A program made the position numbers and the translations under genes. This document shows, one piece after another, positions 1-64,000 of a stretch of 64,000 nucleotides of DNA (positions are counted from its first letter, which is position 1; each line of letters opens with the position of its first letter). Below the pieces are notes generated by a model. The model was not told the DNA's origin, made no database searches, and was given only the letters and a program-made list of their open reading frames with translations. The DNA is from Hyphomicrobiales bacterium (GTDB taxonomy: Bacteria; Pseudomonadota; Alphaproteobacteria; Parvibaculales; Parvibaculaceae), in assembly GCA_016124805.1 (NCBI GenBank), contig WGND01000001.1, positions 124,001-188,000 on the forward strand. Direction: 5' to 3'.

Positions 1-330
1 AGCGTGCTGATCTGGTCACTGCTGCATATTGCGGTGAATGGCGACCGCGCCGCGATCATCTTCTTTGGCACTTTTGCAATCCTCACCGCGCTCGGCACCG
101 TCTCCATTGATGCCAAGAAGCGCAAGAGCATGGGTGAAAGCTGGAAGGGCTTTGTCGCCAAAACTTCCAATGTGCCTTTCGCGGCCATTCTCGGCGGACG
201 CAATCAGCTCAAGCTGGGCGAATTCGCGATCTGGCGCATTGCGCTTGCGCTCATCATCTTTGGCGGCGTTTTCTACGGCCATCTCTGGATGTTCGGCGTC
301 TCACCGGTGCCGGGCTGGGCGCCTTACTGA
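1..330 (+). CDS. NnrU-family membrane protein, 3' part only
   Basis: The reading frame is open from the first base of the window, so the 5' end lies outside. The visible 109 residues hold hydrophobic stretches near the start (WSLLHIAVNGD, then AAIIFFGTFAILTALGTV) and a last membrane segment (IALALIIFGGVFYGHLWMF). The NGD element, the IDAKKRK loop and the FAAILGGRNQ stretch resemble the C-terminal half of NnrU family proteins, integral membrane proteins named from denitrification clusters but widespread without them. No nitrogen-oxide genes are visible nearby. The stop codon directly abuts the stop of the convergent phosphatase gene. Family assignment is from recognition of the pattern; function is unknown. 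Confidence 0.7.
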   Translation, partial: SVLIWSLLHIAVNGDRAAIIFFGTFAILTALGTVSIDAKKRKSMGESWKGFVAKTSNVPFAAILGGRNQLKLGEFAIWRIALALIIFGGVFYGHLWMFGVSPVPGWAPY

Positions 331-2031
331 TCAACGCCTGATCAGCCCGGAGAGCCTGCCGCGCTGGCTTGCCGTGACGGTGAAGTCGGCCAGCGGCATC
401 ACCTCATAATCCTTCTCGCGCACGGTGGAGACGCCGATATATTCAGCGCGCGCTTCCTCCTTCGTCAGCGTCAGCAGGATGAAGCCGTTATGCGCTACCT
501 CGGCATAGGTCACATCCGGGCATTTGGCGGTGAGCGTGTCCTCGGAAAGTTTCGGGATGCGGGGATCGTCACCGAAATATTGATAGGGGCTTGGCGAGGT
601 GACGCCCGAGGTACCGAATTCCACACCGACAAGACGACCGGCATCGTCATGCAAATCATTGCCCCACATGCAATGGCTGTCGCCCGCCAGCACCAGCAGA
701 TTGGCCTCAGCTGCCCGGGCGGCGCCATAGAGCCGTTCGCGCGCGGCGGGATAGCCATCCCAGCCATCGGTGTTGATGGGCAGGCCGAGCTTGGTGTCGT
801 CGATCCAGCGCTTCACATAGCGGTTCTTCAGTGCCGACTCCATGATGTCGGGCGGGAAGACATGGCTGAAATCAGGCGCGTTCATTTTCGCCATGATGAT
901 CTGGTTGCCGAGCAACTGCCATTTGATGCCCTTGGCGGTGGAGGCCCGCAGCTCGTCTGCCAGCCATAACTCCTGACGCGCGCCCAGCATGGAGCGGTTT
1001 TCATCGCCCAGCACCTCGGCGCGGAAGCGCGCGACATCCGGCTTGCCGTCGGCATCAAAGACCATGTCGTCCTTGTAGCTCAGTTGCTCGGAGCGGCCTG
1101 TCAGCCGCGTCTCGATCAGATGCAGCGAAACGAGATCACCATATTCATAGGAACGGTTGAGCGTGTGGAAGCTCCGACCGGGTTCGGGGTCGCGCAGGGG
1201 CATCCATTCAAAATAGGCCCGCAGCGCGGCATCGCGGCGCACTATCCATCGGCCTTCTGTATCGGTGTCATGGTTCTGCGCCCCGCCCATCCATGAATTA
1301 TTCGCCGTCTCATGATCATCCCAGATGGTGATGAAAGGGGCGCTGGCGTGGGCGGCCTGCAGATCGGGATCGGTGCGATATTGTGCCAGGCGTGTACGAT
1401 AATCCGCCAGCGTCAGCAATTCATGTGGCGGCTGATGTTCGCGGTTAAGGGTTTTACCGACCTCGCCGCCATAGCCATCCGGGCCATATTCATAAATGTA
1501 ATCGCCGAGATGGATGACGGCATCGAGCCCCTCGGTCGCCGCGATCTCGCGATAGACATGGAAATAGCCAAAGGGAAAATTCGAGCAGGAGATGACGGCA
1601 AAACGGGCCTGTTCGAGACCTGCGGCGGGCAATGTTTTGGTGCGCCCCACGGGCGAGGCCGCCCCCTCGGCAAGGAAACGGTAAAAATAGGTCTGACCGG
1701 GGATGAGCCCTGTCGCATCGACCTTGGCGGTGTGGTCGCTTGCAACACTGGCCGAGACCTCGCCCTGCGCGACAATGTCTGAAAAGGCTTCATCCGTTGC
1801 GATCTGCCAGACAAGCGGAATGGTCTGGCTCTCCCCTGTCGTCACGCGCGTCCAGATGATGACCGCATCGGGGCGGGGATCGCCGCTTGCCACGCCATGG
1901 GCAAAACGCACGCTTGGCGCGACCTCGCGGCCCATGACATCGCCGATATCGGCACAGCCCGTCAGCCCCAGACCCGTCGAGGCGGTGAGCCCCCATAAAG
2001 CCTGCCGTCTCGTGATGCGATCAAAGGTCAT
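331..2031 (-). CDS. phoD: PhoD-like alkaline phosphatase, Tat-exported lipoprotein
   Basis: The 566-residue protein starts with a twin-arginine signal (TRRQALWG, residues 7-14) followed by a lipobox-like LTGC with Cys26, so export in folded form and lipidation are likely. The PhoD N-terminal domain begins at FAHGVASGDPRPDAVIIWTRV (about residue 43). Metal-site motifs of the phosphodiesterase/alkaline phosphatase D family are visible: HLGDYIYEYG (about 175), WDDHETANNSW (about 237) and LAGDSHCMWGNDL further on. Members hydrolyse phosphomonoesters and diesters using Fe/Ca cofactors in the periplasm or at the surface. No neighbouring phosphate genes or clear Pho box were recognised, so its regulation is open. 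Confidence 0.9.
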   Translation of the reverse strand: MTFDRITRRQALWGLTASTGLGLTGCADIGDVMGREVAPSVRFAHGVASGDPRPDAVIIWTRVTTGESQTIPLVWQIATDEAFSDIVAQGEVSASVASDHTAKVDATGLIPGQTYFYRFLAEGAASPVGRTKTLPAAGLEQARFAVISCSNFPFGYFHVYREIAATEGLDAVIHLGDYIYEYGPDGYGGEVGKTLNREHQPPHELLTLADYRTRLAQYRTDPDLQAAHASAPFITIWDDHETANNSWMGGAQNHDTDTEGRWIVRRDAALRAYFEWMPLRDPEPGRSFHTLNRSYEYGDLVSLHLIETRLTGRSEQLSYKDDMVFDADGKPDVARFRAEVLGDENRSMLGARQELWLADELRASTAKGIKWQLLGNQIIMAKMNAPDFSHVFPPDIMESALKNRYVKRWIDDTKLGLPINTDGWDGYPAARERLYGAARAAEANLLVLAGDSHCMWGNDLHDDAGRLVGVEFGTSGVTSPSPYQYFGDDPRIPKLSEDTLTAKCPDVTYAEVAHNGFILLTLTKEEARAEYIGVSTVREKDYEVMPLADFTVTASQRGRLSGLIRR

Positions 2032-2131
2032 GTCTGCGCCCCCGGATTGAACTCAACTCAAATCTATTCAGCCATGATGATGGTTCTGTTGCTGTGCCAA
2101 ATGCGCCCAAAAACATGCGCGCAACATGCGC

Positions 2132-2773
2132 TCAAGGCGTGGCGTCGGGTTTGGTGACCCGCCGCAGCGTGAGATTGAGCCGCCCGCCGCCCCGGATGAG
2201 CTGCGAAGACCCCGCAATCACGCGGTCCACGCCATGAAAGCGCAACCGCGATGCGCCACCCAGCAGCAGCACATCGCCGGACGCAAGCCTGAAACTCGAT
2301 GATTTGTCGCCGCGGGCAAAACCGCCCACGCGGAAGACGCATGTATCGCCCAGTGACAGGGAAAGCACGGGGGCCTCAAGCGCCGCCTCGTCGCGGTCCT
2401 GATGCAGGCCCATGCGGGCTTTGGGGTCAGTATAGAGATTGACCAGACAGCATTCGGCAGGGGCCGGAAAGTCTGAAAGCTCGTCCCAGAGCCGCCTCAT
2501 CATGTCCGGCATGGCAGGCCATGGCGTGCCGCTATGAGGGTTTTGGGCCTCGTAGCGATAGCCGCTGATGTCGGAAACCCAGCCGAGCGGGCCAAGATTG
2601 AACTGGGTGATTGACCAGGGCTTGCCGGTGCGCGGCATGGTGGGGCGATAGGCCTGCGCAAAAACGCCCGCCTGAGCAAGCTCGGCCAGCAAATCAGCCT
2701 GCGCGGCACCATCCAGATAGCCCGGATAGAGCGTCACACCCTCAAAACCTGTCGCCAGCGGTGCGGTGCCCAT
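2132..2773 (-). CDS. alkB: AlkB-like Fe(II)/2-oxoglutarate dioxygenase
   Basis: The 213-residue protein has the AlkB core: NLYTD at residues 112-116, the iron ligands H124 and D126 (GLHQDRDE), a distal histidine at H180 (RFHGVDR), and the 2-oxoglutarate-binding R198-N200-T202-R204 pattern (GRLNLTLRR). AlkB enzymes reverse N-alkyl damage on DNA/RNA bases such as 1-methyladenine and 3-methylcytosine by oxidative demethylation. The start ATG follows a purine-rich ACAGGGA. It is transcribed away from dnaK, sharing the 313-base gap that carries the dnaK heat-shock promoter. The length suits a compact bacterial AlkB. Confidence 0.88.
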   Translation of the reverse strand: MGTAPLATGFEGVTLYPGYLDGAAQADLLAELAQAGVFAQAYRPTMPRTGKPWSITQFNLGPLGWVSDISGYRYEAQNPHSGTPWPAMPDMMRRLWDELSDFPAPAECCLVNLYTDPKARMGLHQDRDEAALEAPVLSLSLGDTCVFRVGGFARGDKSSSFRLASGDVLLLGGASRLRFHGVDRVIAGSSQLIRGGGRLNLTLRRVTKPDATP

Positions 2774-2906
2774 TCCCTGTCCATCTGTTCCGTGCTGAAA
2801 CCGGCTTCTTTGAGTGAATATGTCGCCGGAAATTGCCCAATCCAGTCAAAAACAAGGCTTTTTGCCCGGTTTTCGGCTTTCTCTTGGCCATAGTGCCGCA
2901 TCCCCG

Positions 2907-2935
2907 CTTGCGGGCAAACAATGCCAAACCTATAT
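2907..2935 (+). promoter_or_regulatory. sigma-32 heat-shock promoter of dnaK
   Basis: CTTG at 2907-2910 is followed after 18 bases by CCTATAT at 2929-2935. This fits the alphaproteobacterial RpoH consensus CTTG-N17/18-CYTATNT at every fixed position. Transcription would start near 2942, leaving about 145 bases of leader before the dnaK ATG. The leader has several GC-rich inverted repeats, for example around 2989 and 3009, that could fold. Confidence 0.75.
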
Positions 2936-3086
2936 ACAGCCCAACGCAGTCAAATCCCCTTCACGTTAAGGGGTTCCCCGAAAGGGAGCCGGTTACCGGC
3001 ATTTGGACGGGCATGTGCCCGCCCCGGATGCAACGGGTGCCATGAGGCCCGACCGGCTCGCCGCAATGAAAGAGGAATGAAGTAAA

Positions 3087-5000
3087 ATGGCTAAAGTGAT
3101 CGGCATTGACCTTGGCACGACAAACTCGTGTGTCTCGGTGATGGATGGCAAAACCGCCAAAGTGATCGAAAATTCCGAGGGCCTCCGCACAACGCCTTCC
3201 ATCGTCGCCTTTACCCCTGATGGCGAACGACTCGTCGGCCAGGCCGCCAAGCGCCAGGCGGTGACGAACCCGACAAATACCTTCTTCGCCATCAAGCGCC
3301 TCATCGGGCGCGCCTATGACGACCCGACGACCCAGAAAGACAAGGGCATGGTCCCTTACAGCATCATCAAGGCCGATAGCGGCGATGCCTGGGTTGAATC
3401 GCAGGGTGAGAAATATTCGCCCTCCCAGATTTCCGCTTTCATCCTGCAGAAGATGAAAGATACCGCCGAGTCCTTCCTCGGTGAAAAAGTCACCCAGGCC
3501 GTGATCACGGTGCCGGCCTATTTCAACGACGCCCAGCGCCAGGCCACCAAGGATGCAGGCAAGATTGCCGGCCTTGAAGTGCTGCGCATCATCAACGAGC
3601 CGACCGCGGCTGCCCTTGCCTATGGTCTTGACCGAAAGGATGGCGAAATCATCGCCGTTTATGACCTTGGCGGCGGTACTTTCGATATTTCCATTCTGGA
3701 AATCGGCGATGGCGTCTTCGAGGTGAAGGCCACCAATGGTGACACCTTCCTTGGCGGTGAAGACTTTGACATGCTGCTTGTCAACTATCTGGCTGACGAG
3801 TTCAAAAAGGAAAACGGCATCGACCTGCGCGGCGACAAGCTGGCCCTGCAGCGTCTGAAGGAAGCGGGCGAAAAAGCCAAGATCGAGCTGTCCTCGGCCC
3901 AGCAGACCGAAGTGAACCTGCCCTTCATCACGGCAGATGCCTCGGGTCCCAAGCATCTCACCATGAAGCTGACGCGCGCCAAGCTTGAAGCGCTCACCGA
4001 TGCGCTGATCAAGCGCACGATCGAGCCCTGCAAGGCCGCCCTCAAGGATGCCGGCATCACGGCTGCACAGATCAATGAAGTGGTGCTGGTCGGTGGCCAG
4101 ACACGCATGCCCAAGATTCGCGAAGTTGTGAAGCAGTTCTTCGGCAAAGAACCCAACATGTCGGTGAACCCGGATGAAGTGGTGGCCATGGGTGCTGCCA
4201 TTCAGGCCGGCGTGCTGCAGGGCGACGTGAAAGACGTGCTGCTGCTCGACGTGACGCCGCTGTCGCTCGGCATTGAAACGCTGGGTGGCGTGTTCACGCG
4301 TCTCATCGAACGCAACACCACGATCCCGACCAAGAAGTCCCAGACCTTCTCGACGGCTGAGGATAACCAGTCCGCCGTGACGATCCGTGTCTTCCAGGGC
4401 GAACGTGAGATGGCCGCTGACAACAAGCTGCTTGGTCAGTTTGACCTTGTCGGCATTCCGCCCGCCCCGCGCGGCGTGCCACAGGTGGAGGTGTCCTTTG
4501 ACATTGATGCCAACGGCATTGTGAATGTGTCGGCCAAGGACAAGGCGACCAACAAGGAACATTCGATCCGCATTCAGGCCTCCGGTGGCCTCAGCGATGC
4601 CGATATCGAGCAGATGGTCAAGGACGCTGAAGCCCATGCCGAAGAGGACAAGCAGAAGCGTGAGGAAGTGGAAACACGCAACCATGCCGAAGCCCTTGTC
4701 CACTCGACCGAAAAGACGCTCGAGGAAAACAAGGATGCCGTGCCTGCCGATGTGAAGGACGAGATCGAAGCCGCCAAGGAAGCTGTCAAAGCAGCCCTCA
4801 CCGAAGGCAATATCGACACGATCAAGACCAAGGTGCAGGAGCTGACGCAGGTTTCCATGAAGCTTGGTGAAGCCATCTACAAGGCCTCCCAGGCCGAAGC
4901 CGAAGCTGGTGCGGCCTCTGATGCCGCGCAGGACGATGTTGTTGACGCCGATTTCGAGGAAGTCGATGACGAGTCCAAGGATGATGGCGCGAAGAAGTGA
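3087..5000 (+). CDS. dnaK: Chaperone DnaK (Hsp70)
   Basis: The 637-residue Hsp70 starts [15 protein letters not shown], the phosphate-1 loop of the actin-like ATPase, behind an AAAGAGGA ribosome site. Other ATPase signatures are [30 protein letters not shown] and [15 protein letters not shown]. The hydrophobic linker [14 protein letters not shown] leads into the substrate domain, and the helical lid ends in an acidic [14 protein letters not shown] tail. DnaK binds exposed hydrophobic peptides in the cytosol and cycles ATP with DnaJ and GrpE. It is preceded by a heat-shock promoter and followed 104 bases later by dnaJ. The length is typical and nothing is missing. Confidence 0.99.
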
Positions 5001-5052
5001 GTTTGACCTGCAGGTCATCCTCATGTCATCCCATCACCAGCATGTAATCGAG

Positions 5053-5079
5053 CTGCCGGCATGCATGTCATGTCGGCAG
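5053..5079 (+). promoter_or_regulatory. Hairpin in the dnaK-dnaJ gap
   Basis: The arms 5053-5063 and 5069-5079 pair over 11 positions (one G-U in RNA) around a five-base loop. A second perfect 14-base palindrome, TGACCTGCAGGTCA, lies at 5004-5017 just after the dnaK stop. Neither has a U-tract, so a processing or attenuation element that sets the DnaK:DnaJ ratio is more likely than a full terminator. This role is an inference. Confidence 0.5.
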
Positions 5080-5104
5080 ACTCACTTGGTTGAGGCGACG
5101 GCTT

Positions 5105-6262
5105 ATGACGAAGCGTGATTTTTATGACGTCCTTGGCGTCAAGCGCGATGCCAGCGCCGATGAGCTGAAAAAGGCCTATCGCGCCAAGGCGAAAGAACTG
5201 CATCCCGATCGAAATCCGGGCGATGCGGAAGCGGAAAAGAATTTCAAGGAACTCAACGAAGCCTATGACGTGCTCAAGGATGAGCAGTCGCGCGCGGCCT
5301 ATGACCAGTTTGGCCATGCCGCCTTTGACGGTGGCATGGGCGGTCGCGGGCCGGGGGGTCCGGGCGGCTTCAATCCCGATTTCGGCTCGTCCATGTCGGA
5401 TATTTTCGACGATCTCTTCGGCGAATTCATGGGCGGTCGTGGCGGTCGCCGCGGCGGCGGGGCCGGTGGCCGGATGCGCGGCCAGGACCTCCGCTACAAT
5501 ATGGAGATCAGCCTCGAAGAAGCCTTTGAGGGCAAGAAGGCCCAGATCCGCGTGCCGACATCGGTGGCCTGCGAGACCTGTTCGGGTTCAGGCGCGGCGC
5601 CGGGTTCATCGCCCGTCACCTGCTCGACCTGCAGTGGCGCAGGCAAGGTGCGCGCAAGCCAGGGCTTCTTCACCGTGGAGCGGACCTGCCCGACCTGTCA
5701 TGGCCGCGGCCAGACCATCGACAAGCCGTGCCAGAGCTGCCATGGCGCGGGCCGGGTGGAGCGGGAGCGCACCCTCTCTGTCACCATTCCGCAGGGCGTG
5801 GAAGACGGGACCCGCATTCGCCTGACAGGCGAGGGCGAAGCCGGCATGCGCGGCGGGCCGGCGGGCGATCTCTATATTTTTCTGAGTGTCCGCCCCCATT
5901 CGCTGTTCCAGCGCGATGGCGCCGACCTTTTCTGCCGCGTACCCATTGCCATGCCGGTGGCCGCCCTTGGCGGCGAAATCGACGTGCCGACGCTCAATGG
6001 CAAGAAGGTGAAGGTCAAGGTCCCGGAAGGGGCGCAGACCGGCCGCCAATTCCGCCTGCGCGGCAAAGGCATGCCGGTTGTCAATTCACGCGAGATCGGC
6101 GACCTCTATATCCAGATCACGGTGGAAACGCCTGTGAAACTGACCAAAGCCCAGAAAGACCTGCTCAAGCAGTTTGAAGCCGCCGCCACCCAGGACAATA
6201 ATCCGGAAAGCGCCGGCTTCTTTGCCAAGGTCAAAGACTTCTGGGACGGATTCCAGAACTGA
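5105..6262 (+). CDS. dnaJ: Chaperone DnaJ (Hsp40)
   Basis: The 385-residue type I J-protein has its J domain at residues 1-70 with the HPD triad at 33-35, then a glycine/phenylalanine-rich stretch ([15 protein letters not shown]), four zinc-binding CxxCxGxG repeats ([32 protein letters not shown]) and the C-terminal peptide-binding domain. It stimulates DnaK ATP hydrolysis and delivers substrates. A TTG at 5090 is in frame, but ATG 5105 gives the standard [11 protein letters not shown] start and has GAGG nine bases upstream, so it is preferred. Co-transcription with dnaK is likely. Confidence 0.98.
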
Positions 6263-6281
6263 ACACCCTGACATAAACTTG

Positions 6282-6310
6282 AAGGCCCCCGAGATGCGGG
6301 GCCTTTTGTT
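6282..6310 (+). terminator. Intrinsic terminator after dnaJ
   Basis: AAGGCCCC (6282-6289) pairs with GGGGCCTT (6298-6305) around an eight-base loop, followed by a short T-rich tail. It would end the dnaKJ transcript just before the next small membrane gene. Confidence 0.7.
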
Positions 6311-6320
6311 TGAGGTTCAG

Positions 6321-6659
6321 ATGCCCGCCTTCATCCTGCCCGTTATTCTGCTGATTGCCTCCAATCTCTTCATGACCACAGCCTGGTATTGGCATCTGCG
6401 TTTCAAGGACATGCCGATCCTTACGGTCATTGGCATCAGCTGGGGGCTGGCGCTCATGGAATATTGCCTCGCCGTACCCGCCAACAGGCTCGGCTCGGCC
6501 GTCTATAGTCCGGCCCAGCTCAAGACCATTCAGGAGGTCGTGACGCTCGTGGTTTTCACAGGCTTTTCCGCCGTTTATCTGGGACAGAGCCCCAACTGGC
6601 ATACAGCGCTCGGCTTTGGCCTGATCGCGCTTGGCGCAGCCATTGTGTTCAGGGGCTGA
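6321..6659 (+). CDS. DUF486 small membrane protein (DMT-like)
   Basis: The 112-residue protein has four predicted membrane helices: FILPVILLIASNLFMTTAWYW region, ILTVIGISWGLALMEYCLAV, TIQEVVTLVVFTGFSAVYL and ALGFGLIALGAAIVF. The pattern (MTTAWYWHL, EYCLAVPANR, TIQEV...FSAVYL) matches the DUF486 family, half-size relatives of drug/metabolite transporters that probably work as dimers. The ATG at 6321 has GAGG six bases upstream, and initiation further upstream would run into the dnaJ terminator. Substrate is unknown. Confidence 0.85.
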   Translation: MPAFILPVILLIASNLFMTTAWYWHLRFKDMPILTVIGISWGLALMEYCLAVPANRLGSAVYSPAQLKTIQEVVTLVVFTGFSAVYLGQSPNWHTALGFGLIALGAAIVFRG

Positions 6660-6725
6660 GGCGCACAAGTTTACGCGCATGCCCGCGACTGCTATATCCG
6701 GCGTGCATAGATGGGACTGAGGCCA

Positions 6726-7541
6726 ATGACCAGAGACATCAAGATCGCGGTGACGGGGGCAGGCGGCCGCATGGGGCGGACACTGCTCAAGCTCATCCAT
6801 GAGACGCCCGGCATGGTGCTGGCCGGTGGCATCGAGGCGGCGGGCTCGCCACATCTGGGCGAAGACCTTGGCCTGATGGCTGGCCTGCCCGAGGCGCTGG
6901 GGATTGTTGCCAGTGATGACGCACTGGCCATCATCAAGGATGCCGATGCGCTGGTTGATTTTTCCGTGCCAGCCGCCTCGCTGGAATTTGCCGCGCTGAC
7001 CGCGCAGGCCCGCATTGTCCATGTCATCGGGACCACCGGTTTTGCAGCCGCCGACGAAGCCCGCATTGAAGCAGCCGCGCGCCACGCCACCATCGTCAAG
7101 GCCGGCAATATGAGCCTTGGCGTCAATCTGCTCGCCGCCCTTGTGCGCCAGGCCGCGCGCGCGCTCGACGCCAGCTGGGACATCGAGATTGTCGAGATGC
7201 ATCACCGCCACAAAGTCGATGCGCCTTCCGGGACGGCGCTGCTGCTCGGGCAGGCTGCCGCCGAGGGACGCAGCATCACGTTGTCAGAAAATTCGGAGCG
7301 CGGTCGCGATGGCCAGACCGGCGCACGCGCCGAGGGCGCCATCGGCTTTGCCAGCCTTCGCGGTGGCAGCGTCATTGGCGATCATGAAGTCATTTTTGCC
7401 AGCGAAAGCGAACGCATCACCCTTGGCCATATCGCCGAAGACCGCGCCATCTTTGCGCGCGGCGCGCTGAAGGCTGCGCTCTGGGGACAGGGCAAGGGCC
7501 CGGGGCTATTCAATATGGCTGATGTGCTCGGCCTTTCCTGA
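6726..7541 (+). CDS. dapB: 4-hydroxy-tetrahydrodipicolinate reductase
   Basis: DapB reduces 4-hydroxy-tetrahydrodipicolinate with NAD(P)H in the lysine and meso-diaminopimelate pathway. The 271-residue protein has the Rossmann motif [11 protein letters not shown] at its N terminus, the VIGTTGF loop, the conserved [11 protein letters not shown] segment and the substrate-binding [15 protein letters not shown] signature. ATG 6711 lies in frame five codons upstream; 6726 gives the usual [14 protein letters not shown] start, although GAGG (6719-6722) is close to it. gpmA follows 29 bases downstream, so the two are probably co-transcribed. Confidence 0.96.
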
Positions 7542-7570
7542 TCAACGACCACACGCAACGGAGAATGAAC

Positions 7571-8203
7571 GTGCCAAATCTGCTGGTGCTTGTCCGCCAT
7601 GGACAGAGCGAATGGAACGAGAAGAATCTTTTCACCGGCTGGCGCGATCCGGAGCTGACAGCAAAGGGCCGAGAGGAAGCGATTGAAGCCGGGCGCGCGA
7701 TGAAGGCCAAGGGCCTGCATTTCGATGTCGCCTTCACCTCCAAGCTGACACGTGCGCAGGAAACCAACCGCCTGGTGCTGGCCGAGCTTGGCCAGAGCGA
7801 TCTGCCCGTGATTGAAGATCAGGCGCTGAACGAGCGCGATTATGGCGATCTCTCCGGCCTCAACAAGGATGATGCGCGCGAGAAATGGGGCGAGGAGCAG
7901 GTGCATATCTGGCGCCGTTCCTATGACACGCCGCCGCCCGGTGGCGAAAGCCTGAAGGACACAGCCGAGCGCGTGCTGCCTTATGTGAATGCGGAAATCA
8001 TGCCGCGCGTGCTCAAGGGCGAGCGCGTGCTGATCGCGGCACATGGCAATTCGCTGCGTGCGCTGGTGATGCAGCTTGAAGGGCTCTCACGCGACGAAGT
8101 GCTGGCGCTGAATATCGCCACAGGGGCGCCGATTGTTTACGAGCTTGACGACAAGGGCGGCATTCTCAGCAAGACCATGCTGATCGAGCGGGAAGCGCAT
8201 TAA
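7571..8203 (+). CDS. gpmA: 2,3-bisphosphoglycerate-dependent phosphoglycerate mutase
   Basis: The 210-residue histidine phosphatase interconverts 3- and 2-phosphoglycerate in glycolysis and gluconeogenesis. The phosphorylated histidine lies in [11 protein letters not shown] at the start. [10 protein letters not shown], the [13 protein letters not shown] motif and the second catalytic histidine region ([13 protein letters not shown]) are all present. GTG 7571 is chosen because GGAG (7560-7563) sits seven bases upstream; ATG 7565 is in frame but only one base from that site. The stop overlaps the tail of the convergent DUF2244 gene by four bases. Confidence 0.95.
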
Positions 8204-8712
8204 ACCGGCAGCGGGGCCTGCCGCATTTTCCGGAGCGCGCCGTCAAGCTCGCGGGCAAAATCGGCCCGTTCATGCGGGGCGAGAAAGGCGGCGACCCGCA
8301 GGTTGCGACCGTGGCTCCAGAGATGGAGCTCGGTTGACTCGTCTGGATGCTCGACCATTTCGACCCGCGTCCAATAGGGCTGGAACACCCAGCCCTGCGA
8401 GCGGCCATGCTGATCGACCTTGAGAACCCGTAACTCGTCATCGGAGAGCTGCACGATCTCGCAGGCCCGAGCGGCGCGGTAATTGGCGCGGAAAGCCCAC
8501 CAGACCAGCGCCACATCAAGCCCGCAAAAACCGAAAACGGGCCAGGCGCCTTTCAGCATGAAGGCGATTCCGGCGACAAAATTCACCGCCACCACCACCG
8601 ACATCAGAATGATGAAACCCTTGCGCCCCAGCGACCGGTGGGGCGTCAGAAAAGCATTGAAATGCAGCGGGGCGGGCAGGCTGTCTGCCGCTTCCGGGGG
8701 CAAAACTCTCAT
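8200..8712 (-). CDS. DUF2244 membrane protein
   Basis: The 170-residue protein has an N-terminal stretch ([16 protein letters not shown]), two hydrophobic segments ([20 protein letters not shown] and [19 protein letters not shown]) and a C-terminal soluble part with [12 protein letters not shown] and [15 protein letters not shown]. This is the DUF2244 pattern, a family often found beside nth or cytochrome oxidase genes. No function is established. The reading frame continues open upstream of 8712; MRVLPPEA is chosen as the usual short N terminus. It runs convergent to gpmA and divergent from nth. Confidence 0.8.
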
Positions 8713-8817
8713 GGGAAGAAAGAATAGGTCGCGCGCGAGGTCCCGGCAATGTGGCGCTTTGTCAGATTGTGACGGGGAGGCTTGCCGCGCGCGCCGATTA
8801 ACGACAAAGTCTCGCCC

Positions 8818-9462
8818 ATGCCGATGAAAAAAGCCCAGATCGAAGAATTCTTTGCCCGCCTTGCAGCCGCCGATCCCGCGCCGCAGACCGAGCTGCGCTA
8901 CAGCAATGCCTATACGCTGCTGGTGGCGGTCGTGCTGTCGGCCCAGGCCACCGATATCGGCGTCAACAAGGCAACGGAGAAGCTCTTCAAGCTTGCCGAC
9001 AGCCCGCAGAAAATGCTCAAGCTCGGCGAGGCAAAGGTGCTCGACCACATCAAGACGATCGGGCTTTTCCGCAACAAGGCGAAGAATGTGATGGCGCTGT
9101 CACGCCTGCTCATTGAGCGCCATGGCGGCGAGGTGCCCCAAAGCCGCGAGGCCCTTGAAGCGCTGCCAGGTGTGGGTCGCAAGACGGCCAATGTCGTGAT
9201 GAATGTTGCCTTTGGTGAGCCGACCATTGCCGTTGATACGCATATTTTCCGCGTCAGCAACCGGACAGGGCTGGCGCCCGGCAAGGATGTTCTGGCCGTG
9301 GAACAGAAACTGGAAAAAGTCGTGCCGCCCGCCTATCGGCTGCATGCCCATCACTGGCTCATCCTGCATGGGCGCTATATCTGCAAGGCGCGCAAACCCG
9401 ATTGCCCGGCCTGCCCCGTGGCTGATCTCTGTCAGTTCAAGGCCAAGACGCTCGCAAGCTGA
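8818..9462 (+). CDS. nth: Endonuclease III, [4Fe-4S] DNA glycosylase/AP lyase
   Basis: Nth removes oxidised pyrimidines and nicks the abasic site. The helix-hairpin-helix LPGVGRKTANVV carries the catalytic lysine, and the aspartate lies in IAVDTHIFRV. The C terminus has the iron-sulfur motif CKARKPDCPACPVADLC (C-x6-C-x2-C-x5-C), and the total of 214 residues is typical. An in-frame TTG at 8782 sits one base after GGGGAGG, too close for good initiation. ATG 8818 (or 8824) gives the usual short N terminus, so the start is moderately uncertain. Confidence 0.95.
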   Translation: MPMKKAQIEEFFARLAAADPAPQTELRYSNAYTLLVAVVLSAQATDIGVNKATEKLFKLADSPQKMLKLGEAKVLDHIKTIGLFRNKAKNVMALSRLLIERHGGEVPQSREALEALPGVGRKTANVVMNVAFGEPTIAVDTHIFRVSNRTGLAPGKDVLAVEQKLEKVVPPAYRLHAHHWLILHGRYICKARKPDCPACPVADLCQFKAKTLAS

Positions 9463-9469
9463 GCGACAC

Positions 9470-9868
9470 TCAGGAGACGGGTGCGTTGCGCTGTCTGAGA
9501 ACCTCGGCAAGGCAGGCTGTCTCGTCATCGGCACCGCCCGCGAGCTTTCGTGCATCAACATAGGTGGAGCCAAGGCTGCCTGTGTCGCCCTTGTAGAAAT
9601 AGACAAAGAGGCTGCAGGACTGGCCGCTATATTGCCAGACTTCGGCGGACGGCTCGGTGCGGCGGAAGCTGGGCGCGCCGAGACGGGCTTCGAGCGCCGG
9701 CGGCGCCACACCCAACAGGCTCTTCGGCGTCAGGGGGCCGGCCCCGATGCTTTGCGAGGGTGCATCATGCGTCCGTGTTCCCATGCCCGAGCCCGGCGAG
9801 GCACAGGCCGCAAGCGGCAACAGCACCAGCAGAAGAAAGCTCTTGCGGGTCCATCTCCGTTCAGCCAT
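9470..9868 (-). CDS. Small predicted lipoprotein of unknown function
   Basis: The 132-residue protein has a signal peptide with a lipobox (FLLLVLLPLAACAS), suggesting attachment to the outer or inner membrane. The mature part has a segment LLGVAPPALEARLGAP and WQYSGQSCSLFVYFY, loosely reminiscent of the SmpA/OmlA fold in which a short helix precedes a small sheet; I do not claim that family. ATG 9868 lies within the end of the upstream EI24 gene (ATGGCTGA overlap), which suggests translational coupling. GAGG sits ten bases upstream of the start. Confidence 0.75.
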   Translation of the reverse strand: MAERRWTRKSFLLLVLLPLAACASPGSGMGTRTHDAPSQSIGAGPLTPKSLLGVAPPALEARLGAPSFRRTEPSAEVWQYSGQSCSLFVYFYKGDTGSLGSTYVDARKLAGGADDETACLAEVLRQRNAPVS

Positions 9869-10523
9869 TTGCCGCAAACCTCTTGAAGCTGTGAACCATA
9901 TAGGCGGTGCCGAAAAGCGGCGCGATGAAATTGAGGATCGGGATTGTTGCCAGAAAAGCGATCACGACGCCACGCATGAAGATACTGAAACGAAATTGCC
10001 GCCGCAGGGCATTGGCTGCCGCATAATCCATGTGGCGCAGGGCAACGAGTTCAAAATATTCACGGCCGAGCAGATAGCCGTTGAGCGACCAGAAAAGCAC
10101 CACATTGATGACCGGGAAAAAATAGAAGGGCAGCGCCAGCAGATTGAGCCCGATCAGGACCAGTGTGAAACGGATCGAGACGACGATAGACGACCAGAAG
10201 GGCTGATCGGTGCCGGGCTGATCCTGCGGATAATCGGTCTCTTCGGTTTTGGCGGCGATGCGTTCGAGAAAGAGACCGGCGACGAGCGACACGGCGGGAT
10301 GCACCAGCGGGATCAGCACGACCACGGCAAAGCCGCGGGCGATCACCTCGATGATGGTATTGAGCCAGACCGTCTGGAAAACCGGTAGCGCATTGAGGCT
10401 CCACTGAAGACCGGCCCCGAGGAGCGCCAGCACGACAAGTGTCAGCGCCACGGAAATGAACAGCACGCGGCGGAAGGGCGGCGAGAAGCACTGCCAGAAA
10501 GAATGCGCGGCATCCTGAAACAT
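9861..10523 (-). CDS. EI24/CysZ-family membrane protein
   Basis: The 220-residue protein has four to six hydrophobic segments, including VLFISVALTLVVLALLGAGL and FAVVVLIPLVHPAVSLVAGLF. The motif NGYLLGREYFELVALR followed by a basic stretch is typical of the EI24 domain, shared with the CysZ sulfate permease. Bacterial relatives outside gamma-proteobacteria mostly lack a proven substrate. No sulfur-assimilation gene lies beside it here, so CysZ activity is not claimed. The next gene downstream overlaps its stop by eight bases. Confidence 0.8.
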   Translation of the reverse strand: MFQDAAHSFWQCFSPPFRRVLFISVALTLVVLALLGAGLQWSLNALPVFQTVWLNTIIEVIARGFAVVVLIPLVHPAVSLVAGLFLERIAAKTEETDYPQDQPGTDQPFWSSIVVSIRFTLVLIGLNLLALPFYFFPVINVVLFWSLNGYLLGREYFELVALRHMDYAAANALRRQFRFSIFMRGVVIAFLATIPILNFIAPLFGTAYMVHSFKRFAANG

Positions 10524-10586
10524 TTTGGTCCTTCATTTCGCTTGCGGCTCGCGGGCGGCTCAAGGGGCGGCGCGCGCGGTGCGCGG

Positions 10587-10606
10587 GAGCCATATTCATA
10601 TGGCTC
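10587..10606. promoter_or_regulatory. Inverted repeat between divergent EI24 and adenosine kinase genes
   Basis: GAGCCATAT and ATATGGCTC form a perfect 9-base inverted repeat with a two-base spacer, the shape of an operator for a dimeric regulator. It sits about 65 bases from the EI24 start. A TATACT hexamer at 10674-10679 is a possible -10 element of the adenosine kinase promoter. Confidence 0.45.
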
Positions 10607-10690
10607 GGAGGCGAACTCTATCGGGTCGGTGACCTTTTTCCAATGACGGGCTTTTCATCGTGGTTAAGGCCCCTATACTCGCGGCCAATT

Positions 10691-10713
10691 CCACCAACTG
10701 GTCCACCAACTGG
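10691..10713 (+). repeat. Direct repeat before the adenosine kinase start
   Basis: The 11-mer CCACCAACTGG occurs twice with one base between copies, ending 12 bases before the start codon. It lies in the likely 5' leader, downstream of the possible -10 hexamer at 10674-10679. Confidence 0.5.
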
Positions 10714-10725
10714 CAGTAATTCCTC

Positions 10726-11724
10726 ATGACCGAACTGAAATATGATGTGGCAGGCCTTGGCAATGCGATTGTCGATGTGATCGCCGATGCTGATGATGCC
10801 TTTCTGACCGCCAATGGCATCCAGAAAGGCGGCATGACCCTCATTGATGATGATCGCGCCACAGCCCTTTACGCCAGGATGGGCCCCGGCATGGAAGTCT
10901 CGGGCGGCTCAGGCGCCAACACGATTGCAGGCGTTGCCTCGCTTGGCGGCAAGGGCGCCTTTTTCGGCAAGGTCAAAAAAGATCAGCTGGGCGAGGTCTT
11001 TGCCCATGACATCAAATCGCTCGGCGTGAAATTCGACTGCGCCCCGGCGACCAGCGGCCCCTCGACGGCACGCTGCCTGATTTCAGTGACGCCGGATGGC
11101 CAGCGCAGCATGAGCACTTTTCTGGGGGCCGCCCAGAATCTGGCCCCCGGGGACCTTGATCTTGAGGTGATCAGCGCCTCGGCCATTACCTATATGGAAG
11201 GCTATCTCTGGGATCCGCCACAGGCCAAGGAGGCCTTCCTGCTGGCCGCCAAAACGGCCCGCGCAGCAGACCGCATCGTCTCGCTCTCGCTGTCAGACAG
11301 TTTCTGCGTCGAGCGCTATCGCGAGGAGTTCAAGCGTCTGGTGCGTGATGAGATTGATCTTCTTTTCGCCAATGAAGCTGAAATTCTCTCGCTCTATGAA
11401 GTCGATCTCTTTGACGAGGCGCTCACACGCGTGAAGGCCGAATGCAAATTCGCCGCGCTGACGCGTTCTGAAGCCGGCTCCGTCATTGTCGCCAATGGCG
11501 AGGTGCATGTGATTGATGCGGCCAAGGTTGCCAAGGTCGTCGATACGACCGGCGCAGGCGATCTTTATGCGGCAGGTTTTCTTTATGGTCTTGCCCGTGG
11601 CAAGGACCCGGTCACCTGCGGGCGGCTTGGCTCCATGGCCGCTGCCGAAGCAATCTCGCATTATGGTGCGCGCCCGCTTGTCTCGCTGGCCGAGCTTGCC
11701 CGGGAACAGGGCCTGCCGCTCTAG
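10726..11724 (+). CDS. PfkB-family sugar/nucleoside kinase, likely adenosine kinase
   Basis: The 332-residue ribokinase-fold enzyme opens with VAGLGNAIVDVIADAD, has the GGSGANTIAGVASLGGKGAFFGKV signature of the N-terminal PfkB motif, and the C-terminal catalytic motif DTTGAGDLYAAGFLYGLARG with the catalytic aspartate. The N terminus and the YMEGYLWDPP segment are most like the group annotated as adenosine kinases, which phosphorylate adenosine to AMP in purine salvage. Substrate cannot be proved from sequence. It is convergent with coaA (nine-base gap), and its upstream region holds operator-like repeats. Confidence 0.85.
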   Translation: MTELKYDVAGLGNAIVDVIADADDAFLTANGIQKGGMTLIDDDRATALYARMGPGMEVSGGSGANTIAGVASLGGKGAFFGKVKKDQLGEVFAHDIKSLGVKFDCAPATSGPSTARCLISVTPDGQRSMSTFLGAAQNLAPGDLDLEVISASAITYMEGYLWDPPQAKEAFLLAAKTARAADRIVSLSLSDSFCVERYREEFKRLVRDEIDLLFANEAEILSLYEVDLFDEALTRVKAECKFAALTRSEAGSVIVANGEVHVIDAAKVAKVVDTTGAGDLYAAGFLYGLARGKDPVTCGRLGSMAAAEAISHYGARPLVSLAELAREQGLPL

Positions 11725-11733
11725 TCTTTGCGA

Positions 11734-12696
11734 TCAGAGCTTCCTGAGAAACACATCGCGGATGCGGTGGTCGTCGCCCTTGCGCAGGATGGCGTCGGCG
11801 CGCTGGCGCGTGGGCAGAATATTCTTGTGCAGATTGGCCTGATTGATTGATGTCCAGATCGTATCTGCCGTTGTCACTGCCTCTTCTTCCGTCAGCTGTG
11901 AGTAGCGATGGAAATAGGCTTTGGGATCGGTAAAGGATGTGCGGCGCAGCCCCATAAAGCGTTCAATATACCAGCGCTTGATCGCGGCTTCATCTGCGTC
12001 GAGATAGATCGAAAAATCGAAGAAGTCGGACACGAAGGGCTGCGGATCTTCGCCCTCGGCCGGCTTCCAGGGCTGCAGCACATTCAGGCCTTCGACGATC
12101 AGAATATCCGGCATATCGACGGAGATCGTCTCATTGTCGATGATGTCATAGGAGAAATGCGAATAGACCGGCGCTTCGACATGGCGCGAACCTGCCTTCA
12201 CATCGGAAAGAAACTTGATAAGGCGCTGGATGTCGAAGCTCTCGGGAAAACCCTTGCGCTGCATGATGCCGCGGCTCTCCAGTACCCGGTTGGGGAAGAG
12301 AAAGCCATCCGTCGTGATGAGATCGACCTTGGGATGGTTGGGCCAGCGCGCCAGCAGGGTGCGCAGCACACGCGATGTGGTGCTCTTGCCGACAGCGACG
12401 GACCCGGCCACGCCAATGATATAGGGGACCTTGTCTTGTGTGCGGCCCAGAAATTCCGACGTCACGCGATAGAGTTCCTGCATCTCGCCAACATAGAGAT
12501 TAAGCAGGCGGGACAGCGGCAGATAGATTTCGGAGACTTCATCAAGCGAAATGCGCTCGCCAAAGCCGCGCAGCTCCTCAAGTTCCTTTTCCGACAGCGG
12601 CAGCGGCGTGTCCTTGCGCAGCAGGCCCCATTGTTCGGACGTGAAATGGCGATAGGGAGAAAGCACCGCCTTATCCTTTGTGCCACTTGCCGTCAT
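11734..12696 (-). CDS. coaA: Pantothenate kinase, type I
   Basis: CoaA phosphorylates pantothenate, the first and controlled step of coenzyme A synthesis. The 320-residue protein has its P-loop [12 protein letters not shown] at residues 95-106, the [12 protein letters not shown] segment, GFPESFD and the [12 protein letters not shown] region of the bacterial type I (PRK-like) enzyme, a class feedback-inhibited by CoA. In many alphaproteobacteria coaA follows hisE directly; here the gap to hisE is 84 bases on the same strand. Confidence 0.96.
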
Positions 12697-12780
12697 GAGC
12701 CTCGGTTCCCGATCATCGTTGATGGATAGGCTGGGCCGCGTTGTCGCCAGACTATCCTTTTTGGAATCTTGTTGCTGGGG

Positions 12781-13110
12781 TTAGGTTTTCTTGCGCGATG
12801 CTTTTTCTTCAAGGCCCGACATGCCTTCGCGCCGCGCCAGCTCGGCATAGACCTCTAGGGGATCAATATCGAGAGAGGCCAGCAGCACAAGCCAGTGATA
12901 GATCAAATCGGCAGATTCAGAAATGACAGCCGGTGCATCCCGTCTGGTGGCGGCAATCACCGTCTCAACGGCTTCCTCACCAAGCTTCTGGGCGCAGGTC
13001 TCCACCCCCCGCGACAGGAGGCGGGCTGTGTAGGAGGCCTCCGCATCAGTTCCCTTGCGGGCTGCGATCACCTCAAATAAGGCATCAAGCTGATGGGCGT
13101 GATCGGCCAT
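12781..13110 (-). CDS. hisE: Phosphoribosyl-ATP pyrophosphatase
   Basis: HisE removes pyrophosphate from PR-ATP, the second step of histidine synthesis. The 109-residue all-helical protein has the MazG-like signature: KLGEEAVETVIAA and ESADLIYHWLVLLA supply the acidic metal ligands. It is separate from HisI, as usual in alphaproteobacteria. It lies between coaA and a pentapeptide-repeat gene, cut off from the rest of the his cluster by about 3 kb. Confidence 0.95.
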   Translation of the reverse strand: MADHAHQLDALFEVIAARKGTDAEASYTARLLSRGVETCAQKLGEEAVETVIAATRRDAPAVISESADLIYHWLVLLASLDIDPLEVYAELARREGMSGLEEKASRKKT

Positions 13111-13251
13111 GCAGCTTCCTCCGTGACGGCCGCGATCAGATTCATGACCCCTGTCATGAGAACACGGCGGCTTTGCCTAGCAGATTTGTGACGGGGATGC
13201 CAATGCTTAGCCTGATTGGTGGTGAACAGGCCCTGCTGTCGTAAGGGCCCC

Positions 13252-14343
13252 TTAGCGTCTGGTCTGGAGACTGGTGCCCGAAAGGGCGCCGAGCTTGGCC
13301 CCGTCCTGCTGCACCTCGCGCAGGTCCGCGCCGCGCATGTCAGCGCCGCGCAGATCGGCATTCTTCAGATTGGCCCGCAGGAGGATTGCATCCCGCAGAT
13401 CGGCGGCGGCCAGAATGGCACCTTCGAAATTGACGGCGGCCAGAATGGCACCCCTCATATTGGCGCTCGCCAGAACGGCACTTTGAAAATCGGTGCGGGA
13501 GAGGTCCATATTGCTGAAATCGGCCCGCTCGCCGCGCTGTTCACCTGTCTGGATCCAGAGAAAATGCTGCGCCAGCATCTTCTGCATGCGCTCCTTGCCT
13601 GGTGCCCGCCGGGCCTTGTTGGCGCGCATCATGTCGCCGCCCGCCGTCGTCGCCTCGTCCATCACCGCGCGGCGGAAATCGGCTTCCGCCAAATTGGCCC
13701 CGGCCAGCTGGACAAAGGTCAGTTCGGCGCCCGCAAAGCTTGCCCCGCGCAGATCCGCGCCCTTGAGCGAGACGCCTGAAATGCTCGCCCCGTCAAATTC
13801 AGCGCCCTGCAATTTGCATTCGCTCATATTGGTGCCGAACATACGGGCGTTGCGAAAGCTTGAGTTTTCCTGCCCGTCCGGGGCATTGGCACCGCGCTTG
13901 ATGACCGCCCCGCGACGCAGGTCCGCGCCATCAAGACGGGCCTCACTCATCTCCGCATTTTCAAAGCGGGCACCGCGCAGATCGGCTCTGGCGAAATTGG
14001 TGCGCGTGAGATTGGCGCCGTCAAAATTCGTGCTGAAGAGATTGGCACCGGCAAAATGGCTGTCTTCCAGATTGGCGTCGACAAAGTCGCAGGCGATGAA
14101 ATGGCCATGGGAGAAATTGAGATTTCGGAAATCGAGGCCGGAAAGGTCGCATTCCTTCAAAACCGCGCACCAGGCATTGGGAACGCCCTTGAGATAGCGT
14201 CCATGCAATTCGGCCAGACGGGCAAGTGCCTCCTGGGTGATCTTGCGCCCGATAATCGCGTGCGGATCGCGGACGATCTCGGCAGCCGTGCCCTTTTTGG
14301 CGGTTTCAGGCACAGGGCGCCGCGATGATGATCTCTCAGACAT
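13252..14343 (-). CDS. Pentapeptide-repeat protein
   Basis: The 363-residue protein consists mainly of A(D/N)Lxx-type pentapeptides that should form a right-handed quadrilateral beta-helix, in two blocks: about residues 62-225 (for example GANLFSTNFDGANLTRTNF) and 273-345 (AILAAADLRDAILLRANL). A basic, probably helical linker (about 236-272) separates them, and the first 60 residues are non-repetitive. No signal peptide or membrane helix is visible, so it is probably cytosolic. Some relatives mimic DNA and bind gyrase, but nothing here proves that. It sits inside the his cluster next to the CYTH-CHAD gene. Confidence 0.88.
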   Translation of the reverse strand: MSERSSSRRPVPETAKKGTAAEIVRDPHAIIGRKITQEALARLAELHGRYLKGVPNAWCAVLKECDLSGLDFRNLNFSHGHFIACDFVDANLEDSHFAGANLFSTNFDGANLTRTNFARADLRGARFENAEMSEARLDGADLRRGAVIKRGANAPDGQENSSFRNARMFGTNMSECKLQGAEFDGASISGVSLKGADLRGASFAGAELTFVQLAGANLAEADFRRAVMDEATTAGGDMMRANKARRAPGKERMQKMLAQHFLWIQTGEQRGERADFSNMDLSRTDFQSAVLASANMRGAILAAVNFEGAILAAADLRDAILLRANLKNADLRGADMRGADLREVQQDGAKLGALSGTSLQTRR

Positions 14344-14431
14344 GAAGGAACCCTGGCAGAATGGCTGAAATGCGCGATTTTCGAACTCTTCGCCAGTTTA
14401 GCGGCCACACATTCCCTTTTTATTAACGAGG

Positions 14432-15979
14432 CTATTCGCCCCGCCAGAAGGGGGCATGCCGCTCAAAGCGCTGCCAGAGCTTCAGCGCCGCCTTCCAGTC
14501 CTTGCGCGCCCGGGCTTCATGCCAGTCCAGAATGACCCCGGCGGCCTTGGCCAGTTCGGGGTTCTGGGCGGTGGCTCTTTCCAGCAGATGCTCGGCCATG
14601 GCGACATCATTGAGCGCGCCAAAGACGTCCTGCAATTTGCCCAGGTCGTTCAGATAGGACTTGGTGACACCCTTGCCATACAGCGTGACAAAGAAGCTCA
14701 ATGTGTAGCGCAGCTTCTTCAGGCGCTTGCGCAGTTCATGGCGGTCCTCGATATCGAGATCGGCAATATCACGACCCAGCCGCAGCACGCGGCTGAGGCG
14801 CTTGTCGAGCGCGTCATCGGCAAAGAGATGGGCCGAGCCCGGCGCCAGAATGTCGCGCGGCGTCAGGGGACGCCAATCCATGGCGGCCACATATTGGCCA
14901 AACTGCAAAAGGAAGCGCGTGTAGCGCGTGGAAGCAACAACGCCGCTTGCCTGCTTCCAGGCCTCGCCGCGCATTTTTTCAATTTCGGCGCGCAGCTTCT
15001 GCAGATCGCGCCGGTCGGGATGGGCCTCCATGACGGGTCCCAGAATATCCATCATGAAGACATCGAGATCGCGCGCCTTGCCGATGGTTCCACCGAGCCA
15101 CTTCGCCTCGCTGGAAAGGGTCTCGGCGGTGTCGCCACCAATGACACCGCCAAAAACCGAAAAGGCCGAGCGCATGCGGCGCAGCGCAACGCGCGCCTGA
15201 TGGAGGGCTTCGGCATGATGGCCCAATGTCATGGCATGGGCATTGCTCAGCAAATGCCCCAGACATTGTTCAAGGATTTCGGCATAGGCTTCTTCGAGGC
15301 TGCATTGCCGCGGCAGATCGACATTGGCCGCCTTGATCGCTTCGACGGGCATGCCCTCAAGCAGGTCAAAGCCCCGTTCCGCCTTGCTGCGTGTGCCGAT
15401 ATGCAGGGGCGCGATCTCCAGCAGATCGAGCGCCAGTCCGTAGAGGGCATTGGCATGCCCGGATTTGAGTTCGAGTTCGACTTCGCTCAATGGCAGGGTC
15501 TTGTCACCCGCCACGATCTCTCCCTGATCGAAAGCGATTTCAACCTCATCGCCGGCGTCGCTTTTCCAGAGATAAGTGATGCGATGGATATCTGTCGTAA
15601 GGCGCGCTTCAAGCGGCCTGTCTTCCAGAACGGCCTCGATGCGTGAGCGCCATTCGGTCGGCAGGCACCCGAGATCCGGTTTGCTGGCGGCCGCTTCCAG
15701 ATTGTCTTCAATCTCGATGGCGTTTCGGAGAATTTCCATCTTGGTGGCGGGCGCCACTTTCAGGGTCTGGCGGATCTTGCGGCCATCATGGCGAAGGCGC
15801 AGGGCAATGCCGACCTTTGAAAGAGCGAGATCTTCGGTGTCGTAATAATCCGTCCGCAGATGTTTTTCCTTGCGCGACCCCGACAGGGCGACAAGGCATG
15901 GCGCGGCCTTGAGGCGCTCATGGGATGCCGGCGCACAGAGAAGCTTGAGCTCGATTTCATGGGGTGATCGGGAGATCAT
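14432..15979 (-). CDS. CYTH and CHAD domain protein, probable inorganic triphosphatase
   Basis: The 515-residue protein has an N-terminal CYTH domain (residues about 5-200) with the defining EIELKL (ExExK-like) near residue 8, the DYYDTEDLAL strand and RLRHDGRKIRQTLK. A CHAD domain follows (about 225-515) with basic helices such as HQARVALRRMRS at 260-271. CYTH domains hydrolyse inorganic triphosphate; CHAD domains bind polyphosphate, so a role in polyphosphate metabolism is reasonable. It is encoded between hisF and the pentapeptide gene on the same strand, 88 bases from the latter. Confidence 0.92.
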   Translation of the reverse strand: MISRSPHEIELKLLCAPASHERLKAAPCLVALSGSRKEKHLRTDYYDTEDLALSKVGIALRLRHDGRKIRQTLKVAPATKMEILRNAIEIEDNLEAAASKPDLGCLPTEWRSRIEAVLEDRPLEARLTTDIHRITYLWKSDAGDEVEIAFDQGEIVAGDKTLPLSEVELELKSGHANALYGLALDLLEIAPLHIGTRSKAERGFDLLEGMPVEAIKAANVDLPRQCSLEEAYAEILEQCLGHLLSNAHAMTLGHHAEALHQARVALRRMRSAFSVFGGVIGGDTAETLSSEAKWLGGTIGKARDLDVFMMDILGPVMEAHPDRRDLQKLRAEIEKMRGEAWKQASGVVASTRYTRFLLQFGQYVAAMDWRPLTPRDILAPGSAHLFADDALDKRLSRVLRLGRDIADLDIEDRHELRKRLKKLRYTLSFFVTLYGKGVTKSYLNDLGKLQDVFGALNDVAMAEHLLERATAQNPELAKAAGVILDWHEARARKDWKAALKLWQRFERHAPFWRGE

Positions 15980-16082
15980 CGCAAAGACCGGTCAGCCTCC
16001 TTCAATGCGCCTCCGCGCCATGCAGGACGGGCGCATTAGATATATCTTATATTTTCATTGTGACAGGTTGACGGGGCAATGA

Positions 16083-16850
16083 CTAGGCACAGTGGAGCCG
16101 CATCGGCAGACCGGCCTTGGCCATATATTCCTTGGCCTCGGCCACCGTGTAATCCCCGAAATGGAAGATGGAGGCGGCAAGAACGGCGCTGGCGTGGCCG
16201 TCGCGGACCCCCTCGACAAGATGCTCCAGATTGCCGACACCGCCCGACGCGATGACAGGTACCGTGACGGCGTCGGAGACGGCCCGTGTGAGGCCGATAT
16301 CAAAACCCGTCTTGGCACCATCCCTGTCCATGGAGGTCAACAGGATTTCGCCTGCGCCAAGCGCGACCACCTGTTGTGCAAATTCAACCGCGTCAATGCC
16401 AGTCGCGGTACGACCGCCATGGGTGAAGATATTCCATTTGCCAGGCGCCACCTGCTTGGCATCAATTGCGATGACGATGCACTGGCTGCCGAATTTCTCC
16501 GCTGCAATGCGCACGAAATCCGGATTGTTCACAGCTGCGGTATTGATCGAGACCTTGTCGGCACCGGCCAGCAGAAGGGCGCGCACATCCTCGACCGTGC
16601 GCACGCCACCGCCAACCGTCAGCGGCATGAAGCATTGCTCGGCGGTGCGGCGGACCACATCAAAAATAATGGCGCGTTCTTCATGGCTTGCCGTGATGTC
16701 GAGAAAACAAAGCTCGTCGGCGCCTGCCGCATCATAGGCGCGTGCCGCTTCCACCGGATCGCCGGCATCGCGCAGATCGACAAAATTGACGCCCTTGACG
16801 ACACGGCCGTCTTTCACATCGAGACAGGGGATCACACGCGCCTTCAGCAT
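16083..16850 (-). CDS. hisF: Imidazole glycerol phosphate synthase, cyclase subunit
   Basis: HisF is the TIM-barrel half of IGP synthase; it uses ammonia from HisH to form imidazole glycerol phosphate and AICAR. The 255-residue protein starts [20 protein letters not shown] with catalytic Asp11, has the IDAKQ strand with the second catalytic aspartate, and keeps phosphate loops [12 protein letters not shown] and [14 protein letters not shown]. Its ATG shares one base with the hisA stop (TGATG), indicating translational coupling. Confidence 0.98.
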
Positions 16851-17584
16851 CAGGCCGCATCCTTGAGCATTTTGATCGCCTCGGCCGGATCAAGACGGCC
16901 ATCATAAAGCGCGCGGCCGGAAATCGCGCCTTCAAGGCCGGGGCATCTGGCGTCAATCAGCGCCTTGATATCCTCGATGGAGGAAAGCCCGCCCGACGCG
17001 ATGACGGGAATGGAAATCGCATTGGCGAGTGCCACCGTGGCCGGCATGTTCAAGCCCTTGAGCACGCCATCGCGCTCAATATCGGTATAGATGATGGCGG
17101 CGACACCGGCATTTTCAAAACGGTTTGCCATTTCCAATACGGTCAATTCCGACACGTCGGCCCAGCCTTCGGTCGCCACAAGGCCGTCCTTGGCATCGAG
17201 CCCGACCGCAATGCGACCGGGGAAAAGCCTGCAGGCCTCGATCACCAGATCAGGATTTTTCACCGCCGCTGTACCAATGATGACGCGCGCGATGCCCTTG
17301 CTGAGCCAGGCTTCGATGGTGGCGAGATCGCGAATGCCGCCGCCAAGCTGGGCGGGAATGGAAATGGTTTTCAGGATCGCTTCAACCGCATCGGCATTGA
17401 CGGGCCGACCCTCAAAGGCGCCATTCAGATCGACCAGATGCAGATATTCAAAGCCTGCCTTTTCAAAGGCACGCGCCTGGTCTGCCGGATCATCATTGAA
17501 GACGGTTGCTTCTTCCATGAGGCCACGGATAAGGCGGACGCATTGGCCGTCCTTGAGGTCGATTGCAGGAAAAAGGATCATCAC
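16850..17584 (-). CDS. hisA: ProFAR isomerase (1-(5-phosphoribosyl)-5-[(5-phosphoribosylamino)methylideneamino]imidazole-4-carboxamide isomerase)
   Basis: HisA catalyses the Amadori rearrangement before the HisHF step. The 244-residue TIM barrel opens [17 protein letters not shown], with the catalytic aspartate in AIDLKDG, and has [14 protein letters not shown] and [13 protein letters not shown] phosphate-binding loops. It overlaps hisF by one base and follows hisH after 46 bases. Confidence 0.98.
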
Positions 17585-17630
17585 GCTGTTTCTGGTTGGA
17601 ACAGGAAAGGCCGGTCGTCCGGCCCGCTGT

Positions 17631-18281
17631 TCAGGGTCGCCATTTCAAAAAATTGCCGATCAGCGCCAGACCCAGCGCCTGGCTCTTTTCGGGGTGGAAC
17701 TGTGTGCCGACCATATTGTCCTTGCCGACAATCGCCGTCAGCGCGCCGCCATAATTGGTGCGTGCAATGACGTCATGCGGCTCGCTGGCGGCCAGATAAT
17801 AGGAATGCACGAAATAGGCATGCAGCCCTTCATCGCCCGTCTCGATGCCATCCAGAATGGCATGAGGCCGCGCGACATTGAGCGTGTTCCAGCCCATATG
17901 CGGGATCTTGAGGCTGGTGTCCGCCGGCGTCATCATCACGACATCACCGGCAATCCAGCCAAGCCCCTGATGCACGCCATGCTCCAGACCACGATCACTC
18001 ATCAGCTGCATGCCGACACAGATGCCGAGGAAAGGGCGCGCCAGCCTGACAACCTGCTCGTTGAGAACCTCGATCATGCCGGGAAGGGCGGCCAGTCCCG
18101 CCGCGCTGTCGCCATAGGCGCCGACGCCGGGCAGCACGATGCGATCGGCGTTGCGCACCTCTTCGGCATCAGATGTGACGATCACCTGGGTGTCGCGTTC
18201 GGCCTCACGCGCGGCACGCTCAAAAGCCTTGGCGGCTGAGCGCAGATTGCCTGAGCCATAATCAATGATTGCAAGTTTCAT
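17631..18281 (-). CDS. hisH: Imidazole glycerol phosphate synthase, glutamine amidotransferase subunit
   Basis: HisH hydrolyses glutamine and channels ammonia to HisF. The 216-residue class I amidotransferase has [11 protein letters not shown] at its N terminus, the nucleophile in [12 protein letters not shown], and the histidine-glutamate pair in [13 protein letters not shown] 18281 shares its A with the stop of the upstream DUF2628 gene (TGATG), fixing the start. Confidence 0.97.
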
Positions 18282-18793
18282 CAGTGATCCGCCTTGGTCT
18301 CTGCCTGCGGGAAAAGACCGAGAACCTCTTCGCTGCGGTTGGTCGGGCGCGGCCAGACAGCGCCGGGGCGCGGCATGGGAATATGCGGGGCGGCGGGGCG
18401 CAGGCTTGCAGGTGGTTTCGATGGGCCTTCCCATGTGCCGAAAAATTTCAGCTCGGCTTCCGCCTCCGAGCCTGCCGAGACTATGCCGATCTCGCGATAG
18501 CCACGCGCCTCAAGCGTCCAGCGGCGAATGTCATTGGCTTCCACGGCAAAGAAAAACTGGATCCCGATGGAAATGATCAGGGCGGCAAGCTGATCAAGGC
18601 CGAAAAAAGGGATCAGCGCGGCAAGGCCGATGCTGAGGCCGAGATAGGCGACAGCTGCGAGCCAGAGCCTGTTCCAGAGCGCCCAGATCCAGTTGAAAAA
18701 AAAGGCCGCCCAGGAAAAGCCTTCGCGCACGAAAACAATGCCGTCCCCGTCAATGGGGGCGCCGTGCAGTTCATGAACTGAATATGTGCGCAT
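18281..18793 (-). CDS. DUF2628 membrane protein of the his cluster
   Basis: The 170-residue protein has the DUF2628 core: [24 protein letters not shown] followed by hydrophobic helices and [19 protein letters not shown], with a proline-rich cytosolic tail. Family members are often encoded between hisB and hisH in alphaproteobacteria, as here, but their role is unknown and no link with histidine chemistry is shown. The ATG at 18793 follows GGAAGGAAG, which decides against the in-frame TTG upstream. It is translationally coupled to hisH. Confidence 0.85.
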
Positions 18794-18907
18794 GAGGGCT
18801 TCCTTCCGCAAAGGCGGATGCCTGTTTCCTGCCCCTATCTAGGCCAGAAAGCGCCGGAATGCCAGATGCGGCGTGCCAGAAATCACGCAGGGAGCCAGCA
18901 GACCCGC

Positions 18908-19531
18908 TCAGCTGCCAAGCTTGCCCTTGGTAGAGGGAATGCTGTCAGCGGCACGCGGGTCAATCTCCATCGCCTCGCGCAGGGCGCGCGCCAGCCCCTT
19001 GAAGCAGGACTCCACGATGTGATGGTTGTTTTCGCCATACATATTTTCAATATGCAGCGTGATGCCGGCATTCTGGGCAAAGGCCTGAAACCATTCCTTG
19101 AAGAGTTCGGTATCCATGTCGCCGAGCTTCGGCTTGCTGAAATCGACCTTCCAGATCAGATAGGGACGCTGGGAGACATCAATCGACACGCGCGTGCAGG
19201 TCTCGTCCATCGGGATGATGGCCGTGGCATAGCGGCGAATGCCCTTGAAATCGCCCAAGGCCTTTTTGACGGCCTCGCCAATGACGATGCCGGTATCTTC
19301 CGTGGTGTGGTGGAAATCAATATGCAGGTCGCCCTTGGCGCGCAGCTTTATATCCATCAGCGAATGACGGGAAAGCTGTTCCAGCATGTGATCAAGGAAG
19401 CCGATGCCCGTTTCCACGTCATAGCTGCCCGTGCCATCCAGATTGACCGCCACGGAGATTTGCGTCTCCTTGGTCGATCTTTCGATGGTGGCCGTGCGGG
19501 CGGGTCGATTGGCTTGGGCAGTGTCGGGCAT
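18908..19531 (-). CDS. hisB: Imidazoleglycerol-phosphate dehydratase
   Basis: HisB dehydrates imidazole glycerol phosphate, using Mn. The 207-residue monofunctional enzyme has the two metal-binding signatures: [11 protein letters not shown] and [12 protein letters not shown], plus [10 protein letters not shown]. No histidinol-phosphatase domain is fused, as is normal outside Enterobacteria. It heads the leftward his cluster. The 281-base gap upstream (19532-19812) is AT-richer than the surrounding genes and should hold its promoter, but no convincing -35/-10 pair was found. Confidence 0.97.
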
Positions 19532-19812
19532 GGGATCGGTCCAGATTTCGCGTCAGCTACGCTTACGGGCGCTGTTTTATCAGTCTGTCGTCATGGGGAA
19601 CAGCGTAAAGCGACACTTGCCCTCCAATGAGCAATTCAATTTAAAAGACAAAGACTTGCAAGACGTTAACCAGAATTTGGCGGTTTTCTCAGAAATCGGT
19701 TGAAGTTGTTGAGGTGTTTTATCCGTTCGGGACGATAAGCATCTGACTCTGCTTGGACGCCAAAAGAGCCTCAAGTGGTACCGCCATCCTCACCCCCCAG
19801 ATATAGCCGACC

Positions 19813-20430
19813 TCAATAGAGGTTCTGTTCGGCATCGGCCTTGAGCGCGGTGTCAATGCCGTCGGCCGGAATCTCGAGCTTCATCTGATCGCGCAGCATC
19901 TCGCCAAAGCTCGGCAGGTTGTCGCGCGGCACGAGGGCGGCCGGGTCCCAAAGGGCGGCGCGCCGGATCGCCTTGGTGCAATGGAGATAGACCTCCTTGA
20001 CCGCAATTGTCATGACGCTGCGCGGGGCCTTGCCGTCATGGGTGAAGCGGGTCATGAGATCGGGATCGGTTGTGAGGGTCGCTTCGCCATTGATGCGCAG
20101 CATTTCTTCAAAGCCGGGCAGGAAGAAGAGCAGCCCCACTGCAGGGTTCTGAATGATATTTTCCAGTGTATCCAAGCGGTTATTGCCCGGACGATCCGGC
20201 AGGGCGAGGGTTGTTTCATCCAGCACATGGACAAAGCCCGGCTCGCCGCCGCGCGGCGACACATCGCCCAGGCCATCAGGCCGACTGGTGCCAAGGCAGA
20301 CAAAGGGAGAAAGCTCGATGAAGCGGCGGGAATGCGAATCGAGACGGGCAAGCTGCTTGCCCAGCGCACCGCCCGATGGCGCCTTGTAGATTTTGCGCAA
20401 CTCTTCAATGGATGAAATGACGTTGGACAT
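19813..20430 (-). CDS. Pyridoxamine 5'-phosphate oxidase-like flavin-binding protein (MSMEG_1061 type)
   Basis: The 205-residue protein has the split-barrel FMN-binding pattern: FVCLGTSRPDGLGDVSPRGGEPGFV, LALPDRPGNNRLDTLENI, VGLLFFLPG and LRINGEA. This is the PPOX subgroup named after MSMEG_1061. Such proteins are probably flavin- or F420-dependent reductases rather than true PdxH enzymes; the substrate is unknown. It lies between the autotransporter and hisB on the same strand. Confidence 0.85.
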   Translation of the reverse strand: MSNVISSIEELRKIYKAPSGGALGKQLARLDSHSRRFIELSPFVCLGTSRPDGLGDVSPRGGEPGFVHVLDETTLALPDRPGNNRLDTLENIIQNPAVGLLFFLPGFEEMLRINGEATLTTDPDLMTRFTHDGKAPRSVMTIAVKEVYLHCTKAIRRAALWDPAALVPRDNLPSFGEMLRDQMKLEIPADGIDTALKADAEQNLY

Positions 20431-20492
20431 GCGGCTCTCCCTTTTTGCGAGAGATTATCAACTTCCTTCGTCCACCGCCAGCCAAGCCTTGC

Positions 20493-20518
20493 CCCTGCCC
20501 CGGATATCCGGGGCAGGG
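20493..20518. repeat. Long perfect palindrome after the autotransporter gene
   Basis: The central 22 bases (20495-20516) are a perfect palindrome around GGATATCC, and the stem extends two further base pairs on each side. It lies 27 bases after the autotransporter stop in the minus-strand sense. No T-run follows on either strand, so it may be a terminator without a classic U-tract or a 3'-end stabiliser. Confidence 0.55.
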
Positions 20519-20544
20519 CAATCCGGAAACCTCATCCGGGGAGA

Positions 20545-23500
20545 CTACCAGGCGTAGGTGAGTGTGCCGCGCCCCGCGTAGCTGCGATAGCCGGACCCCT
20601 GTTCGCTGTCGACATGGGCCGCCAGCGTCCAGCCGGATGCAAGCTTCACTTCCGCACTCCCCGTCAGCAGCGCAGCATTTTCGGGCCGCGAGACACCGCG
20701 AACGCTAAAGCTCGAACCCGGCAGCGAGGCAAAGCTCGCCGTCACCGACGAATTGGCCGAATGATCATGGGCCCAGGCAAGGCCCGCCCCCAGCTTCAGC
20801 AATTTGCCATCCAGACGGACCGTGTGATCGACGCGGGCGCCAAGCTCGGTCCGCGTGTCGGTCACATTCATCGCGTCATAGGAAAGGGCAAAGCCGCCAC
20901 CGCCCAGATCCTCTTCCGTATGGGACGGGCTGCGGAAATGCTGAAGCTGCAAGGCGGCATAGGGCGTCAGGCCGACCGAGGGCGAGGGCTCGAGGCGATA
21001 GCCCGCTTCCAGACGCCCCGAATAGACCTGCGCCCTGAAGTCGGCCTTCAGGTGATCGCCCACCGCATAACGATCTGTCGTCATCCAGTGATTGGCCAGG
21101 CCTGCCGCAGCCGAGAGATAGGCTGGGCCGAAATTCGTCTTGCCATGCACACCGAACTGCAGCGCATCGCTGTCGCCGCCGCCGAGGCTGTTGGAGAGCT
21201 CCCATTCCGTGCGGCCATAGGCGAGCGCAAAGCCCATGACCGTATCGGCGCCGTAGTGGAAGTCCGCTCCCATCGCGAGACCATAGCTTGAGGCCCTGGC
21301 GGTATTTGCACCGCTCGAAGAATCACCATCCATACGGTTCCAGCCACCAAAAGCCGAGCCCCAATAGCTCCAGCCACCCACGGCTGGTTCATTTGCATCC
21401 GGCGTCTCCGCATAGGCGAGCGCCTCAGCGGGAATAGAGGCAGGCCTTCCAGGCGCAAAGCTCAGGCTGCCGCCTGACGACGCACCGCCCGAAGAGGCGC
21501 CCGACATCAGACCCAGGAACTGGTCCATCAGCTGGAAGCTGCCATTGGTGCCAGCGGTTGCCACTTCGCCGGACAGCTGGCTAAGGGCAGTCGCAAGATT
21601 GCCGCCATTCAATCCGAAGATCGTCAGGAAGTTCGACGGCATGGTGCCGCCATTGTTGAAATAGACATTGAGACCGCTCGCGACATTCTGCTGGTTTGCG
21701 TTGAGGCTGTCGCCCGCACCGAGCGCCGCGGTCAGATCAAGCAGCACATCCGTGCTTGTATATTCGAGGCTTGCCGCAAAGCCCGAAGGCAGATCGGTCG
21801 TCGCAAAACTATCGAAGGTTGTGCCGCCCAGGCCGGCAGACGTCAGAACTGTATATTGCTTGACGGCATAGCTGCCTGTGTCGAAAGCCGCGATTGCCGT
21901 GCCTGCCAATGAAGCCGTGCCGCTGACATTGGCATAGGAGGCGCTCGTCGGATCAACGGCCACGAGATAGTTCGAACCGCTGTCCAATGTCAGCGTTCCC
22001 GACACGGTCGTCGACCCGCCAGCGATACCCGCCGCGCCCGGCGCGAAGGTACCGCCGGAGGCGACCACCATGTTGCCCACTGTGCCTGTGCCGATCAAGG
22101 TTCCGCCCGCATTGATCGTCGTCAGAGAGGAAGATGCAATCGAGCCCGTTACGTCAAGTGTCCCGGCATCGACAGTCGTGGCGCCCGTATAGGTGTTGGT
22201 GCCCGACAGGATCAGCGTCCCGTCACCATCCTTCACAACATCGCCTGCCGTCGCGCCATCGGCGATGACGCCGGAAATCGTATTTGTGTTGCCCGCACCG
22301 ACGGTAAATGTCGGATCGCCTGCGACCGTAATATTGTTCGTGAGATTGATGCCCGTACCATCAAGCGTGAGGGCCGTGCCATTTTCAAGCGCCAGCGTAC
22401 CCGATCCCAATGAATCCGAATTGGTGATCGCAAGCGTACCGCCGTTGACCGTCGTGCCGCCAGTATAGGTGTTGGTCGCCGACAGGATCAGCGTCCCGTC
22501 ACCATCCTTCACAACATCGCCTGCCGTCGCGCCATCGGCGATGACGCCGGAAATCGTATTTGTGTTGCCCGCACCGACGGTAAATGTCGGATCGCCTGCG
22601 ACCGTAATATTGTTCGCGAGATCAAGGCCCGTTCCATCAAGCGTGAGGGCCGTGCCATTCTCAAGCGCCAGCGTACCCGATCCCAATGCATTCGAATTGG
22701 TGATCGCAAGCGTTCCGCCCGTGACCGTCGTGCCGCCAGTGTAGGTATTGTTGCCCGAAAGCGTGACCGAGGCGGTGCCGGTCTTGGCGACGGCGCCTGT
22801 GCCGGTGATCAGATTGTCAACGGCAACATCATTCGCCGACTGGTCGAAGGTCAACGTGCCGGTGACATCGATATTGCCGATGAGACCGGTGGTCGAATTG
22901 CTGAAGGTGATCTTGTTGTTGCCGCCGGTGAAGGTAATCGCATTCGCGCGTGTCACGCCGTCGCCGCCGAGACCACCGCTGATGATCGCGTCGTAGTTGT
23001 AGATGTTGAGGTCGGAACCGACGATGCCCGCGCCGCCTGCGCCGTCAGCGCCATCGACGGGAAGGACGAGATATTCCCCCGTACCTGCCACGCCCAAACT
23101 GCCGCCATCGCCACCGGTGATGCTGCCGAAGTTATCAATCCTCACAAACGCTGCGGCGAAGCCGGCGCCGCCTGTGCCGCCGTTGCCGCCATTGCCGCCG
23201 CCGGAGAGCGGGCTCGCACCGCCATTGCCGCCATTGCCGCCATTGCCACCGCTGACGGTATCGAAGTTTACAAAGCTCGCACCGATGGTACTGGTCAACG
23301 TGACGCCGATGCCGCCGTCACCGCCATTGCCGCCGTCGCCGCCCAAAGCTCCGCTTGCGCCGCCAGTCCCGCCATCGCCGCCATTGCCGCCGGTAACAAT
23401 GCCGCCGACGAGGTTGCTTGAGGCGCCATTACCGGTCATCACGACGCCGTAACCGCCCGCACCACCGCCGCCGCCGCCGCCGCCGCCCGCGAGGTCACCC

Positions 23501-23994
23501 GCGCCGCCGGTCCCGCCATTGCCGCCATTGCCGCCGATTATCGAGTCTGTATTGGCCATACCGGGGCCAACCGTGCCGTGGTTGCCGCCATGGCCGCCAC
23601 CACCACCGCCGCCGCCGAGGCCGCTCACCTCGTCATCGCCATTGGCACCATCGGGAGAAATCGCCGTACCGCCCGCGGCATTGGTTCCCGCATCACCGGC
23701 ACCACCTTGTCCGCCCGTTCCGCCGCCGGCCCCGCCGCCGCCGCCGCCGCCGCCGCCATAAGGCGCGTCATCACTACCTGCGCTGCCGGCATTGCCCGCA
23801 AACCCCGTGCCGCCTGCACCGCCAAACCCGCCACTAGATGCATGAAGCGCCGCTCCGCCCGTGCCGCCATCGGCGCGCGCGGCGGTCTGCGCGAGCGTTA
23901 GCGCCGTGATTGCGGTTGTGGTCAGAAGAATGGTTTTGAACGCTGAACGCGAAATACGCGCGCGTGACCCTTGGGCCGCGACTGAAAACGACAT
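20545..23994 (-). CDS. Type V autotransporter with glycine-rich passenger
   Basis: The protein has 1149 residues from ATG 23994 (GGTGGGGG just upstream). A signal peptide ends near AARA at residue 41. The passenger begins with about 280 residues of GGxGG triplet repeats (for example GGNGGNGGTGGAG), then autotransporter-associated beta-strand repeats (LSGNNTYTGGTTVTGGTLAI). Two 92-residue copies are nearly identical. About 275 C-terminal residues form the translocator barrel, ending LTYAW with the expected terminal aromatic. The barrel sits in the outer membrane and the passenger is exposed, probably for adhesion or aggregation. No protease catalytic motif was noticed. It interrupts the hisB-hslV neighbourhood. 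Confidence 0.92.
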   Translation of the reverse strand: MSFSVAAQGSRARISRSAFKTILLTTTAITALTLAQTAARADGGTGGAALHASSGGFGGAGGTGFAGNAGSAGSDDAPYGGGGGGGGGAGGGTGGQGGAGDAGTNAAGGTAISPDGANGDDEVSGLGGGGGGGGHGGNHGTVGPGMANTDSIIGGNGGNGGTGGAGDLAGGGGGGGGGAGGYGVVMTGNGASSNLVGGIVTGGNGGDGGTGGASGALGGDGGNGGDGGIGVTLTSTIGASFVNFDTVSGGNGGNGGNGGASPLSGGGNGGNGGTGGAGFAAAFVRIDNFGSITGGDGGSLGVAGTGEYLVLPVDGADGAGGAGIVGSDLNIYNYDAIISGGLGGDGVTRANAITFTGGNNKITFSNSTTGLIGNIDVTGTLTFDQSANDVAVDNLITGTGAVAKTGTASVTLSGNNTYTGGTTVTGGTLAITNSNALGSGTLALENGTALTLDGTGLDLANNITVAGDPTFTVGAGNTNTISGVIADGATAGDVVKDGDGTLILSATNTYTGGTTVNGGTLAITNSDSLGSGTLALENGTALTLDGTGINLTNNITVAGDPTFTVGAGNTNTISGVIADGATAGDVVKDGDGTLILSGTNTYTGATTVDAGTLDVTGSIASSSLTTINAGGTLIGTGTVGNMVVASGGTFAPGAAGIAGGSTTVSGTLTLDSGSNYLVAVDPTSASYANVSGTASLAGTAIAAFDTGSYAVKQYTVLTSAGLGGTTFDSFATTDLPSGFAASLEYTSTDVLLDLTAALGAGDSLNANQQNVASGLNVYFNNGGTMPSNFLTIFGLNGGNLATALSQLSGEVATAGTNGSFQLMDQFLGLMSGASSGGASSGGSLSFAPGRPASIPAEALAYAETPDANEPAVGGWSYWGSAFGGWNRMDGDSSSGANTARASSYGLAMGADFHYGADTVMGFALAYGRTEWELSNSLGGGDSDALQFGVHGKTNFGPAYLSAAAGLANHWMTTDRYAVGDHLKADFRAQVYSGRLEAGYRLEPSPSVGLTPYAALQLQHFRSPSHTEEDLGGGGFALSYDAMNVTDTRTELGARVDHTVRLDGKLLKLGAGLAWAHDHSANSSVTASFASLPGSSFSVRGVSRPENAALLTGSAEVKLASGWTLAAHVDSEQGSGYRSYAGRGTLTYAW
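22193..22744 (-). repeat. Two tandem 276-bp repeats in the autotransporter passenger
   Basis: Units 22193-22468 and 22469-22744 are in-frame tandem copies. A run of about 130 bp starting at CCGACAGGATC is identical between them, and the remainder differs at scattered sites. A diverged third unit begins after 22744. Each unit encodes one autotransporter-associated beta-strand repeat of 92 residues. Confidence 0.9.
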
Positions 23995-24344
23995 GATGCC
24001 CCCACCATAAATGCCGATCGGATCGAGCATTCCGGAAGGCACGCCCCAATCTGAAGTTCTGATTTTCGTAAAAAGGATGACAAGATTTTTTTGCGCCCGG
24101 CAAGTGAATAAAGCACGGCGGATTTCGCACGACATCATTTTTGGCCATTTGTGAAAAGCGGCAACAAATGCGCATCGGGAATTCATTCCCGTTTCCATTG
24201 CGACGCACTCTCAATAGCGCAGCCGAACACGTGAAAGGCCCTTGCAAGCCTTGACCCCGACGCCGCAAGACGCCACATGAAGGGTCGAGGCGCCAGCACC
24301 TCAAGTCATCCCCACCGACATCACCATCAGCCGAAAGCCCCTCC
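23995..24344. promoter_or_regulatory. Divergent intergenic region, autotransporter/hslV
   Basis: 350 bases without a gene, carrying the promoters for both directions. The part near 24060-24180 is AT-rich (runs of A and T). A CTTG occurs near the hslV side, but no CYTATNT follows at the right spacing, so I could not support a sigma-32 promoter for hslVU. Confidence 0.5.
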
Positions 24345-24899
24345 ATGTCCGACAAAGAGCCCTATATCGCCTGGCACGGCACAACCATTCTTGCGGTGCG
24401 CAAGGGCGATCAGGTGGTGATTGCCGGTGACGGGCAGGTCTCGACAGGCAACACCATTCTCAAAGGCAACGCCCGCAAGGTGCGCCCCCTGGGTAAAGGT
24501 GATGTGATTGCCGGTTTTGCCGGGGCCACGGCTGACGCGATGACGCTGTTTGAGCGGCTTGAGGCCAAGATCGAGCAATATCCCGGTCAGCTGACGCGCG
24601 CCTGCGTGGAACTGGCCAAGGACTGGCGCACCGACCGCTATCTGCGGCGGCTGGAAGCCATGATGATTGTGGCGGATGCACGCGTGACGCTGGTGCTGAC
24701 GGGCAATGGCGACGTGCTGGAGCCCGAACATGGCGTGGTGGGCATTGGTTCGGGCGGCAATTATGCCCTGGCCGCGGCCCGCGCGCTGGCGGACACAGAG
24801 ATGAGCGCCGAGGAGATTGCGCGCAAATCCATGGCCATTGCGGCGGAAATCTGCGTCTTTACAAATGGCAATATTGTTGTCGAATCCCTCAAAGCCTGA
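24345..24899 (+). CDS. hslV: ATP-dependent protease subunit HslV
   Basis: HslV is the proteolytic dodecamer of the HslVU (ClpYQ) protease. The 184-residue precursor carries a 12-residue leader before the catalytic N-terminal threonine: [12 protein letters not shown], with Thr13 exposed after processing. [13 protein letters not shown] and [18 protein letters not shown] are family-typical. The chain end ESLKA is usual. hslU starts 25 bases downstream, so the two form one operon. Confidence 0.98.
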
Positions 24900-24924
24900 C
24901 CCCGACACCGGAATTTTATCTGAC

Positions 24925-26229
24925 ATGACCAGTTTTTCGCCGCGTGAAATCGTCTCCGAACTCGACCGCTATATTGTGGGCCAGCATGATGCGAAGCGGG
25001 CCGTGGCCATTGCGCTGCGCAATCGCTGGCGCCGCCAGCAGCTGCCCGAGGGCCTGCGCGAGGAAGTGCTGCCCAAGAATATCTTGATGATCGGGCCGAC
25101 GGGTGTGGGCAAGACCGAAATTTCGCGGCGTCTGGCGCGTCTGGCCGAAGCGCCCTTTCTCAAGGTCGAAGCCACCAAATTCACCGAGGTCGGCTATGTC
25201 GGGCGCGATGTCGAACAGATCATCCGCGACCTGCTGGAGATCGGCATTTCGCTGACGCGCGAAAAGAAGCGCAAGGATGTGGAGGCAAGCGCCCAGGCGG
25301 CTGCCGAGGAGCGCGTGCTGGATGCGCTGGTCGGCAAGAATGCGGGCTCGGGCACCCGCGAAAGCTTCCGCCGCAAGCTGCGCGCCGGAGAGCTGGACGA
25401 CAAGGAAATCGAGCTGGAAGTTGCCGATAGCGGCGGCATGCCCAATTTCGAAATCCCCGGCATGGGCGGTCAGGTCGGCATGATCAATCTCTCTGACATG
25501 CTGGGCAAGGCGATGGGCGGACGGACCCGCGCGCGCAAGATGACGGTGCTTGCCTCCCACGACATTCTGATCGCCGAGGAAAGTGACAAGCTGCTTGATC
25601 AGGAACAGCTTGTGGCCGAAGCCATCCGCAATGTTGAACAGAGCGGCATCGTCTTTCTCGATGAGGTCGACAAGATCTGCGCCCGCTCCGACACACGCGG
25701 CGGCGGCGATGTCAGCCGGGAAGGCGTGCAGCGCGACCTGCTGCCGCTGATTGAAGGCACGACGGTTTCCACCAAGCATGGCTCGGTCAAGACCGACCAC
25801 ATTCTCTTCATTGCCTCGGGCGCCTTTCACATTGCCAAGCCTTCCGATCTTCTGCCCGAATTGCAGGGCCGGTTGCCGATCCGTGTGGAGTTGCAGGCGC
25901 TGACGAAATCGGATTTCATGCGCATCCTCACCGAACCCGAAGCCAGCCTCATCAAGCAATATGTCGCGCTGATGGGAACGGAAGGCGTGACGCTCGACTT
26001 CACGCCGGACGGTGTGGAGGCGATTGCCGATGTGGCAGCCCTCGTCAATGAGACGGTGGAAAATATCGGCGCGCGCCGTCTTCATACCGTGCTGGAACGC
26101 ATTCTTGACGAGGTCAGTTTTTCGGCCACCGACAAGAGCGGCGAGACCATCATGATTGATGCCGCTTATGTGAATGAACGCGTGGGTGACCTCTCGCGGA
26201 ACACCGATCTCTCCAAGTTCATTCTCTGA
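24925..26229 (+). CDS. hslU: ATP-dependent protease ATPase subunit HslU
   Basis: HslU is the AAA+ unfoldase that feeds HslV. The 434-residue protein begins [20 protein letters not shown], has Walker [11 protein letters not shown], Walker [10 protein letters not shown], the ERVGDL box near the end and the C-terminal DLSKFIL tail that inserts between HslV subunits to activate it. The frame is open upstream into hslV, but ATG 24925 gives the family-standard start. It is convergent with an unrecognised gene only ten bases away. Confidence 0.98.
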
Positions 26230-26239
26230 TCGCGCTGCG

Positions 26240-27052
26240 TTACGCGTTCAGGCTCGCAATTGATCCCTCGATCGAGTCAATCGACCAGAGACGCTCGCAC
26301 GGCTCGGGCTGAGCGCTGCGCTCCATGGTCTGGAGCATGCTCTCCTGCCGCGAGGGCTGCGTGACGGCGAGATTGTTGCCCTCGCGGAAAGGCAGGGTCG
26401 AGCGCTCAATGAGCCATTGATGGCGGGTGATGGTGCCGTAGGAAATTTCCATGTCCAGCATGGCTTGCGCATCGCGGATATGGGTGCAGCCCTCAATGCA
26501 GTCATGCAGGGACCGGTGGGGCGGCAAAGCCATCCGGCGATCCCGGCAGAACATGAAACGGTCGCCGGCACGCACCAGCTGCGCCCGTGTCTCATCGTCC
26601 GGATCGACAAGCCGCATGGTCAGCATGGGGTCGGGCGTGGCCAGCGCATTGTTCCAGTCCTCGCGATAGGCGATTTCGACGCCTTCCTCCACCAGCAGCG
26701 CCGCCTCAAACCAGAGCCTGCCACGATCAGCGCGCGCGGCCTGCGGCTGGAAATCCATTTCGCGCCGCCATTCAAAAACATCATCTGTCTGAACCAGCTC
26801 ACCGGCAAAGCCCTCCTGCCGGGCAAGCCAGTCCATATGGGCGGGTGTGAAATCGGAGGGGCTTGTAACGCCCTCGAAATCCGGTCGGCCCTGCGGCTGG
26901 CGCAGATCGACATAGAGGCTCGGGCCCTGCAGCCAATGCACCCATGTGGTGTCGTCGCGCGTGCCGTCTGGCAGCAGGATGAGCGAGCGCGACCAGAGCC
27001 CGCCCAGGTCCTTCAGCGATGTGGGGCGCCTATCCACGTGACCGCCTGACAC
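26240..27052 (-). CDS. Conserved hypothetical protein, unrecognised
   Basis: The 270-residue soluble protein has no signal peptide or membrane segment. Visible patterns are LGGLWSRSLILLPDGTRDDTTWVHWLQGPSLYVDLR (split here as LWSRSLI, WVHWLQ, YVDLR), a tryptophan-rich middle (WRREMDF, RLWFEAALL) and a conserved-looking HDCIEG. I do not recognise the family. It starts with GTG 27052, overlapping the HTH gene by 23 bases; GTG 27037 with AGGCGG upstream is a reasonable alternative. The tight overlap implies co-expression with the HTH regulator and the Smr protein. Confidence 0.75.
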   Translation of the reverse strand: MSGGHVDRRPTSLKDLGGLWSRSLILLPDGTRDDTTWVHWLQGPSLYVDLRQPQGRPDFEGVTSPSDFTPAHMDWLARQEGFAGELVQTDDVFEWRREMDFQPQAARADRGRLWFEAALLVEEGVEIAYREDWNNALATPDPMLTMRLVDPDDETRAQLVRAGDRFMFCRDRRMALPPHRSLHDCIEGCTHIRDAQAMLDMEISYGTITRHQWLIERSTLPFREGNNLAVTQPSRQESMLQTMERSAQPEPCERLWSIDSIEGSIASLNA

Positions 27053-27401
27053 GCGATCTCAGCACCGCGAGAATCTGGTCCATCTCGCCACTGGAAAGAT
27101 GAGCGACGTCCTCGGCCAGACGATTGGCAAGTTCGGTGGCTTTCGGGTCAAGACCGGAGGTGTCGATGATGATGCGGGGATGGGACAGATGGGCAAGCTT
27201 TTCAAGCTCCTCGGCCTCATCCCAGATAATGTTGAAATAACCGATAATAGCCTGCACCAGCCACCAGCCCGGGCGACCGCGGCGGCCATGCTCAAGGGCG
27301 GAGAGATAGGCAGGCGTGACTTTCAGCGCGGCGGCCATGTCCTTCATGGTGACGCCGCGTTCGGCGCGCAGCTGACGGAGTTTGCGGCCAAAGGGGGTCA
27401 T
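27030..27401 (-). CDS. XRE-family helix-turn-helix regulator
   Basis: The 123-residue protein has an N-terminal Cro/CI-type HTH (residues about 5-60): LRQLRAERGVTMKDMAAALKVTPAYLSALEHGRRG. This is followed by a helical region (IIGYFNIIWDEAEELEKLA) and a C-terminal tail with LAEDVAHLSSGEMDQILAVL, perhaps for dimerisation. It overlaps the upstream Smr gene by four bases (ATGA) and the downstream hypothetical gene by about 20, so all three are probably one transcript. Its target is unknown; the downstream unknown protein may be a partner. Confidence 0.88.
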   Translation of the reverse strand: MTPFGRKLRQLRAERGVTMKDMAAALKVTPAYLSALEHGRRGRPGWWLVQAIIGYFNIIWDEAEELEKLAHLSHPRIIIDTSGLDPKATELANRLAEDVAHLSSGEMDQILAVLRSRVRRSRG

Positions 27402-28069
27402 CGCTTGCGCCGCAGCCAGATATAGAAAGCGCCGCCGCCGCCATGTTTGGGATGGGCCGGCTGAAAGCCGGCAACAAGCGCGCGGAATTCCGCTTCACCA
27501 AGCCAGCGCGGCAGAGCGGAGCGCAAGACACCCGGGCGCTCGGGCGCATGCCATGTATCCGATCCATGCAATGTGTGGCGGGAATAGGGGGACTCGCCCT
27601 TGCCCGTGACGACAAGCACGCAGCGCATGCCGCTCGCCCGGCAGCGCGCCAGATAGGCCCGCAGCGCATCATGGGCTTCGGCCTGATTATAGCCATGCAG
27701 ATCGAGCTTGGCCTCATAATCGATCTGGCCACGCGTGAGGCGCTGTGTGGTGCGCCGGTCGAGACCTGTCAGCGGAGGTGGCTGCGCAGGCTTGAAAGGG
27801 GCGGGTGCTGGCAAAGAGACCGGCGCGACGGAACTTGATTTTACAGGCGCGCGCATCATTGGCGCATTGCTTGACTGCACCCCCATGGGAAGGGGTCCGG
27901 CGGGCGCGACCGTCTCATCGGCTGGCGCGCGTTTGCGGCGTCGTGCCAGCGGCGTGGCTTCCCTGGTGACAATCTGCCAGAGACGATGTTCTTCTTCACT
28001 CAATTCGCGGCGGCGGGATTTTCGCGTTACGAGGGGCGTTGCGCCGTCACCCTGTTTTTTCCCGGCCAT
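27398..28069 (-). CDS. Smr domain protein
   Basis: The 223-residue protein has a basic, proline-rich N-terminal half without structure and a C-terminal Smr domain (about 120-223): LDLHGYNQAEAHDALRAYL, VLVVTGKGES and the GGGGAFYIWLRR end. Smr domains act as nucleases on RNA or branched DNA, the LDLHG histidine and TGKG loop being characteristic. Proteins of this shape are widespread in alphaproteobacteria directly after mltA, as here (12-base gap). Confidence 0.9.
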   Translation of the reverse strand: MAGKKQGDGATPLVTRKSRRRELSEEEHRLWQIVTREATPLARRRKRAPADETVAPAGPLPMGVQSSNAPMMRAPVKSSSVAPVSLPAPAPFKPAQPPPLTGLDRRTTQRLTRGQIDYEAKLDLHGYNQAEAHDALRAYLARCRASGMRCVLVVTGKGESPYSRHTLHGSDTWHAPERPGVLRSALPRWLGEAEFRALVAGFQPAHPKHGGGGAFYIWLRRKR

Positions 28070-28081
28070 CCGCGCTCCTGC

Positions 28082-29230
28082 CTAGTAACGCGCTGCCAGC
28101 GCACGCGGAAGAAGGGCAAAAAGTTCGCCCTCCGATTTCATATGTCCGGCAATATGGGCGGCCTCATCGCCCGTGCCCCAGAACACATCGCCCCGCTGCA
28201 GGCCCCTGATGGCGGTGCCGGTATCCTGCGCAATCATCAGACGCTGCAGGGGCTTGTCACCTGCCTCCATCGCCGGATGGGTGGCGTTCAGCCAGAGCGG
28301 CACGCCAAGCGGATGAAGGCTGCGATCAACGGCAAGGCTGCGTCCCGGCGTGAGGTTGATACCCTCCGCCCCCAGCGGTCCGAGCGTGTCATTGCTCTCA
28401 TGCAGTTCGCGGAAGAAAATATAGGAGGCATTCTGATGCAGGATCGACATGATCTGATCGGGGTGAGCATTCAGCCAGGCCCGGATTGTCTGCATGGAAA
28501 CCTTTTCGCGTTTCAGCGCCCCCTGATCGATCAGCACCTTGCCGATGGACGTATAGGGCTGACCATTCTTGCCGGCAAAGGCCAGACGCATGGTGCCGCC
28601 TTTGGCGAGTGCAACGCGGCCCGATCCCTGAACATGCAGAAAAAAAGCATCGACGGGATCGGCAAGCCAGACGAGCACGCTTGATTTGCCGGAAAGGGCG
28701 CCAGCCTCGATCTGGCTGCGGGTCGGCAATATATCGCCGGACTTGAAGCCGGGCGGCGGTGTCAGGACGGGCGTCTGATAGGGACCATGCCGGGTGAGCG
28801 CCCCTTTCATTTCCGGTTCGTAGTAGCCTGTAAAAAGGCCCTTGCCGCTGGCAGGCGAAAACCGCACCGGCGTGAAATAGGCTTCAAAGAAAATCCGGGC
28901 CGCATCGGCGCCGGGCGCAACATGAGCAGATGCGTTGCAGGCCTGCATCCAGTCAGCGGCACGCCCGTAAAGACTGTCGGCACCGATCTTCTTGTCGAGC
29001 GGTGCCGTTGGATTGAGTCTGGTGATGCGCTGGCAGGACCGCTGGAAGGCGGAAAGTGCCTCACCCTGATTGTCATTTGCCCAGCCGGGCAGGTCATGGA
29101 AGCTGACGACATGCACATCCGACATGGCCACCGCCCTTGAGGCATAAAACGGGGAGAGTGCAAAACACAGAAGCGCCATGCCGACAAGGCCGGTCCAGCC
29201 CGGTGGCCTTGATGTCATCAAGACGCCCAT
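28082..29230 (-). CDS. mltA: Membrane-bound lytic murein transglycosylase A
   Basis: MltA cleaves the glycan strands of peptidoglycan to 1,6-anhydro products in the periplasm. The 382-residue protein has an N-terminal hydrophobic signal (GLVGMALLCFALSPFYASRA) and no lipobox cysteine, so it may be soluble or signal-anchored. Its MltA domain has LFTGYYEPEMKGAL, FLHVQGSGRVAL, and the 3D domain IAQDTGTAIRGLQRGDVFWG with the catalytic aspartate. Start 29230 is seven bases after the Tim44-like gene; ATG 29218 is a second choice. Confidence 0.93.
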   Translation of the reverse strand: MGVLMTSRPPGWTGLVGMALLCFALSPFYASRAVAMSDVHVVSFHDLPGWANDNQGEALSAFQRSCQRITRLNPTAPLDKKIGADSLYGRAADWMQACNASAHVAPGADAARIFFEAYFTPVRFSPASGKGLFTGYYEPEMKGALTRHGPYQTPVLTPPPGFKSGDILPTRSQIEAGALSGKSSVLVWLADPVDAFFLHVQGSGRVALAKGGTMRLAFAGKNGQPYTSIGKVLIDQGALKREKVSMQTIRAWLNAHPDQIMSILHQNASYIFFRELHESNDTLGPLGAEGINLTPGRSLAVDRSLHPLGVPLWLNATHPAMEAGDKPLQRLMIAQDTGTAIRGLQRGDVFWGTGDEAAHIAGHMKSEGELFALLPRALAARY

Positions 29231-29237
29231 GACGCGA

Positions 29238-29987
29238 TCAATTATCCGAGCCGGTGGCCACAAGACGCCAGTTCGGATCGCTGCTCTTGATGTCACGTTC
29301 AAAGGTCCAGTAATCGGTGACCGTGCGAACGGTCACAGGATCACCCTCGACAACCACGCCATCTTCGGTACGGGTCGAGGAGGTCAGTTCGCTGATGAAC
29401 TTGATGGTCAGGCGCGCCATATTGCCGGTCAGTTTTGCATCGACCAGTTCGGCCTTGTTGATGCCGATGAAGCTTTGTTCGATCCGCTGGCCCTTGGCCT
29501 CGCGGTCGCTGATCGCTGCTTCGAAGCTCTTGTAAACCTCGGGGCTGAGCAGCGGCTGAAGCTGCTTGCGGTCGCCATCGGCAAAGGCCGTGACGATCAT
29601 CTCATAGGCCATGCGGGCGCCGGAGAGAAATCCATCCATGTCAAAGTTGCGATCAGCGATGGCAATTTCGGTCATCACCTGTTTCAGACTGGCCGGCGCT
29701 TTTTCAACGCGCTTGTCCGGGGTTTCTTCCACCACATAGGGGAAGCGCTTGGGATAGGGATCGACGAAGCTGTCATCGTCAAAATCCTGATCCGCCGAAC
29801 GGGCAGGCTTGCGCTGCGGCAGCGAGACAATCTTGTCATTCTCGCCGGAGCCTTCGGCGCCACCATAGGGATCATAGGGCGGGCGTTCATGGCCCGTGCG
29901 GCGTCCCAGGACGCTGCGCAGTTTCAGAAACACGCCGACCGCAATAACCATCAATATGATATTGAGTAGTGTCACACCTTCGTCCAT
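29238..29987 (-). CDS. timA: Tim44-like domain protein
   Basis: The 249-residue protein has a single N-terminal membrane segment (VTLLNIILMVIAVGVFLKL), a charged linker (RRTGHERPPYDPYGG) and a C-terminal Tim44-like domain (about 100-249; FLSGARMAYEMIVTAFADGD, LLSPEVYKSFEAAI, DYWTFERD). It resembles alphaproteobacterial TimA, a relative of the mitochondrial import motor component Tim44. Its bacterial role is not settled. It is co-oriented and nearly contiguous with mltA and divergent from secB, an arrangement common in the class. Confidence 0.9.
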   Translation of the reverse strand: MDEGVTLLNIILMVIAVGVFLKLRSVLGRRTGHERPPYDPYGGAEGSGENDKIVSLPQRKPARSADQDFDDDSFVDPYPKRFPYVVEETPDKRVEKAPASLKQVMTEIAIADRNFDMDGFLSGARMAYEMIVTAFADGDRKQLQPLLSPEVYKSFEAAISDREAKGQRIEQSFIGINKAELVDAKLTGNMARLTIKFISELTSSTRTEDGVVVEGDPVTVRTVTDYWTFERDIKSSDPNWRLVATGSDN

Positions 29988-30236
29988 TTACCCAAACGTC
30001 CCTGATTATCGCAGGTTCTGTTGTGCCCTCGCGTCATCGTCATATGAGGGCAAGTCTCCTCATAAGGTAGGTCAAGACGGGCAGATTTACTACCTAAGCC
30101 TCAAGAGGGCCTGTGAGGCCGCAAATCCTGCAAACCGGTCGCAATCGCCAGGGTGCCAGAAATCTTGTGGAGGACCATTTTCCATGCTAGCCCACAGCCT
30201 GCATTCTCCGTCCACCCGATGTCCCAGTGAGCGCCC

Positions 30237-30716
30237 ATGTCCGATCAGAGCCCAACTACAGCTGACGCCCCGCCCCAGCTTCGTGTCCTCACGCAATACG
30301 TCAAGGACCTCTCCTTCGAAAACCCCAATGCGCCGCGCTCGCTGCTGAGCCAGGGCGACCAGCCGGAAATCGAGGTGCGGGTGGATGTCGGCGTCGAACG
30401 CCTCTCCGAAACGGATTTCGAGGTTGTTCTGCGGGTGGGCGTCGAGGCCAAAACAAAGAAGAATCCGCTTTTCGTCACCGAGCTCGAATATGCCGGTCTC
30501 TTCCAGCTGATGAATCTGCCCGAAAGCGAGATCGAGGCGGTTCTGGTCGTTGAATGCCCGCGCCAGATCTTCCCCTTCGCTCGCCGCATCATTGCCGATG
30601 TGACCCGCGATGGCGGCTTCCCGCCGCTGATGCTTGATCCCATCGACTTTCTGGCGCTTTATCAGCAGCGACTGGCTGAGGGGCAGACACCGCCCGCAGG
30701 CGAAACCGTCAATTAA
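30237..30716 (+). CDS. secB: Protein-export chaperone SecB
   Basis: SecB keeps preproteins unfolded and delivers them to SecA. The 159-residue acidic protein has the core LRVLTQYVKDLSFENPNAP, a long beta region (IEVRVDVGVERL), LEYAGLFQL and the RRIIADVTRDGGFPPLMLDPIDF end segment. The C terminus lacks the zinc-dependent tail sometimes used for SecA contact, as often in this class. The 249-base divergent gap to timA (29988-30236) holds both promoters; I could not identify them. Its stop overlaps the end of dnaQ by four bases. Confidence 0.97.
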   Translation: MSDQSPTTADAPPQLRVLTQYVKDLSFENPNAPRSLLSQGDQPEIEVRVDVGVERLSETDFEVVLRVGVEAKTKKNPLFVTELEYAGLFQLMNLPESEIEAVLVVECPRQIFPFARRIIADVTRDGGFPPLMLDPIDFLALYQQRLAEGQTPPAGETVN

Positions 30717-31417
30717 TCAGCCTTGTCAGCGGCCACGGCCTGCCAGAGCGTTTCGCCGCCAAGGCTCGCGACAAAGGCGTCATGTGCCGCAATTTCGGCT
30801 GCTGTCAGGCGCACGCCCAGTGCTTTGGGGCGCTGGCGCGTGGGCTCGGCCTTGACCTGCGGGGAGGTCAGCCTTGCGGCATTGGCGTCGAGGACCAGGC
30901 CCGGCTGACGCCCGCCATTCAGTTCCAGATAGACTTCAGCCAGTAATTCAGAGTCGAGCAGGGCGCCGTGATAGGTGCGGCCTGAATTGTCGATACCGAA
31001 GCGGCGGCACAGCGCATCGAGGCTGTTCTGAGCACCCGGATAGCGGCGGCGGGCGATATCCAGCGTATCGATGGCGCGCGACTTGGGCAGAATGTCCCGT
31101 CCCGCCATGCGCAGCTCTGCATTGATGAAGCCCATATCAAAAGACGCATTATGGATGACCAGCGGGCTGTCACCGATGAACTCGAGAAAGGCATCCGCCA
31201 CCTCGGCAAAGACCGGCTTGTCGGAGAGGAATTCCGCCGAAAGGCCATGCACCCGGAAAGCGCCTTCGGGCATGTCGCGCTCGGGATTGATATATTGATG
31301 ATAGGTCTTGCCGGTCGCGACATGATTGAAAAGCTCCAGACAGCCGATTTCGACAAGGCGGTCGCCTTCCGCCGGGCTCAGGCCCGTGGTTTCGGTATCC
31401 AGAATGATTTCGCGCAT
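30713..31417 (-). CDS. dnaQ: DNA polymerase III epsilon subunit, 3'-5' exonuclease
   Basis: DnaQ proofreads for the replicative polymerase. The 234-residue protein has the DEDDh exonuclease motifs: Exo I LDTETTGLSP, Exo II VIHNASFDMGFI, and Exo III YHGALLDSELLAEVYLEL with the catalytic histidine and last aspartate. The C-terminal tail with RLTAAEIAAHDAF would contact the polymerase alpha subunit. It follows coaE on the same strand after 41 bases. Confidence 0.96.
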   Translation of the reverse strand: MREIILDTETTGLSPAEGDRLVEIGCLELFNHVATGKTYHQYINPERDMPEGAFRVHGLSAEFLSDKPVFAEVADAFLEFIGDSPLVIHNASFDMGFINAELRMAGRDILPKSRAIDTLDIARRRYPGAQNSLDALCRRFGIDNSGRTYHGALLDSELLAEVYLELNGGRQPGLVLDANAARLTSPQVKAEPTRQRPKALGVRLTAAEIAAHDAFVASLGGETLWQAVAADKAD

Positions 31418-31458
31418 CTCATGTCCTTCATCATCGGCCAGTTTTCGGGGGCCGGTTT

Positions 31459-32088
31459 TCAGGCCTCGGGTGCGAGGCGCCCTGCCAGCACCTTGCCCTC
31501 ACGTGTCTTGAGCGTCTCGACGATTGCCTTTACCTGCTCAAAGGCATGGTCGAGCCCCTTGTCGCTCTCGACAATAAAATCAGCCCGCTTGCGCTTTTCG
31601 TCATCGGGCACCTGCTTGGCGTGAATGGCGGCAAATTTCGCCATATCCATGCCGGGCCGCGCGAGCACGCGCTGCTCCTGTATATGGTAGGGTGCACTGA
31701 CAACCACCACAACATCAACCCGCTTTTCGCCGCCTGTTTCGTAAAGCAGCGGGATGTCGAGCAGCACCATGTGATGCCCGTCACGCTGGGCCTGACGCAG
31801 AAAGGAAAGCTGTGACTCGCCAACCAGCGGATGCACAATGGCTTCGAGCTTTGCCATCTGCTCGGGCAGGCCCAGCACTTCACGGGCAAGGGCCGGACGG
31901 TCGACAGCCCCGTCGATAATGGCGGTGGGAAAGAGCGCACGAATGGGTTCAACAGCTGCCCCATCCTTGGCATAAATGGCGTGGACAGCAGCGTCGGCGT
32001 CATAAACGGGCACGCCCAGTTTCTGAAACATTTTGGCTGTTTCGGATTTTCCCATGCCGATGGAACCTGTCAGGCCGATCAAAAGCAT
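31459..32088 (-). CDS. coaE: Dephospho-CoA kinase
   Basis: CoaE phosphorylates dephospho-CoA, the last step of CoA synthesis. The 209-residue P-loop kinase begins [21 protein letters not shown], has [14 protein letters not shown] and [14 protein letters not shown] with the acidic catalytic residues. It lies between aroE (30 bases) and dnaQ in the conserved leftward dnaQ-coaE-aroE-maf-ppsR run. coaA, the first CoA-pathway kinase, is encoded 19 kb away. Confidence 0.96.
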
Positions 32089-32118
32089 TTTCTTTTCCTG
32101 TCTGCCCTTTCAAGCATA

Positions 32119-32958
32119 TTAGCCGGCGGCGATATCCTGCAGCACCAGATTGCGCAATTCTTCGGTGACCTCGGGCCGCACGCCAAACCAGGCTTCAAAA
32201 CAGGGCACGGCCTGATGCAGCAACATGCCCAGACCATCGACTGTTTTATAGCCGGCGGCCGCAGCCTGCTGCAGAAGGCCTGTCTGAATGGGTGTGTAGA
32301 CAATATCGCTGACACAGGCGCCGGGCGCGAGACCCGTCAGGTCAGGTGCCAGATCATCCCTGCCACCCATGCCGCGCGTTGTCGTATTGATGAGCAGCAT
32401 CGCGCCCTCAAGGGCGGCCGACATGTCATCCCAGGCAAAGGCTTTGGCCCGCTTGAGCTTGAGGCTGCCGATCAGGCGCGTGGCGCGCTCCGGCGAGCGA
32501 TTGATGATGCGGATATCGGGCACGCCCGCCTCTTCAAGCGCGACGGCAATGGCGCGCGCCGCGCCGCCAGCCCCCAGCACAAGGGCCGGGCCCGCATCCA
32601 AACGGCAATCAGGTTGTCGATCCTTCAGATTGGCAATGAAGCCATAACCATCGGTGTTTCGGCCCTCAAACCCTTCCGGCGTTTGCACCAGCATATTGAC
32701 CGCATTCAGCCTTTGGGCGATGGCGTCATGGCGCGTGAGAAGGGCAAAGACAGCTTCCTTGTGCGGCACGGTGACATTGGCGCCGATGAAGCTGTCGCCC
32801 AGATGAGCCAGCACCCGTTGCAGGTCAGCCGGTTCGACGGGCTTGACCTCATAGCTTGCGTCAGCGACGCCATATTTGGCGATCCAGTGATTATGGATCA
32901 GCGGCGAACGGGAATGGGTCACCGGCCAGCCAAGAACGCAGACGCGCTTTTTTGTCAT
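32119..32958 (-). CDS. aroE: Shikimate dehydrogenase
   Basis: AroE reduces 3-dehydroshikimate with NADPH in aromatic amino acid synthesis. The 279-residue protein has the substrate motif [27 protein letters not shown] with the catalytic lysine, GYGFIANL and the nucleotide loop [13 protein letters not shown] followed by NRSPERA. It overlaps maf by four bases (ATGA), so the two are translationally coupled. Confidence 0.97.
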
Positions 32959-33551
32959 GGCATCACCAGGCCATGGCGGCGCAGCTCGGCGAGCAGCGGC
33001 AGGAGCGGCAGACCAAGGATTGTAAAATAATCGCCTTCAATCGACTGGAAGAGCTGGATGCCGGGACCCTCAAGCTGGTAGCAGCCGACACTTGTCATGA
33101 CCTTCTCGCCGAGCTCGGCAAGATAGTGATCAAGATAGACATGGGTGAAGCCGCGCATGGTCAGATGCGCCTCCTGTTCGAGGCCCCAGATGATCGCCCC
33201 TGATTTTGCCAGCGCGATGCCGCTATGAAGTGTGTGACGCTCGCCACGGAAGAACAGCAAATTCTCGCGTGCTTCCGCCATGGTCCTGGGTTTGTCGAAG
33301 CGGCACCCCTTGCAGCTCAGGATCTGATCGGCCCCGATAATGATAGCGTCGGGGTGCAGACGGCTGACAGCCAGCGCTTTTTCCTCTGCCAGCTTCAGGG
33401 CCAGCGGTGAGGTTTCGCGGTCCGCGAATCTTGTCTTGATCTCATCTTCGTCGATCTGCGAATTCACGATCTCGAAGGCGACACCGGCCTGGCGCAGCAA
33501 ATGGGCCCGTACGGCGCTGCCCGAGGCAAGGATCAGGGGCGGTAAACTCAT
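32955..33551 (-). CDS. maf: Maf-family nucleotide pyrophosphatase
   Basis: The 198-residue protein has the Maf start [21 protein letters not shown], the [21 protein letters not shown] core with the catalytic aspartate, and [13 protein letters not shown]. Members hydrolyse modified or canonical nucleoside triphosphates such as dTTP and UTP or 7-methyl-GTP; which of these applies is undetermined. Four-base overlaps join it to both ppsR and aroE. Confidence 0.94.
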
Positions 33552-34393
33552 GCGGCGGGTCCTTCCGCCTCGGAAATTTTCAGGCGTTCATTATAGAGAT
33601 TCAGCACGGCAGCCGCCGTTTCTTCGATGGAGCGGCGGGTCACATCAATGACCGGCCAGCCATGGCGCGCATAGAGACGGCGGGCAAAGGAAATCTCCTC
33701 GGCCACAACCAGCGGATCGGCATAGCTGGTGTCATTATTCTCTTTCAGCGAAAGAAGACGGTTCTTACGAATTTGCACCAGGCGATCGGGGCTGGTTGTC
33801 AGGCCGACGACGAGCGGATGCGTCACGGTTGCCAGATCCGGGGGCAGGGCCATGTTCGGCACGACGGGAATATTGGCCGCCTTGATGCCGCGATTGGCCA
33901 GATACATGCAGGTTGGCGTTTTCGAGGTGCGACTGACGCCCAGCAGAATGATGTCGGCATTGTTCAGATCGCCAGCCGACTGCCCGTCATCATGGGACAT
34001 GGTGTAATTCAGCGCGTCGATGCGACCGAAATATTCCGCATTCATTGTGTGCTGGGAGCCGGGCTTGTGGGAGGATTCCTTGCCCAGATATTGCCCGAGC
34101 GCCAGCATGACCGGATCGAGAACGGAAATGCAGGGCGTGTGAAGCTCGGCGCAGCGTGTCTCAAGCCGTTGCCGCAGCTCGGTATTTACCATCGTGAACA
34201 TGACGATACCCGGTGCTGACTCCACTTCGGCAAGCACCCGCTCCAGCTGCTTGGGGCCGCGCACCAGCGCATAGACATGCTCGATGGGTCTTGCTTCCTC
34301 ATACTGGGCACAGGCCGCGCGCGCGACCGCATTCAGCGTTTCGCCGGTGGCATCCGAAACCAGATGAAGATGAAAAATCCGCGTGCCGCTCAT
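33548..34393 (-). CDS. ppsR: Pyruvate, water dikinase regulatory protein (DUF299)
   Basis: The 281-residue protein belongs to the bifunctional ADP-dependent kinase/phosphorylase family controlling PEP synthase or pyruvate phosphate dikinase. It starts MSGTRIFHLHLVSDATGETLN and has the atypical P-loop GVSRTSKTPTCMYLA and NIPVVPNMALP. ATG 34393 has AGGA six bases upstream, better than the in-frame ATG at 34411. The gene is the neighbour (called RP001 in Rickettsia) that borders the replication origin opposite hemE in many alphaproteobacteria. Confidence 0.94.
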   Translation of the reverse strand: MSGTRIFHLHLVSDATGETLNAVARAACAQYEEARPIEHVYALVRGPKQLERVLAEVESAPGIVMFTMVNTELRQRLETRCAELHTPCISVLDPVMLALGQYLGKESSHKPGSQHTMNAEYFGRIDALNYTMSHDDGQSAGDLNNADIILLGVSRTSKTPTCMYLANRGIKAANIPVVPNMALPPDLATVTHPLVVGLTTSPDRLVQIRKNRLLSLKENNDTSYADPLVVAEEISFARRLYARHGWPVIDVTRRSIEETAAAVLNLYNERLKISEAEGPAA

Positions 34394-34504
34394 GCCATTC
34401 CTACCCTGCATCCAACAGATGATGCGGTGTGGAAACTATCGACGCAGGCCCCGGCTTGCCAGTTCTTTTGCAAAGAAGCCCCGCAGCCATGTTCATGGCC
34501 TGCC

Positions 34505-34513
34505 TGTGGATAA
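34505..34513 (-). promoter_or_regulatory. Perfect DnaA box
   Basis: TGTGGATAA on the plus strand is the reverse complement of TTATCCACA, the high-affinity DnaA binding site. Confidence 0.85.
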
Positions 34514-34833
34514 GGCCTTTTATCGGTGATAAGTGAGGTCTTGGCGGATGGTATGGCCAGGTCATACTTTTTGGCGTCAAAGCACCCCCCGCTTCATGCG
34601 CCTGTCGGAAATCCGGCCCTATCCCTTGGGAATCATGGGGATTGAATCCGTGTCAAAGTATGGCCGGGCACTTGTCCCCATGTTCCACAGGCCGGGTCAG
34701 AATTCAGTTCACAGGGAAAATGGCAGGCGTCATAACGCGTCCAGATGTCCTGATGACAGATTGGACAAAAATGAGTCACAAGCCATCTCATGAGAGAGGC
34801 AATCCGGCATGACTGTCAAAAAAAATGCAATTG

Positions 34834-34842
34834 TGGGGATAA
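34834..34842 (-). promoter_or_regulatory. DnaA box with one mismatch
   Basis: TGGGGATAA differs from TGTGGATAA at one position. It lies 16 bases from the tandem boxes near hemE. Confidence 0.6.
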
Positions 34843-34857
34843 GAGTCCTTGCGAATT

Positions 34858-34875
34858 TGATCCACATGATTCACA
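34858..34875 (+). promoter_or_regulatory. Two abutting DnaA-like 9-mers
   Basis: TGATCCACA (one mismatch to TTATCCACA) is followed directly by TGATTCACA (two mismatches). The pair borders the AT-rich stretch at 34876-34920, where duplex opening would be expected. Confidence 0.6.
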
Positions 34876-34931
34876 GGCATCTACAACTACAACAACCTAA
34901 AGATAGATTCTTATAGATAGAGAGACAGACT

Positions 34932-35996
34932 GTGAGCAAAGCGTCCGGGGCAAACCCAGCAAGAAAGAACAAGCGGCTCCTGCAGGCCTTGCGTGGTGAA
35001 AGACCTGACCATGTTCCCGTCTGGCTCATGCGGCAGGCAGGGCGCTATCTGCCGGAATATCGCGCAACACGCGGCAAGGCCGGTGGCTTTCTCAATCTTT
35101 GTTACACACCAGCGCTTGCCGAGGAAGTGACGCTTCAACCGATCCGCCGCTTTGGCTTTGATGCTTCGATCCTTTTTTCAGACATTCTCGTGGTGCCAGA
35201 TGCGCTGGGACAGAAAGTGGCTTTCCAGGAAGGCGAAGGCCCTGTGCTGGAACCTTTCACGGATTTGAAGGCGCTTGGCAAACTTGATCTGACAAAAATC
35301 AGAAGTCATCTGGCACCGGTTTATGAAACGGTGGAACGGCTTTCCAAGAGCCTGCCCGCCGAGACAACACTGATCGGCTTTGCCGGTGCGCCCTGGACCG
35401 TGGCGACCTATATGGTGGGCGGGCGTGGTTCGCCCGATCAGGGAGCGGCCAAGGCCTGGGCCTATCGCGCGCCTGATGAATTTCAGGTGCTGATCGATCT
35501 GCTGGTGGAAGCAACCATCGAGCATCTCTCGGCCCAGATTGAGGCCGGTGCCGAAGTCATCCAGATATTTGATACCTGGGCGGGCAGTCTTCCGCCGCTG
35601 TCCTTTGAGCGTTTTGCGCTTCAGCCCGTCAAAAAAATCTGGGCCGCCCTTCTTGCCAAATTTCCCGATGTGCCGGTGATTGCTTTCCCGCGTGGTGCCG
35701 GCGCCCAGATGGTGAATTATTTCAAGGAGACGGGCATTTCGGCGATCAGCATGGATACGGGTGTTTCGCCTGCCTGGGCGCGTGAGGCGCTGCAGCCGCT
35801 GGGTTGCGTGCAGGGCAATCTTGATCCGCTGCTGCTGGTGGCTGGTGGTCCCGAAATGCGGGCGCAGGCGGAGATGATCCTGGCGACGCTTTCGGGGGGG
35901 CCGTTCATTTTCAATCTTGGGCATGGCATTGTGCCGCAAACACCGCCTGAACATGTGGCTGAGCTTGTGAAGCTCGTCCAGGAATGGAAATCATGA
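34932..35996 (+). CDS. hemE: Uroporphyrinogen decarboxylase
   Basis: HemE converts uroporphyrinogen III to coproporphyrinogen III in heme synthesis. The 354-residue TIM-barrel enzyme has PVWLMRQAGRYLPEYRATR, the tetrapyrrole-binding signature, ILFSDILVVPDALG with the catalytic aspartate, GFAGAPWTVATYMVGG and the C-terminal NLGHGIVPQTPPEHV motif. It starts with GTG at the edge of the predicted origin, so its promoter must lie inside or beside the origin. Its stop overlaps the hemH start (ATGA). Confidence 0.97.
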   Translation: MSKASGANPARKNKRLLQALRGERPDHVPVWLMRQAGRYLPEYRATRGKAGGFLNLCYTPALAEEVTLQPIRRFGFDASILFSDILVVPDALGQKVAFQEGEGPVLEPFTDLKALGKLDLTKIRSHLAPVYETVERLSKSLPAETTLIGFAGAPWTVATYMVGGRGSPDQGAAKAWAYRAPDEFQVLIDLLVEATIEHLSAQIEAGAEVIQIFDTWAGSLPPLSFERFALQPVKKIWAALLAKFPDVPVIAFPRGAGAQMVNYFKETGISAISMDTGVSPAWAREALQPLGCVQGNLDPLLLVAGGPEMRAQAEMILATLSGGPFIFNLGHGIVPQTPPEHVAELVKLVQEWKS

Positions 35997-37030
35997 GTGC
36001 GTCGAAGAAAATTGCCATCGTCCTTTTCAATCTGGGCGGACCCGATGGGCCCGACGCGGTTCAGCCTTTCCTGTTCAACCTCTTTTCCGACAAGGCGATC
36101 ATTCGTTTGCCGCAGCCGCTGCGCTGGATGGTGGCGAAGCTGATTTCATCGCGCCGCGCTCCGGTGGCGCGCGAGATTTATGAACAGATCGGTGGCCGCT
36201 CGCCCATTCTGCCTCTGACGCAGGCCCAGGGCGAGGCGCTGGAAATGGCGCTGCGTGAGGAAGGCGAGGTCAAGACCTTCATCGCCATGCGCTACTGGCA
36301 TCCCTTCGCTTATGAAGCTGCCGAAGCGATCAGGAATTGGGGCGCTGACGAGATCATTCTTCTGCCGCTCTATCCGCAATATTCCACGACGACGACGGAA
36401 AGCTCTTTTCTGGATTGGGATGCGGCGGTGGCAAAGGCGGGTCTGAGCGCCCCCACCAAGGCGATCTGCTGCTATCCCATGGAGCCCGGTTTCATTACCG
36501 CGCATGCCGCCTTGCTGAATGCGGCTATCGCTTCCGCGCCCGACAAGAATATGCGTGTGCTTTTTTCCGCCCATGGTTTGCCTGAAAGCGTCATCAAGGC
36601 GGGCGATCCCTATCAGGCGCAGGTCGAACAAAGCTGTGCAGCGATTGTTGCCGCGCTCAACCAGCCCGGCCTGGACTGGATCACGAGCTATCAGAGCCGT
36701 GTCGGCCCGATGAAATGGATCGGTCCGTCAACCGATGACGAAATCAGGCGGGCAGGGGCTGAAGGCAAGAGCCTGATTGTCGTGCCGGTTGCCTTTGTCT
36801 CGGAACATTCCGAAACGCTGGTTGAGCTTGATATTGAATATGGGCATCTTGCCGCCGAAGCAGGCGTGCCGAGCTATATCCGGGTGCCGGCGCTGGCGAC
36901 TGAACCGCATTTCATCGAGGCGCTGGCCTCGCTGGTGCGCGATCTCCGCTCAGAAGGCGGCATTCTCTGTCCGCTGGAAGCAGCCGGTCAGCCCTGCACA
37001 AGAGAGATCACGCTCAAAAGCGTGGCATGA
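35993..37030 (+). CDS. hemH: Ferrochelatase
   Basis: HemH inserts Fe2+ into protoporphyrin IX. The 345-residue protein opens IAIVLFNLGGPDGPDAVQPFL, has AMRYWHPF, the catalytic histidine region VLFSAHGLPESVI, and the signature SYQSRVGPMKWIGPSTDDEI, with VPVAFVSEHSETLVELDIEY near the end. ATG 35993 overlaps the hemE stop and has AGGA nine bases upstream; ATG 35984 is too close to it. Confidence 0.97.
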   Translation: MSASKKIAIVLFNLGGPDGPDAVQPFLFNLFSDKAIIRLPQPLRWMVAKLISSRRAPVAREIYEQIGGRSPILPLTQAQGEALEMALREEGEVKTFIAMRYWHPFAYEAAEAIRNWGADEIILLPLYPQYSTTTTESSFLDWDAAVAKAGLSAPTKAICCYPMEPGFITAHAALLNAAIASAPDKNMRVLFSAHGLPESVIKAGDPYQAQVEQSCAAIVAALNQPGLDWITSYQSRVGPMKWIGPSTDDEIRRAGAEGKSLIVVPVAFVSEHSETLVELDIEYGHLAAEAGVPSYIRVPALATEPHFIEALASLVRDLRSEGGILCPLEAAGQPCTREITLKSVA

Positions 37031-37042
37031 GGAACGGCCCGA

Positions 37043-37498
37043 ATGACTGACTTCGTAAATTTCATCGCCCCGGCCTATGAATGGTTCAAGGCCTTCCATG
37101 TCATCTCGGTCATCTTCTGGATGGCCGGCATGGCCTATCTGCCGCGCCTTTTCGTCTATCATGCCGAAAGCGAGGCGGGTTCGGACAAGTCGGAGACCTT
37201 CAAGATCATGGAGCGGCGCCTGCTGCGCGGGATCATCAATCCGGCGATGATTGCGACCTTCGTCTTCGGCATTTTGATGGTGACGATCAATAGCGGCCTG
37301 CTCAGTGAAGGCTGGTTCCATGCCAAGCTGGCGCTGGTGCTTGTCATGGCCGGGCTGCACGGCTTTTTTGCCGCCCGCCGCAAGGATTTCGAGCGCGACG
37401 CCAATACATATTCCAGCCGTTTCTACCGCATCCTGAATGAAGGCCCGCCGGTGCTGGTGGTCTTCATCGTTATTCTGGTGATTATCCGGCCTTTCTAG
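37043..37498 (+). CDS. hemJ: Protoporphyrinogen oxidase HemJ
   Basis: HemJ oxidises protoporphyrinogen IX in the inner membrane, taking the place of HemG or HemY. The 151-residue protein has about four membrane helices. AFHVISVIFWMAGMAYLPRLFVYH carries the conserved heme-ligand histidine, and WFHAKLALVLVMAGLHGFF the conserved lysine. Its position right after hemH (12-base gap) completes the hemE-hemH-hemJ run, and no other protoporphyrinogen oxidase is seen in the window. Confidence 0.95.
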   Translation: MTDFVNFIAPAYEWFKAFHVISVIFWMAGMAYLPRLFVYHAESEAGSDKSETFKIMERRLLRGIINPAMIATFVFGILMVTINSGLLSEGWFHAKLALVLVMAGLHGFFAARRKDFERDANTYSSRFYRILNEGPPVLVVFIVILVIIRPF

Positions 37499-37547
37499 CC
37501 TGTGACTGCGTCGGGTCTGATTTTTGGTCGCTTTTGCCAAATTCCGT

Positions 37548-37602
37548 TTGAAAAATGACGGGTGTGCCTATATATCGAAGGTGAAGCCGGATCTCCTCCG
37601 GC
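37548..37602 (+). promoter_or_regulatory. Probable rho promoter and leader hairpin
   Basis: TTGAAA (37548-37553) and TATATC (37571-37576) are separated by 17 bases, a good sigma-70 layout. Six-base arms GCCGGA/TCCGGC at 37586-37602 form a hairpin at the transcript start. The resulting leader is about 275 bases, long enough for the Rho-dependent autoregulation known for rho genes. The rest of the 360-base gap shows nothing else clear. Confidence 0.5.
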
Positions 37603-37858
37603 GGCCTTACTGATGTTTTTACCCTGATGTGACAAGCAAGGGGTCTAAACAATGGATCCCTCGGGATCCGTTCCTTGCCCATCCCCCGGATCGCACAAGA
37701 ATAATTTGCGGCAGGCAGGGCAAACAGGCACGAAATTCCCTTACCTCGTTTCCGTCCATTCCCTCGCGCAGTTCACTTAACGGACAGGCTTATTTCCCGC
37801 CCCATTCGGTTTGCAGCCGCCAGCGGATAAAGCTTCTTCAAAATACCAGAGAGACCCC

Positions 37859-39124
37859 ATGCCGCAGATCACCCTGCAGGACCTGAAAGCCAAATCCCCC
37901 ACCGAATTGCTTGCAATTGCCGAAGAGCTTGAGGTTGAAAACGCCTCGACGCTGCGCACGCAGGACATGATGTTCGCGATCCTGAAGCAATATGCCGAAC
38001 AGTCGATCGACATCATCGGCAAGGGCGTTGTGGAAGTGTTGCCCGATGGCTTCGGCTTCCTGCGTTCACCCGAAGCCAATTATCTGCCAGGTCCTGACGA
38101 TATCTATGTCTCGCCCTCCCAGATCCGCCGCTTCTCGCTGCGCACCGGCGACACGGTGGAAGGCGAAATCCGCAGCCCCAAGGATGGCGAACGCTATTTC
38201 GCCCTGCTGAAGGTCAGCACGGTCAATTTCGAAAGCCCGGACAAGGCGCGCCATAAGGTTCATTTCGACAATCTGACGCCGCTCTATCCTGACTCCAAGC
38301 TCGAGATGGAAGTTGATGACCCGACGCTGAAGGACAAGTCCTCGCGCGTCATCGATATTGTCGCCCCGCTCGGCAAGGGCCAGCGCGGCCTGATCGTGGC
38401 GCCGCCGCGCACCGGTAAAACCGTGCTGCTGCAGAATATCGCCCATTCCATCACCACCAATCACCCGGAATGCTATCTGATCGTGCTGCTGATTGATGAG
38501 CGGCCTGAAGAAGTCACCGACATGCAGCGCTCGGTGAAGGGCGAGGTCATTTCCTCGACATTTGACGAACCCGCCGTGCGCCATGTGCAGGTGGCTGAAA
38601 TGGTCATCGAGAAAGCCAAGCGTCTTGTTGAGCATGGCCGCGATGTCGTCATCCTGCTCGACTCGATCACGCGTCTGGGCCGCGCCTATAACACCGTTGT
38701 GCCCTCCTCTGGCAAGGTCTTGACAGGTGGTGTGGATGCCAATGCGCTGCAGCGCCCCAAGCGCTTCTTTGGTGCGGCGCGTAATATCGAGGAAGGCGGC
38801 TCGCTGACAATCATCGCGACCGCACTGATCGATACCGGTTCGCGCATGGACGAAGTCATTTTCGAAGAATTCAAGGGCACGGGTAACTCCGAAATCATTC
38901 TCGACCGCAAGGTTGCCGACAAGCGCGTCTTCCCGGCTATCGACATTCTCAAGTCAGGTACGCGCAAGGAAGAGCTGCTGGTCGACAAGGGCACGCTGCA
39001 GAAAATGTATGTGCTGCGCCGCATCCTCAACCCCATGGGCACGGTCGATGCCGTCGAATTCCTGCTCGACAAGCTCAAGCAGACCAAGAGCAATGGCGAG
39101 TTTTTCGACTCGATGAATACCTGA
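37859..39124 (+). CDS. rho: Transcription termination factor Rho
   Basis: Rho is the hexameric RNA-dependent ATPase that ends untranslated transcripts. The 421-residue protein has the N-terminal helical domain ([19 protein letters not shown]), the cold-shock-like RNA-binding fold ([21 protein letters not shown]), Walker [13 protein letters not shown], Walker [17 protein letters not shown] and the Q-loop/R-loop region RKEELLVDK. The frame is open upstream, but ATG 37859 (AGAGAG just before) gives the standard N terminus. Confidence 0.98.
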
Positions 39125-39150
39125 GGCAGAACGGGCCGATTTTTACAGCT

Positions 39151-39181
39151 TTTCCGGTCCTGCTGACAGCGGGGCCGGAAA
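39151..39181 (+). terminator. Strong hairpin after rho
   Basis: The two halves pair over 14 positions, two of them G-U, around a three-base loop: TTTCCGG (39151-39157) with CCGGAAA (39175-39181), then an inner stem. There is no U-tract after it, so its role as terminator is probable but not certain. Confidence 0.5.
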
Positions 39182-39231
39182 GGGCTAGCATTCTCCCAAC
39201 GCGCCATAAAAGCCCAAAAGGGAGAACGCCC

Positions 39232-39840
39232 ATGACCGACCATCCGACAGATGCCACGGAAGAACGCGCCACCTATAGAGCCATGCAGGAGAGCACGGCG
39301 GAGGACTGGGCGATTATCTCCAAGGCTGCCAAGCCTTTTTCAGCGGGTCTGCCCGGTCGCGTGCTCAATCATCTCAAACTGCTTGATGGTGACTTTGGCG
39401 GTTATCCCGTTGACCGCCTGACGCATTCGCTGCAGTCGGCGACCATGGCGCATCGCGCGGGCAAGGATGAGGAATATGTCGTCTGCGCCTTGCTGCATGA
39501 TATTGGCGACACGCTGGGCAGCTATAATCACGCCGAGATCGGCGCGGCCATTCTCAAGCCCTTCGTCTCTGAGGCCAATCACTGGATGCTTCAGAACCAC
39601 GGTATTTTCCAGGGCTATTATTTTTTCCAGCATCTGGGTCTTGATCGCGACATGCGCGAACAATATCGCGGCCATCCCCATTTCGAATATACCGCCCAGT
39701 TCTGTCATCTCTTTGATCAGAACTGTTTTGATCCGGCCTATGATCACATGCCGCTTGAGGCTTTTGTGCCGATGGTCGAGCGCGTGATGGCGCGCCCGAA
39801 GACGAGCATCTATATGCATCGTCCCCAGGCGGCGGAATAA
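39232..39840 (+). CDS. HD-domain protein, possibly of the PhnZ/MIOX-like oxygenase group
   Basis: The 202-residue soluble protein has an HD metal site: a histidine in DRLTHSLQSA (residue 65), the HD pair in CALLHDIGD, and further histidines in NHAEIGA and NHWMLQNHG. The spacing and the absence of a nucleotide-cyclase partner recall the mixed-valent diiron HD oxygenases (PhnZ, myo-inositol oxygenase) more than the phosphohydrolases, but this is only a suggestion. No phosphonate genes are adjacent. Its start has AGGGAGAAC upstream. Confidence 0.75.
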   Translation: MTDHPTDATEERATYRAMQESTAEDWAIISKAAKPFSAGLPGRVLNHLKLLDGDFGGYPVDRLTHSLQSATMAHRAGKDEEYVVCALLHDIGDTLGSYNHAEIGAAILKPFVSEANHWMLQNHGIFQGYYFFQHLGLDRDMREQYRGHPHFEYTAQFCHLFDQNCFDPAYDHMPLEAFVPMVERVMARPKTSIYMHRPQAAE

Positions 39841-39852
39841 CGCACAGCGCTT

Positions 39853-40824
39853 TTACGGCACGAGCACCGTTGCACCCGTTGTCTTGCGGCCTTCCAGATC
39901 CTGGTGGGCACGCACGGCATCGGCGAGCGGGTAATGCTGGTTGATTTCGACGCTGACGATACCCCTGGCGACAACATCAAAGACATCGGCAGCCCGCATG
40001 CGGAATTCTTCCGGCGTGAGCAGGTAGTGCACCATGGAGGGGCGCGTCACATAGAGCGAGCCCTTGCCGTTGAGGATGCTCAGGTCGAAGGGCGGGACGG
40101 GGCCTGAGGCATTGCCGAAGGAAACAAGCAATCCGCGCGGGGCGAGACAATCAATCGACATGGCGAATGTGTCCTTGCCGACCCCGTCATAAACGACCGG
40201 CAGTTTCTTGCCGCCGGTAATTTCAATCACACGCTCGACCACATTCTCTGTCGAATAATTGATGACATGATCATAGCCATGGGCGCGCGCCAGTTTGGCT
40301 TTCTCTTCCGAACCCACCGTACCGATGACGGTGGCGCCCAGATGCTTTGCCCATTGGCCCACAATCAGGCCCACGCCACCGGCGGCGGCGTGGAAGAGGA
40401 TCGTGTCGCCCTTGGCGACCTTGTAGGTGGCATGCAGCAGATATTGCGCCGTGATGCCCTTGAGCATCATGACGGCGGCCTGCTCATCGCTCACACCCTC
40501 AGGCAGTTTGACGATGCGTTCGGCGGGCGCATTACTGTATTCAGAATAGGCCCCCAGCGGACCTGAGCCATAGGCAACACGGTCGCCGATCTTGAAATCG
40601 GTAACGCCCTCGCCAAGCGCTTCGATGACACCGGCCGCTTCCAGACCAATGCCGGCTGGCAGCGGCAGGGGATAGAGACCGGAGCGGTGATAGGTGTCGA
40701 TGAAGTTCACACCGATGGCTGTATGCCGGATCGTCACCTGACCCTTGGCGGGGGCGGGCAGCGCCACCTCTTCAAGTGTCATCACCTCGGGGCCGCCAGT
40801 TTTGTGGATGCGGATGGCTTTCAT
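39853..40824 (-). CDS. NADPH:quinone oxidoreductase (zeta-crystallin type)
   Basis: The 323-residue MDR-superfamily protein lacks zinc ligands. It has IGVNFIDTYHRSGLYPLPLPAGIGLEAAG (seen in the parts NFIDTYHRSGLYP and GLEAAGVIE), the GDRVAYGSGPLGAYSEY motif and the NADPH loop FHAAAGGVGLIVGQWAKHLGA. This is the QorA pattern: reduction of quinones with NADPH. Its start is 20 bases from the end of the upstream LysE gene, and the two read in the same direction, so they may share a transcript. Confidence 0.92.
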   Translation of the reverse strand: MKAIRIHKTGGPEVMTLEEVALPAPAKGQVTIRHTAIGVNFIDTYHRSGLYPLPLPAGIGLEAAGVIEALGEGVTDFKIGDRVAYGSGPLGAYSEYSNAPAERIVKLPEGVSDEQAAVMMLKGITAQYLLHATYKVAKGDTILFHAAAGGVGLIVGQWAKHLGATVIGTVGSEEKAKLARAHGYDHVINYSTENVVERVIEITGGKKLPVVYDGVGKDTFAMSIDCLAPRGLLVSFGNASGPVPPFDLSILNGKGSLYVTRPSMVHYLLTPEEFRMRAADVFDVVARGIVSVEINQHYPLADAVRAHQDLEGRKTTGATVLVP

Positions 40825-40844
40825 GTTCTTGTCCTTGTTGTTGA

Positions 40845-41468
40845 TCAGCGACGCAGCAAAGCGAGACCGATGCCGGCGGATGTGAGCAGGGCGCCTGTGA
40901 CCCTGTTGCGGATGCGCTGGGCGCGTTCCCCCTTGAGATAGGGAGCCAGACGCCCTGCTGCCACTGCATATGCGCCATCCGACAGGGTGCTGATGACAAT
41001 AAACAGAATGGCGAGTGTGACGAGCTGCGGCGTTGGCGCGCTGGCGGATGAAATGAACTGCGGAAAGAAGGCCGCATAAAAAGCCAGCGTCTTGGGATTG
41101 GTGACCGAGATGATAAAGCCGCGCCGGTAGAGCGCGCCATGCTGGACGGGCAGGGGCGGTGTTGTGTCACCGCGCTCGATCGGGGCCCGCCAGCTTGCAA
41201 TGCCGAGCCAGACGAGATAGGCCGCGCCGATGAGCTTGAGTGCCTCCGACCAGGGGCCCATGGCCGAAAGCAGCGGGGCAAGGCCGAGCACGGTAAGGGC
41301 CATATGAGTGGAGAGGGCCGTGGTGGTTCCGGCAAGCGCGATCAGCGCGGCAAGGGGGCCATGCCGGATGCCGGTGGCCACCAGAAAGGTGACGACCGGC
41401 CCCGGTATGATGCAGAGAATGAAGGTGGCCGCCATGAAACCGACAAGCAGATCGGGCTGGACGGGCAT
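40845..41468 (-). CDS. LysE-family amino acid exporter
   Basis: The 207-residue membrane protein has about six helices and the family signature FILCIIPGPVVTFLVATGIRHGPLAALIALAGT (in parts PGPVVTFL and RHGPLAAL), then FIISVTNPKTLAFYAAFFPQF. LysE/RhtB proteins export amino acids or homoserine lactones; the substrate here is unknown. It is flanked by qor and the hydrolase gene on the same strand with short gaps. Confidence 0.9.
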   Translation of the reverse strand: MPVQPDLLVGFMAATFILCIIPGPVVTFLVATGIRHGPLAALIALAGTTTALSTHMALTVLGLAPLLSAMGPWSEALKLIGAAYLVWLGIASWRAPIERGDTTPPLPVQHGALYRRGFIISVTNPKTLAFYAAFFPQFISSASAPTPQLVTLAILFIVISTLSDGAYAVAAGRLAPYLKGERAQRIRNRVTGALLTSAGIGLALLRR

Positions 41469-41485
41469 GATGGTGACCAGACCTG

Positions 41486-42205
41486 TCAGCCCAGATGGCG
41501 CTTGAAGAAGGCCAATGTGCGGGCATTGGCTTCATCGGCCTGTGTCTTGTCGTAATGGGCACCGCCCACCCGGGCAAAGGCGTGATCCATTTCCGGATAG
41601 CGATGGATCGTGACAAGGGCATTGTCGTGGAGGCCCTTGACGATTTCTTCCTGGGCTTCCGGATTGACGAATTCATCCTTGCCGGCGATATGCAGCATGA
41701 GAGGCTTTTTGATGCCCTTGGCATCTGCAAGGCGCGTATTGATGGCGACGCCATAATAGCCGACGCTTGCATCGCAATCCGTGTGGCAGGCCGTGAGATA
41801 GGCCATCAGGCCGCCAAGGCAGTAGCCGACCGCGCCGACCTTGCCATTGGTCATGGGGCGCAGCGTGTCGATGGTGGCCTTGATATCGGTAATGCCGCCG
41901 GCATGATCAAACTTGCCGAAAAGCTCAAAGGCTTTCGCCCATTCTTCATCGGTCTTGTCGGTGATGTCGATGCCGGGTTCGATGCGCCAGAAAAGATCGG
42001 GGCAAAGGGCGACATAGCCCTGACGCGCGTAGTCATCGGCGATGTCGCGCATCACCTTATTGACGCCGAAAATTTCCTGAATAACGACAATGCCGGGAAA
42101 GGGGCCTGCGCCCGTCGCCGGTTTGGCCAGGTAGCCTGAAAACTGTCCGTCTGGTCCGCTGATCGTGATTGTCTGGCCGGTCAAGCTAATCTCCCTCGAA
42201 TTCAT
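41486..42205 (-). CDS. Dienelactone hydrolase family protein
   Basis: The 239-residue alpha/beta hydrolase has the nucleophile cysteine in GYCLGGLMAY, the aspartate in HIAGKDEFV and the histidine in PEMDHAFAR, the Cys-Asp-His triad of dienelactone hydrolase. IVVIQEIFGVN is the conserved oxyanion-side motif. Chlorocatechol-type genes are absent, so a generic carboxymethylenebutenolidase-like esterase is the safe reading. The start codon lies within one arm of a near-perfect inverted repeat (42193-42275). Confidence 0.93.
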   Translation of the reverse strand: MNSREISLTGQTITISGPDGQFSGYLAKPATGAGPFPGIVVIQEIFGVNKVMRDIADDYARQGYVALCPDLFWRIEPGIDITDKTDEEWAKAFELFGKFDHAGGITDIKATIDTLRPMTNGKVGAVGYCLGGLMAYLTACHTDCDASVGYYGVAINTRLADAKGIKKPLMLHIAGKDEFVNPEAQEEIVKGLHDNALVTIHRYPEMDHAFARVGGAHYDKTQADEANARTLAFFKRHLG

Positions 42206-42275
42206 CAGTCTTTTGGGGGGTGGTCTGTGAGATGGTCGGGGGGACTCTAACGGGCCAAGACTGATGAATCGAGGG
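42193..42275. repeat. Inverted repeat covering the hydrolase start codon
   Basis: The left arm 42193-42212 (read CCCTCGAATTCATCAGTCTT) and the right arm 42257-42275 (AAGACTGATGAATCGAGGG) are inverted copies, identical except for one missing base, with 44 bases between. In a minus-strand transcript coming from the small upstream gene the arms would pair and bury the hydrolase ATG. The G-rich loop contains repeated GGTC words. Confidence 0.7.
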
Positions 42276-42304
42276 GGAAGCCGGACTTATTTATCAGCTC
42301 TGAT

Positions 42305-42496
42305 TTACCAGCGCTGGTCGCGCTGGGCGTCGGACATTGTCATCTGGGTCATCTGGCGGGCAGCGCCGGCCTGCTCGCCAGCCATGCGGCGGGCGGCGGA
42401 TTTGTTGCGGGCTGCGGCCTCGCGACGGGCTTCGCCCGTCATGGCGACGTCGAAAACATTGGTATAGCTGTTTGCATATTTTGCGAAGATGTTCAT
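42305..42496 (-). CDS. Small hypothetical protein
   Basis: The 63-residue protein begins MNIFAKYANSYTNVFD and is rich in alanine, arginine and methionine (EARREAAARNKSAARRM, ARQMTQMTM), suggesting one or two amphipathic basic helices. There is no signal peptide. A second ATG 12 bases upstream (42508) is also possible. It is divergent from the LysR gene and reads toward the hydrolase. I recognise no family; the coding call rests on composition, a clean start and position. Confidence 0.5.
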   Translation of the reverse strand: MNIFAKYANSYTNVFDVAMTGEARREAAARNKSAARRMAGEQAGAARQMTQMTMSDAQRDQRW

Positions 42497-42544
42497 TTTA
42501 TTCACCATTGGTCTTTCTATGAGCGGAAGATGATGCTCATGCGA

Positions 42545-42592
42545 TATAATCTCAAGCGATCTCTTTTCACCGCAGATGTTAGAAAAACTAAC
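42545..42592 (+). promoter_or_regulatory. lysR promoter with a LysR-type T-N11-A box
   Basis: A perfect TATAAT lies at 42545-42550. GTTAGAAAAACTAAC at 42578-42592 is a 5-5-5 inverted repeat of the T-N11-A form bound by LysR regulators. The box lies between the predicted transcription start and the lysR ATG, so autorepression is likely. The -35 match is poor. Confidence 0.55.
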
Positions 42593-42594
42593 CT

Positions 42595-43554
42595 ATGGCA
42601 ACCCGTCGACTTCCCACGCTCAGCGCCCTGAGGGCCTTTGAAGCCGCCGCCCGGCTGGGCAGTTTCAGCCGCGCGGCTGATGAGTTGCATGTTACCCATG
42701 CGGCCATAAGCCATCAGGTGCGCCGACTTGAGGAAGAGCTTGAACTGTCGCTTTTTCACCGGACCGGCCGGGCGGTGGAACTTACCGATACCGGTCGTCG
42801 CCTGTTGCCGGTGCTGACAGCCGCCTTTGACCAGATTGCCGAGGTCTGGCAGCAGATTCAGGGTAGCGAAGGTGGCCCACTCACGGTTTCCGTTGAGCCC
42901 TCCTTTGCCGCGCGCTGGCTGGTGGTGCGGCTTGGCAAATTCTATCGCGCCCATCCCGATATCCAGCTGCGGCTGATGCCATCGGGCGAACTGACCGAGT
43001 TTGACCGGGAGGATGTGGATATCGGCATACGCTACGGTCTGGGCGGCTGGGGCGATGTGGTGGCCGAGAAGCTTTTCGAGGCAACGGAATATCCGGTCTG
43101 CGCGCCGACGCTTCTTGATCCGGCAAGGCCGGTCCTCAAGCCCGAGGATCTGCAGGCCTATCCCCTGCTGCATGAAGAGACGATGGGGCACTGGCTGAAC
43201 TGGCTGAAGGAAGCGGGCGTCGAGGAGCCCGGTTGGGCCGCGCGCGGACCGCTCTTCATCGAGGCCAGTTTGGCGCTTCAGGCGGCCGCCGCGGGGCAGG
43301 GTGTGGCGCTTGCCAATGATGCGCTCGCCATGGCCGATCTGGCCGAGGGGCGGCTGATCCGGCTTTTTGATATTGGTGTGCCGGATGAGGAAGCCTATTG
43401 GCTCGTCTATCCCGAGCGCAGTGTGCGCAAGCCCAAGGTGCTCGCCTTTCGCAACTGGCTGCGCGAGGAAGCGGGCCTGCCGCCCGAGCCGATCAGGATA
43501 CTGAAAGAGAACGCGCGTCCGAGAGGGCGGAAGCCAGGCTCAGGCCATCCGTAA
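42595..43554 (+). CDS. LysR-family regulator, GcvA-like
   Basis: The 319-residue protein has an N-terminal winged HTH (about 1-65): LSALRAFEAAARLGSFSRAADELHVTHAAISHQVRRLEEEL. The HVTHAAISHQ recognition helix and the HPDIQLRLMPSGELTEF.REDVDIGIRYG ligand-domain region resemble the GcvA/AmpR-like branch. It is divergent from a small gene and the hydrolase-LysE-qor run, which may be its target by the usual LysR rule. Its 3' end overlaps the convergent thioredoxin-domain gene by 62 bases. Confidence 0.92.
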   Translation: MATRRLPTLSALRAFEAAARLGSFSRAADELHVTHAAISHQVRRLEEELELSLFHRTGRAVELTDTGRRLLPVLTAAFDQIAEVWQQIQGSEGGPLTVSVEPSFAARWLVVRLGKFYRAHPDIQLRLMPSGELTEFDREDVDIGIRYGLGGWGDVVAEKLFEATEYPVCAPTLLDPARPVLKPEDLQAYPLLHEETMGHWLNWLKEAGVEEPGWAARGPLFIEASLALQAAAAGQGVALANDALAMADLAEGRLIRLFDIGVPDEEAYWLVYPERSVRKPKVLAFRNWLREEAGLPPEPIRILKENARPRGRKPGSGHP

Positions 43555-45532
43555 CCGGCAGCGAGCAGACCTCGCCGACACAGACATAGGCGGTGGGCCT
43601 GCCGTCCATTGCCTGCTTGCCATGCGCCGGATGGGCTGCGGGCAGGGTGGCGCCGTCTGCGATCTCCGTCAGGATGCGATCGGGCAGTGACAGCGACAGC
43701 ACCGCCTGCCGCAGCTCATGGCACGCGGTTTCCTCGCCGATCAGCACGATCTGGATAGGGCGCAGTCTTTTTTCCAGACTGCAGAGATAGGACCCGAGCG
43801 GGAAGAGGTTGCGTTCGATCTCGCCGCCAAAGCTTCTGAGAAGCGCATCGGCGCGCGCCATCCATTCCATGTTGCCGGAGACAAAGGCAAGCGTTGTGAA
43901 AAGGCCAGGCAGCGTGCCGTTGGCGGCTGGTGTGGCATCGTCATTGACCGTCCGTCTACGGACGATAAGGCCGGGGGCGTCGTCGGCGGTATAGAAATAG
44001 CCGCCATGTTCAGCGTCGCGATAATGGGCCTCAAGCTCATTGGCGAAATCTGTCGCGTCATCCAGATAGGAGGGGGCTTGTGTTGCCTCGTGAAGGGCGA
44101 GGCTTGCGCTGATCATGTTGGCCAGATCATCGACCATGGCACGATGCTGCAAATGGCCGGCGCGCCAGGCGTGAAAAAGACGCCCCTCCTGCCGCATGGT
44201 TTTGAGAATGAAGCGATAGGCGCCGACGGCTCTCTCGATCCAGCCTGTGTTCCCAAAGGCGAGGCCGGCGCGGGCGAGTGCCGCAATCATCAGGCCGTTC
44301 CAGTCGGTCAGAATCTTGTCGTCAAAGCCCGGACGGATGCGTTTGGACCGTTCAGCCAGCAGACGCTCGCGCAATGGTCTCAGCATGGCCTCTTCGCTTT
44401 CGCGCCACGGCTCATCGGCCTGGGCGATGCGGTTGAGGATATTTTTCTCTTCCCAATTGCCTTCTGCGCTGACGTCATAGGCTGCATTGAAGGGCACGGC
44501 ATCGGGACCGAGCAGGGTGCTGATTTCCCATGCCTGCCAGACATAGAACTTGCCTTCCTCGCCTTCGCTGTCGGCATCGAGTGAGGCGGCAAAGGCCCCG
44601 GTCGTATCGGGCGTCATCATCTCGCGGGCGAGCCAGTCAATTGTCTCGCGGATGCGGGCAGCATAGAGCGGCGATTTTGTTTCCTGCCAGACGCTCGTCA
44701 TCAGGTCGATCAGCAGGGCATTGTCATAGAGCATCTTTTCAAAATGCGGGGCGAGCCATCGCGCATCTGTCGAGTAGCGTGAAAAGCCGCCGCCCAGATG
44801 ATCATAAATGCCGCCCTGGCACATATGGTTCAGTGCCTTGATCACGGCATCCTTGGATGTCTGATCCTTGCGGCGAAGGGCATGGCGCCAGAGCACATTG
44901 AGGATGCCGGTCTGGGGGAATTTGGGCGCACCCTGAATGCCGCCATTGACGGGATCCATCAGTGACTGGAATTTCTCAGCCGCCAGATCAAGCATGGCGG
45001 GATGGGGTTCGCCCGCTCTTGATGTCGCCGCTTCCGTCAGGAGGCCCTTGGCAAGGGCAGCCCGGTTGGTCTCGATCTTTTGCGGCTCCTCGCGAAAGAG
45101 TCGGGCGATTTCCGTCATCAGCTGAATGAAGCCGGGGCGGCCGAATTTGGGTTCCTTAGGGAAATAGGTGCCGCCCCAGAAGGGTTCGCCATCGGGCGTC
45201 AGAAACATGGTCAGCGGCCAGCCGCCCTGTTCGCCCAACATGTGGAGGGCTGACATATAGATCGCGTCAATGTCGGGACGTTCTTCCCGATCGACCTTGA
45301 TGTTGATGAAATTGGCATTCATCACCGCCGCTACCTCGTCATCCTCAAAGCTTTCATGGGCCATGACATGGCACCAGTGGCAGGCGGCATAGCCGACAGA
45401 GAGAAGAATGGGCTTGCCCTGACGGCGGGCTTCGCCGAGCGCCGTCTCGCCCCAGGGATACCAGTGCACGGGATTGTCCTTGTGCTGCTGGAGATAGGGG
45501 CTGACTTCCTGGGCGAGAAAATTGCGTGACAT
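43493..45532 (-). CDS. YyaL-like thioredoxin and glycan-epimerase-fold protein
   Basis: The 679-residue protein starts [24 protein letters not shown] and has an N-terminal thioredoxin-like DUF255 domain (residues about 1-165) with [14 protein letters not shown] holding a CxxC pair, followed by an (alpha/alpha)6 barrel like N-acylglucosamine 2-epimerases ([33 protein letters not shown]). The family is widespread with unknown function; human SPATA20 is a relative. ATG 45532 has GGAG seven bases upstream. The 3' end overlaps lysR by 62 bases. Confidence 0.9.
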
Positions 45533-45622
45533 ATTTGGCTCCGGGCGGTTCACTGCCTGTCACTGCGTTATGAACGCTATATGGGATGAGCGAAACCCCC
45601 TCGACGAGAAAGAGATCAGCAG

Positions 45623-45898
45623 ATGAAGGTCAAAGTGGATGTGGACCTGACACCGGAGGAAGCCCGCAAGCTGATGGGCCTGCCGGAGATCGAGCCCATG
45701 CAGCAACGCATTCTGGCCCAGATGGAAAAGCAGCTGAGCACCAATCTCTCCTATATGGATCCCGAAGTGGTGATGCGCACAATCATGCCGGTTGGTGCGC
45801 AGGGCATGGAAAAGCTGCAGGACCTGCTCTGGGGTGTGGCGGGCGCGGCCATGGGCAAGGGTGGTCGCAAGTCCGACAGTAAAAAGAAGGCCGACTAG
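45623..45898 (+). CDS. Small conserved protein, DUF6489-like
   Basis: The 91-residue protein starts MKVKVDVDLTPEEARKLMGLPEI and ends in a basic lysine-rich tail. The TPEEAR...GLPE pattern and PVGAQGMEKLQDLLW resemble a small alphaproteobacterial family (DUF6489), without known function. It has no signal or membrane segment and a C-terminal amphipathic helix. It lies 24 bases before mnmE on the same strand and may be co-transcribed with it. Confidence 0.75.
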   Translation: MKVKVDVDLTPEEARKLMGLPEIEPMQQRILAQMEKQLSTNLSYMDPEVVMRTIMPVGAQGMEKLQDLLWGVAGAAMGKGGRKSDSKKKAD

Positions 45899-45922
45899 GC
45901 CGCTTCAGGAGATCGATTCGGT

Positions 45923-47242
45923 TTGGAAACGATTTATGCCCTGTCCAGTGCGGCGGGTCGGGCGGGCGTGGCGGTTATTCGTTTGTCCGGTCCGTCCTCG
46001 CGCGAGACCGTGATCCGGCTTACCGGCAAGACACCCCCGGCATCCCATCGAGCTGTCTTGCGCCGTTTCCGTGATGGCGGGGATGGGGCGGCGATTGATC
46101 GGGGCCTGCTGCTTTGGTTCGAAGGTCCGTCGAGCTTTACCGGTGAGGATGTCGCCGAGTTTCATCTGCATGGCGGACGCGCCGTGGTGGCGGCGATGCT
46201 GACAGCGCTTGCCTCTCTTGACGGATTGCGGGCGGCTGAGCCGGGGGAGTTTACAAGGCGGGCATTTGAGAATGGCAAGCTTGACCTGACCTCTGTTGAA
46301 GGGCTTGCCGACATCATCAATGCCGATACCGAAGCCCAGCGGCGACAGGCGCTACGCCAGATGGAAGGGGCGCTCGGTCTGCTCTATGAAGACTGGCGCC
46401 ATCGCCTCATTCGGCTGCTTGCCTATGCCGAGGCGGAGATTGATTTTCCCGACGAGGACCTCCCCGACAGCCTGCTTCAGAAATTGCGACCTGAGATCGA
46501 GTCTCTTGCGAGTCAGATTCAAACGCATCTTGATGACGGCCGGCGCGGCGAGCGGCTGCGCGATGGCGTCGAGGTCGTCATTCTCGGACCGCCCAATGTC
46601 GGCAAGTCGAGCCTGATGAATGCGCTGGCCGGTCGTGATGTCGCCATCGTCTCCGCCGAGGCAGGGACGACCCGCGACATTGTCGACGTGTGGCTGGACC
46701 TCGGCGGAGTGCCCGTGACGCTGGCAGATACGGCGGGCCTCAGAGAGGCTGATGGCGCCATTGAGCAGGAAGGGGTGCGCCGGGCGCTGGCACGGGCGGA
46801 GAAGGCCGATCTGCGCATCGTGGTCGCTGCACCGCTGGAGACGGGCGGCGTCGCGGGTGATTTTGCCCTGGCGCAGGAGGGTGACCTGCGGGTCTGGAAC
46901 AAGATGGATCTGGCGCCCTGTCCGGAGGCGGGCGTGCTCCCGCTGTCGGCAGCAAGCGGGCAGGGCATTGAGGCCTTTCTGGCGGCCCTGACCGCGCGGG
47001 TGAGCTTTGTCTATGAGGCAAGCGAACATCCCATGATCACAAGGGCCCGGCATCGCGAGGGGCTCATGGACTGCCGGTCTTTCCTTGCCCGGGTGTCGGC
47101 GGGGCTGGCAACCGACGCACTGCCGGAGCTGATTGCGGAGGATTTGCGGCTGGCGGCCCGCGCGCTGGGCCGGATCACCGGTCGCGTCGATGTGGAAGAC
47201 CTACTGGATGTGGTGTTTCGTGATTTCTGCATCGGCAAATAA
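45923..47242 (+). CDS. mnmE: tRNA uridine-5-carboxymethylaminomethyl modification GTPase
   Basis: MnmE with MnmG modifies the wobble uridine of certain tRNAs. The 439-residue protein has a folate-binding N-terminal domain (ETIYALSSAAGRAGVAVIRLSGP), a G domain with GPPNVGKSSLMNALAG (G1), DTAGLRE (G3) and NKMDL (G4), and ends in the zinc-free cysteine motif CIGK. It starts with TTG at 45923, with AGGAG about 11 bases upstream. mnmG follows 105 bases later, across a parS site. Confidence 0.97.
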   Translation: METIYALSSAAGRAGVAVIRLSGPSSRETVIRLTGKTPPASHRAVLRRFRDGGDGAAIDRGLLLWFEGPSSFTGEDVAEFHLHGGRAVVAAMLTALASLDGLRAAEPGEFTRRAFENGKLDLTSVEGLADIINADTEAQRRQALRQMEGALGLLYEDWRHRLIRLLAYAEAEIDFPDEDLPDSLLQKLRPEIESLASQIQTHLDDGRRGERLRDGVEVVILGPPNVGKSSLMNALAGRDVAIVSAEAGTTRDIVDVWLDLGGVPVTLADTAGLREADGAIEQEGVRRALARAEKADLRIVVAAPLETGGVAGDFALAQEGDLRVWNKMDLAPCPEAGVLPLSAASGQGIEAFLAALTARVSFVYEASEHPMITRARHREGLMDCRSFLARVSAGLATDALPELIAEDLRLAARALGRITGRVDVEDLLDVVFRDFCIGK

Positions 47243-47251
47243 GGGGCGTGA

Positions 47252-47267
47252 TGTTTCACGTGAAACA
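47252..47267. other. parS: Perfect parS site
   Basis: TGTTTCACGTGAAACA is the canonical 16-base palindromic parS sequence bound by chromosomal ParB. It is in the mnmE-mnmG gap, nine bases after the mnmE stop. Confidence 0.92.
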
Positions 47268-47347
47268 GAGTCCTCATCGGGAATTGACGTCGCCATGCGG
47301 GCAGACTAAAGCTCGCGGCCAACAGGCGCGAAGGCCGGAACCTGAGC

Positions 47348-49216
47348 ATGACAAATTCGACCTATGATGTGATCGTGATTGGCGGCGGCCATGCCGGCTG
47401 CGAGGCTGCGGCTGCCTCGGCGCGCATCGGGGCCGAGACGCTTCTGCTGACCCACAAATTTTCGACGATTGGCGAGATGTCCTGCAATCCGGCGATTGGC
47501 GGCCTGGGCAAGGGCCATCTGGTCAGGGAGATCGATGCGCTGGACGGGCTGATGGGGCGTGTGGCTGATGCGGCTGGCATCCAGTTCCGGCTGCTCAACC
47601 GGCGCAAGGGGCCTGCCGTTCGGGGCCCACGCGCCCAGGCGGATCGTCGGCTTTATAGGGAGGCCATGCAGGCCGAGATTTCCGCCCAGCCCCATCTGAC
47701 GGTGGAAGAGGGCGGCGCCTTTGATCTGAAGGTCGAAGAGGGCCGCCTCAAGGGCGTCATCACGGAAGATGGCCGGGTCTTTCTCGCCGACCGTGTTGTC
47801 CTCACGACGGGCACTTTTTTGCGTGGCATGATTCATATCGGCACGCAGCGCATTCCGGCAGGGCGTGTGGGCGAGGCTCCGGCGCTAGGGCTGTCTGATC
47901 GGCTCTACGAGCTGGGCTTCAATATGGGTCGCCTCAAGACCGGCACTCCGCCGCGTCTGGATGGCAACAGCATCAAATGGCATGAACTGGAAGAGCAGCC
48001 GGGCGACACGCCGCCAGTGCCCTTCTCCATGCTGACAGAGGCCATCACAACGCCTCAGGTTTCCTGCCACATCACGCGCACGACCCGCGCGGGCCATCAG
48101 ATCATTCAGGACAATCTGAAATACTCACCGGTCTATTCCGGCCAGATTGAAGGGGTGGGACCGCGCTATTGCCCCTCGATCGAGGACAAGGTCGTCCGCT
48201 TCCATGAGCGGGACAGCCATCAGATTTTCCTCGAGCCGGAAGGTCTCGACGACGACACCATCTATCCCAATGGCATTTCCACGGCGCTGCCGGAAGATGT
48301 GCAACTCGCCTTTCTCAAGACCATTCCCGGTCTCGACAATGTGGTGATGAAACGCTGCGGCTATGCCATTGAATATGATTATATCGACCCGAGAGAGTTG
48401 CAGGCCACGCTTGAAACCAAACGCCTGAAGGGCCTTTACCTGGCCGGTCAGATCAATGGCACCACGGGCTATGAAGAAGCCGGCGCGCAGGGTCTTGTGG
48501 CGGGCCTCAATGCCGCATTAGCGGCTGCGGATAGGGCGCCTGTACATTTTGACCGGGCGACGGCCTATCTGGGGGTCATGATCGATGATCTGGTGACACG
48601 CGGTGTCAGCGAACCCTATCGCATGTTTACCTCACGCGCCGAATATCGCCTGACGCTGCGGGCCGACAATGCCGATCAGCGCCTGACGCCGACGGGCATG
48701 GCGCTTGGCTGTGTGGGCGAGGTGAGGGCGCAGTCTTTTGCCCGGAAGCTTGATGCGCTGAATGCGGCCACTGATCTGGCGCATGGCCTGAAGATGAATC
48801 CGGCACGCCTCATCGGTTTCGGTCTCAAGGTCAATCAGGACGGTGTGGCGCGCTCGCTCTTCGATCTGATGGCCTATCCCGATATTTCGCACGTGGACCT
48901 TCTGCGCGTCTGGCCGGAAATGGCGGGCATCGCGCCGGACATTCTCGAGCAGATCGGCAATGAAGCTCAATATGCGGGCTATCTCGGACGGCAGGAAGCC
49001 GACATCAGGGCGTTTCGCCGGGATGAAGGACTGTCCCTGCCTTTGGATATTGATTATGCCCAGGTGGCCGGTCTTTCGACGGAAGCGATCCAGAAGCTGA
49101 CCCATGCCCGCCCTGCCACAATCGGACAGGCCGGCCGGGTTGATGGTGTGACCCCGGCAGCCCTGACATGCCTGATGATTCACGTGAAACAACAGGCAAA
49201 GCGCCATATAGCTTGA
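47348..49216 (+). CDS. mnmG: tRNA uridine-5-carboxymethylaminomethyl modification enzyme MnmG
   Basis: MnmG (GidA) is the FAD-dependent partner of MnmE. The 622-residue protein has the dinucleotide loop [20 protein letters not shown], the [24 protein letters not shown] signature (in parts [13 protein letters not shown]), [11 protein letters not shown] and [17 protein letters not shown]. The C terminus ([17 protein letters not shown]) contains a one-mismatch parS inside its codons. The rsmG start follows only 15 bases later. Confidence 0.98.
49176..49191. other. parS: parS-like site inside mnmG
   Basis: TGATTCACGTGAAACA differs from the canonical parS sequence at one base. It encodes part of IHVKQ near the mnmG C terminus. 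Confidence 0.8.
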
Positions 49217-49230
49217 GGGTAGTGCCGGGG

Positions 49231-49890
49231 ATGGCCCAACATATGGTGCAAGTCATTGATTCAGAGTCCTTTTCTGCCTTTTATGATGTTTCACGTGAAA
49301 CAATGGCGGCTCTGGAGACCTATGAATCCCTGCTTTTGAAGTGGCAAAAGTCCATAAATCTTGTCTCAAATGCCAGTCTGGACAGTCTTTGGACCCGCCA
49401 CATGCTGGATTCAGCCCAATTGGCGGCTCTGGCACCCGCCGATACGCGGCGCTGGCTCGATCTCGGCAGCGGCGGCGGCTTTCCGGGGCTTGTGGTAGCA
49501 ATCATGTGGCGCGAAAGGCCTGACTTTCATCTCCATCTGGTCGAAAGCGATCAGCGCAAGGCGATTTTCATGCGGGAAGTGGTGCGCCAGACGGCGGCAC
49601 CGGCCAGTGTTCATGTCTGTCGCATCGAGGATTTCGACTGGCCGGAGCCCCAAAAACCCCGGATTGTCTCGGCCCGGGCGCTGGCGCCGCTGGATCGCTT
49701 GCTGGGCTGGGCCGCGCCCTTTTTCGATCCGGAGACGATTGGCCTGTTTTTGAAGGGGCAGGGGCTCAGTGATGAATTGACCTTGGCCCGGAAAGATTGG
49801 ATATTTAACCAAGAGATTACATCCAGTCAGTCCGACCCTTCGGGCACCATTCTGACCATAAGAGGCCTCCATGCAGCCGACCGCGTCTGA
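49231..49890 (+). CDS. rsmG: 16S rRNA (guanine-527-N7)-methyltransferase
   Basis: RsmG (GidB) methylates G527 of 16S rRNA with SAM. The 219-residue protein has SLLLKWQKSINLVSN, the SAM loop WLDLGSGGGFPGLVVAI, HLVESDQRKAIFMRE and ARALAPLDRLLGWA. ATG 49231 is chosen with GAGGG 11 bases upstream; ATG 49243 is an alternative. A perfect parS lies within its first 25 codons. Its 3' end overlaps parA by 20 bases. Confidence 0.95.
   Translation: MAQHMVQVIDSESFSAFYDVSRETMAALETYESLLLKWQKSINLVSNASLDSLWTRHMLDSAQLAALAPADTRRWLDLGSGGGFPGLVVAIMWRERPDFHLHLVESDQRKAIFMREVVRQTAAPASVHVCRIEDFDWPEPQKPRIVSARALAPLDRLLGWAAPFFDPETIGLFLKGQGLSDELTLARKDWIFNQEITSSQSDPSGTILTIRGLHAADRV
49287..49302. other. parS: Perfect parS site inside rsmG
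   Basis: TGTTTCACGTGAAACA occurs in the codons for DVSRET near the rsmG N terminus. It lies 111 bases from the previous parS-like site. Confidence 0.92.
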
Positions 49891-50758
49891 GAACAACGTC
49901 ATCCCGGCTGCGGCTGAGTCCCGGCCACGCATTCTGGTGATTGCCAATCAGAAGGGTGGCGTCGGCAAGACAACCACTGCGATTAATCTGGGTACGGCGC
50001 TTGCTGCCGTGGGCGAGCGTGTGCTGATCATCGATCTTGATCCGCAGGGCAATGCCAGCACGGGTCTCGGTGTCAGCCGCGCCGAACGCAAGGTCTCCTC
50101 CTATGATGTATTGATCGGGTCGTCGCTTGTGGAAGATGCGATTATTCCCACCCAGGTGCCCGGCCTCGACATCGTGCCCTCGACGATGGATCTGCTTGGG
50201 GCGGAGCTTGAGCTTGCTTCGGTGCCGCGCCGTTCGCATCGTCTGCGCGACGCGCTGGTGCGCATGCCGCGTGGTGGCAAGCCGCGCGGGGAGAGCGATG
50301 AAGAAAAGGCCTTCACCTCCCGTCCCTATACCTATCTTCTGATCGACTGCCCGCCTTCGCTCAATCTTCTGACCATCAATGCGATGACGGCATCGGATGC
50401 CATTCTCGTGCCGTTGCAATGTGAGTTCTTCGCGCTGGAAGGCTTGAGCCAGCTGCTGCGGACGGTTGAGCGTGTCCGCTCCAGTCTCAATCCGCGGCTT
50501 GAAATCCAGGGCATCGTGCTGACCATGTTTGACCAGCGCAACAAGCTTTCCGATCAGGTGGCCTCTGACGTGCGCCAGCATCTGGGCGACAAGGTCTATC
50601 GCACCGTCATTCCGCGCAATGTGCGCATTTCGGAAGCGCCCTCCTATGGCAAGCCGGCGCTTGTCTATGATCATCGCTGTGCGGGCAGCAAGGCCTATAT
50701 GAAACTTGCCGCCGAGATGATTTCGCGCGAGCGCGCGATCCGCCGTTCGGCGGCCTAA
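49871..50758 (+). CDS. parA: Chromosome-partitioning ATPase ParA
   Basis: ParA moves the ParB-parS origin complex toward the new pole. The 295-residue MinD/ParA-type ATPase has the deviant Walker A ANQKGGVGKTTTAINLG, the A' motif IIDLDPQGNASTG, and Walker B YLLIDCPPSLNLLTINA. The ATG has GAGG five bases upstream, inside the end of rsmG, so translation is coupled to rsmG. parB follows after an unusually long gap of 263 bases. Confidence 0.97.
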   Translation: MQPTASENNVIPAAAESRPRILVIANQKGGVGKTTTAINLGTALAAVGERVLIIDLDPQGNASTGLGVSRAERKVSSYDVLIGSSLVEDAIIPTQVPGLDIVPSTMDLLGAELELASVPRRSHRLRDALVRMPRGGKPRGESDEEKAFTSRPYTYLLIDCPPSLNLLTINAMTASDAILVPLQCEFFALEGLSQLLRTVERVRSSLNPRLEIQGIVLTMFDQRNKLSDQVASDVRQHLGDKVYRTVIPRNVRISEAPSYGKPALVYDHRCAGSKAYMKLAAEMISRERAIRRSAA

Positions 50759-51021
50759 ATCATCCGTCAAAGGATGAATCTGTAAGTGCTGGTGGGAGCC
50801 AAGGCTCGTTTTTTCAGGCTCGATCTGAAGACTCTGAAGACTCTCCGCCAACGAATTGAATCGATTCAGGAATTGGCACTACCCGGTAGTGCCGTGAAGG
50901 TTTGAGAGCTTGATCGGGTTTCGCTGATTGCGGATAGGGCCCGTCTTTCTGGGAACGGATCGGCCATACCCCGGGGGCGGGCGATGGCCTGATTGAAGAG
51001 CAAATTTGAAGGATGAAGACC
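50759..51021 (+). promoter_or_regulatory. parA-parB gap with clustered GANTC sites and palindromes
   Basis: Four GANTC sites lie in 38 bases (50830, 50839, 50858 and 50863). The first two are in a tandem 9-base repeat TCTGAAGAC; the last two form the palindrome TGAATCGATTCA (50857-50868). Six bases on, GGCACTACC and GGTAGTGCC form an inverted repeat (50875-50893). The gap probably holds a separate, methylation-sensitive parB promoter. Confidence 0.55.
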
Positions 51022-51939
51022 ATGGCAGATGAAATGCCAAGCAGACTGGGACGGGGCCTTGCCGCATTGATCGGGGATGATGCGGCTTTTGCGCTGGGCG
51101 AGAATTCAAACCAGCAGGGCCCGGTCAAGGGGCTTCGCGAGGTGCCGATTGAATATCTGCGCGCTGGCCAGTTTCAGCCGCGCACGCGGTTCCGCGAAGA
51201 AGACCTGACAGACCTTGCCAACTCGATCCGCGAGAAGGGCATTTTGCAGCCCATCGTCGTGCGTCCGCTTGAGGGCGAGGTCAACAGCTATGAGATCGTC
51301 GCCGGTGAACGGCGCTGGCGGGCCGCCCAGCTGGCGCAGCTGCATCAGGTGCCGGTCATTATTCGCGAGCTGACCGATGCCGAGTCGCTCGAGATCGCCA
51401 TCATCGAAAATGTCCAGCGTGCCGATCTCAACGCGGTGGAGGAAGGGGCGGGCTATGAACGCCTGATGGCGCAGTTTGCCTATACGCAGGAAGCGGTTGC
51501 CAAGCTGATTGGCAAAAGCCGCAGCCATGTCGCCAATACGCTGCGCCTGCTCAGCCTGCCGGAGCCTGTGCGGTCCATGCTCGAAGATGGCCGTCTCTCT
51601 GCCGGACAGGCGCGGCCGCTGATTGGCCATCCCCAGGCGGAAAAGCTTGCCAAGGATATTGTCACCAAGGGCATGAGCGCGCGTGAAGCGGAAGCACTGG
51701 CGCGCAAGTCGACCGAGGCCGGCGGGCAGGGCAAGGTCAGGTCTGCGGGCCAAAGCGTGCTCAAGGATGCTGATACGGTGGCGCTGGAAAAGAATATTTC
51801 CGACCAGCTGGGCCTCAAGGTGTCGATCAATTTCTCCGCCGAAAAGGGTGGCGAGGTGAAGATCGGCTACAAGACGCTCGAACAGCTTGACGAGATATGT
51901 CGCCGTCTGGCTGGGCGCGGCCAGAAAATCAGCGGATAG
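51022..51939 (+). CDS. parB: Chromosome-partitioning protein ParB
   Basis: ParB binds parS, spreads as a CTP-dependent clamp and stimulates ParA. The 305-residue protein has an N-terminal ParA-contact stretch (SRLGRGLAALIG), the CTP-binding GERRWRAAQ motif, IIENVQRADLNAVEEG, and an HTH (AVAKLIGKSRSHVANTLRLLSL). The C-terminal dimerisation part has VKIGYKTLEQLDEICRRL. ATG 51022 has AAGGA eight bases upstream and is preferred to ATG 51013. Confidence 0.97.
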   Translation: MADEMPSRLGRGLAALIGDDAAFALGENSNQQGPVKGLREVPIEYLRAGQFQPRTRFREEDLTDLANSIREKGILQPIVVRPLEGEVNSYEIVAGERRWRAAQLAQLHQVPVIIRELTDAESLEIAIIENVQRADLNAVEEGAGYERLMAQFAYTQEAVAKLIGKSRSHVANTLRLLSLPEPVRSMLEDGRLSAGQARPLIGHPQAEKLAKDIVTKGMSAREAEALARKSTEAGGQGKVRSAGQSVLKDADTVALEKNISDQLGLKVSINFSAEKGGEVKIGYKTLEQLDEICRRLAGRGQKISG

Positions 51940-51945
51940 ATTTTT

Positions 51946-52986
51946 CTAGCGCCGTGCCGCGCTGGCGGCCTGCGCCAGCCGGAACAATGTTTGACCGCAG
52001 ATCGCATTTTCCGGCAGGCCGGTTGTCTTGCACAGGCCCTCGGCTTCCAGCGTCAGCTCGATGGCGCGATCTAGCCGCTTGCGCGTCCAGAGATTGACCT
52101 GCCGGCTGACAATATTTGTCCGGCTGAAATGCAGCGGCGGTCGCATCGCCTTGATGGCGGCGGTTGCATCACTGCCCGCATCAATGCGCGCCAGCACAAG
52201 ATGCAATTGCTGCAGGTGGCGCGAGAGCGCATTGAGAATGGCAATGGCATTGGCATCGGCCGAGCGGGCGCGCGCCAGCGCCACATCAAGCGCCTGCATG
52301 TCACCGCCCGCCGTGGCATCAATTACGTCATCAATGCTTGTGCCAGCACTATCGCCAATGCAGGCGCGCACATCCTCAAGACTGACGCGCTGCTTCTCGC
52401 CGGACGACGCGCCCATATAGAGCGAGAGCTTTTCAAGTTCGCTCAGTGTCACCCCGCGATCCGATCCCAGATGCGAAAGCAGATAATCCATGGCCGCCGG
52501 TTCCGGGCTGAGATTGGCCTGGGTCAGTTTTTCGCGGATCACGCTTTCCAGTGCGCGCGCATCATCGGCATAGCAGGGAAGGGCGGCGGCATTGTCCGCG
52601 CCTTCGCACAGAGCGCGCAATGAGGAGCGGGGTCCGAGCTCGCCGCCTTCAATCAGGATCAGCGCATCGCCGAGCGGATTTGCCAGATAGGCTTCGATCA
52701 TTTTGCTCTGGCTGTCCCCGATGCCGCGCAGACGGATGACGCGTCGCCCGCCCAGCATGGAGATGGCGGCGGCTTCATCTGCCAGACGGGCGGGATCGGC
52801 GCGCAGGTCGCTCTCGCCCATTTCAACGATGCGGAAGGGGTCTGAGGGGTCTTCGACGACATGCCGTGTCAGGCGGTTCATCCGCTCACGGACGAGTCCG
52901 CCATCAGGTCCATAAATCAGCACGACGCGGATGGTGTCGCCAGGCTGGCGAAGAAAGCGTTCAGTATCGGCGGGCTTTATCTTCAA
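51946..52986 (-). CDS. holA: DNA polymerase III delta subunit
   Basis: HolA is the clamp-loader subunit that opens the beta clamp. The 346-residue protein has FLIYG-type VVLIYGPDGGLVRERMNRL, the LGGRRVIRLRG segment, and the helical C-terminal collar domain (IAILNALSRHLQQLHLVLARID). The order leuS-lptE-holA on one strand is common in Proteobacteria. It is convergent with parB (six-base gap) and follows lptE after 20 bases. Confidence 0.93.
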   Translation of the reverse strand: MKIKPADTERFLRQPGDTIRVVLIYGPDGGLVRERMNRLTRHVVEDPSDPFRIVEMGESDLRADPARLADEAAAISMLGGRRVIRLRGIGDSQSKMIEAYLANPLGDALILIEGGELGPRSSLRALCEGADNAAALPCYADDARALESVIREKLTQANLSPEPAAMDYLLSHLGSDRGVTLSELEKLSLYMGASSGEKQRVSLEDVRACIGDSAGTSIDDVIDATAGGDMQALDVALARARSADANAIAILNALSRHLQQLHLVLARIDAGSDATAAIKAMRPPLHFSRTNIVSRQVNLWTRKRLDRAIELTLEAEGLCKTTGLPENAICGQTLFRLAQAASAARR

Positions 52987-53006
52987 GGGCTGATCCCGGC
53001 CTGAAC

Positions 53007-53558
53007 TCAGTTGCTGCGGGCGGCCTGCTCTGACAGGCGACGGTCAAAATAGATGCCGAGCTGCTGCTTGATGTCGTCGGCAATGGCCTGCGAGGTGCGC
53101 TTTTCGGCATCGCGGGCCGCGACAATATTGGCAAATTCGGAGTCGACGCGATTATAGGAAGAGCGCGAGCGCGAGACGGATTTGAAAATGGTTTTGTCGG
53201 TCGCCGTATCGACGAGCTTGAAGGGCACGACGACGACGACATTGTTGCGCGTTACGTCGGCGTCCTGCTGGATGGCGACGTCTTCCTGATAGACCGATGG
53301 TGTGAACTCGACACGATAGGCGGCCCCGCCGCCGCCACTGCTGCCCAGCCGATCGAGAAGATTATATTTGATGGCGCGGCCGACACGGGTTTCGGGTCCC
53401 TTGACGTCGATATTCGACATCTGGGTGGTAATGGCCGTGCCGTTGGCACGTTCGGCATAAAGCGGTTTGAAGCCGCAGGCCGCCAGCGGCAGCAGAATGC
53501 CGATGGCAAGGCAGGCCCGCAAAATGCGGCGCAGGCGCTGTGACAGCGGATCAGACAA
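53007..53558 (-). CDS. lptE: LPS-assembly lipoprotein LptE
   Basis: LptE plugs the LptD barrel that inserts lipopolysaccharide in the outer membrane. The 183-residue form has a lipoprotein signal ([20 protein letters not shown]) and the conserved CGFKPLY after the lipidated cysteine. The rest is a small alpha/beta fold with [16 protein letters not shown] and a C-terminal [14 protein letters not shown] helix. TTG 53558 overlaps the leuS stop; ATG 53612 inside leuS has GGAG upstream and would add 18 residues. The start is uncertain. Confidence 0.88.
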
Positions 53559-56163
53559 CGATATTGACGATCTTGCCGGGGACAATGATGACCTTGCGGA
53601 CTGGTTTTCCATCGATTGCCTTCTCCACCTTCTCAAGGGCTAAAGCCGCTTTTTCGATCAATGCCTTTTCCGCATCGCGGGCAATGACAATCTCGTCACG
53701 GCGTTTGCCATTCACCTGCACGGCGATGGTGACGGAGTCTTCCACCAGGAGAGCGTCATCAGCAACCGGCCAAGCCGTATCCACCACCATAGACGTGTGG
53801 CCGAGCACCTGCCAGCTTTCCTCGGCCAGATGGGGCATCATGGGCGAAATCATGATGACCATGAATTCAAGCGCCTCGCGCTTTGCCCAGGCGCCGTCCG
53901 GGCCATCGGCCTTGCTGGCTGAAAAGCTGTTGGCAAACTCATAGATGCGCGCCACGGCCCGGTTAAAGCGCAGATTCTCGATATCATCGGTCAGGGCGGC
54001 AAGGGTCTGATGGCTGGTGCGGTGGAGCGCCAGCGCCTCGGGCGAAAACTGGTCAAGTGCCAGGCCGGGTGTGCCCACAGGGCTCAGATCCGGGGCGGCT
54101 TCCGTCAGAAGACGCCAGAAACGCTGGACAAACCGCCAGGCCCCTTCGGCGCCTGCATCCGTCCATTGCACGTCACGCTCGGGCGGGGAATCCGACAGGA
54201 TGAACCAGCGCGCCGTATCGGCCCCGAACTGATCGATGATCGATGTGGGATCGACGACATTGCGCTTCGATTTCGACATGGACTCGATCGGTCCGATGGT
54301 GACCGCTTCGCCGGTCTCGACATGTCTGGCGCTGCCATCTTCGGCCATGACGATCTCTTCGGGGAAGAGCCAGCGGCCATCGGCGCCCTTATAGGTTTCA
54401 TGGGTGACCATGCCTTGCGTGAACAGGCCTTCAAATGGTTCGGCAAGCCCCAGATGTCCGGTGCCCTGCATGGCACGAGAGAAATAGCGCGAATAGAGAA
54501 GATGCAGGATCGCGTGTTCGACGCCGCCAATATACTGGTCGACCGGCAGCCAGTAATCGACCGCAGCGCGATCGGTTGGCGTTTCAGCTTTTGGCGAACA
54601 GAAACGGGCAAAATACCAGGATGAATCGACAAAGGTGTCGAAGGTATCGGTTTCGCGCGTCGCCGGCTTGCCGCAGCTCGGGCAGGCCACATGCTTCCAT
54701 GTCGGGTGACGATCGAGGGGATTGCCCGGCTTGTCGAAGGTCACGTCATCGGGCAGGCGCACCGGCAACTCGGCCTTGGGCACAGGCACGACCCCGCAAT
54801 CCCCGCAATGGATGACGGGAATGGGGCAGCCCCAATAGCGCTGGCGCGAGACGCCCCAGTCGCGCAGACGGAAATTGACCGTGCCGGCGCCGATGCCAAG
54901 CTCTTCGAGCTTTTCAATGGCTGCCCGCTTGGCCGATGTCACATCAAGGCCATTCAGAAAGCCCGAATTGACGGCGACGCCGTCGCCGGTAAAGGCTTCT
55001 GTTGCCGTTGTCGCAAGATCGGCCAGAAATGCCTGCAGCGCCGCAGCTTCGAGATCTTTGGGGGCGATGACCGGGCGCACGGGGAGATCATATTTGCGGG
55101 CAAAATCAAGATCGCGCTGATCATGGGCCGGGCAGGCAAAGATGGCGCCCGTGCCGTACTCCATGAGCACGAAATTGGCGATATAGAGCGGCAGCGTCAC
55201 GCTCTTGTCGAAGGGATGCTGCAGGAAAAGCCCTGTCGGCATGCCCTTTTTTTCGACCTTTTCGAGGGCAGCTTCGTTTGTCCCGACGCGCTGGCATTCG
55301 GCAATGAAGTCAGCCATGGCGGGATTGGCGGCGGCGAGTTCGGCTGCCAGCGGATGGCCCGGCGAGATGGCGCAGAAAGACGCCCCGAAAAGCGTGTCGG
55401 GCCGGGTCGTATAGATTTCGAGCGGTTCGCGGCTGTCATTGCCGGCAAAGGAAAAAAAGACCCGCGCGCCTTCCGAGCGGCCAATCCAGTTTTTCTGCAT
55501 GAGCCGGACTTTTTCCGGCCAGCGGGTCAGCGTGTCGAGCCCGGCGAGCAGATCCTCGGCCATATCGGTGATCTTGAGGAACCACTGGGTCAGTTCGCGG
55601 CGTTCCACCAGCGCGCCGGAGCGCCAGCCGCGACCGTCAATGACCTGTTCATTGGCCAGAACTGTATTGTCGACAGGGTCCCAATTCACATTGCTTTTCT
55701 TGCGGGTGACATAGCCTTTACTCAGGAAATCAAGAAAAAGCGCCTGCTCATGAGCATAATATTCAGGATCGCAGGTGGCGAATTCACGCGTCCAGTCAAT
55801 CCCCAGCCCCATGGCCTTGAGCTGGCTGCGCATGGTGGCGATATTTTCATAGGTCCATCTGGCCGGATGGGTCTTGCGTTCGATGGCGGCATTTTCAGCC
55901 GGCATGCCAAAGGCGTCCCAGCCCATGGGATGCAGAACGTTGAAGCCGCGGGCGCGCTTGAAGCGCGCAATCACGTCGCCCATGGTGTAGTTGCGCACAT
56001 GCCCCATATGGATTTTGCCAGAGGGGTAGGGGAACATCTCAAGCACGTAATATTTCGGGCGGCCTTCAGCTTCGGCCTCGCTGCGCGTCAGAAAGCTGCC
56101 GCTGTCCTCCCAGGCTTTCTGCCATTTGGGTTCTGCGGTGCGAGCGTTATAGCGTGTGGACAT
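53551..56163 (-). CDS. leuS: Leucyl-tRNA synthetase
   Basis: The 870-residue class I synthetase has the HIGH box in [19 protein letters not shown], a CP1 editing domain with [21 protein letters not shown], the [11 protein letters not shown] stretch and the KMSKS loop in [13 protein letters not shown], followed by the anticodon-binding and C-terminal domains. ATG 56163 gives [18 protein letters not shown]; the frame stays open upstream to 56262, but this start matches the family. Confidence 0.98.
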
Positions 56164-56277
56164 GATGCCTGGCTTGACGATGAGAGGCGCGCGCCTGCAA
56201 GCCGGATGGCCGCGGCGGGCGCTTGAGAAAGGTGAGGACAGGGCGGCCGAAGCCGCCCGCAAGCCTCAGGTGTAGTA

Positions 56278-56877
56278 TTATTGCTTGTCTGTTTCCAGTG
56301 TCGAGATGCGCAGCTGGCGCGCGCGCACCAGAATGGCGTTCTCGATCTTGGTGCCGGTCTCCGGCTCGACGGCGGCATCAACCCAGGCGCCGTTTTCGTC
56401 CTTGGTCTGGCGGAAAGCGGAGACCTTGACGCCATCGGCGCGCAGGGTCTTGTCGAGAATATAGACGGTGATCTTGAAGCGTTCGCCCGGCGCCTTGGGG
56501 TCCTGATACCAGTCGGTGATGATGACGCCGCCAAAGGGATCGGCCGAGACGAGCGGCATGAAGGAAATCGTGTCGAGCGAAGCGCGCCAGAGGAAGCTGT
56601 TGACGCCAATCCCGCTATTGTTCTGGTTGGCATCGCCGCCGCCACCAAAAAGGGTCAGGCCGTCATCGCCGAAAATGGTGTCGCGCTTGGCGTTGGGATC
56701 GGGTGCCGGATTGGTGCGCCCGGCACCGTCTGTCGAGGTGTTGGGATATTGACGCTCGCCCTTGCCGCAGGCGGTCAGGGCCAGAAGACCCATGATTGCC
56801 ACGGCATAAACAAGTGGGCGATGCCCCCGATTTGATGCTGTTGATGCGCGACCCTGCTTGTAAGTGCTTATTTTCAT
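56278..56877 (-). CDS. DUF3576 lipoprotein
   Basis: The 199-residue protein has a signal with lipobox VAIMGLLALTACGKG, a polar linker, then the DUF3576 domain (GIGVNSFLWRASLDTISFMPLVSADPFGGVIITDWY in parts NSFLWRASLDTISFMPL and GGVIITDWY; ARQLRISTLE at the end). This family commonly lies next to leuS in alphaproteobacteria, as here (114 bases upstream of it). Envelope localisation is likely; function is unknown. Confidence 0.88.
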   Translation of the reverse strand: MKISTYKQGRASTASNRGHRPLVYAVAIMGLLALTACGKGERQYPNTSTDGAGRTNPAPDPNAKRDTIFGDDGLTLFGGGGDANQNNSGIGVNSFLWRASLDTISFMPLVSADPFGGVIITDWYQDPKAPGERFKITVYILDKTLRADGVKVSAFRQTKDENGAWVDAAVEPETGTKIENAILVRARQLRISTLETDKQ

Positions 56878-57496
56878 AGAGATTCGCCAAGCCCTTCGTT
56901 TCTGCCGTGCATTGAACCCGTTCCCGGGCATTCAATGATCCTGTCCAACACGCTTCCCGTGCCATTGCTGCTCTTTCAGAGGCTGCAAACGGCACCAGAG
57001 GTTGTCGCCAATTGGCGTATCAAGAGCAAGTGAATTCGCGATAAACAAGGCTTTTCCGCCCCATAAATCCCCGTCTCTGTTTCAAGCGCGGCGGGCGCGG
57101 CAAATCGGACCGGCGTGCCGGGATATGTGGTAATCAAGTAACAATTGATGCTTTGTGACGGCTCAATCGGGTGCGAAGGGAGTCTCTCAGGGGGCTTTTC
57201 ACATGCTGCCGGAATGTATGGAAATTAACCCATTTGACCGGATTTCATCGATTTTGCCCGATTCAGGTAAGGTTTTGTTAAGGAAGCGACGCCGCCATGT
57301 GCCCAATGTGCAACAAGGGCTGACATTCCATCGTCATAGTCCTGCCTTCGCTTGACCCGGAGCCCCTAAGACCGGATTAATTGGGCATGCGCTCGGGGGG
57401 CTTCTATGCGTCGGCCCGGCGATGGATACGGCCAGGGGCTGTTGTTACCTGGTTCGTGCATATGGAACAGCTCATAGCTGATACTGCGAGGAACAC
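56878..57496. promoter_or_regulatory. 619-base region upstream of the porin
   Basis: No gene is supported here. A plausible porin promoter has TTGACC at 57352-57357 and ATTAAT at 57376-57381 (18-base spacer), giving a leader of about 105 bases. The middle (57120-57300) is AT-richer, with several TTAA words but no TTAA-N7-TTAA pair. The DUF3576 promoter must lie near 56880-56950; I could not place it. Confidence 0.4.
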
Positions 57497-58660
57497 ATGA
57501 AAAAGATTCTCCTTGGGACGACTGCTCTCGTCTCCGCCGCAGCGGCCTTCTCGGCACCGGCGCTGGCCAGCGATCCGCTTGCCGTTACCGTCAGCGGCAC
57601 AGTCGTCGCCGGCTTCTATGTTGCCGACATCGACACGCCGTCCGGCACATCCTTCGAAGACACAGCGGTCAAGCTCGTTGCCCGTAACATCGATATCGCT
57701 GCTGAAGGCACGCTCGACAATGGCATGACGGTTGGTGCCCTTGCCAAGCTGCAGCTCGGCAATGACGAAAGCGTTGCGATCAGCGGTGGCGATGCCACAT
57801 TCAACGAACTCTATGCTTACCTCGAAGGTGGCTTTGGTCGCTTCGAAATCGGTGGCACAGACGGCGCTGCCTTCAAGATGCATTACACATCGCCCTGGTT
57901 CGTTCCTGGCAACGGTGTGGACTCGCCGAATATCTACAACAACAACAGCGTTTATACGCCAGGCGCTCCGTTCTTGGGTCAGACCATCGCTTCGCGTACA
58001 TCGACATTCGCTCTGATGACCGAAGATGCCAACAAGGTGTCTTACTTCACACCGCGTTTCGCCGGTTTCCAGCTCGGCCTGTCCTTCACGCCCGATACAT
58101 CCGCTGGCCTTGACCCGCGCGCCAATGGTTTCGGCTTCACAGCAACCAACAACACTTTCGCTCAGAACGTGTTCGAAGTTGCCCTGAACTATTCCGGTTC
58201 CTTCGGCGGCGTCGACGTCGGCGTTGACGGCTTCTACGTCACTGGCGAAGCTGGTGCCAACACAGGCGATCCGGAAGAATATGGCGCTGGTGCAAACCTC
58301 GGCTATATGGGCTTCACGCTTGGTGGTGCTTACTACAAGAGCGAAGACATCGCGAATGCCAGCCAGAACTCTGTTGCTGCTTCTACGCTCGGCATTGAAA
58401 AAGAAGTCTGGACCGTTGGTCTTTCCTACGGCACAGGCCCATGGACAGTTGGTGCCGCCTACATTGAAGGCACAACGAGCTTTGCCGGTACATCGGCTGA
58501 ACTCAAGAACGACATGGTTCAGGTCGGTGGTGGCTACAACCTCGGCGCTGGTGTTGATATCGGTCTCGACGTTCAGTTCATCAACAACGACTTCAGCGAT
58601 TTCGGCGGTGCCGACATTGACTCCACATCTGGTGGTCTGGTTCTCGCCGTTTCGTTCTAA
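57497..58660 (+). CDS. Outer-membrane porin
   Basis: The 387-residue protein has a signal peptide (MKKILLGTTALVSAAAAFSAPALAS, cleavage after ALA) and an alternating beta pattern typical of a 16-strand general porin: VTVSGTVVAGFYVADI, YAYLEGGFGRFEIGG, and the final strand GGLVLAVSF with the C-terminal Phe needed for assembly. It resembles the Gram-negative porin family Porin_4. GAGGA lies just upstream of the ATG, and a strong terminator follows, suggesting high expression. About half of its threonines use ACA. Confidence 0.92.
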   Translation: MKKILLGTTALVSAAAAFSAPALASDPLAVTVSGTVVAGFYVADIDTPSGTSFEDTAVKLVARNIDIAAEGTLDNGMTVGALAKLQLGNDESVAISGGDATFNELYAYLEGGFGRFEIGGTDGAAFKMHYTSPWFVPGNGVDSPNIYNNNSVYTPGAPFLGQTIASRTSTFALMTEDANKVSYFTPRFAGFQLGLSFTPDTSAGLDPRANGFGFTATNNTFAQNVFEVALNYSGSFGGVDVGVDGFYVTGEAGANTGDPEEYGAGANLGYMGFTLGGAYYKSEDIANASQNSVAASTLGIEKEVWTVGLSYGTGPWTVGAAYIEGTTSFAGTSAELKNDMVQVGGGYNLGAGVDIGLDVQFINNDFSDFGGADIDSTSGGLVLAVSF

Positions 58661-58680
58661 TCGAATGACAATACAAATGG

Positions 58681-58712
58681 AGAGAGCGGGCTTTTGCCCG
58701 CTCTCTTTTTTT
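58681..58712 (+). terminator. Strong intrinsic terminator after the porin
   Basis: Arms 58681-58691 and 58696-58706 (AGAGAGCGGGC and its complement) pair perfectly around TTTT, followed by a T6 tail (58707-58712). Confidence 0.95.
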
Positions 58713-58773
58713 GTGTCCGACGCCTGAGAAAAATTTGATACAAAGGGCACAAATTCGATGAAGGAAGAATCTT

Positions 58774-59613
58774 ATGGGTGCCTTGATCTGGCTTGCCTCC
58801 TATCCGAAATCCGGCAATACGTGGCTGCGCTCCTATCTGCATAATCTGCTGCGCAACACAGTTGAGCCGCATGACATCAACGAGATTGATCATTTCTGTC
58901 TTGGTGAGTCCTATATCAAATGGTACGACCGCCTGACGGACAGGCCTTTGAATGAAATGACGCCGCTAGAGTTGGCAGCATTGCGCCCCGAAGGGCAGGT
59001 TGGTTTCACAAAAGTGTTTCCTGACTCCGTCTTCGTCAAAACGCATAATTTTCTGGGCGAATGGCTCGGTTATCCGCTCCACAATATGGATGTGACCGCT
59101 GGCGGCATTTATGTGCTGCGCAATCCGCTCGATGTGGTGCTATCTATGACGCATCATTTTGGCATGACGATCGATGAAGCCATCTACCGTCTCGGCAATG
59201 AAAAATCCGCCACGGGATTGACGGAAACACATATGCCTGAAATTCACAGCTCATGGTCGACCCATGTGCGGAGCTGGACACAGCACCCCAATCCGCAGCT
59301 CCTTGTCTTGCGATATGAAGACATGATCAATGAGCCGCTAAAATATTTTACGCAGGTTGCAAATTTTTTGGGTCTGAAACCAAGTCAGGAGCGCATTGAG
59401 CGCGCCATTCGGAACTCCTCCTTCAAGACGTTGAAAGAGCAGGAGCAAAAAACCGGTTTCAAAGAAAAATCGGAACATGCTCAATCCTTTTTCAGGGAAG
59501 GGAAAGTTGATCAGTGGCGTGAGAAACTGACACCTTCACAGATCCGCCAGATCATTGTGGAGCACCGCGAACAGATGCAGCGATTTGGCTATATTCCAGC
59601 CGACTTTGCCTGA
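58774..59613 (+). CDS. Sulfotransferase, first of a tandem pair
   Basis: The 279-residue cytosolic sulfotransferase has the PAPS 5'-phosphosulfate loop WLASYPKSGNTWLRS near the N terminus, the 3'-phosphate loop GGIYVLRNPLDVVLSM with its conserved Arg, and the C-terminal FFREGKVDQWREKLT motif. It transfers sulfate from PAPS to an unknown acceptor; family members act on carbohydrates, lipids or small molecules. A second copy follows 36 bases downstream. Confidence 0.9.
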   Translation: MGALIWLASYPKSGNTWLRSYLHNLLRNTVEPHDINEIDHFCLGESYIKWYDRLTDRPLNEMTPLELAALRPEGQVGFTKVFPDSVFVKTHNFLGEWLGYPLHNMDVTAGGIYVLRNPLDVVLSMTHHFGMTIDEAIYRLGNEKSATGLTETHMPEIHSSWSTHVRSWTQHPNPQLLVLRYEDMINEPLKYFTQVANFLGLKPSQERIERAIRNSSFKTLKEQEQKTGFKEKSEHAQSFFREGKVDQWREKLTPSQIRQIIVEHREQMQRFGYIPADFA

Positions 59614-59649
59614 ACCTGTTTGTAAAAGTGTTTTTAGGAGCGCTATGAA

Positions 59650-60489
59650 ATGGGTGGTTTGATATGGCTTGCCTCCTATCCGAAATCCGGCAACACATGG
59701 ATGCGCGCCTTTTTAGCAAATCTCCTTGCCGATCTTCCCAGCCCTGTGCCTGTCAATAATTTAGGTAATTTCTGCATTGGGGAATCGGATCGCAAGCTTT
59801 ACGAGGGCGTACTGCCGAAGCCGCTTGAGGAGGTTGGAGTAAAGGAGATCACCGCTCTGCGCCCTCGTGTGCATGAATCTTTAACCCATTTTTCAAAGGG
59901 CCCGGTTTTCGTCAAAACGCATAACTACATGGGCTCTTGGTTTGATGTCCCTCTACTGAACTTACAAGTAACAAAGGCAGCGATCTATATCGTGCGAAAT
60001 CCGCTGGATGTTGTGCCATCTGCGGCAAATCATTTTAATGAAACCATTGACCAGGCTATCAAGCGTTTGGCTACAGTTGGAAACGGAACACCGTTAACTG
60101 CAAGCCATATTCCTGAGGTACACAACAGCTGGTCCCTTCATGTGGATACGTGGTCTCTTCATCCCAATCCTCACATGCTGGCACTACGCTATGAGGACCT
60201 AGTTGCTAACCCTGAGATACAGTTCAGACGTGTGATGCAATTCCTCGGACTCCCACAGGATGAAAAGAGATTGCAAAAAGCAATACGTCACTCTTCCTTC
60301 AATGCTCTCAAGGCGCAGGAAGATCGGGGTGGATTCAGGGAACGTCCCGAACATTCAAAGGCGTTCTTTCGCGAAGGTCGGTCTGAAGCATGGCGTGATA
60401 TCCTGACACCTGACCAGGTTAGACAGATCATCAATGATCATCGGGCAACCATGCAGCGCTTGGGCTATATTCCGGAAGATTACGCCTGA
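59650..60489 (+). CDS. Sulfotransferase, second of a tandem pair
   Basis: The 279-residue paralogue has the same motifs: WLASYPKSGNTWMRA, AAIYIVRNPLDVVPSA and FFREGRSEAWRDILT, and the same length as the first copy. The two are roughly half identical by eye, yet a 29-base stretch coding the PAPS loop is identical in both. Codon use is visibly AT-richer than in the first copy, which hints at different ages or a different source. It overlaps the convergent ThiE-like gene by 10 bases. Confidence 0.9.
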   Translation: MGGLIWLASYPKSGNTWMRAFLANLLADLPSPVPVNNLGNFCIGESDRKLYEGVLPKPLEEVGVKEITALRPRVHESLTHFSKGPVFVKTHNYMGSWFDVPLLNLQVTKAAIYIVRNPLDVVPSAANHFNETIDQAIKRLATVGNGTPLTASHIPEVHNSWSLHVDTWSLHPNPHMLALRYEDLVANPEIQFRRVMQFLGLPQDEKRLQKAIRHSSFNALKAQEDRGGFRERPEHSKAFFREGRSEAWRDILTPDQVRQIINDHRATMQRLGYIPEDYA

Positions 60490-61094
60490 AGCCAGCTGAT
60501 GCCGGCGACACCATCGACGCCGGTGCCGGTCAGCCGCCTGACATGCGCAGGCGTTTCAATGCCACCAAGGGCGAAGGCGAGCAGACCCAATGCATTGGCG
60601 ATGTGCGTGAGACGCGCCAGACGCGTGACACCGATCGCCTTGCTCCCGGTGTGACTCCTCGTTTTGAAGACAGGCGAGATCAGCACCATCTGCGCCCCGG
60701 CCCTTGCCGCCGCATAAAGAGCGGCCTCTGAATGTGTCGCCGCGCAGATGATTTTTTGATTTCCATACGGACGAAATGCCATGCGCTCGGGCAGGTGGCG
60801 CCCGTCGGCAAGCGGAAACGAGCCGCGCTCGCCTGACGCGGAGACCAGCAGCAGACAGTTTTTGGCGCGCGCCTTTCGGTGAAGATTTCGCAAGACGGCG
60901 GGTGCGATGTGGCCTGCTGGTCGCAGGATCAGCATGGCCCCGCGTGGCAGCAGATCAAGCGCTCGCGCCATGTCAGGCAGGCGCGACGGATCGCTCATGC
61001 CGATCAGGCTGAATGTGGCATGGGGATTGAGCCGGTCGGCAGCCCGCTTCATCTCTGCGGCCCTGCGCGTGGCCTTGCCAGCATCATCTGTCAT
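60480..61094 (-). CDS. ThiE/TenI-like thiamine phosphate synthase family protein
   Basis: The 204-residue TIM-barrel protein has the C-terminal ThiE pattern AATHSEAALYAAARAGAQMVLISPVFKT (parts THSEAAL and LISPVFKT), then ALGLLAFALGGIETPAHVRR and TGVDGVAGI. The N-terminal DARLILRPAG region is divergent and the pyrophosphate-binding QLR.KD motif of true ThiE is not seen, so it may be a TenI-like or degenerate relative. It is divergent from yggS. Confidence 0.7.
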   Translation of the reverse strand: MTDDAGKATRRAAEMKRAADRLNPHATFSLIGMSDPSRLPDMARALDLLPRGAMLILRPAGHIAPAVLRNLHRKARAKNCLLLVSASGERGSFPLADGRHLPERMAFRPYGNQKIICAATHSEAALYAAARAGAQMVLISPVFKTRSHTGSKAIGVTRLARLTHIANALGLLAFALGGIETPAHVRRLTGTGVDGVAGISWLQA

Positions 61095-61139
61095 GACTAG
61101 CTTCCTTCATGTTCCCTCGTAACGAATAGAGCCTTCCTG

Positions 61140-61823
61140 ATGTCTGAAGACAAGCACAGCCTGACCCCAGCGGATCGACTGGCCGCGATCAAAGGGCGCA
61201 TGGCCTCTGCCGCCCGCGCTGTTGAGCGCGATCCGGCCGAAATCAAGCTCGTCGCTGTCTCCAAGACATTTGACGCCGATGCCGTGCGTCCCTTTCTGCA
61301 GGCCGGACAGCGCCTCTTTGGTGAAAACCGTGTGCAGGAGGCGCAGGCGAAATGGCCCGCGCTGAAAGAAGAATTTCGCGATGTCGAGCTGCATCTGATC
61401 GGTCCTTTGCAGACCAACAAGCTCAAGGAAGCGCTCGCGCTGTTTGATGTCTTTCACACGCTTGACCGGGAAAAACTGGCCCTTGAACTCGTCAAGGCGC
61501 GGGACAAGGGTGCCCCCATGCCACGCCTTTTTGTGCAGGTCAACACGGGCGAGGAACCACAAAAGGCAGGCCTCATGCCCGCCGATGTGGGGAGTTTTCT
61601 CGCCCGGTGCCGCGATGAGTGGGTGTTGGAAATCGAAGGCCTGATGTGTATCCCGCCTGTTGATGAAGAGGCCGCCCTTCATTTTGCCCTGCTGGAGAAA
61701 CTCGCCCATGATAACGGGCTCAGCCAGCTCTCCATGGGCATGAGCGCCGATTTTGAAAAAGCGATCCGGCTTGGGGCAACCTATGTGCGTGTGGGCAGCG
61801 TGCTTTTCGGCGCGCGCGGCTGA
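61140..61823 (+). CDS. PLP-homeostasis protein YggS (PROSC)
   Basis: The 227-residue PLP-binding protein has the N-terminal barrel: IKLVAVSKTFDADAVRPFL with the Schiff-base lysine, GENRVQEAQAKW, LHLIGPLQTNK, and the C-terminal GMSADFEKAIRLGATYVRVGS. It buffers free PLP and affects amino acid balance. The stop directly abuts the stop of the L,D-transpeptidase gene on the other strand. Confidence 0.95.
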   Translation: MSEDKHSLTPADRLAAIKGRMASAARAVERDPAEIKLVAVSKTFDADAVRPFLQAGQRLFGENRVQEAQAKWPALKEEFRDVELHLIGPLQTNKLKEALALFDVFHTLDREKLALELVKARDKGAPMPRLFVQVNTGEEPQKAGLMPADVGSFLARCRDEWVLEIEGLMCIPPVDEEAALHFALLEKLAHDNGLSQLSMGMSADFEKAIRLGATYVRVGSVLFGARG

Positions 61824-62354
61824 TCAGCCGATATGCATCAGCGTGGCCGGGCCGCAGCGGGCGAGCAGTTCCAGAAGCTGCGACTGGGGCAGCGCAACGC
61901 AGCCTTCGGTCGGCTGAAGCGTGCCGTCTTCAATTTTGGCAACATGGAAGAAGATGGCGCTGCCAAGCCCCGCCACAACAGGATCGTCATTATAGCCCAG
62001 CGGCACGACCAGATTATATTGCTGGTCTAGGCGCCACATGTCTTCGGCGCGGGCCCGATAGGGAAGTTTGACGGGTCGATTATATTGCGCGTCTGTCGGC
62101 GCGTCGCACCAGCCATCATCTATTGCTATTTCGAACAGGGGCAGATGGCTCGACGGCCGCGCGAGGCGGTCGGCGCGATAGCGAAGCTCGCGCAGCGGGA
62201 AGCTGCCCATCGGTGTGCCGCCATCGCCTTCGCGCTTGTTCTTCACCAGACCGCTGCGCCCCAACGCACAGTCAAACTGCTGGCCATCGGCGCGGAGCGT
62301 GCCGACATGGCGGTCGGGTGCAGCTGTAACTAAAATATGTTCAAGAATCGGCAT
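61824..62354 (-). CDS. YkuD-type L,D-transpeptidase
   Basis: The 176-residue protein has the YkuD catalytic module: FFHVAKIEDGTLQPTEGCVAL, where the histidine and the cysteine in EGCV form the active site, and the GDGGTPMGSFPL entry segment. These enzymes make 3-3 cross-links or attach lipoproteins to peptidoglycan, or catalyse related transfers. No signal peptide is visible at MPILEHILV, which is odd for a periplasmic enzyme. Confidence 0.9.
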   Translation of the reverse strand: MPILEHILVTAAPDRHVGTLRADGQQFDCALGRSGLVKNKREGDGGTPMGSFPLRELRYRADRLARPSSHLPLFEIAIDDGWCDAPTDAQYNRPVKLPYRARAEDMWRLDQQYNLVVPLGYNDDPVVAGLGSAIFFHVAKIEDGTLQPTEGCVALPQSQLLELLARCGPATLMHIG

Positions 62355-62398
62355 GGCCAGAGACTAGAGCGCGTTTGATTGCTTTGCCATATGGCGGC

Positions 62399-63169
62399 TC
62401 AGAAATTCAGGGACCGGGTCGGCATATTATTGTCCAGCTTCAGGGCCTGATATTTGTCGAGCGCTTCCTGCATGGCAGCCATCAATTCAGTGGGCGATTT
62501 TTTTGCCGTGCCGAGCGATGTCGGTGTCTGGCGGGTCTCTGTTGCCAGTGTGGTCGGCGCGGCTGCTGGCGCATCGGCCTTTTCGCCGAAGCTGCCCATC
62601 AGGGCCTGAAAGGCCTGCGGGCTCAGCTCGGGAATGTCTTTGGTCTTGTTCCCGGTGGTGCTTTTGGCCGCCAGACTGCCGGTGATTTCATCTGCCTTGC
62701 GGCTTTGCTCGATCATTTCTTCCGGCGTCAGCACAGGCTTGGCGGCCTGCGGGGTGGCTGTTTCCAGCGCGGCGATTTCGGGGCTGGTTGTGGCAGTGAC
62801 GGCCTTTTCGTCTTCGCCGAAGAGGCTGGCGAGCGCCTGGGCGCCGATATCCTGACCTTCATTGGCGGCCGCAATCGCCGAGCTCGCAACAGCGGCAACG
62901 ACCCCAATGGGCCCGCCATAAAGCGCCCCGCCCATGACGCGGGCTTGGTCGCTGATCTTGTCGCCCGTCAGGTTCCGGTAGATGTCGGAGACGACCGGAA
63001 TGTGCTGGAGGGGGTTCAGCGTGTCGATAATGTCGTTGAAGCTCAGCTCGCCACCCGTTGCCGGGGCGCGGTTTTCGCGCCGGGCAGCACGCAGCTCCTC
63101 AAAGGCGGCGGTCGCCATATTGTGCTTGCCGGCGTGCGGGATATTTTGGGCGGCGCTGAAGTCGGACAT
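62399..63169 (-). CDS. Hypothetical protein, unrecognised
   Basis: The 256-residue protein has a segment ELSFNDIIDTLNPLQHIPVVSDIYRNLTGDKIS followed by a glycine/alanine-rich hydrophobic patch (ARVMGGALYGGPIGVVAAVASSAIAAANEG), then a low-complexity Ala/Thr-rich tail and a short helix (AMQEALDKYQALKL). I have no family name for it. The NPLQHIPVVS...YR element looks conserved rather than random. It is divergent from the TPR gene across 236 bases. Confidence 0.7.
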   Translation of the reverse strand: MSDFSAAQNIPHAGKHNMATAAFEELRAARRENRAPATGGELSFNDIIDTLNPLQHIPVVSDIYRNLTGDKISDQARVMGGALYGGPIGVVAAVASSAIAAANEGQDIGAQALASLFGEDEKAVTATTSPEIAALETATPQAAKPVLTPEEMIEQSRKADEITGSLAAKSTTGNKTKDIPELSPQAFQALMGSFGEKADAPAAAPTTLATETRQTPTSLGTAKKSPTELMAAMQEALDKYQALKLDNNMPTRSLNF

Positions 63170-63405
63170 GATCTGCCTTTTTCGTTACGCCCTATTCGTC
63201 GCAAATCAGGGGCCAGTTTGAAAATGGCCTTTTCTTGGGGTTTTCCGGTTCGATCTTGGCTATGTTGGGGCGGCGCTGGGCATCTTTTGCCGGGTCATTT
63301 CCACACCCGCCTGAGCGCGTGCAGGTGGCGTCCTGTTGTTGGTGACATGTCGGCGATGTGCCAAAATCAGCAGCCGAAATTGATTTGTTGAAGGAATTCC
63401 GTTTC

Positions 63406-64000
63406 ATGGTGACGAAACCGCCCAAAAAGGGCTTTTCCAATCGGCCCGCTCAGGCTGGTCGCCCCGTCTTCAAGGGTGGTTTTAGCTCCACAGTGCCGTT
63501 GCCGGGATCGGCGATGGGGGCGGCGATGCCCGCCAGCCCCGATGCCAACAAGAGCGCGCTGACAGATGCTGTCCGTTCGGGTGCCGCCGATATGGAAGCC
63601 GGCAACCTCGCGCGCGCCTTACAGAAGGCACAAGGCGTTCTGCGGATTGAACCCACCCATGGCGATGCATTGCATCTGGCAGGCCTTGTGGAGCAGAAGC
63701 TCGGCAATTACAGGCAGGCGAAATTGCTCCTCGGTCTGGCAGTCAAGCGCTTGCCCCGGATGGCGCTGGTCTGGGGCAATTACGGCACGCTGCTCACCGA
63801 GATGGTGGAGCCTGAGGCCGCCCACGAAGCCTTTGCGCAGGCACTGCGCCTTGATCCGAAATCCGTCGTGGCGTTGATTGGGCGGGCGCAGCTTTATCGC
63901 TTGACGCGGAAACTGAATGAATCCTTCGCGGATTATGAAGCCGCCATTGCGGCGCGACCGGATAACCCCATGGCTTATGTCCGGGCCTGTGAAACGCTGA
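63406..64000 (+). CDS. TPR protein, 5' part only
   Basis: The frame runs off the window end after 198 codons. ATG 63406 has AAGGA ten bases upstream. The first 60 residues are low-complexity and basic (PPKKGFSNRP), then at least three tetratricopeptide repeats follow: NLARALQKAQGVLRIEPTHGDALHLAG, QAKLLLGLAVKRLPRMALVWGN and EAAHEAFAQALRLDPKSVVALIG. Family proteins with this start are sometimes fused to a C-terminal sulfotransferase, which cannot be checked here. Confidence 0.8.
   Translation, partial: MVTKPPKKGFSNRPAQAGRPVFKGGFSSTVPLPGSAMGAAMPASPDANKSALTDAVRSGAADMEAGNLARALQKAQGVLRIEPTHGDALHLAGLVEQKLGNYRQAKLLLGLAVKRLPRMALVWGNYGTLLTEMVEPEAAHEAFAQALRLDPKSVVALIGRAQLYRLTRKLNESFADYEAAIAARPDNPMAYVRACETL

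Follow-up and report, generated by a model that had tools for sequence, protein, structure and literature searches.

Cori of Caulobacter crescentus occupies the gap between hemE and CC0001, and its flanking genes, DnaA boxes and AT-rich region all have counterparts at the locus described here. The Caulobacter origin and the predicted Rickettsia origin both lie between hemE and the COG1806 (ppsR) gene, and Cori carries five CtrA sites and an IHF site (PMC1914354). The same text describes origins at hemE in which CtrA sites are scarce or missing, for example in E. ruminantium and one Wolbachia strain, and reports that GC skew is insufficient for origin prediction in several alphaproteobacteria (PMC1914354). 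The predicted Rickettsia, Wolbachia and Ehrlichia origins share a hemE boundary, DnaA boxes and raised AT with our locus, and some of them, like ours, have few or no CtrA sites; unlike our locus, they belong to intracellular species, and Wolbachia has COG1253 rather than COG1806 beside hemE (PMC1914354).

The locus lies in a 64-kb stretch of DNA (the window; G000:C12:124001-188000, strand +) of a 3.21-Mb genome, G000, which is held in 20 contigs and is 99.76% complete. An intergenic gap of 538 bp (34394-34931), here the predicted oriC in its entirety, separates ppsR on the left (COG1806, DUF299; 33548..34393, - strand; NCBIfam PRK05339.1, 341 bits, cut-off 225) from hemE on the right (34932..35996, + strand, GTG start; TIGR01464, 395 bits, cut-off 303), with both genes reading outward. 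The PpsR protein scores above the cut-off of the subfamily model PRK05339.1 and below that of the narrower NF049928.1. Its open frame extends to 34411, the start assigned earlier (34394) being the second Met (residue 7); congener matches begin at residue 7 in 9 of 25 cases and at residues 1-6 in the other 16. The left edge of the gap is accordingly uncertain by 18 bp. GC content is 0.50 across the 520 bp between the frames, compared with about 0.6 for most of the window. Among named ppsR matches the closest (82-84%) belong to P. sedimenti, three Parvibaculum MAGs and an uncultured alphaproteobacterium. These labels are the basis of the genus name, and 24 and 26 genomes of the genus were found besides the target. 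Searching a plasmid collection with the gap gave no match. Elsewhere in the window, a 1217-codon open frame (20545-24198, - strand) has long glycine-rich repeats and, by eye, an autotransporter-like end, and a low-GC segment (57001-61000; 0.51-0.55 in 2-kb windows) includes a 448-aa frame (57407-58750, - strand) with no NCBIfam match at 1e-10.

Of 26 genus loci, 25 have ppsR, gap and hemE in this arrangement; the other, L123, ends 709 bp beyond ppsR, before hemE would be reached. These rows include close relatives, so the counts are not independent. One of the 27 genus genomes, G020 (57% complete), has no ppsR match. Among the best 80 of 530 named loci the arrangement recurs in 74, with gaps of 300-769 bp between matched residues. 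The remaining six lack a hemE match: L021 and L075 hold only about 200 bp upstream, whereas L010, L012, L035 and L050 have more than 3 kb without hemE. Comparisons beyond the genus used 69 gaps, named loci L001-L005 being set aside as their gaps are identical to genus gaps. BLASTN of the whole gap against 40 relatives returned only the self match, so it is individual elements, not the whole gap, that are conserved. Aligned blocks comprise a TGTGGA box, GATTAACG (in 19 of 25 genus gaps, absent from the target), GGTCATACC-like sites and, next to the unwinding end, TGATCCCCG with CACAG after it.

Three DnaA boxes with at most one mismatch fall in the gap (0.14 expected; none of 200 dinucleotide shuffles reached three). 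The perfect box, TTATCCACA (34505..34513, - strand), aligns with the TGTGGA boxes of congeners. The box scan placed one-mismatch boxes near hemE, TTATCCCCA (34834..34842, - strand) and TGATCCACA (34858..34866, + strand); most aligned congeners have TGATCCCCG at the latter position, and we take TGATCCACA to be a G-box of Caulobacter Cori. There is also a weak DnaA-like box, TTGTCCCCA (34672..34680, + strand). Over the whole 64 kb, eight boxes against 5.72 expected is no clear excess, so what counts is the clustering: boxes of the forms TTNTCCMCR and TGATCCMCR, four in the 520 bp of the gap, are nowhere else packed as tightly in the 400 kb of contig examined. The genome has only 13 perfect boxes in all, against 21 for the reversed control, and any two of them are more than 3 kb apart. 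The enrichment extends to relatives, with 42 boxes in the 25 genus gaps, target included (1.86 expected, 23-fold over chance), and 104 in the 69 other alphaproteobacterial gaps (5.81 expected), all at one mismatch or fewer. Scanning for TGWTCNCA gave neither an excess nor a match within the gap.

The end of the gap beside hemE is AT-rich (0.60-0.68 in 50-bp windows starting at 34820-34880) and harbours the window's minimum of stability at lengths of 40, 60 and 100 bp. The least stable 60 bp (34866..34925), with imperfect CTA trios by eye, are the likely unwinding element. Between 9 and 14 places in 400 kb are less stable, so the element is not unique on that scale. When each 3.4-3.9-kb genus locus is taken by itself, its least stable 60-mer nevertheless sits at the hemE end of the gap in 23 of 25 cases, the target among them (exceptions L105 and L116). 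The layout of DnaA boxes, a short spacer and CTA trios beside an AT-rich end resembles the bacterial BUS module (PMC8287927). It differs from that module (PMC8287927) in that the trio-like CTACAACTACAACAACCTA after the boxes alternates CTA and CAA triplets and, by eye, has no three consecutive standard trios.

The gap holds six GANTC sites, two within 34630..34648 and others at 34773, 34843, 34868 and 34906. The window as a whole has 91 where 293 are expected, a depletion that looks like the avoidance expected with CcrM. Across the genus, GANTC density is 4.90 per kb in gaps and 1.06 in flanks. Measured against shuffles of the gaps themselves the excess is modest, both in the target (6 vs 2.48, reached by 0.040 of shuffles) and in the genus (68 vs 49.5); the enrichment is strong only relative to the surrounding DNA. 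The GANTC site just before hemE is part of AGATTCTTA (34905-34913), which is found in 13 of the 69 other gaps against 0.18 expected and so recurs far beyond the genus.

Two perfect parS sites, the only ones in the genome, lie 12-14 kb to the right of the gap, one between mnmE and mnmG (47252..47267) and the other in the 5' part of the open frame holding rsmG, whose family match starts further in (49287..49302). A one-mismatch site lies at the end of mnmG (49176..49191), and a parB-family gene follows at 51013..51939 (+ strand; TIGR00180, 190 bits, cut-off 58). All eight genomes searched have exactly two perfect parS sites, on the contig of ppsR and roughly 13-19 kb from it, with a single-mismatch site beside one of the two; in the single-contig congener G014 the three sites are 15-19 kb from the gap. 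Weaker matches are scattered in G000, G001, G002 and G018, and the reversed control gave 0-2 matches per genome at two mismatches. We presume that Caulobacter likewise combines GANTC sites with nearby parS.

Compositional skew, which had been put forward as a check on an origin at this place, gave a mixed answer. It was computed for the target on 400 kb of one contig rather than on a whole chromosome. Keto skew has its best change point at kb 159, beside the gap at kb 158.4-158.9, and TA skew agrees on the 400 kb, although on the first 318 kb alone its best point is 216, with 159 among the top five. GC skew alone changes at kb 164. None of 300 permutations gave gains as good. The octamer GNTGGTGG, which we take to be chi-like, switches strand bias from 14+/33- in the left 158 kb to 64+/16- in the right 241 kb, whereas GGGNAGGG shows polarity on the right arm (34/3) and none on the left (20/17). 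The arms differ in GC skew too, the left (G000:C12 left of 158 kb) being near zero (-1.26 per kb) and the right strongly polarised. The fraction of long open frames on the + strand rises from 0.39 to 0.58 over about 159 kb on either side, and changes little within 50 kb of the gap (0.39 to 0.43). The keto and TA results on 400 kb thus speak for the gap, whereas GC skew misses it by several kilobases and G014 shows no switch there: over 1.20-1.62 Mb of that genome GC and keto skew share a best point at 1280 kb, which is 108 kb to the left of the gap (1388 kb), and TA skew has its own at 1445 kb. Skew in G014 therefore fails to support an origin at the gap, possibly as a result of rearrangement, and 20-kb skew samples around its chromosome are noisy and not decisive. 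A search for dif with the E. coli-type pattern at three mismatches found no match in G000 or G014.

Taken together, the evidence makes it very probable that the gap is the chromosomal replication origin. The preliminary description had proposed as much from a perfect DnaA box with one-mismatch companions, an AT-rich end beside hemE and outward-facing flanks, and each of these was recovered: the boxes at 34505 (-), 34834 (-) and 34858 (+), the least stable stretch of the window, and ppsR (-) and hemE (+) by NCBIfam and TIGR matches. Its appeal to the same gap in Caulobacter, Rickettsia and relatives is borne out by the hemE/COG1806 interval of the Caulobacter origin and of the predicted Rickettsia one (PMC1914354). 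Position, content, keto change point, parS proximity and conservation all agree. In keeping with established oriC biology, DnaA-ATP would occupy the boxes at 34505, 34834 and 34858, the last two close to hemE, and melt the AT-rich stretch (34866-34925) beside hemE, where helicase would be loaded and forks would leave in both directions. Segregation of the new origin would follow through ParB bound to the parS sites, 12-14 kb rightward, and the GANTC sites would make the gap sensitive to its CcrM methylation state.

Could the gap instead be only a divergent promoter region, its DnaA and GANTC sites transcriptional and the origin elsewhere? It necessarily contains two outward promoters, and in Caulobacter DnaA is also a transcriptional regulator (PMC3193534). 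However, precedent in the Alphaproteobacteria, the keto change point, the stability minimum of the window and the genome's sole perfect parS sites converge on the gap, and we regard this explanation as very unlikely. An origin near dnaA, as in many other bacteria, is more improbable still: dnaA is on the same contig, about 112 kb to the left (G000:C12:45536-46927), and the numbering of G014 starts at dnaA, but C12:45000-48500 has no box with one mismatch or fewer, the best skew change points are not at dnaA, and in G014 dnaA is 1.39 Mb from the gap by record numbering, with three parS sites 15-19 kb from the gap. In the G014 record dnaA is at G014:C1:1715-3103, whereas the ppsR-hemE gap (1387364) and the parS sites are near 1.39-1.41 Mb; the origin of that chromosome therefore probably does not lie at position 1.

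As an origin, then, the gap is ordinary for its class; what stands out is a layout free of CtrA sites and a pair of sites restricted to the origin. None of the 25 genus gaps contains TTAA-N7-TTAA, the CtrA site (0.23 expected). The same pattern was found in 27 of the 69 other alphaproteobacterial gaps, at 49 sites; each palindromic site is counted on both strands, giving 98 against 1.77 expected. Every one of the 15 loci labelled Caulobacter, Phenylobacterium, Brevundimonas, Caulobacteraceae or Caulobacterales is positive, as are all eight from Microvirga and Candidatus Phaeomarinobacter (L008), which has one site. These positive gaps mean that the absence in the genus is not a detection failure; absence is also common in the class, the other 42 of the 69 gaps being without a site. 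All ten loci labelled Rhodobiaceae, PS1 or IMCC14465 (L007, L009, L011, L017, L018, L024, L027, L030, L032 and L037) lack TTAA-N7-TTAA too, which suggests that the absence of CtrA sites extends above the genus level. CtrA itself is encoded (G000:C7 near 300178, - strand; NF045991.1, 426 bits, cut-off 350), and its receiver domain aligns with crystallised CtrA (4qpj) at 1.3e-65. Unlike Cori, the target gap has neither a CtrA site nor a match to the IHF consensus WATCAN5WTR. This consensus is a weak detector (2 sites in genus gaps vs 2.27 expected; 16 in the other gaps vs 8.68), as is the IHF pattern WATCAANNNNTTR, which occurs in none of the 94 gaps. On the pattern of sites, and in contrast to Cori, CtrA probably does not gate the target origin by binding within the gap.

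The second feature is an inverted pair of GGTCATACC-like sites. In the target its left site is GGTCATACT (34560..34568, + strand) and its right site GGCCATACT (34657..34665, - strand), 97 bp start to start; next to the left site lies GGCCATACC (34550..34558, - strand), the left half of a GGTATGGC-CAG-GTCATAC inverted repeat. The 64 kb contain five copies of GGYCATACY (0.89 expected), and a single 116-bp stretch of the gap accounts for three. Exact inverted GGTCATACC pairs 60-110 bp apart are present in 16 of 25 genus gaps (0.00 expected), rising to 17 at one mismatch and 20 at two (0.40 expected), compared with 0, 1 and 5 of the 69 other gaps at zero, one and two mismatches (1.95 expected at two). 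Spacing is 77-78 bp in 17 gaps and 97 bp in the target, L124 and L126, whose pairs require two mismatches; the two spacings differ by about two helical turns. Five genus gaps (L103, L104, L105, L113 and L116) have no pair at two mismatches or fewer. A pair with one mismatch, spaced 77 bp, turns up in the distant locus L062. Cori-like gaps differ from the target here as well: 12 of the 15 Caulobacter-type gaps have no pair at two mismatches, and the three that do (L041, L046 and L070) are near chance (1.95 in 69), C. crescentus Cori itself being outside this set. Such a pair goes unmentioned for the Rickettsia, Wolbachia and Ehrlichia origins in the available part of the source (PMC1914354).

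By pattern search, the exact pair occurs in 16 of 27 genus genomes, once in each and in every case immediately upstream of ppsR. Among 387 genomes sampled across the class, only two of them from the genus, four have exact pairs and the reversed control gave five; ppsR and hemE adjoin only the Parvibaculum match (G011), the other three having neither within about 1.5 kb. The conserved pair is probably bound by some factor. Literature searches for Cori-binding factors found nothing, and for the 9-mer or its complement all of the matches listed look unrelated by title. In our reading the locus is an origin of a familiar type that carries a control module specific to its lineage. We tentatively suggest, as a possibility that we hold doubtful on balance, that Parvibaculum and its close relatives uncoupled CtrA from the origin, and that an origin-dedicated DNA-binding protein with essentially no other targets replaced it, binding the inverted GGTCATACC-like pair (77-78 or 97 bp) and perhaps forming a loop of the DNA that separates the unwinding end from the far DnaA box.

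It is quite plausible, if a little short of probable, that the pair is instead an ordinary operator for ppsR or hemE, unrelated to replication. In every gap that carries it the pair lies between the two divergent genes, and its GGT-N3-ACC presumably resembles GntR/PdhR-type operators; since PpsR acts as a regulator of PEP synthase or PPDK, an operator that responds to pyruvate would be reasonable. Against a GntR form, the target's own copies lack GGT-N3-ACC symmetry. More generally, no second target came to light: in the four stretches examined, the additional GGTCATACCCG copies of G014, G001 and G018 (four in all) fall inside mechanical open frames of 91 codons or more. The pair is also located between the DnaA box at 34505 and the weak box at 34672. 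Because both genes are attached in every readable genus locus, replication control and a ppsR/hemE operator are inseparable by sequence.

Much less likely is that the pair belongs to an origin-encoded non-coding RNA. Such an RNA has a precedent in ccnA, inside Caulobacter Cori (PMC8959179), but Rfam and tRNA scans of the window returned nothing, with no Rfam family at gathering score, and the right-hand copy in L105 has direct orientation, which is incompatible with a hairpin. We rejected a hairpin reading of the pair on the strength of that copy.

Whatever binds the pair, this analysis places the origin in Parvibaculum, a genus for which our literature search found no paper on the origin. It also bears on how widely CtrA controls replication in the Alphaproteobacteria. 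The genus retains CtrA, its origin gap is devoid of CtrA sites, and the inverted pair is a specific, testable cis element that may have assumed their function.
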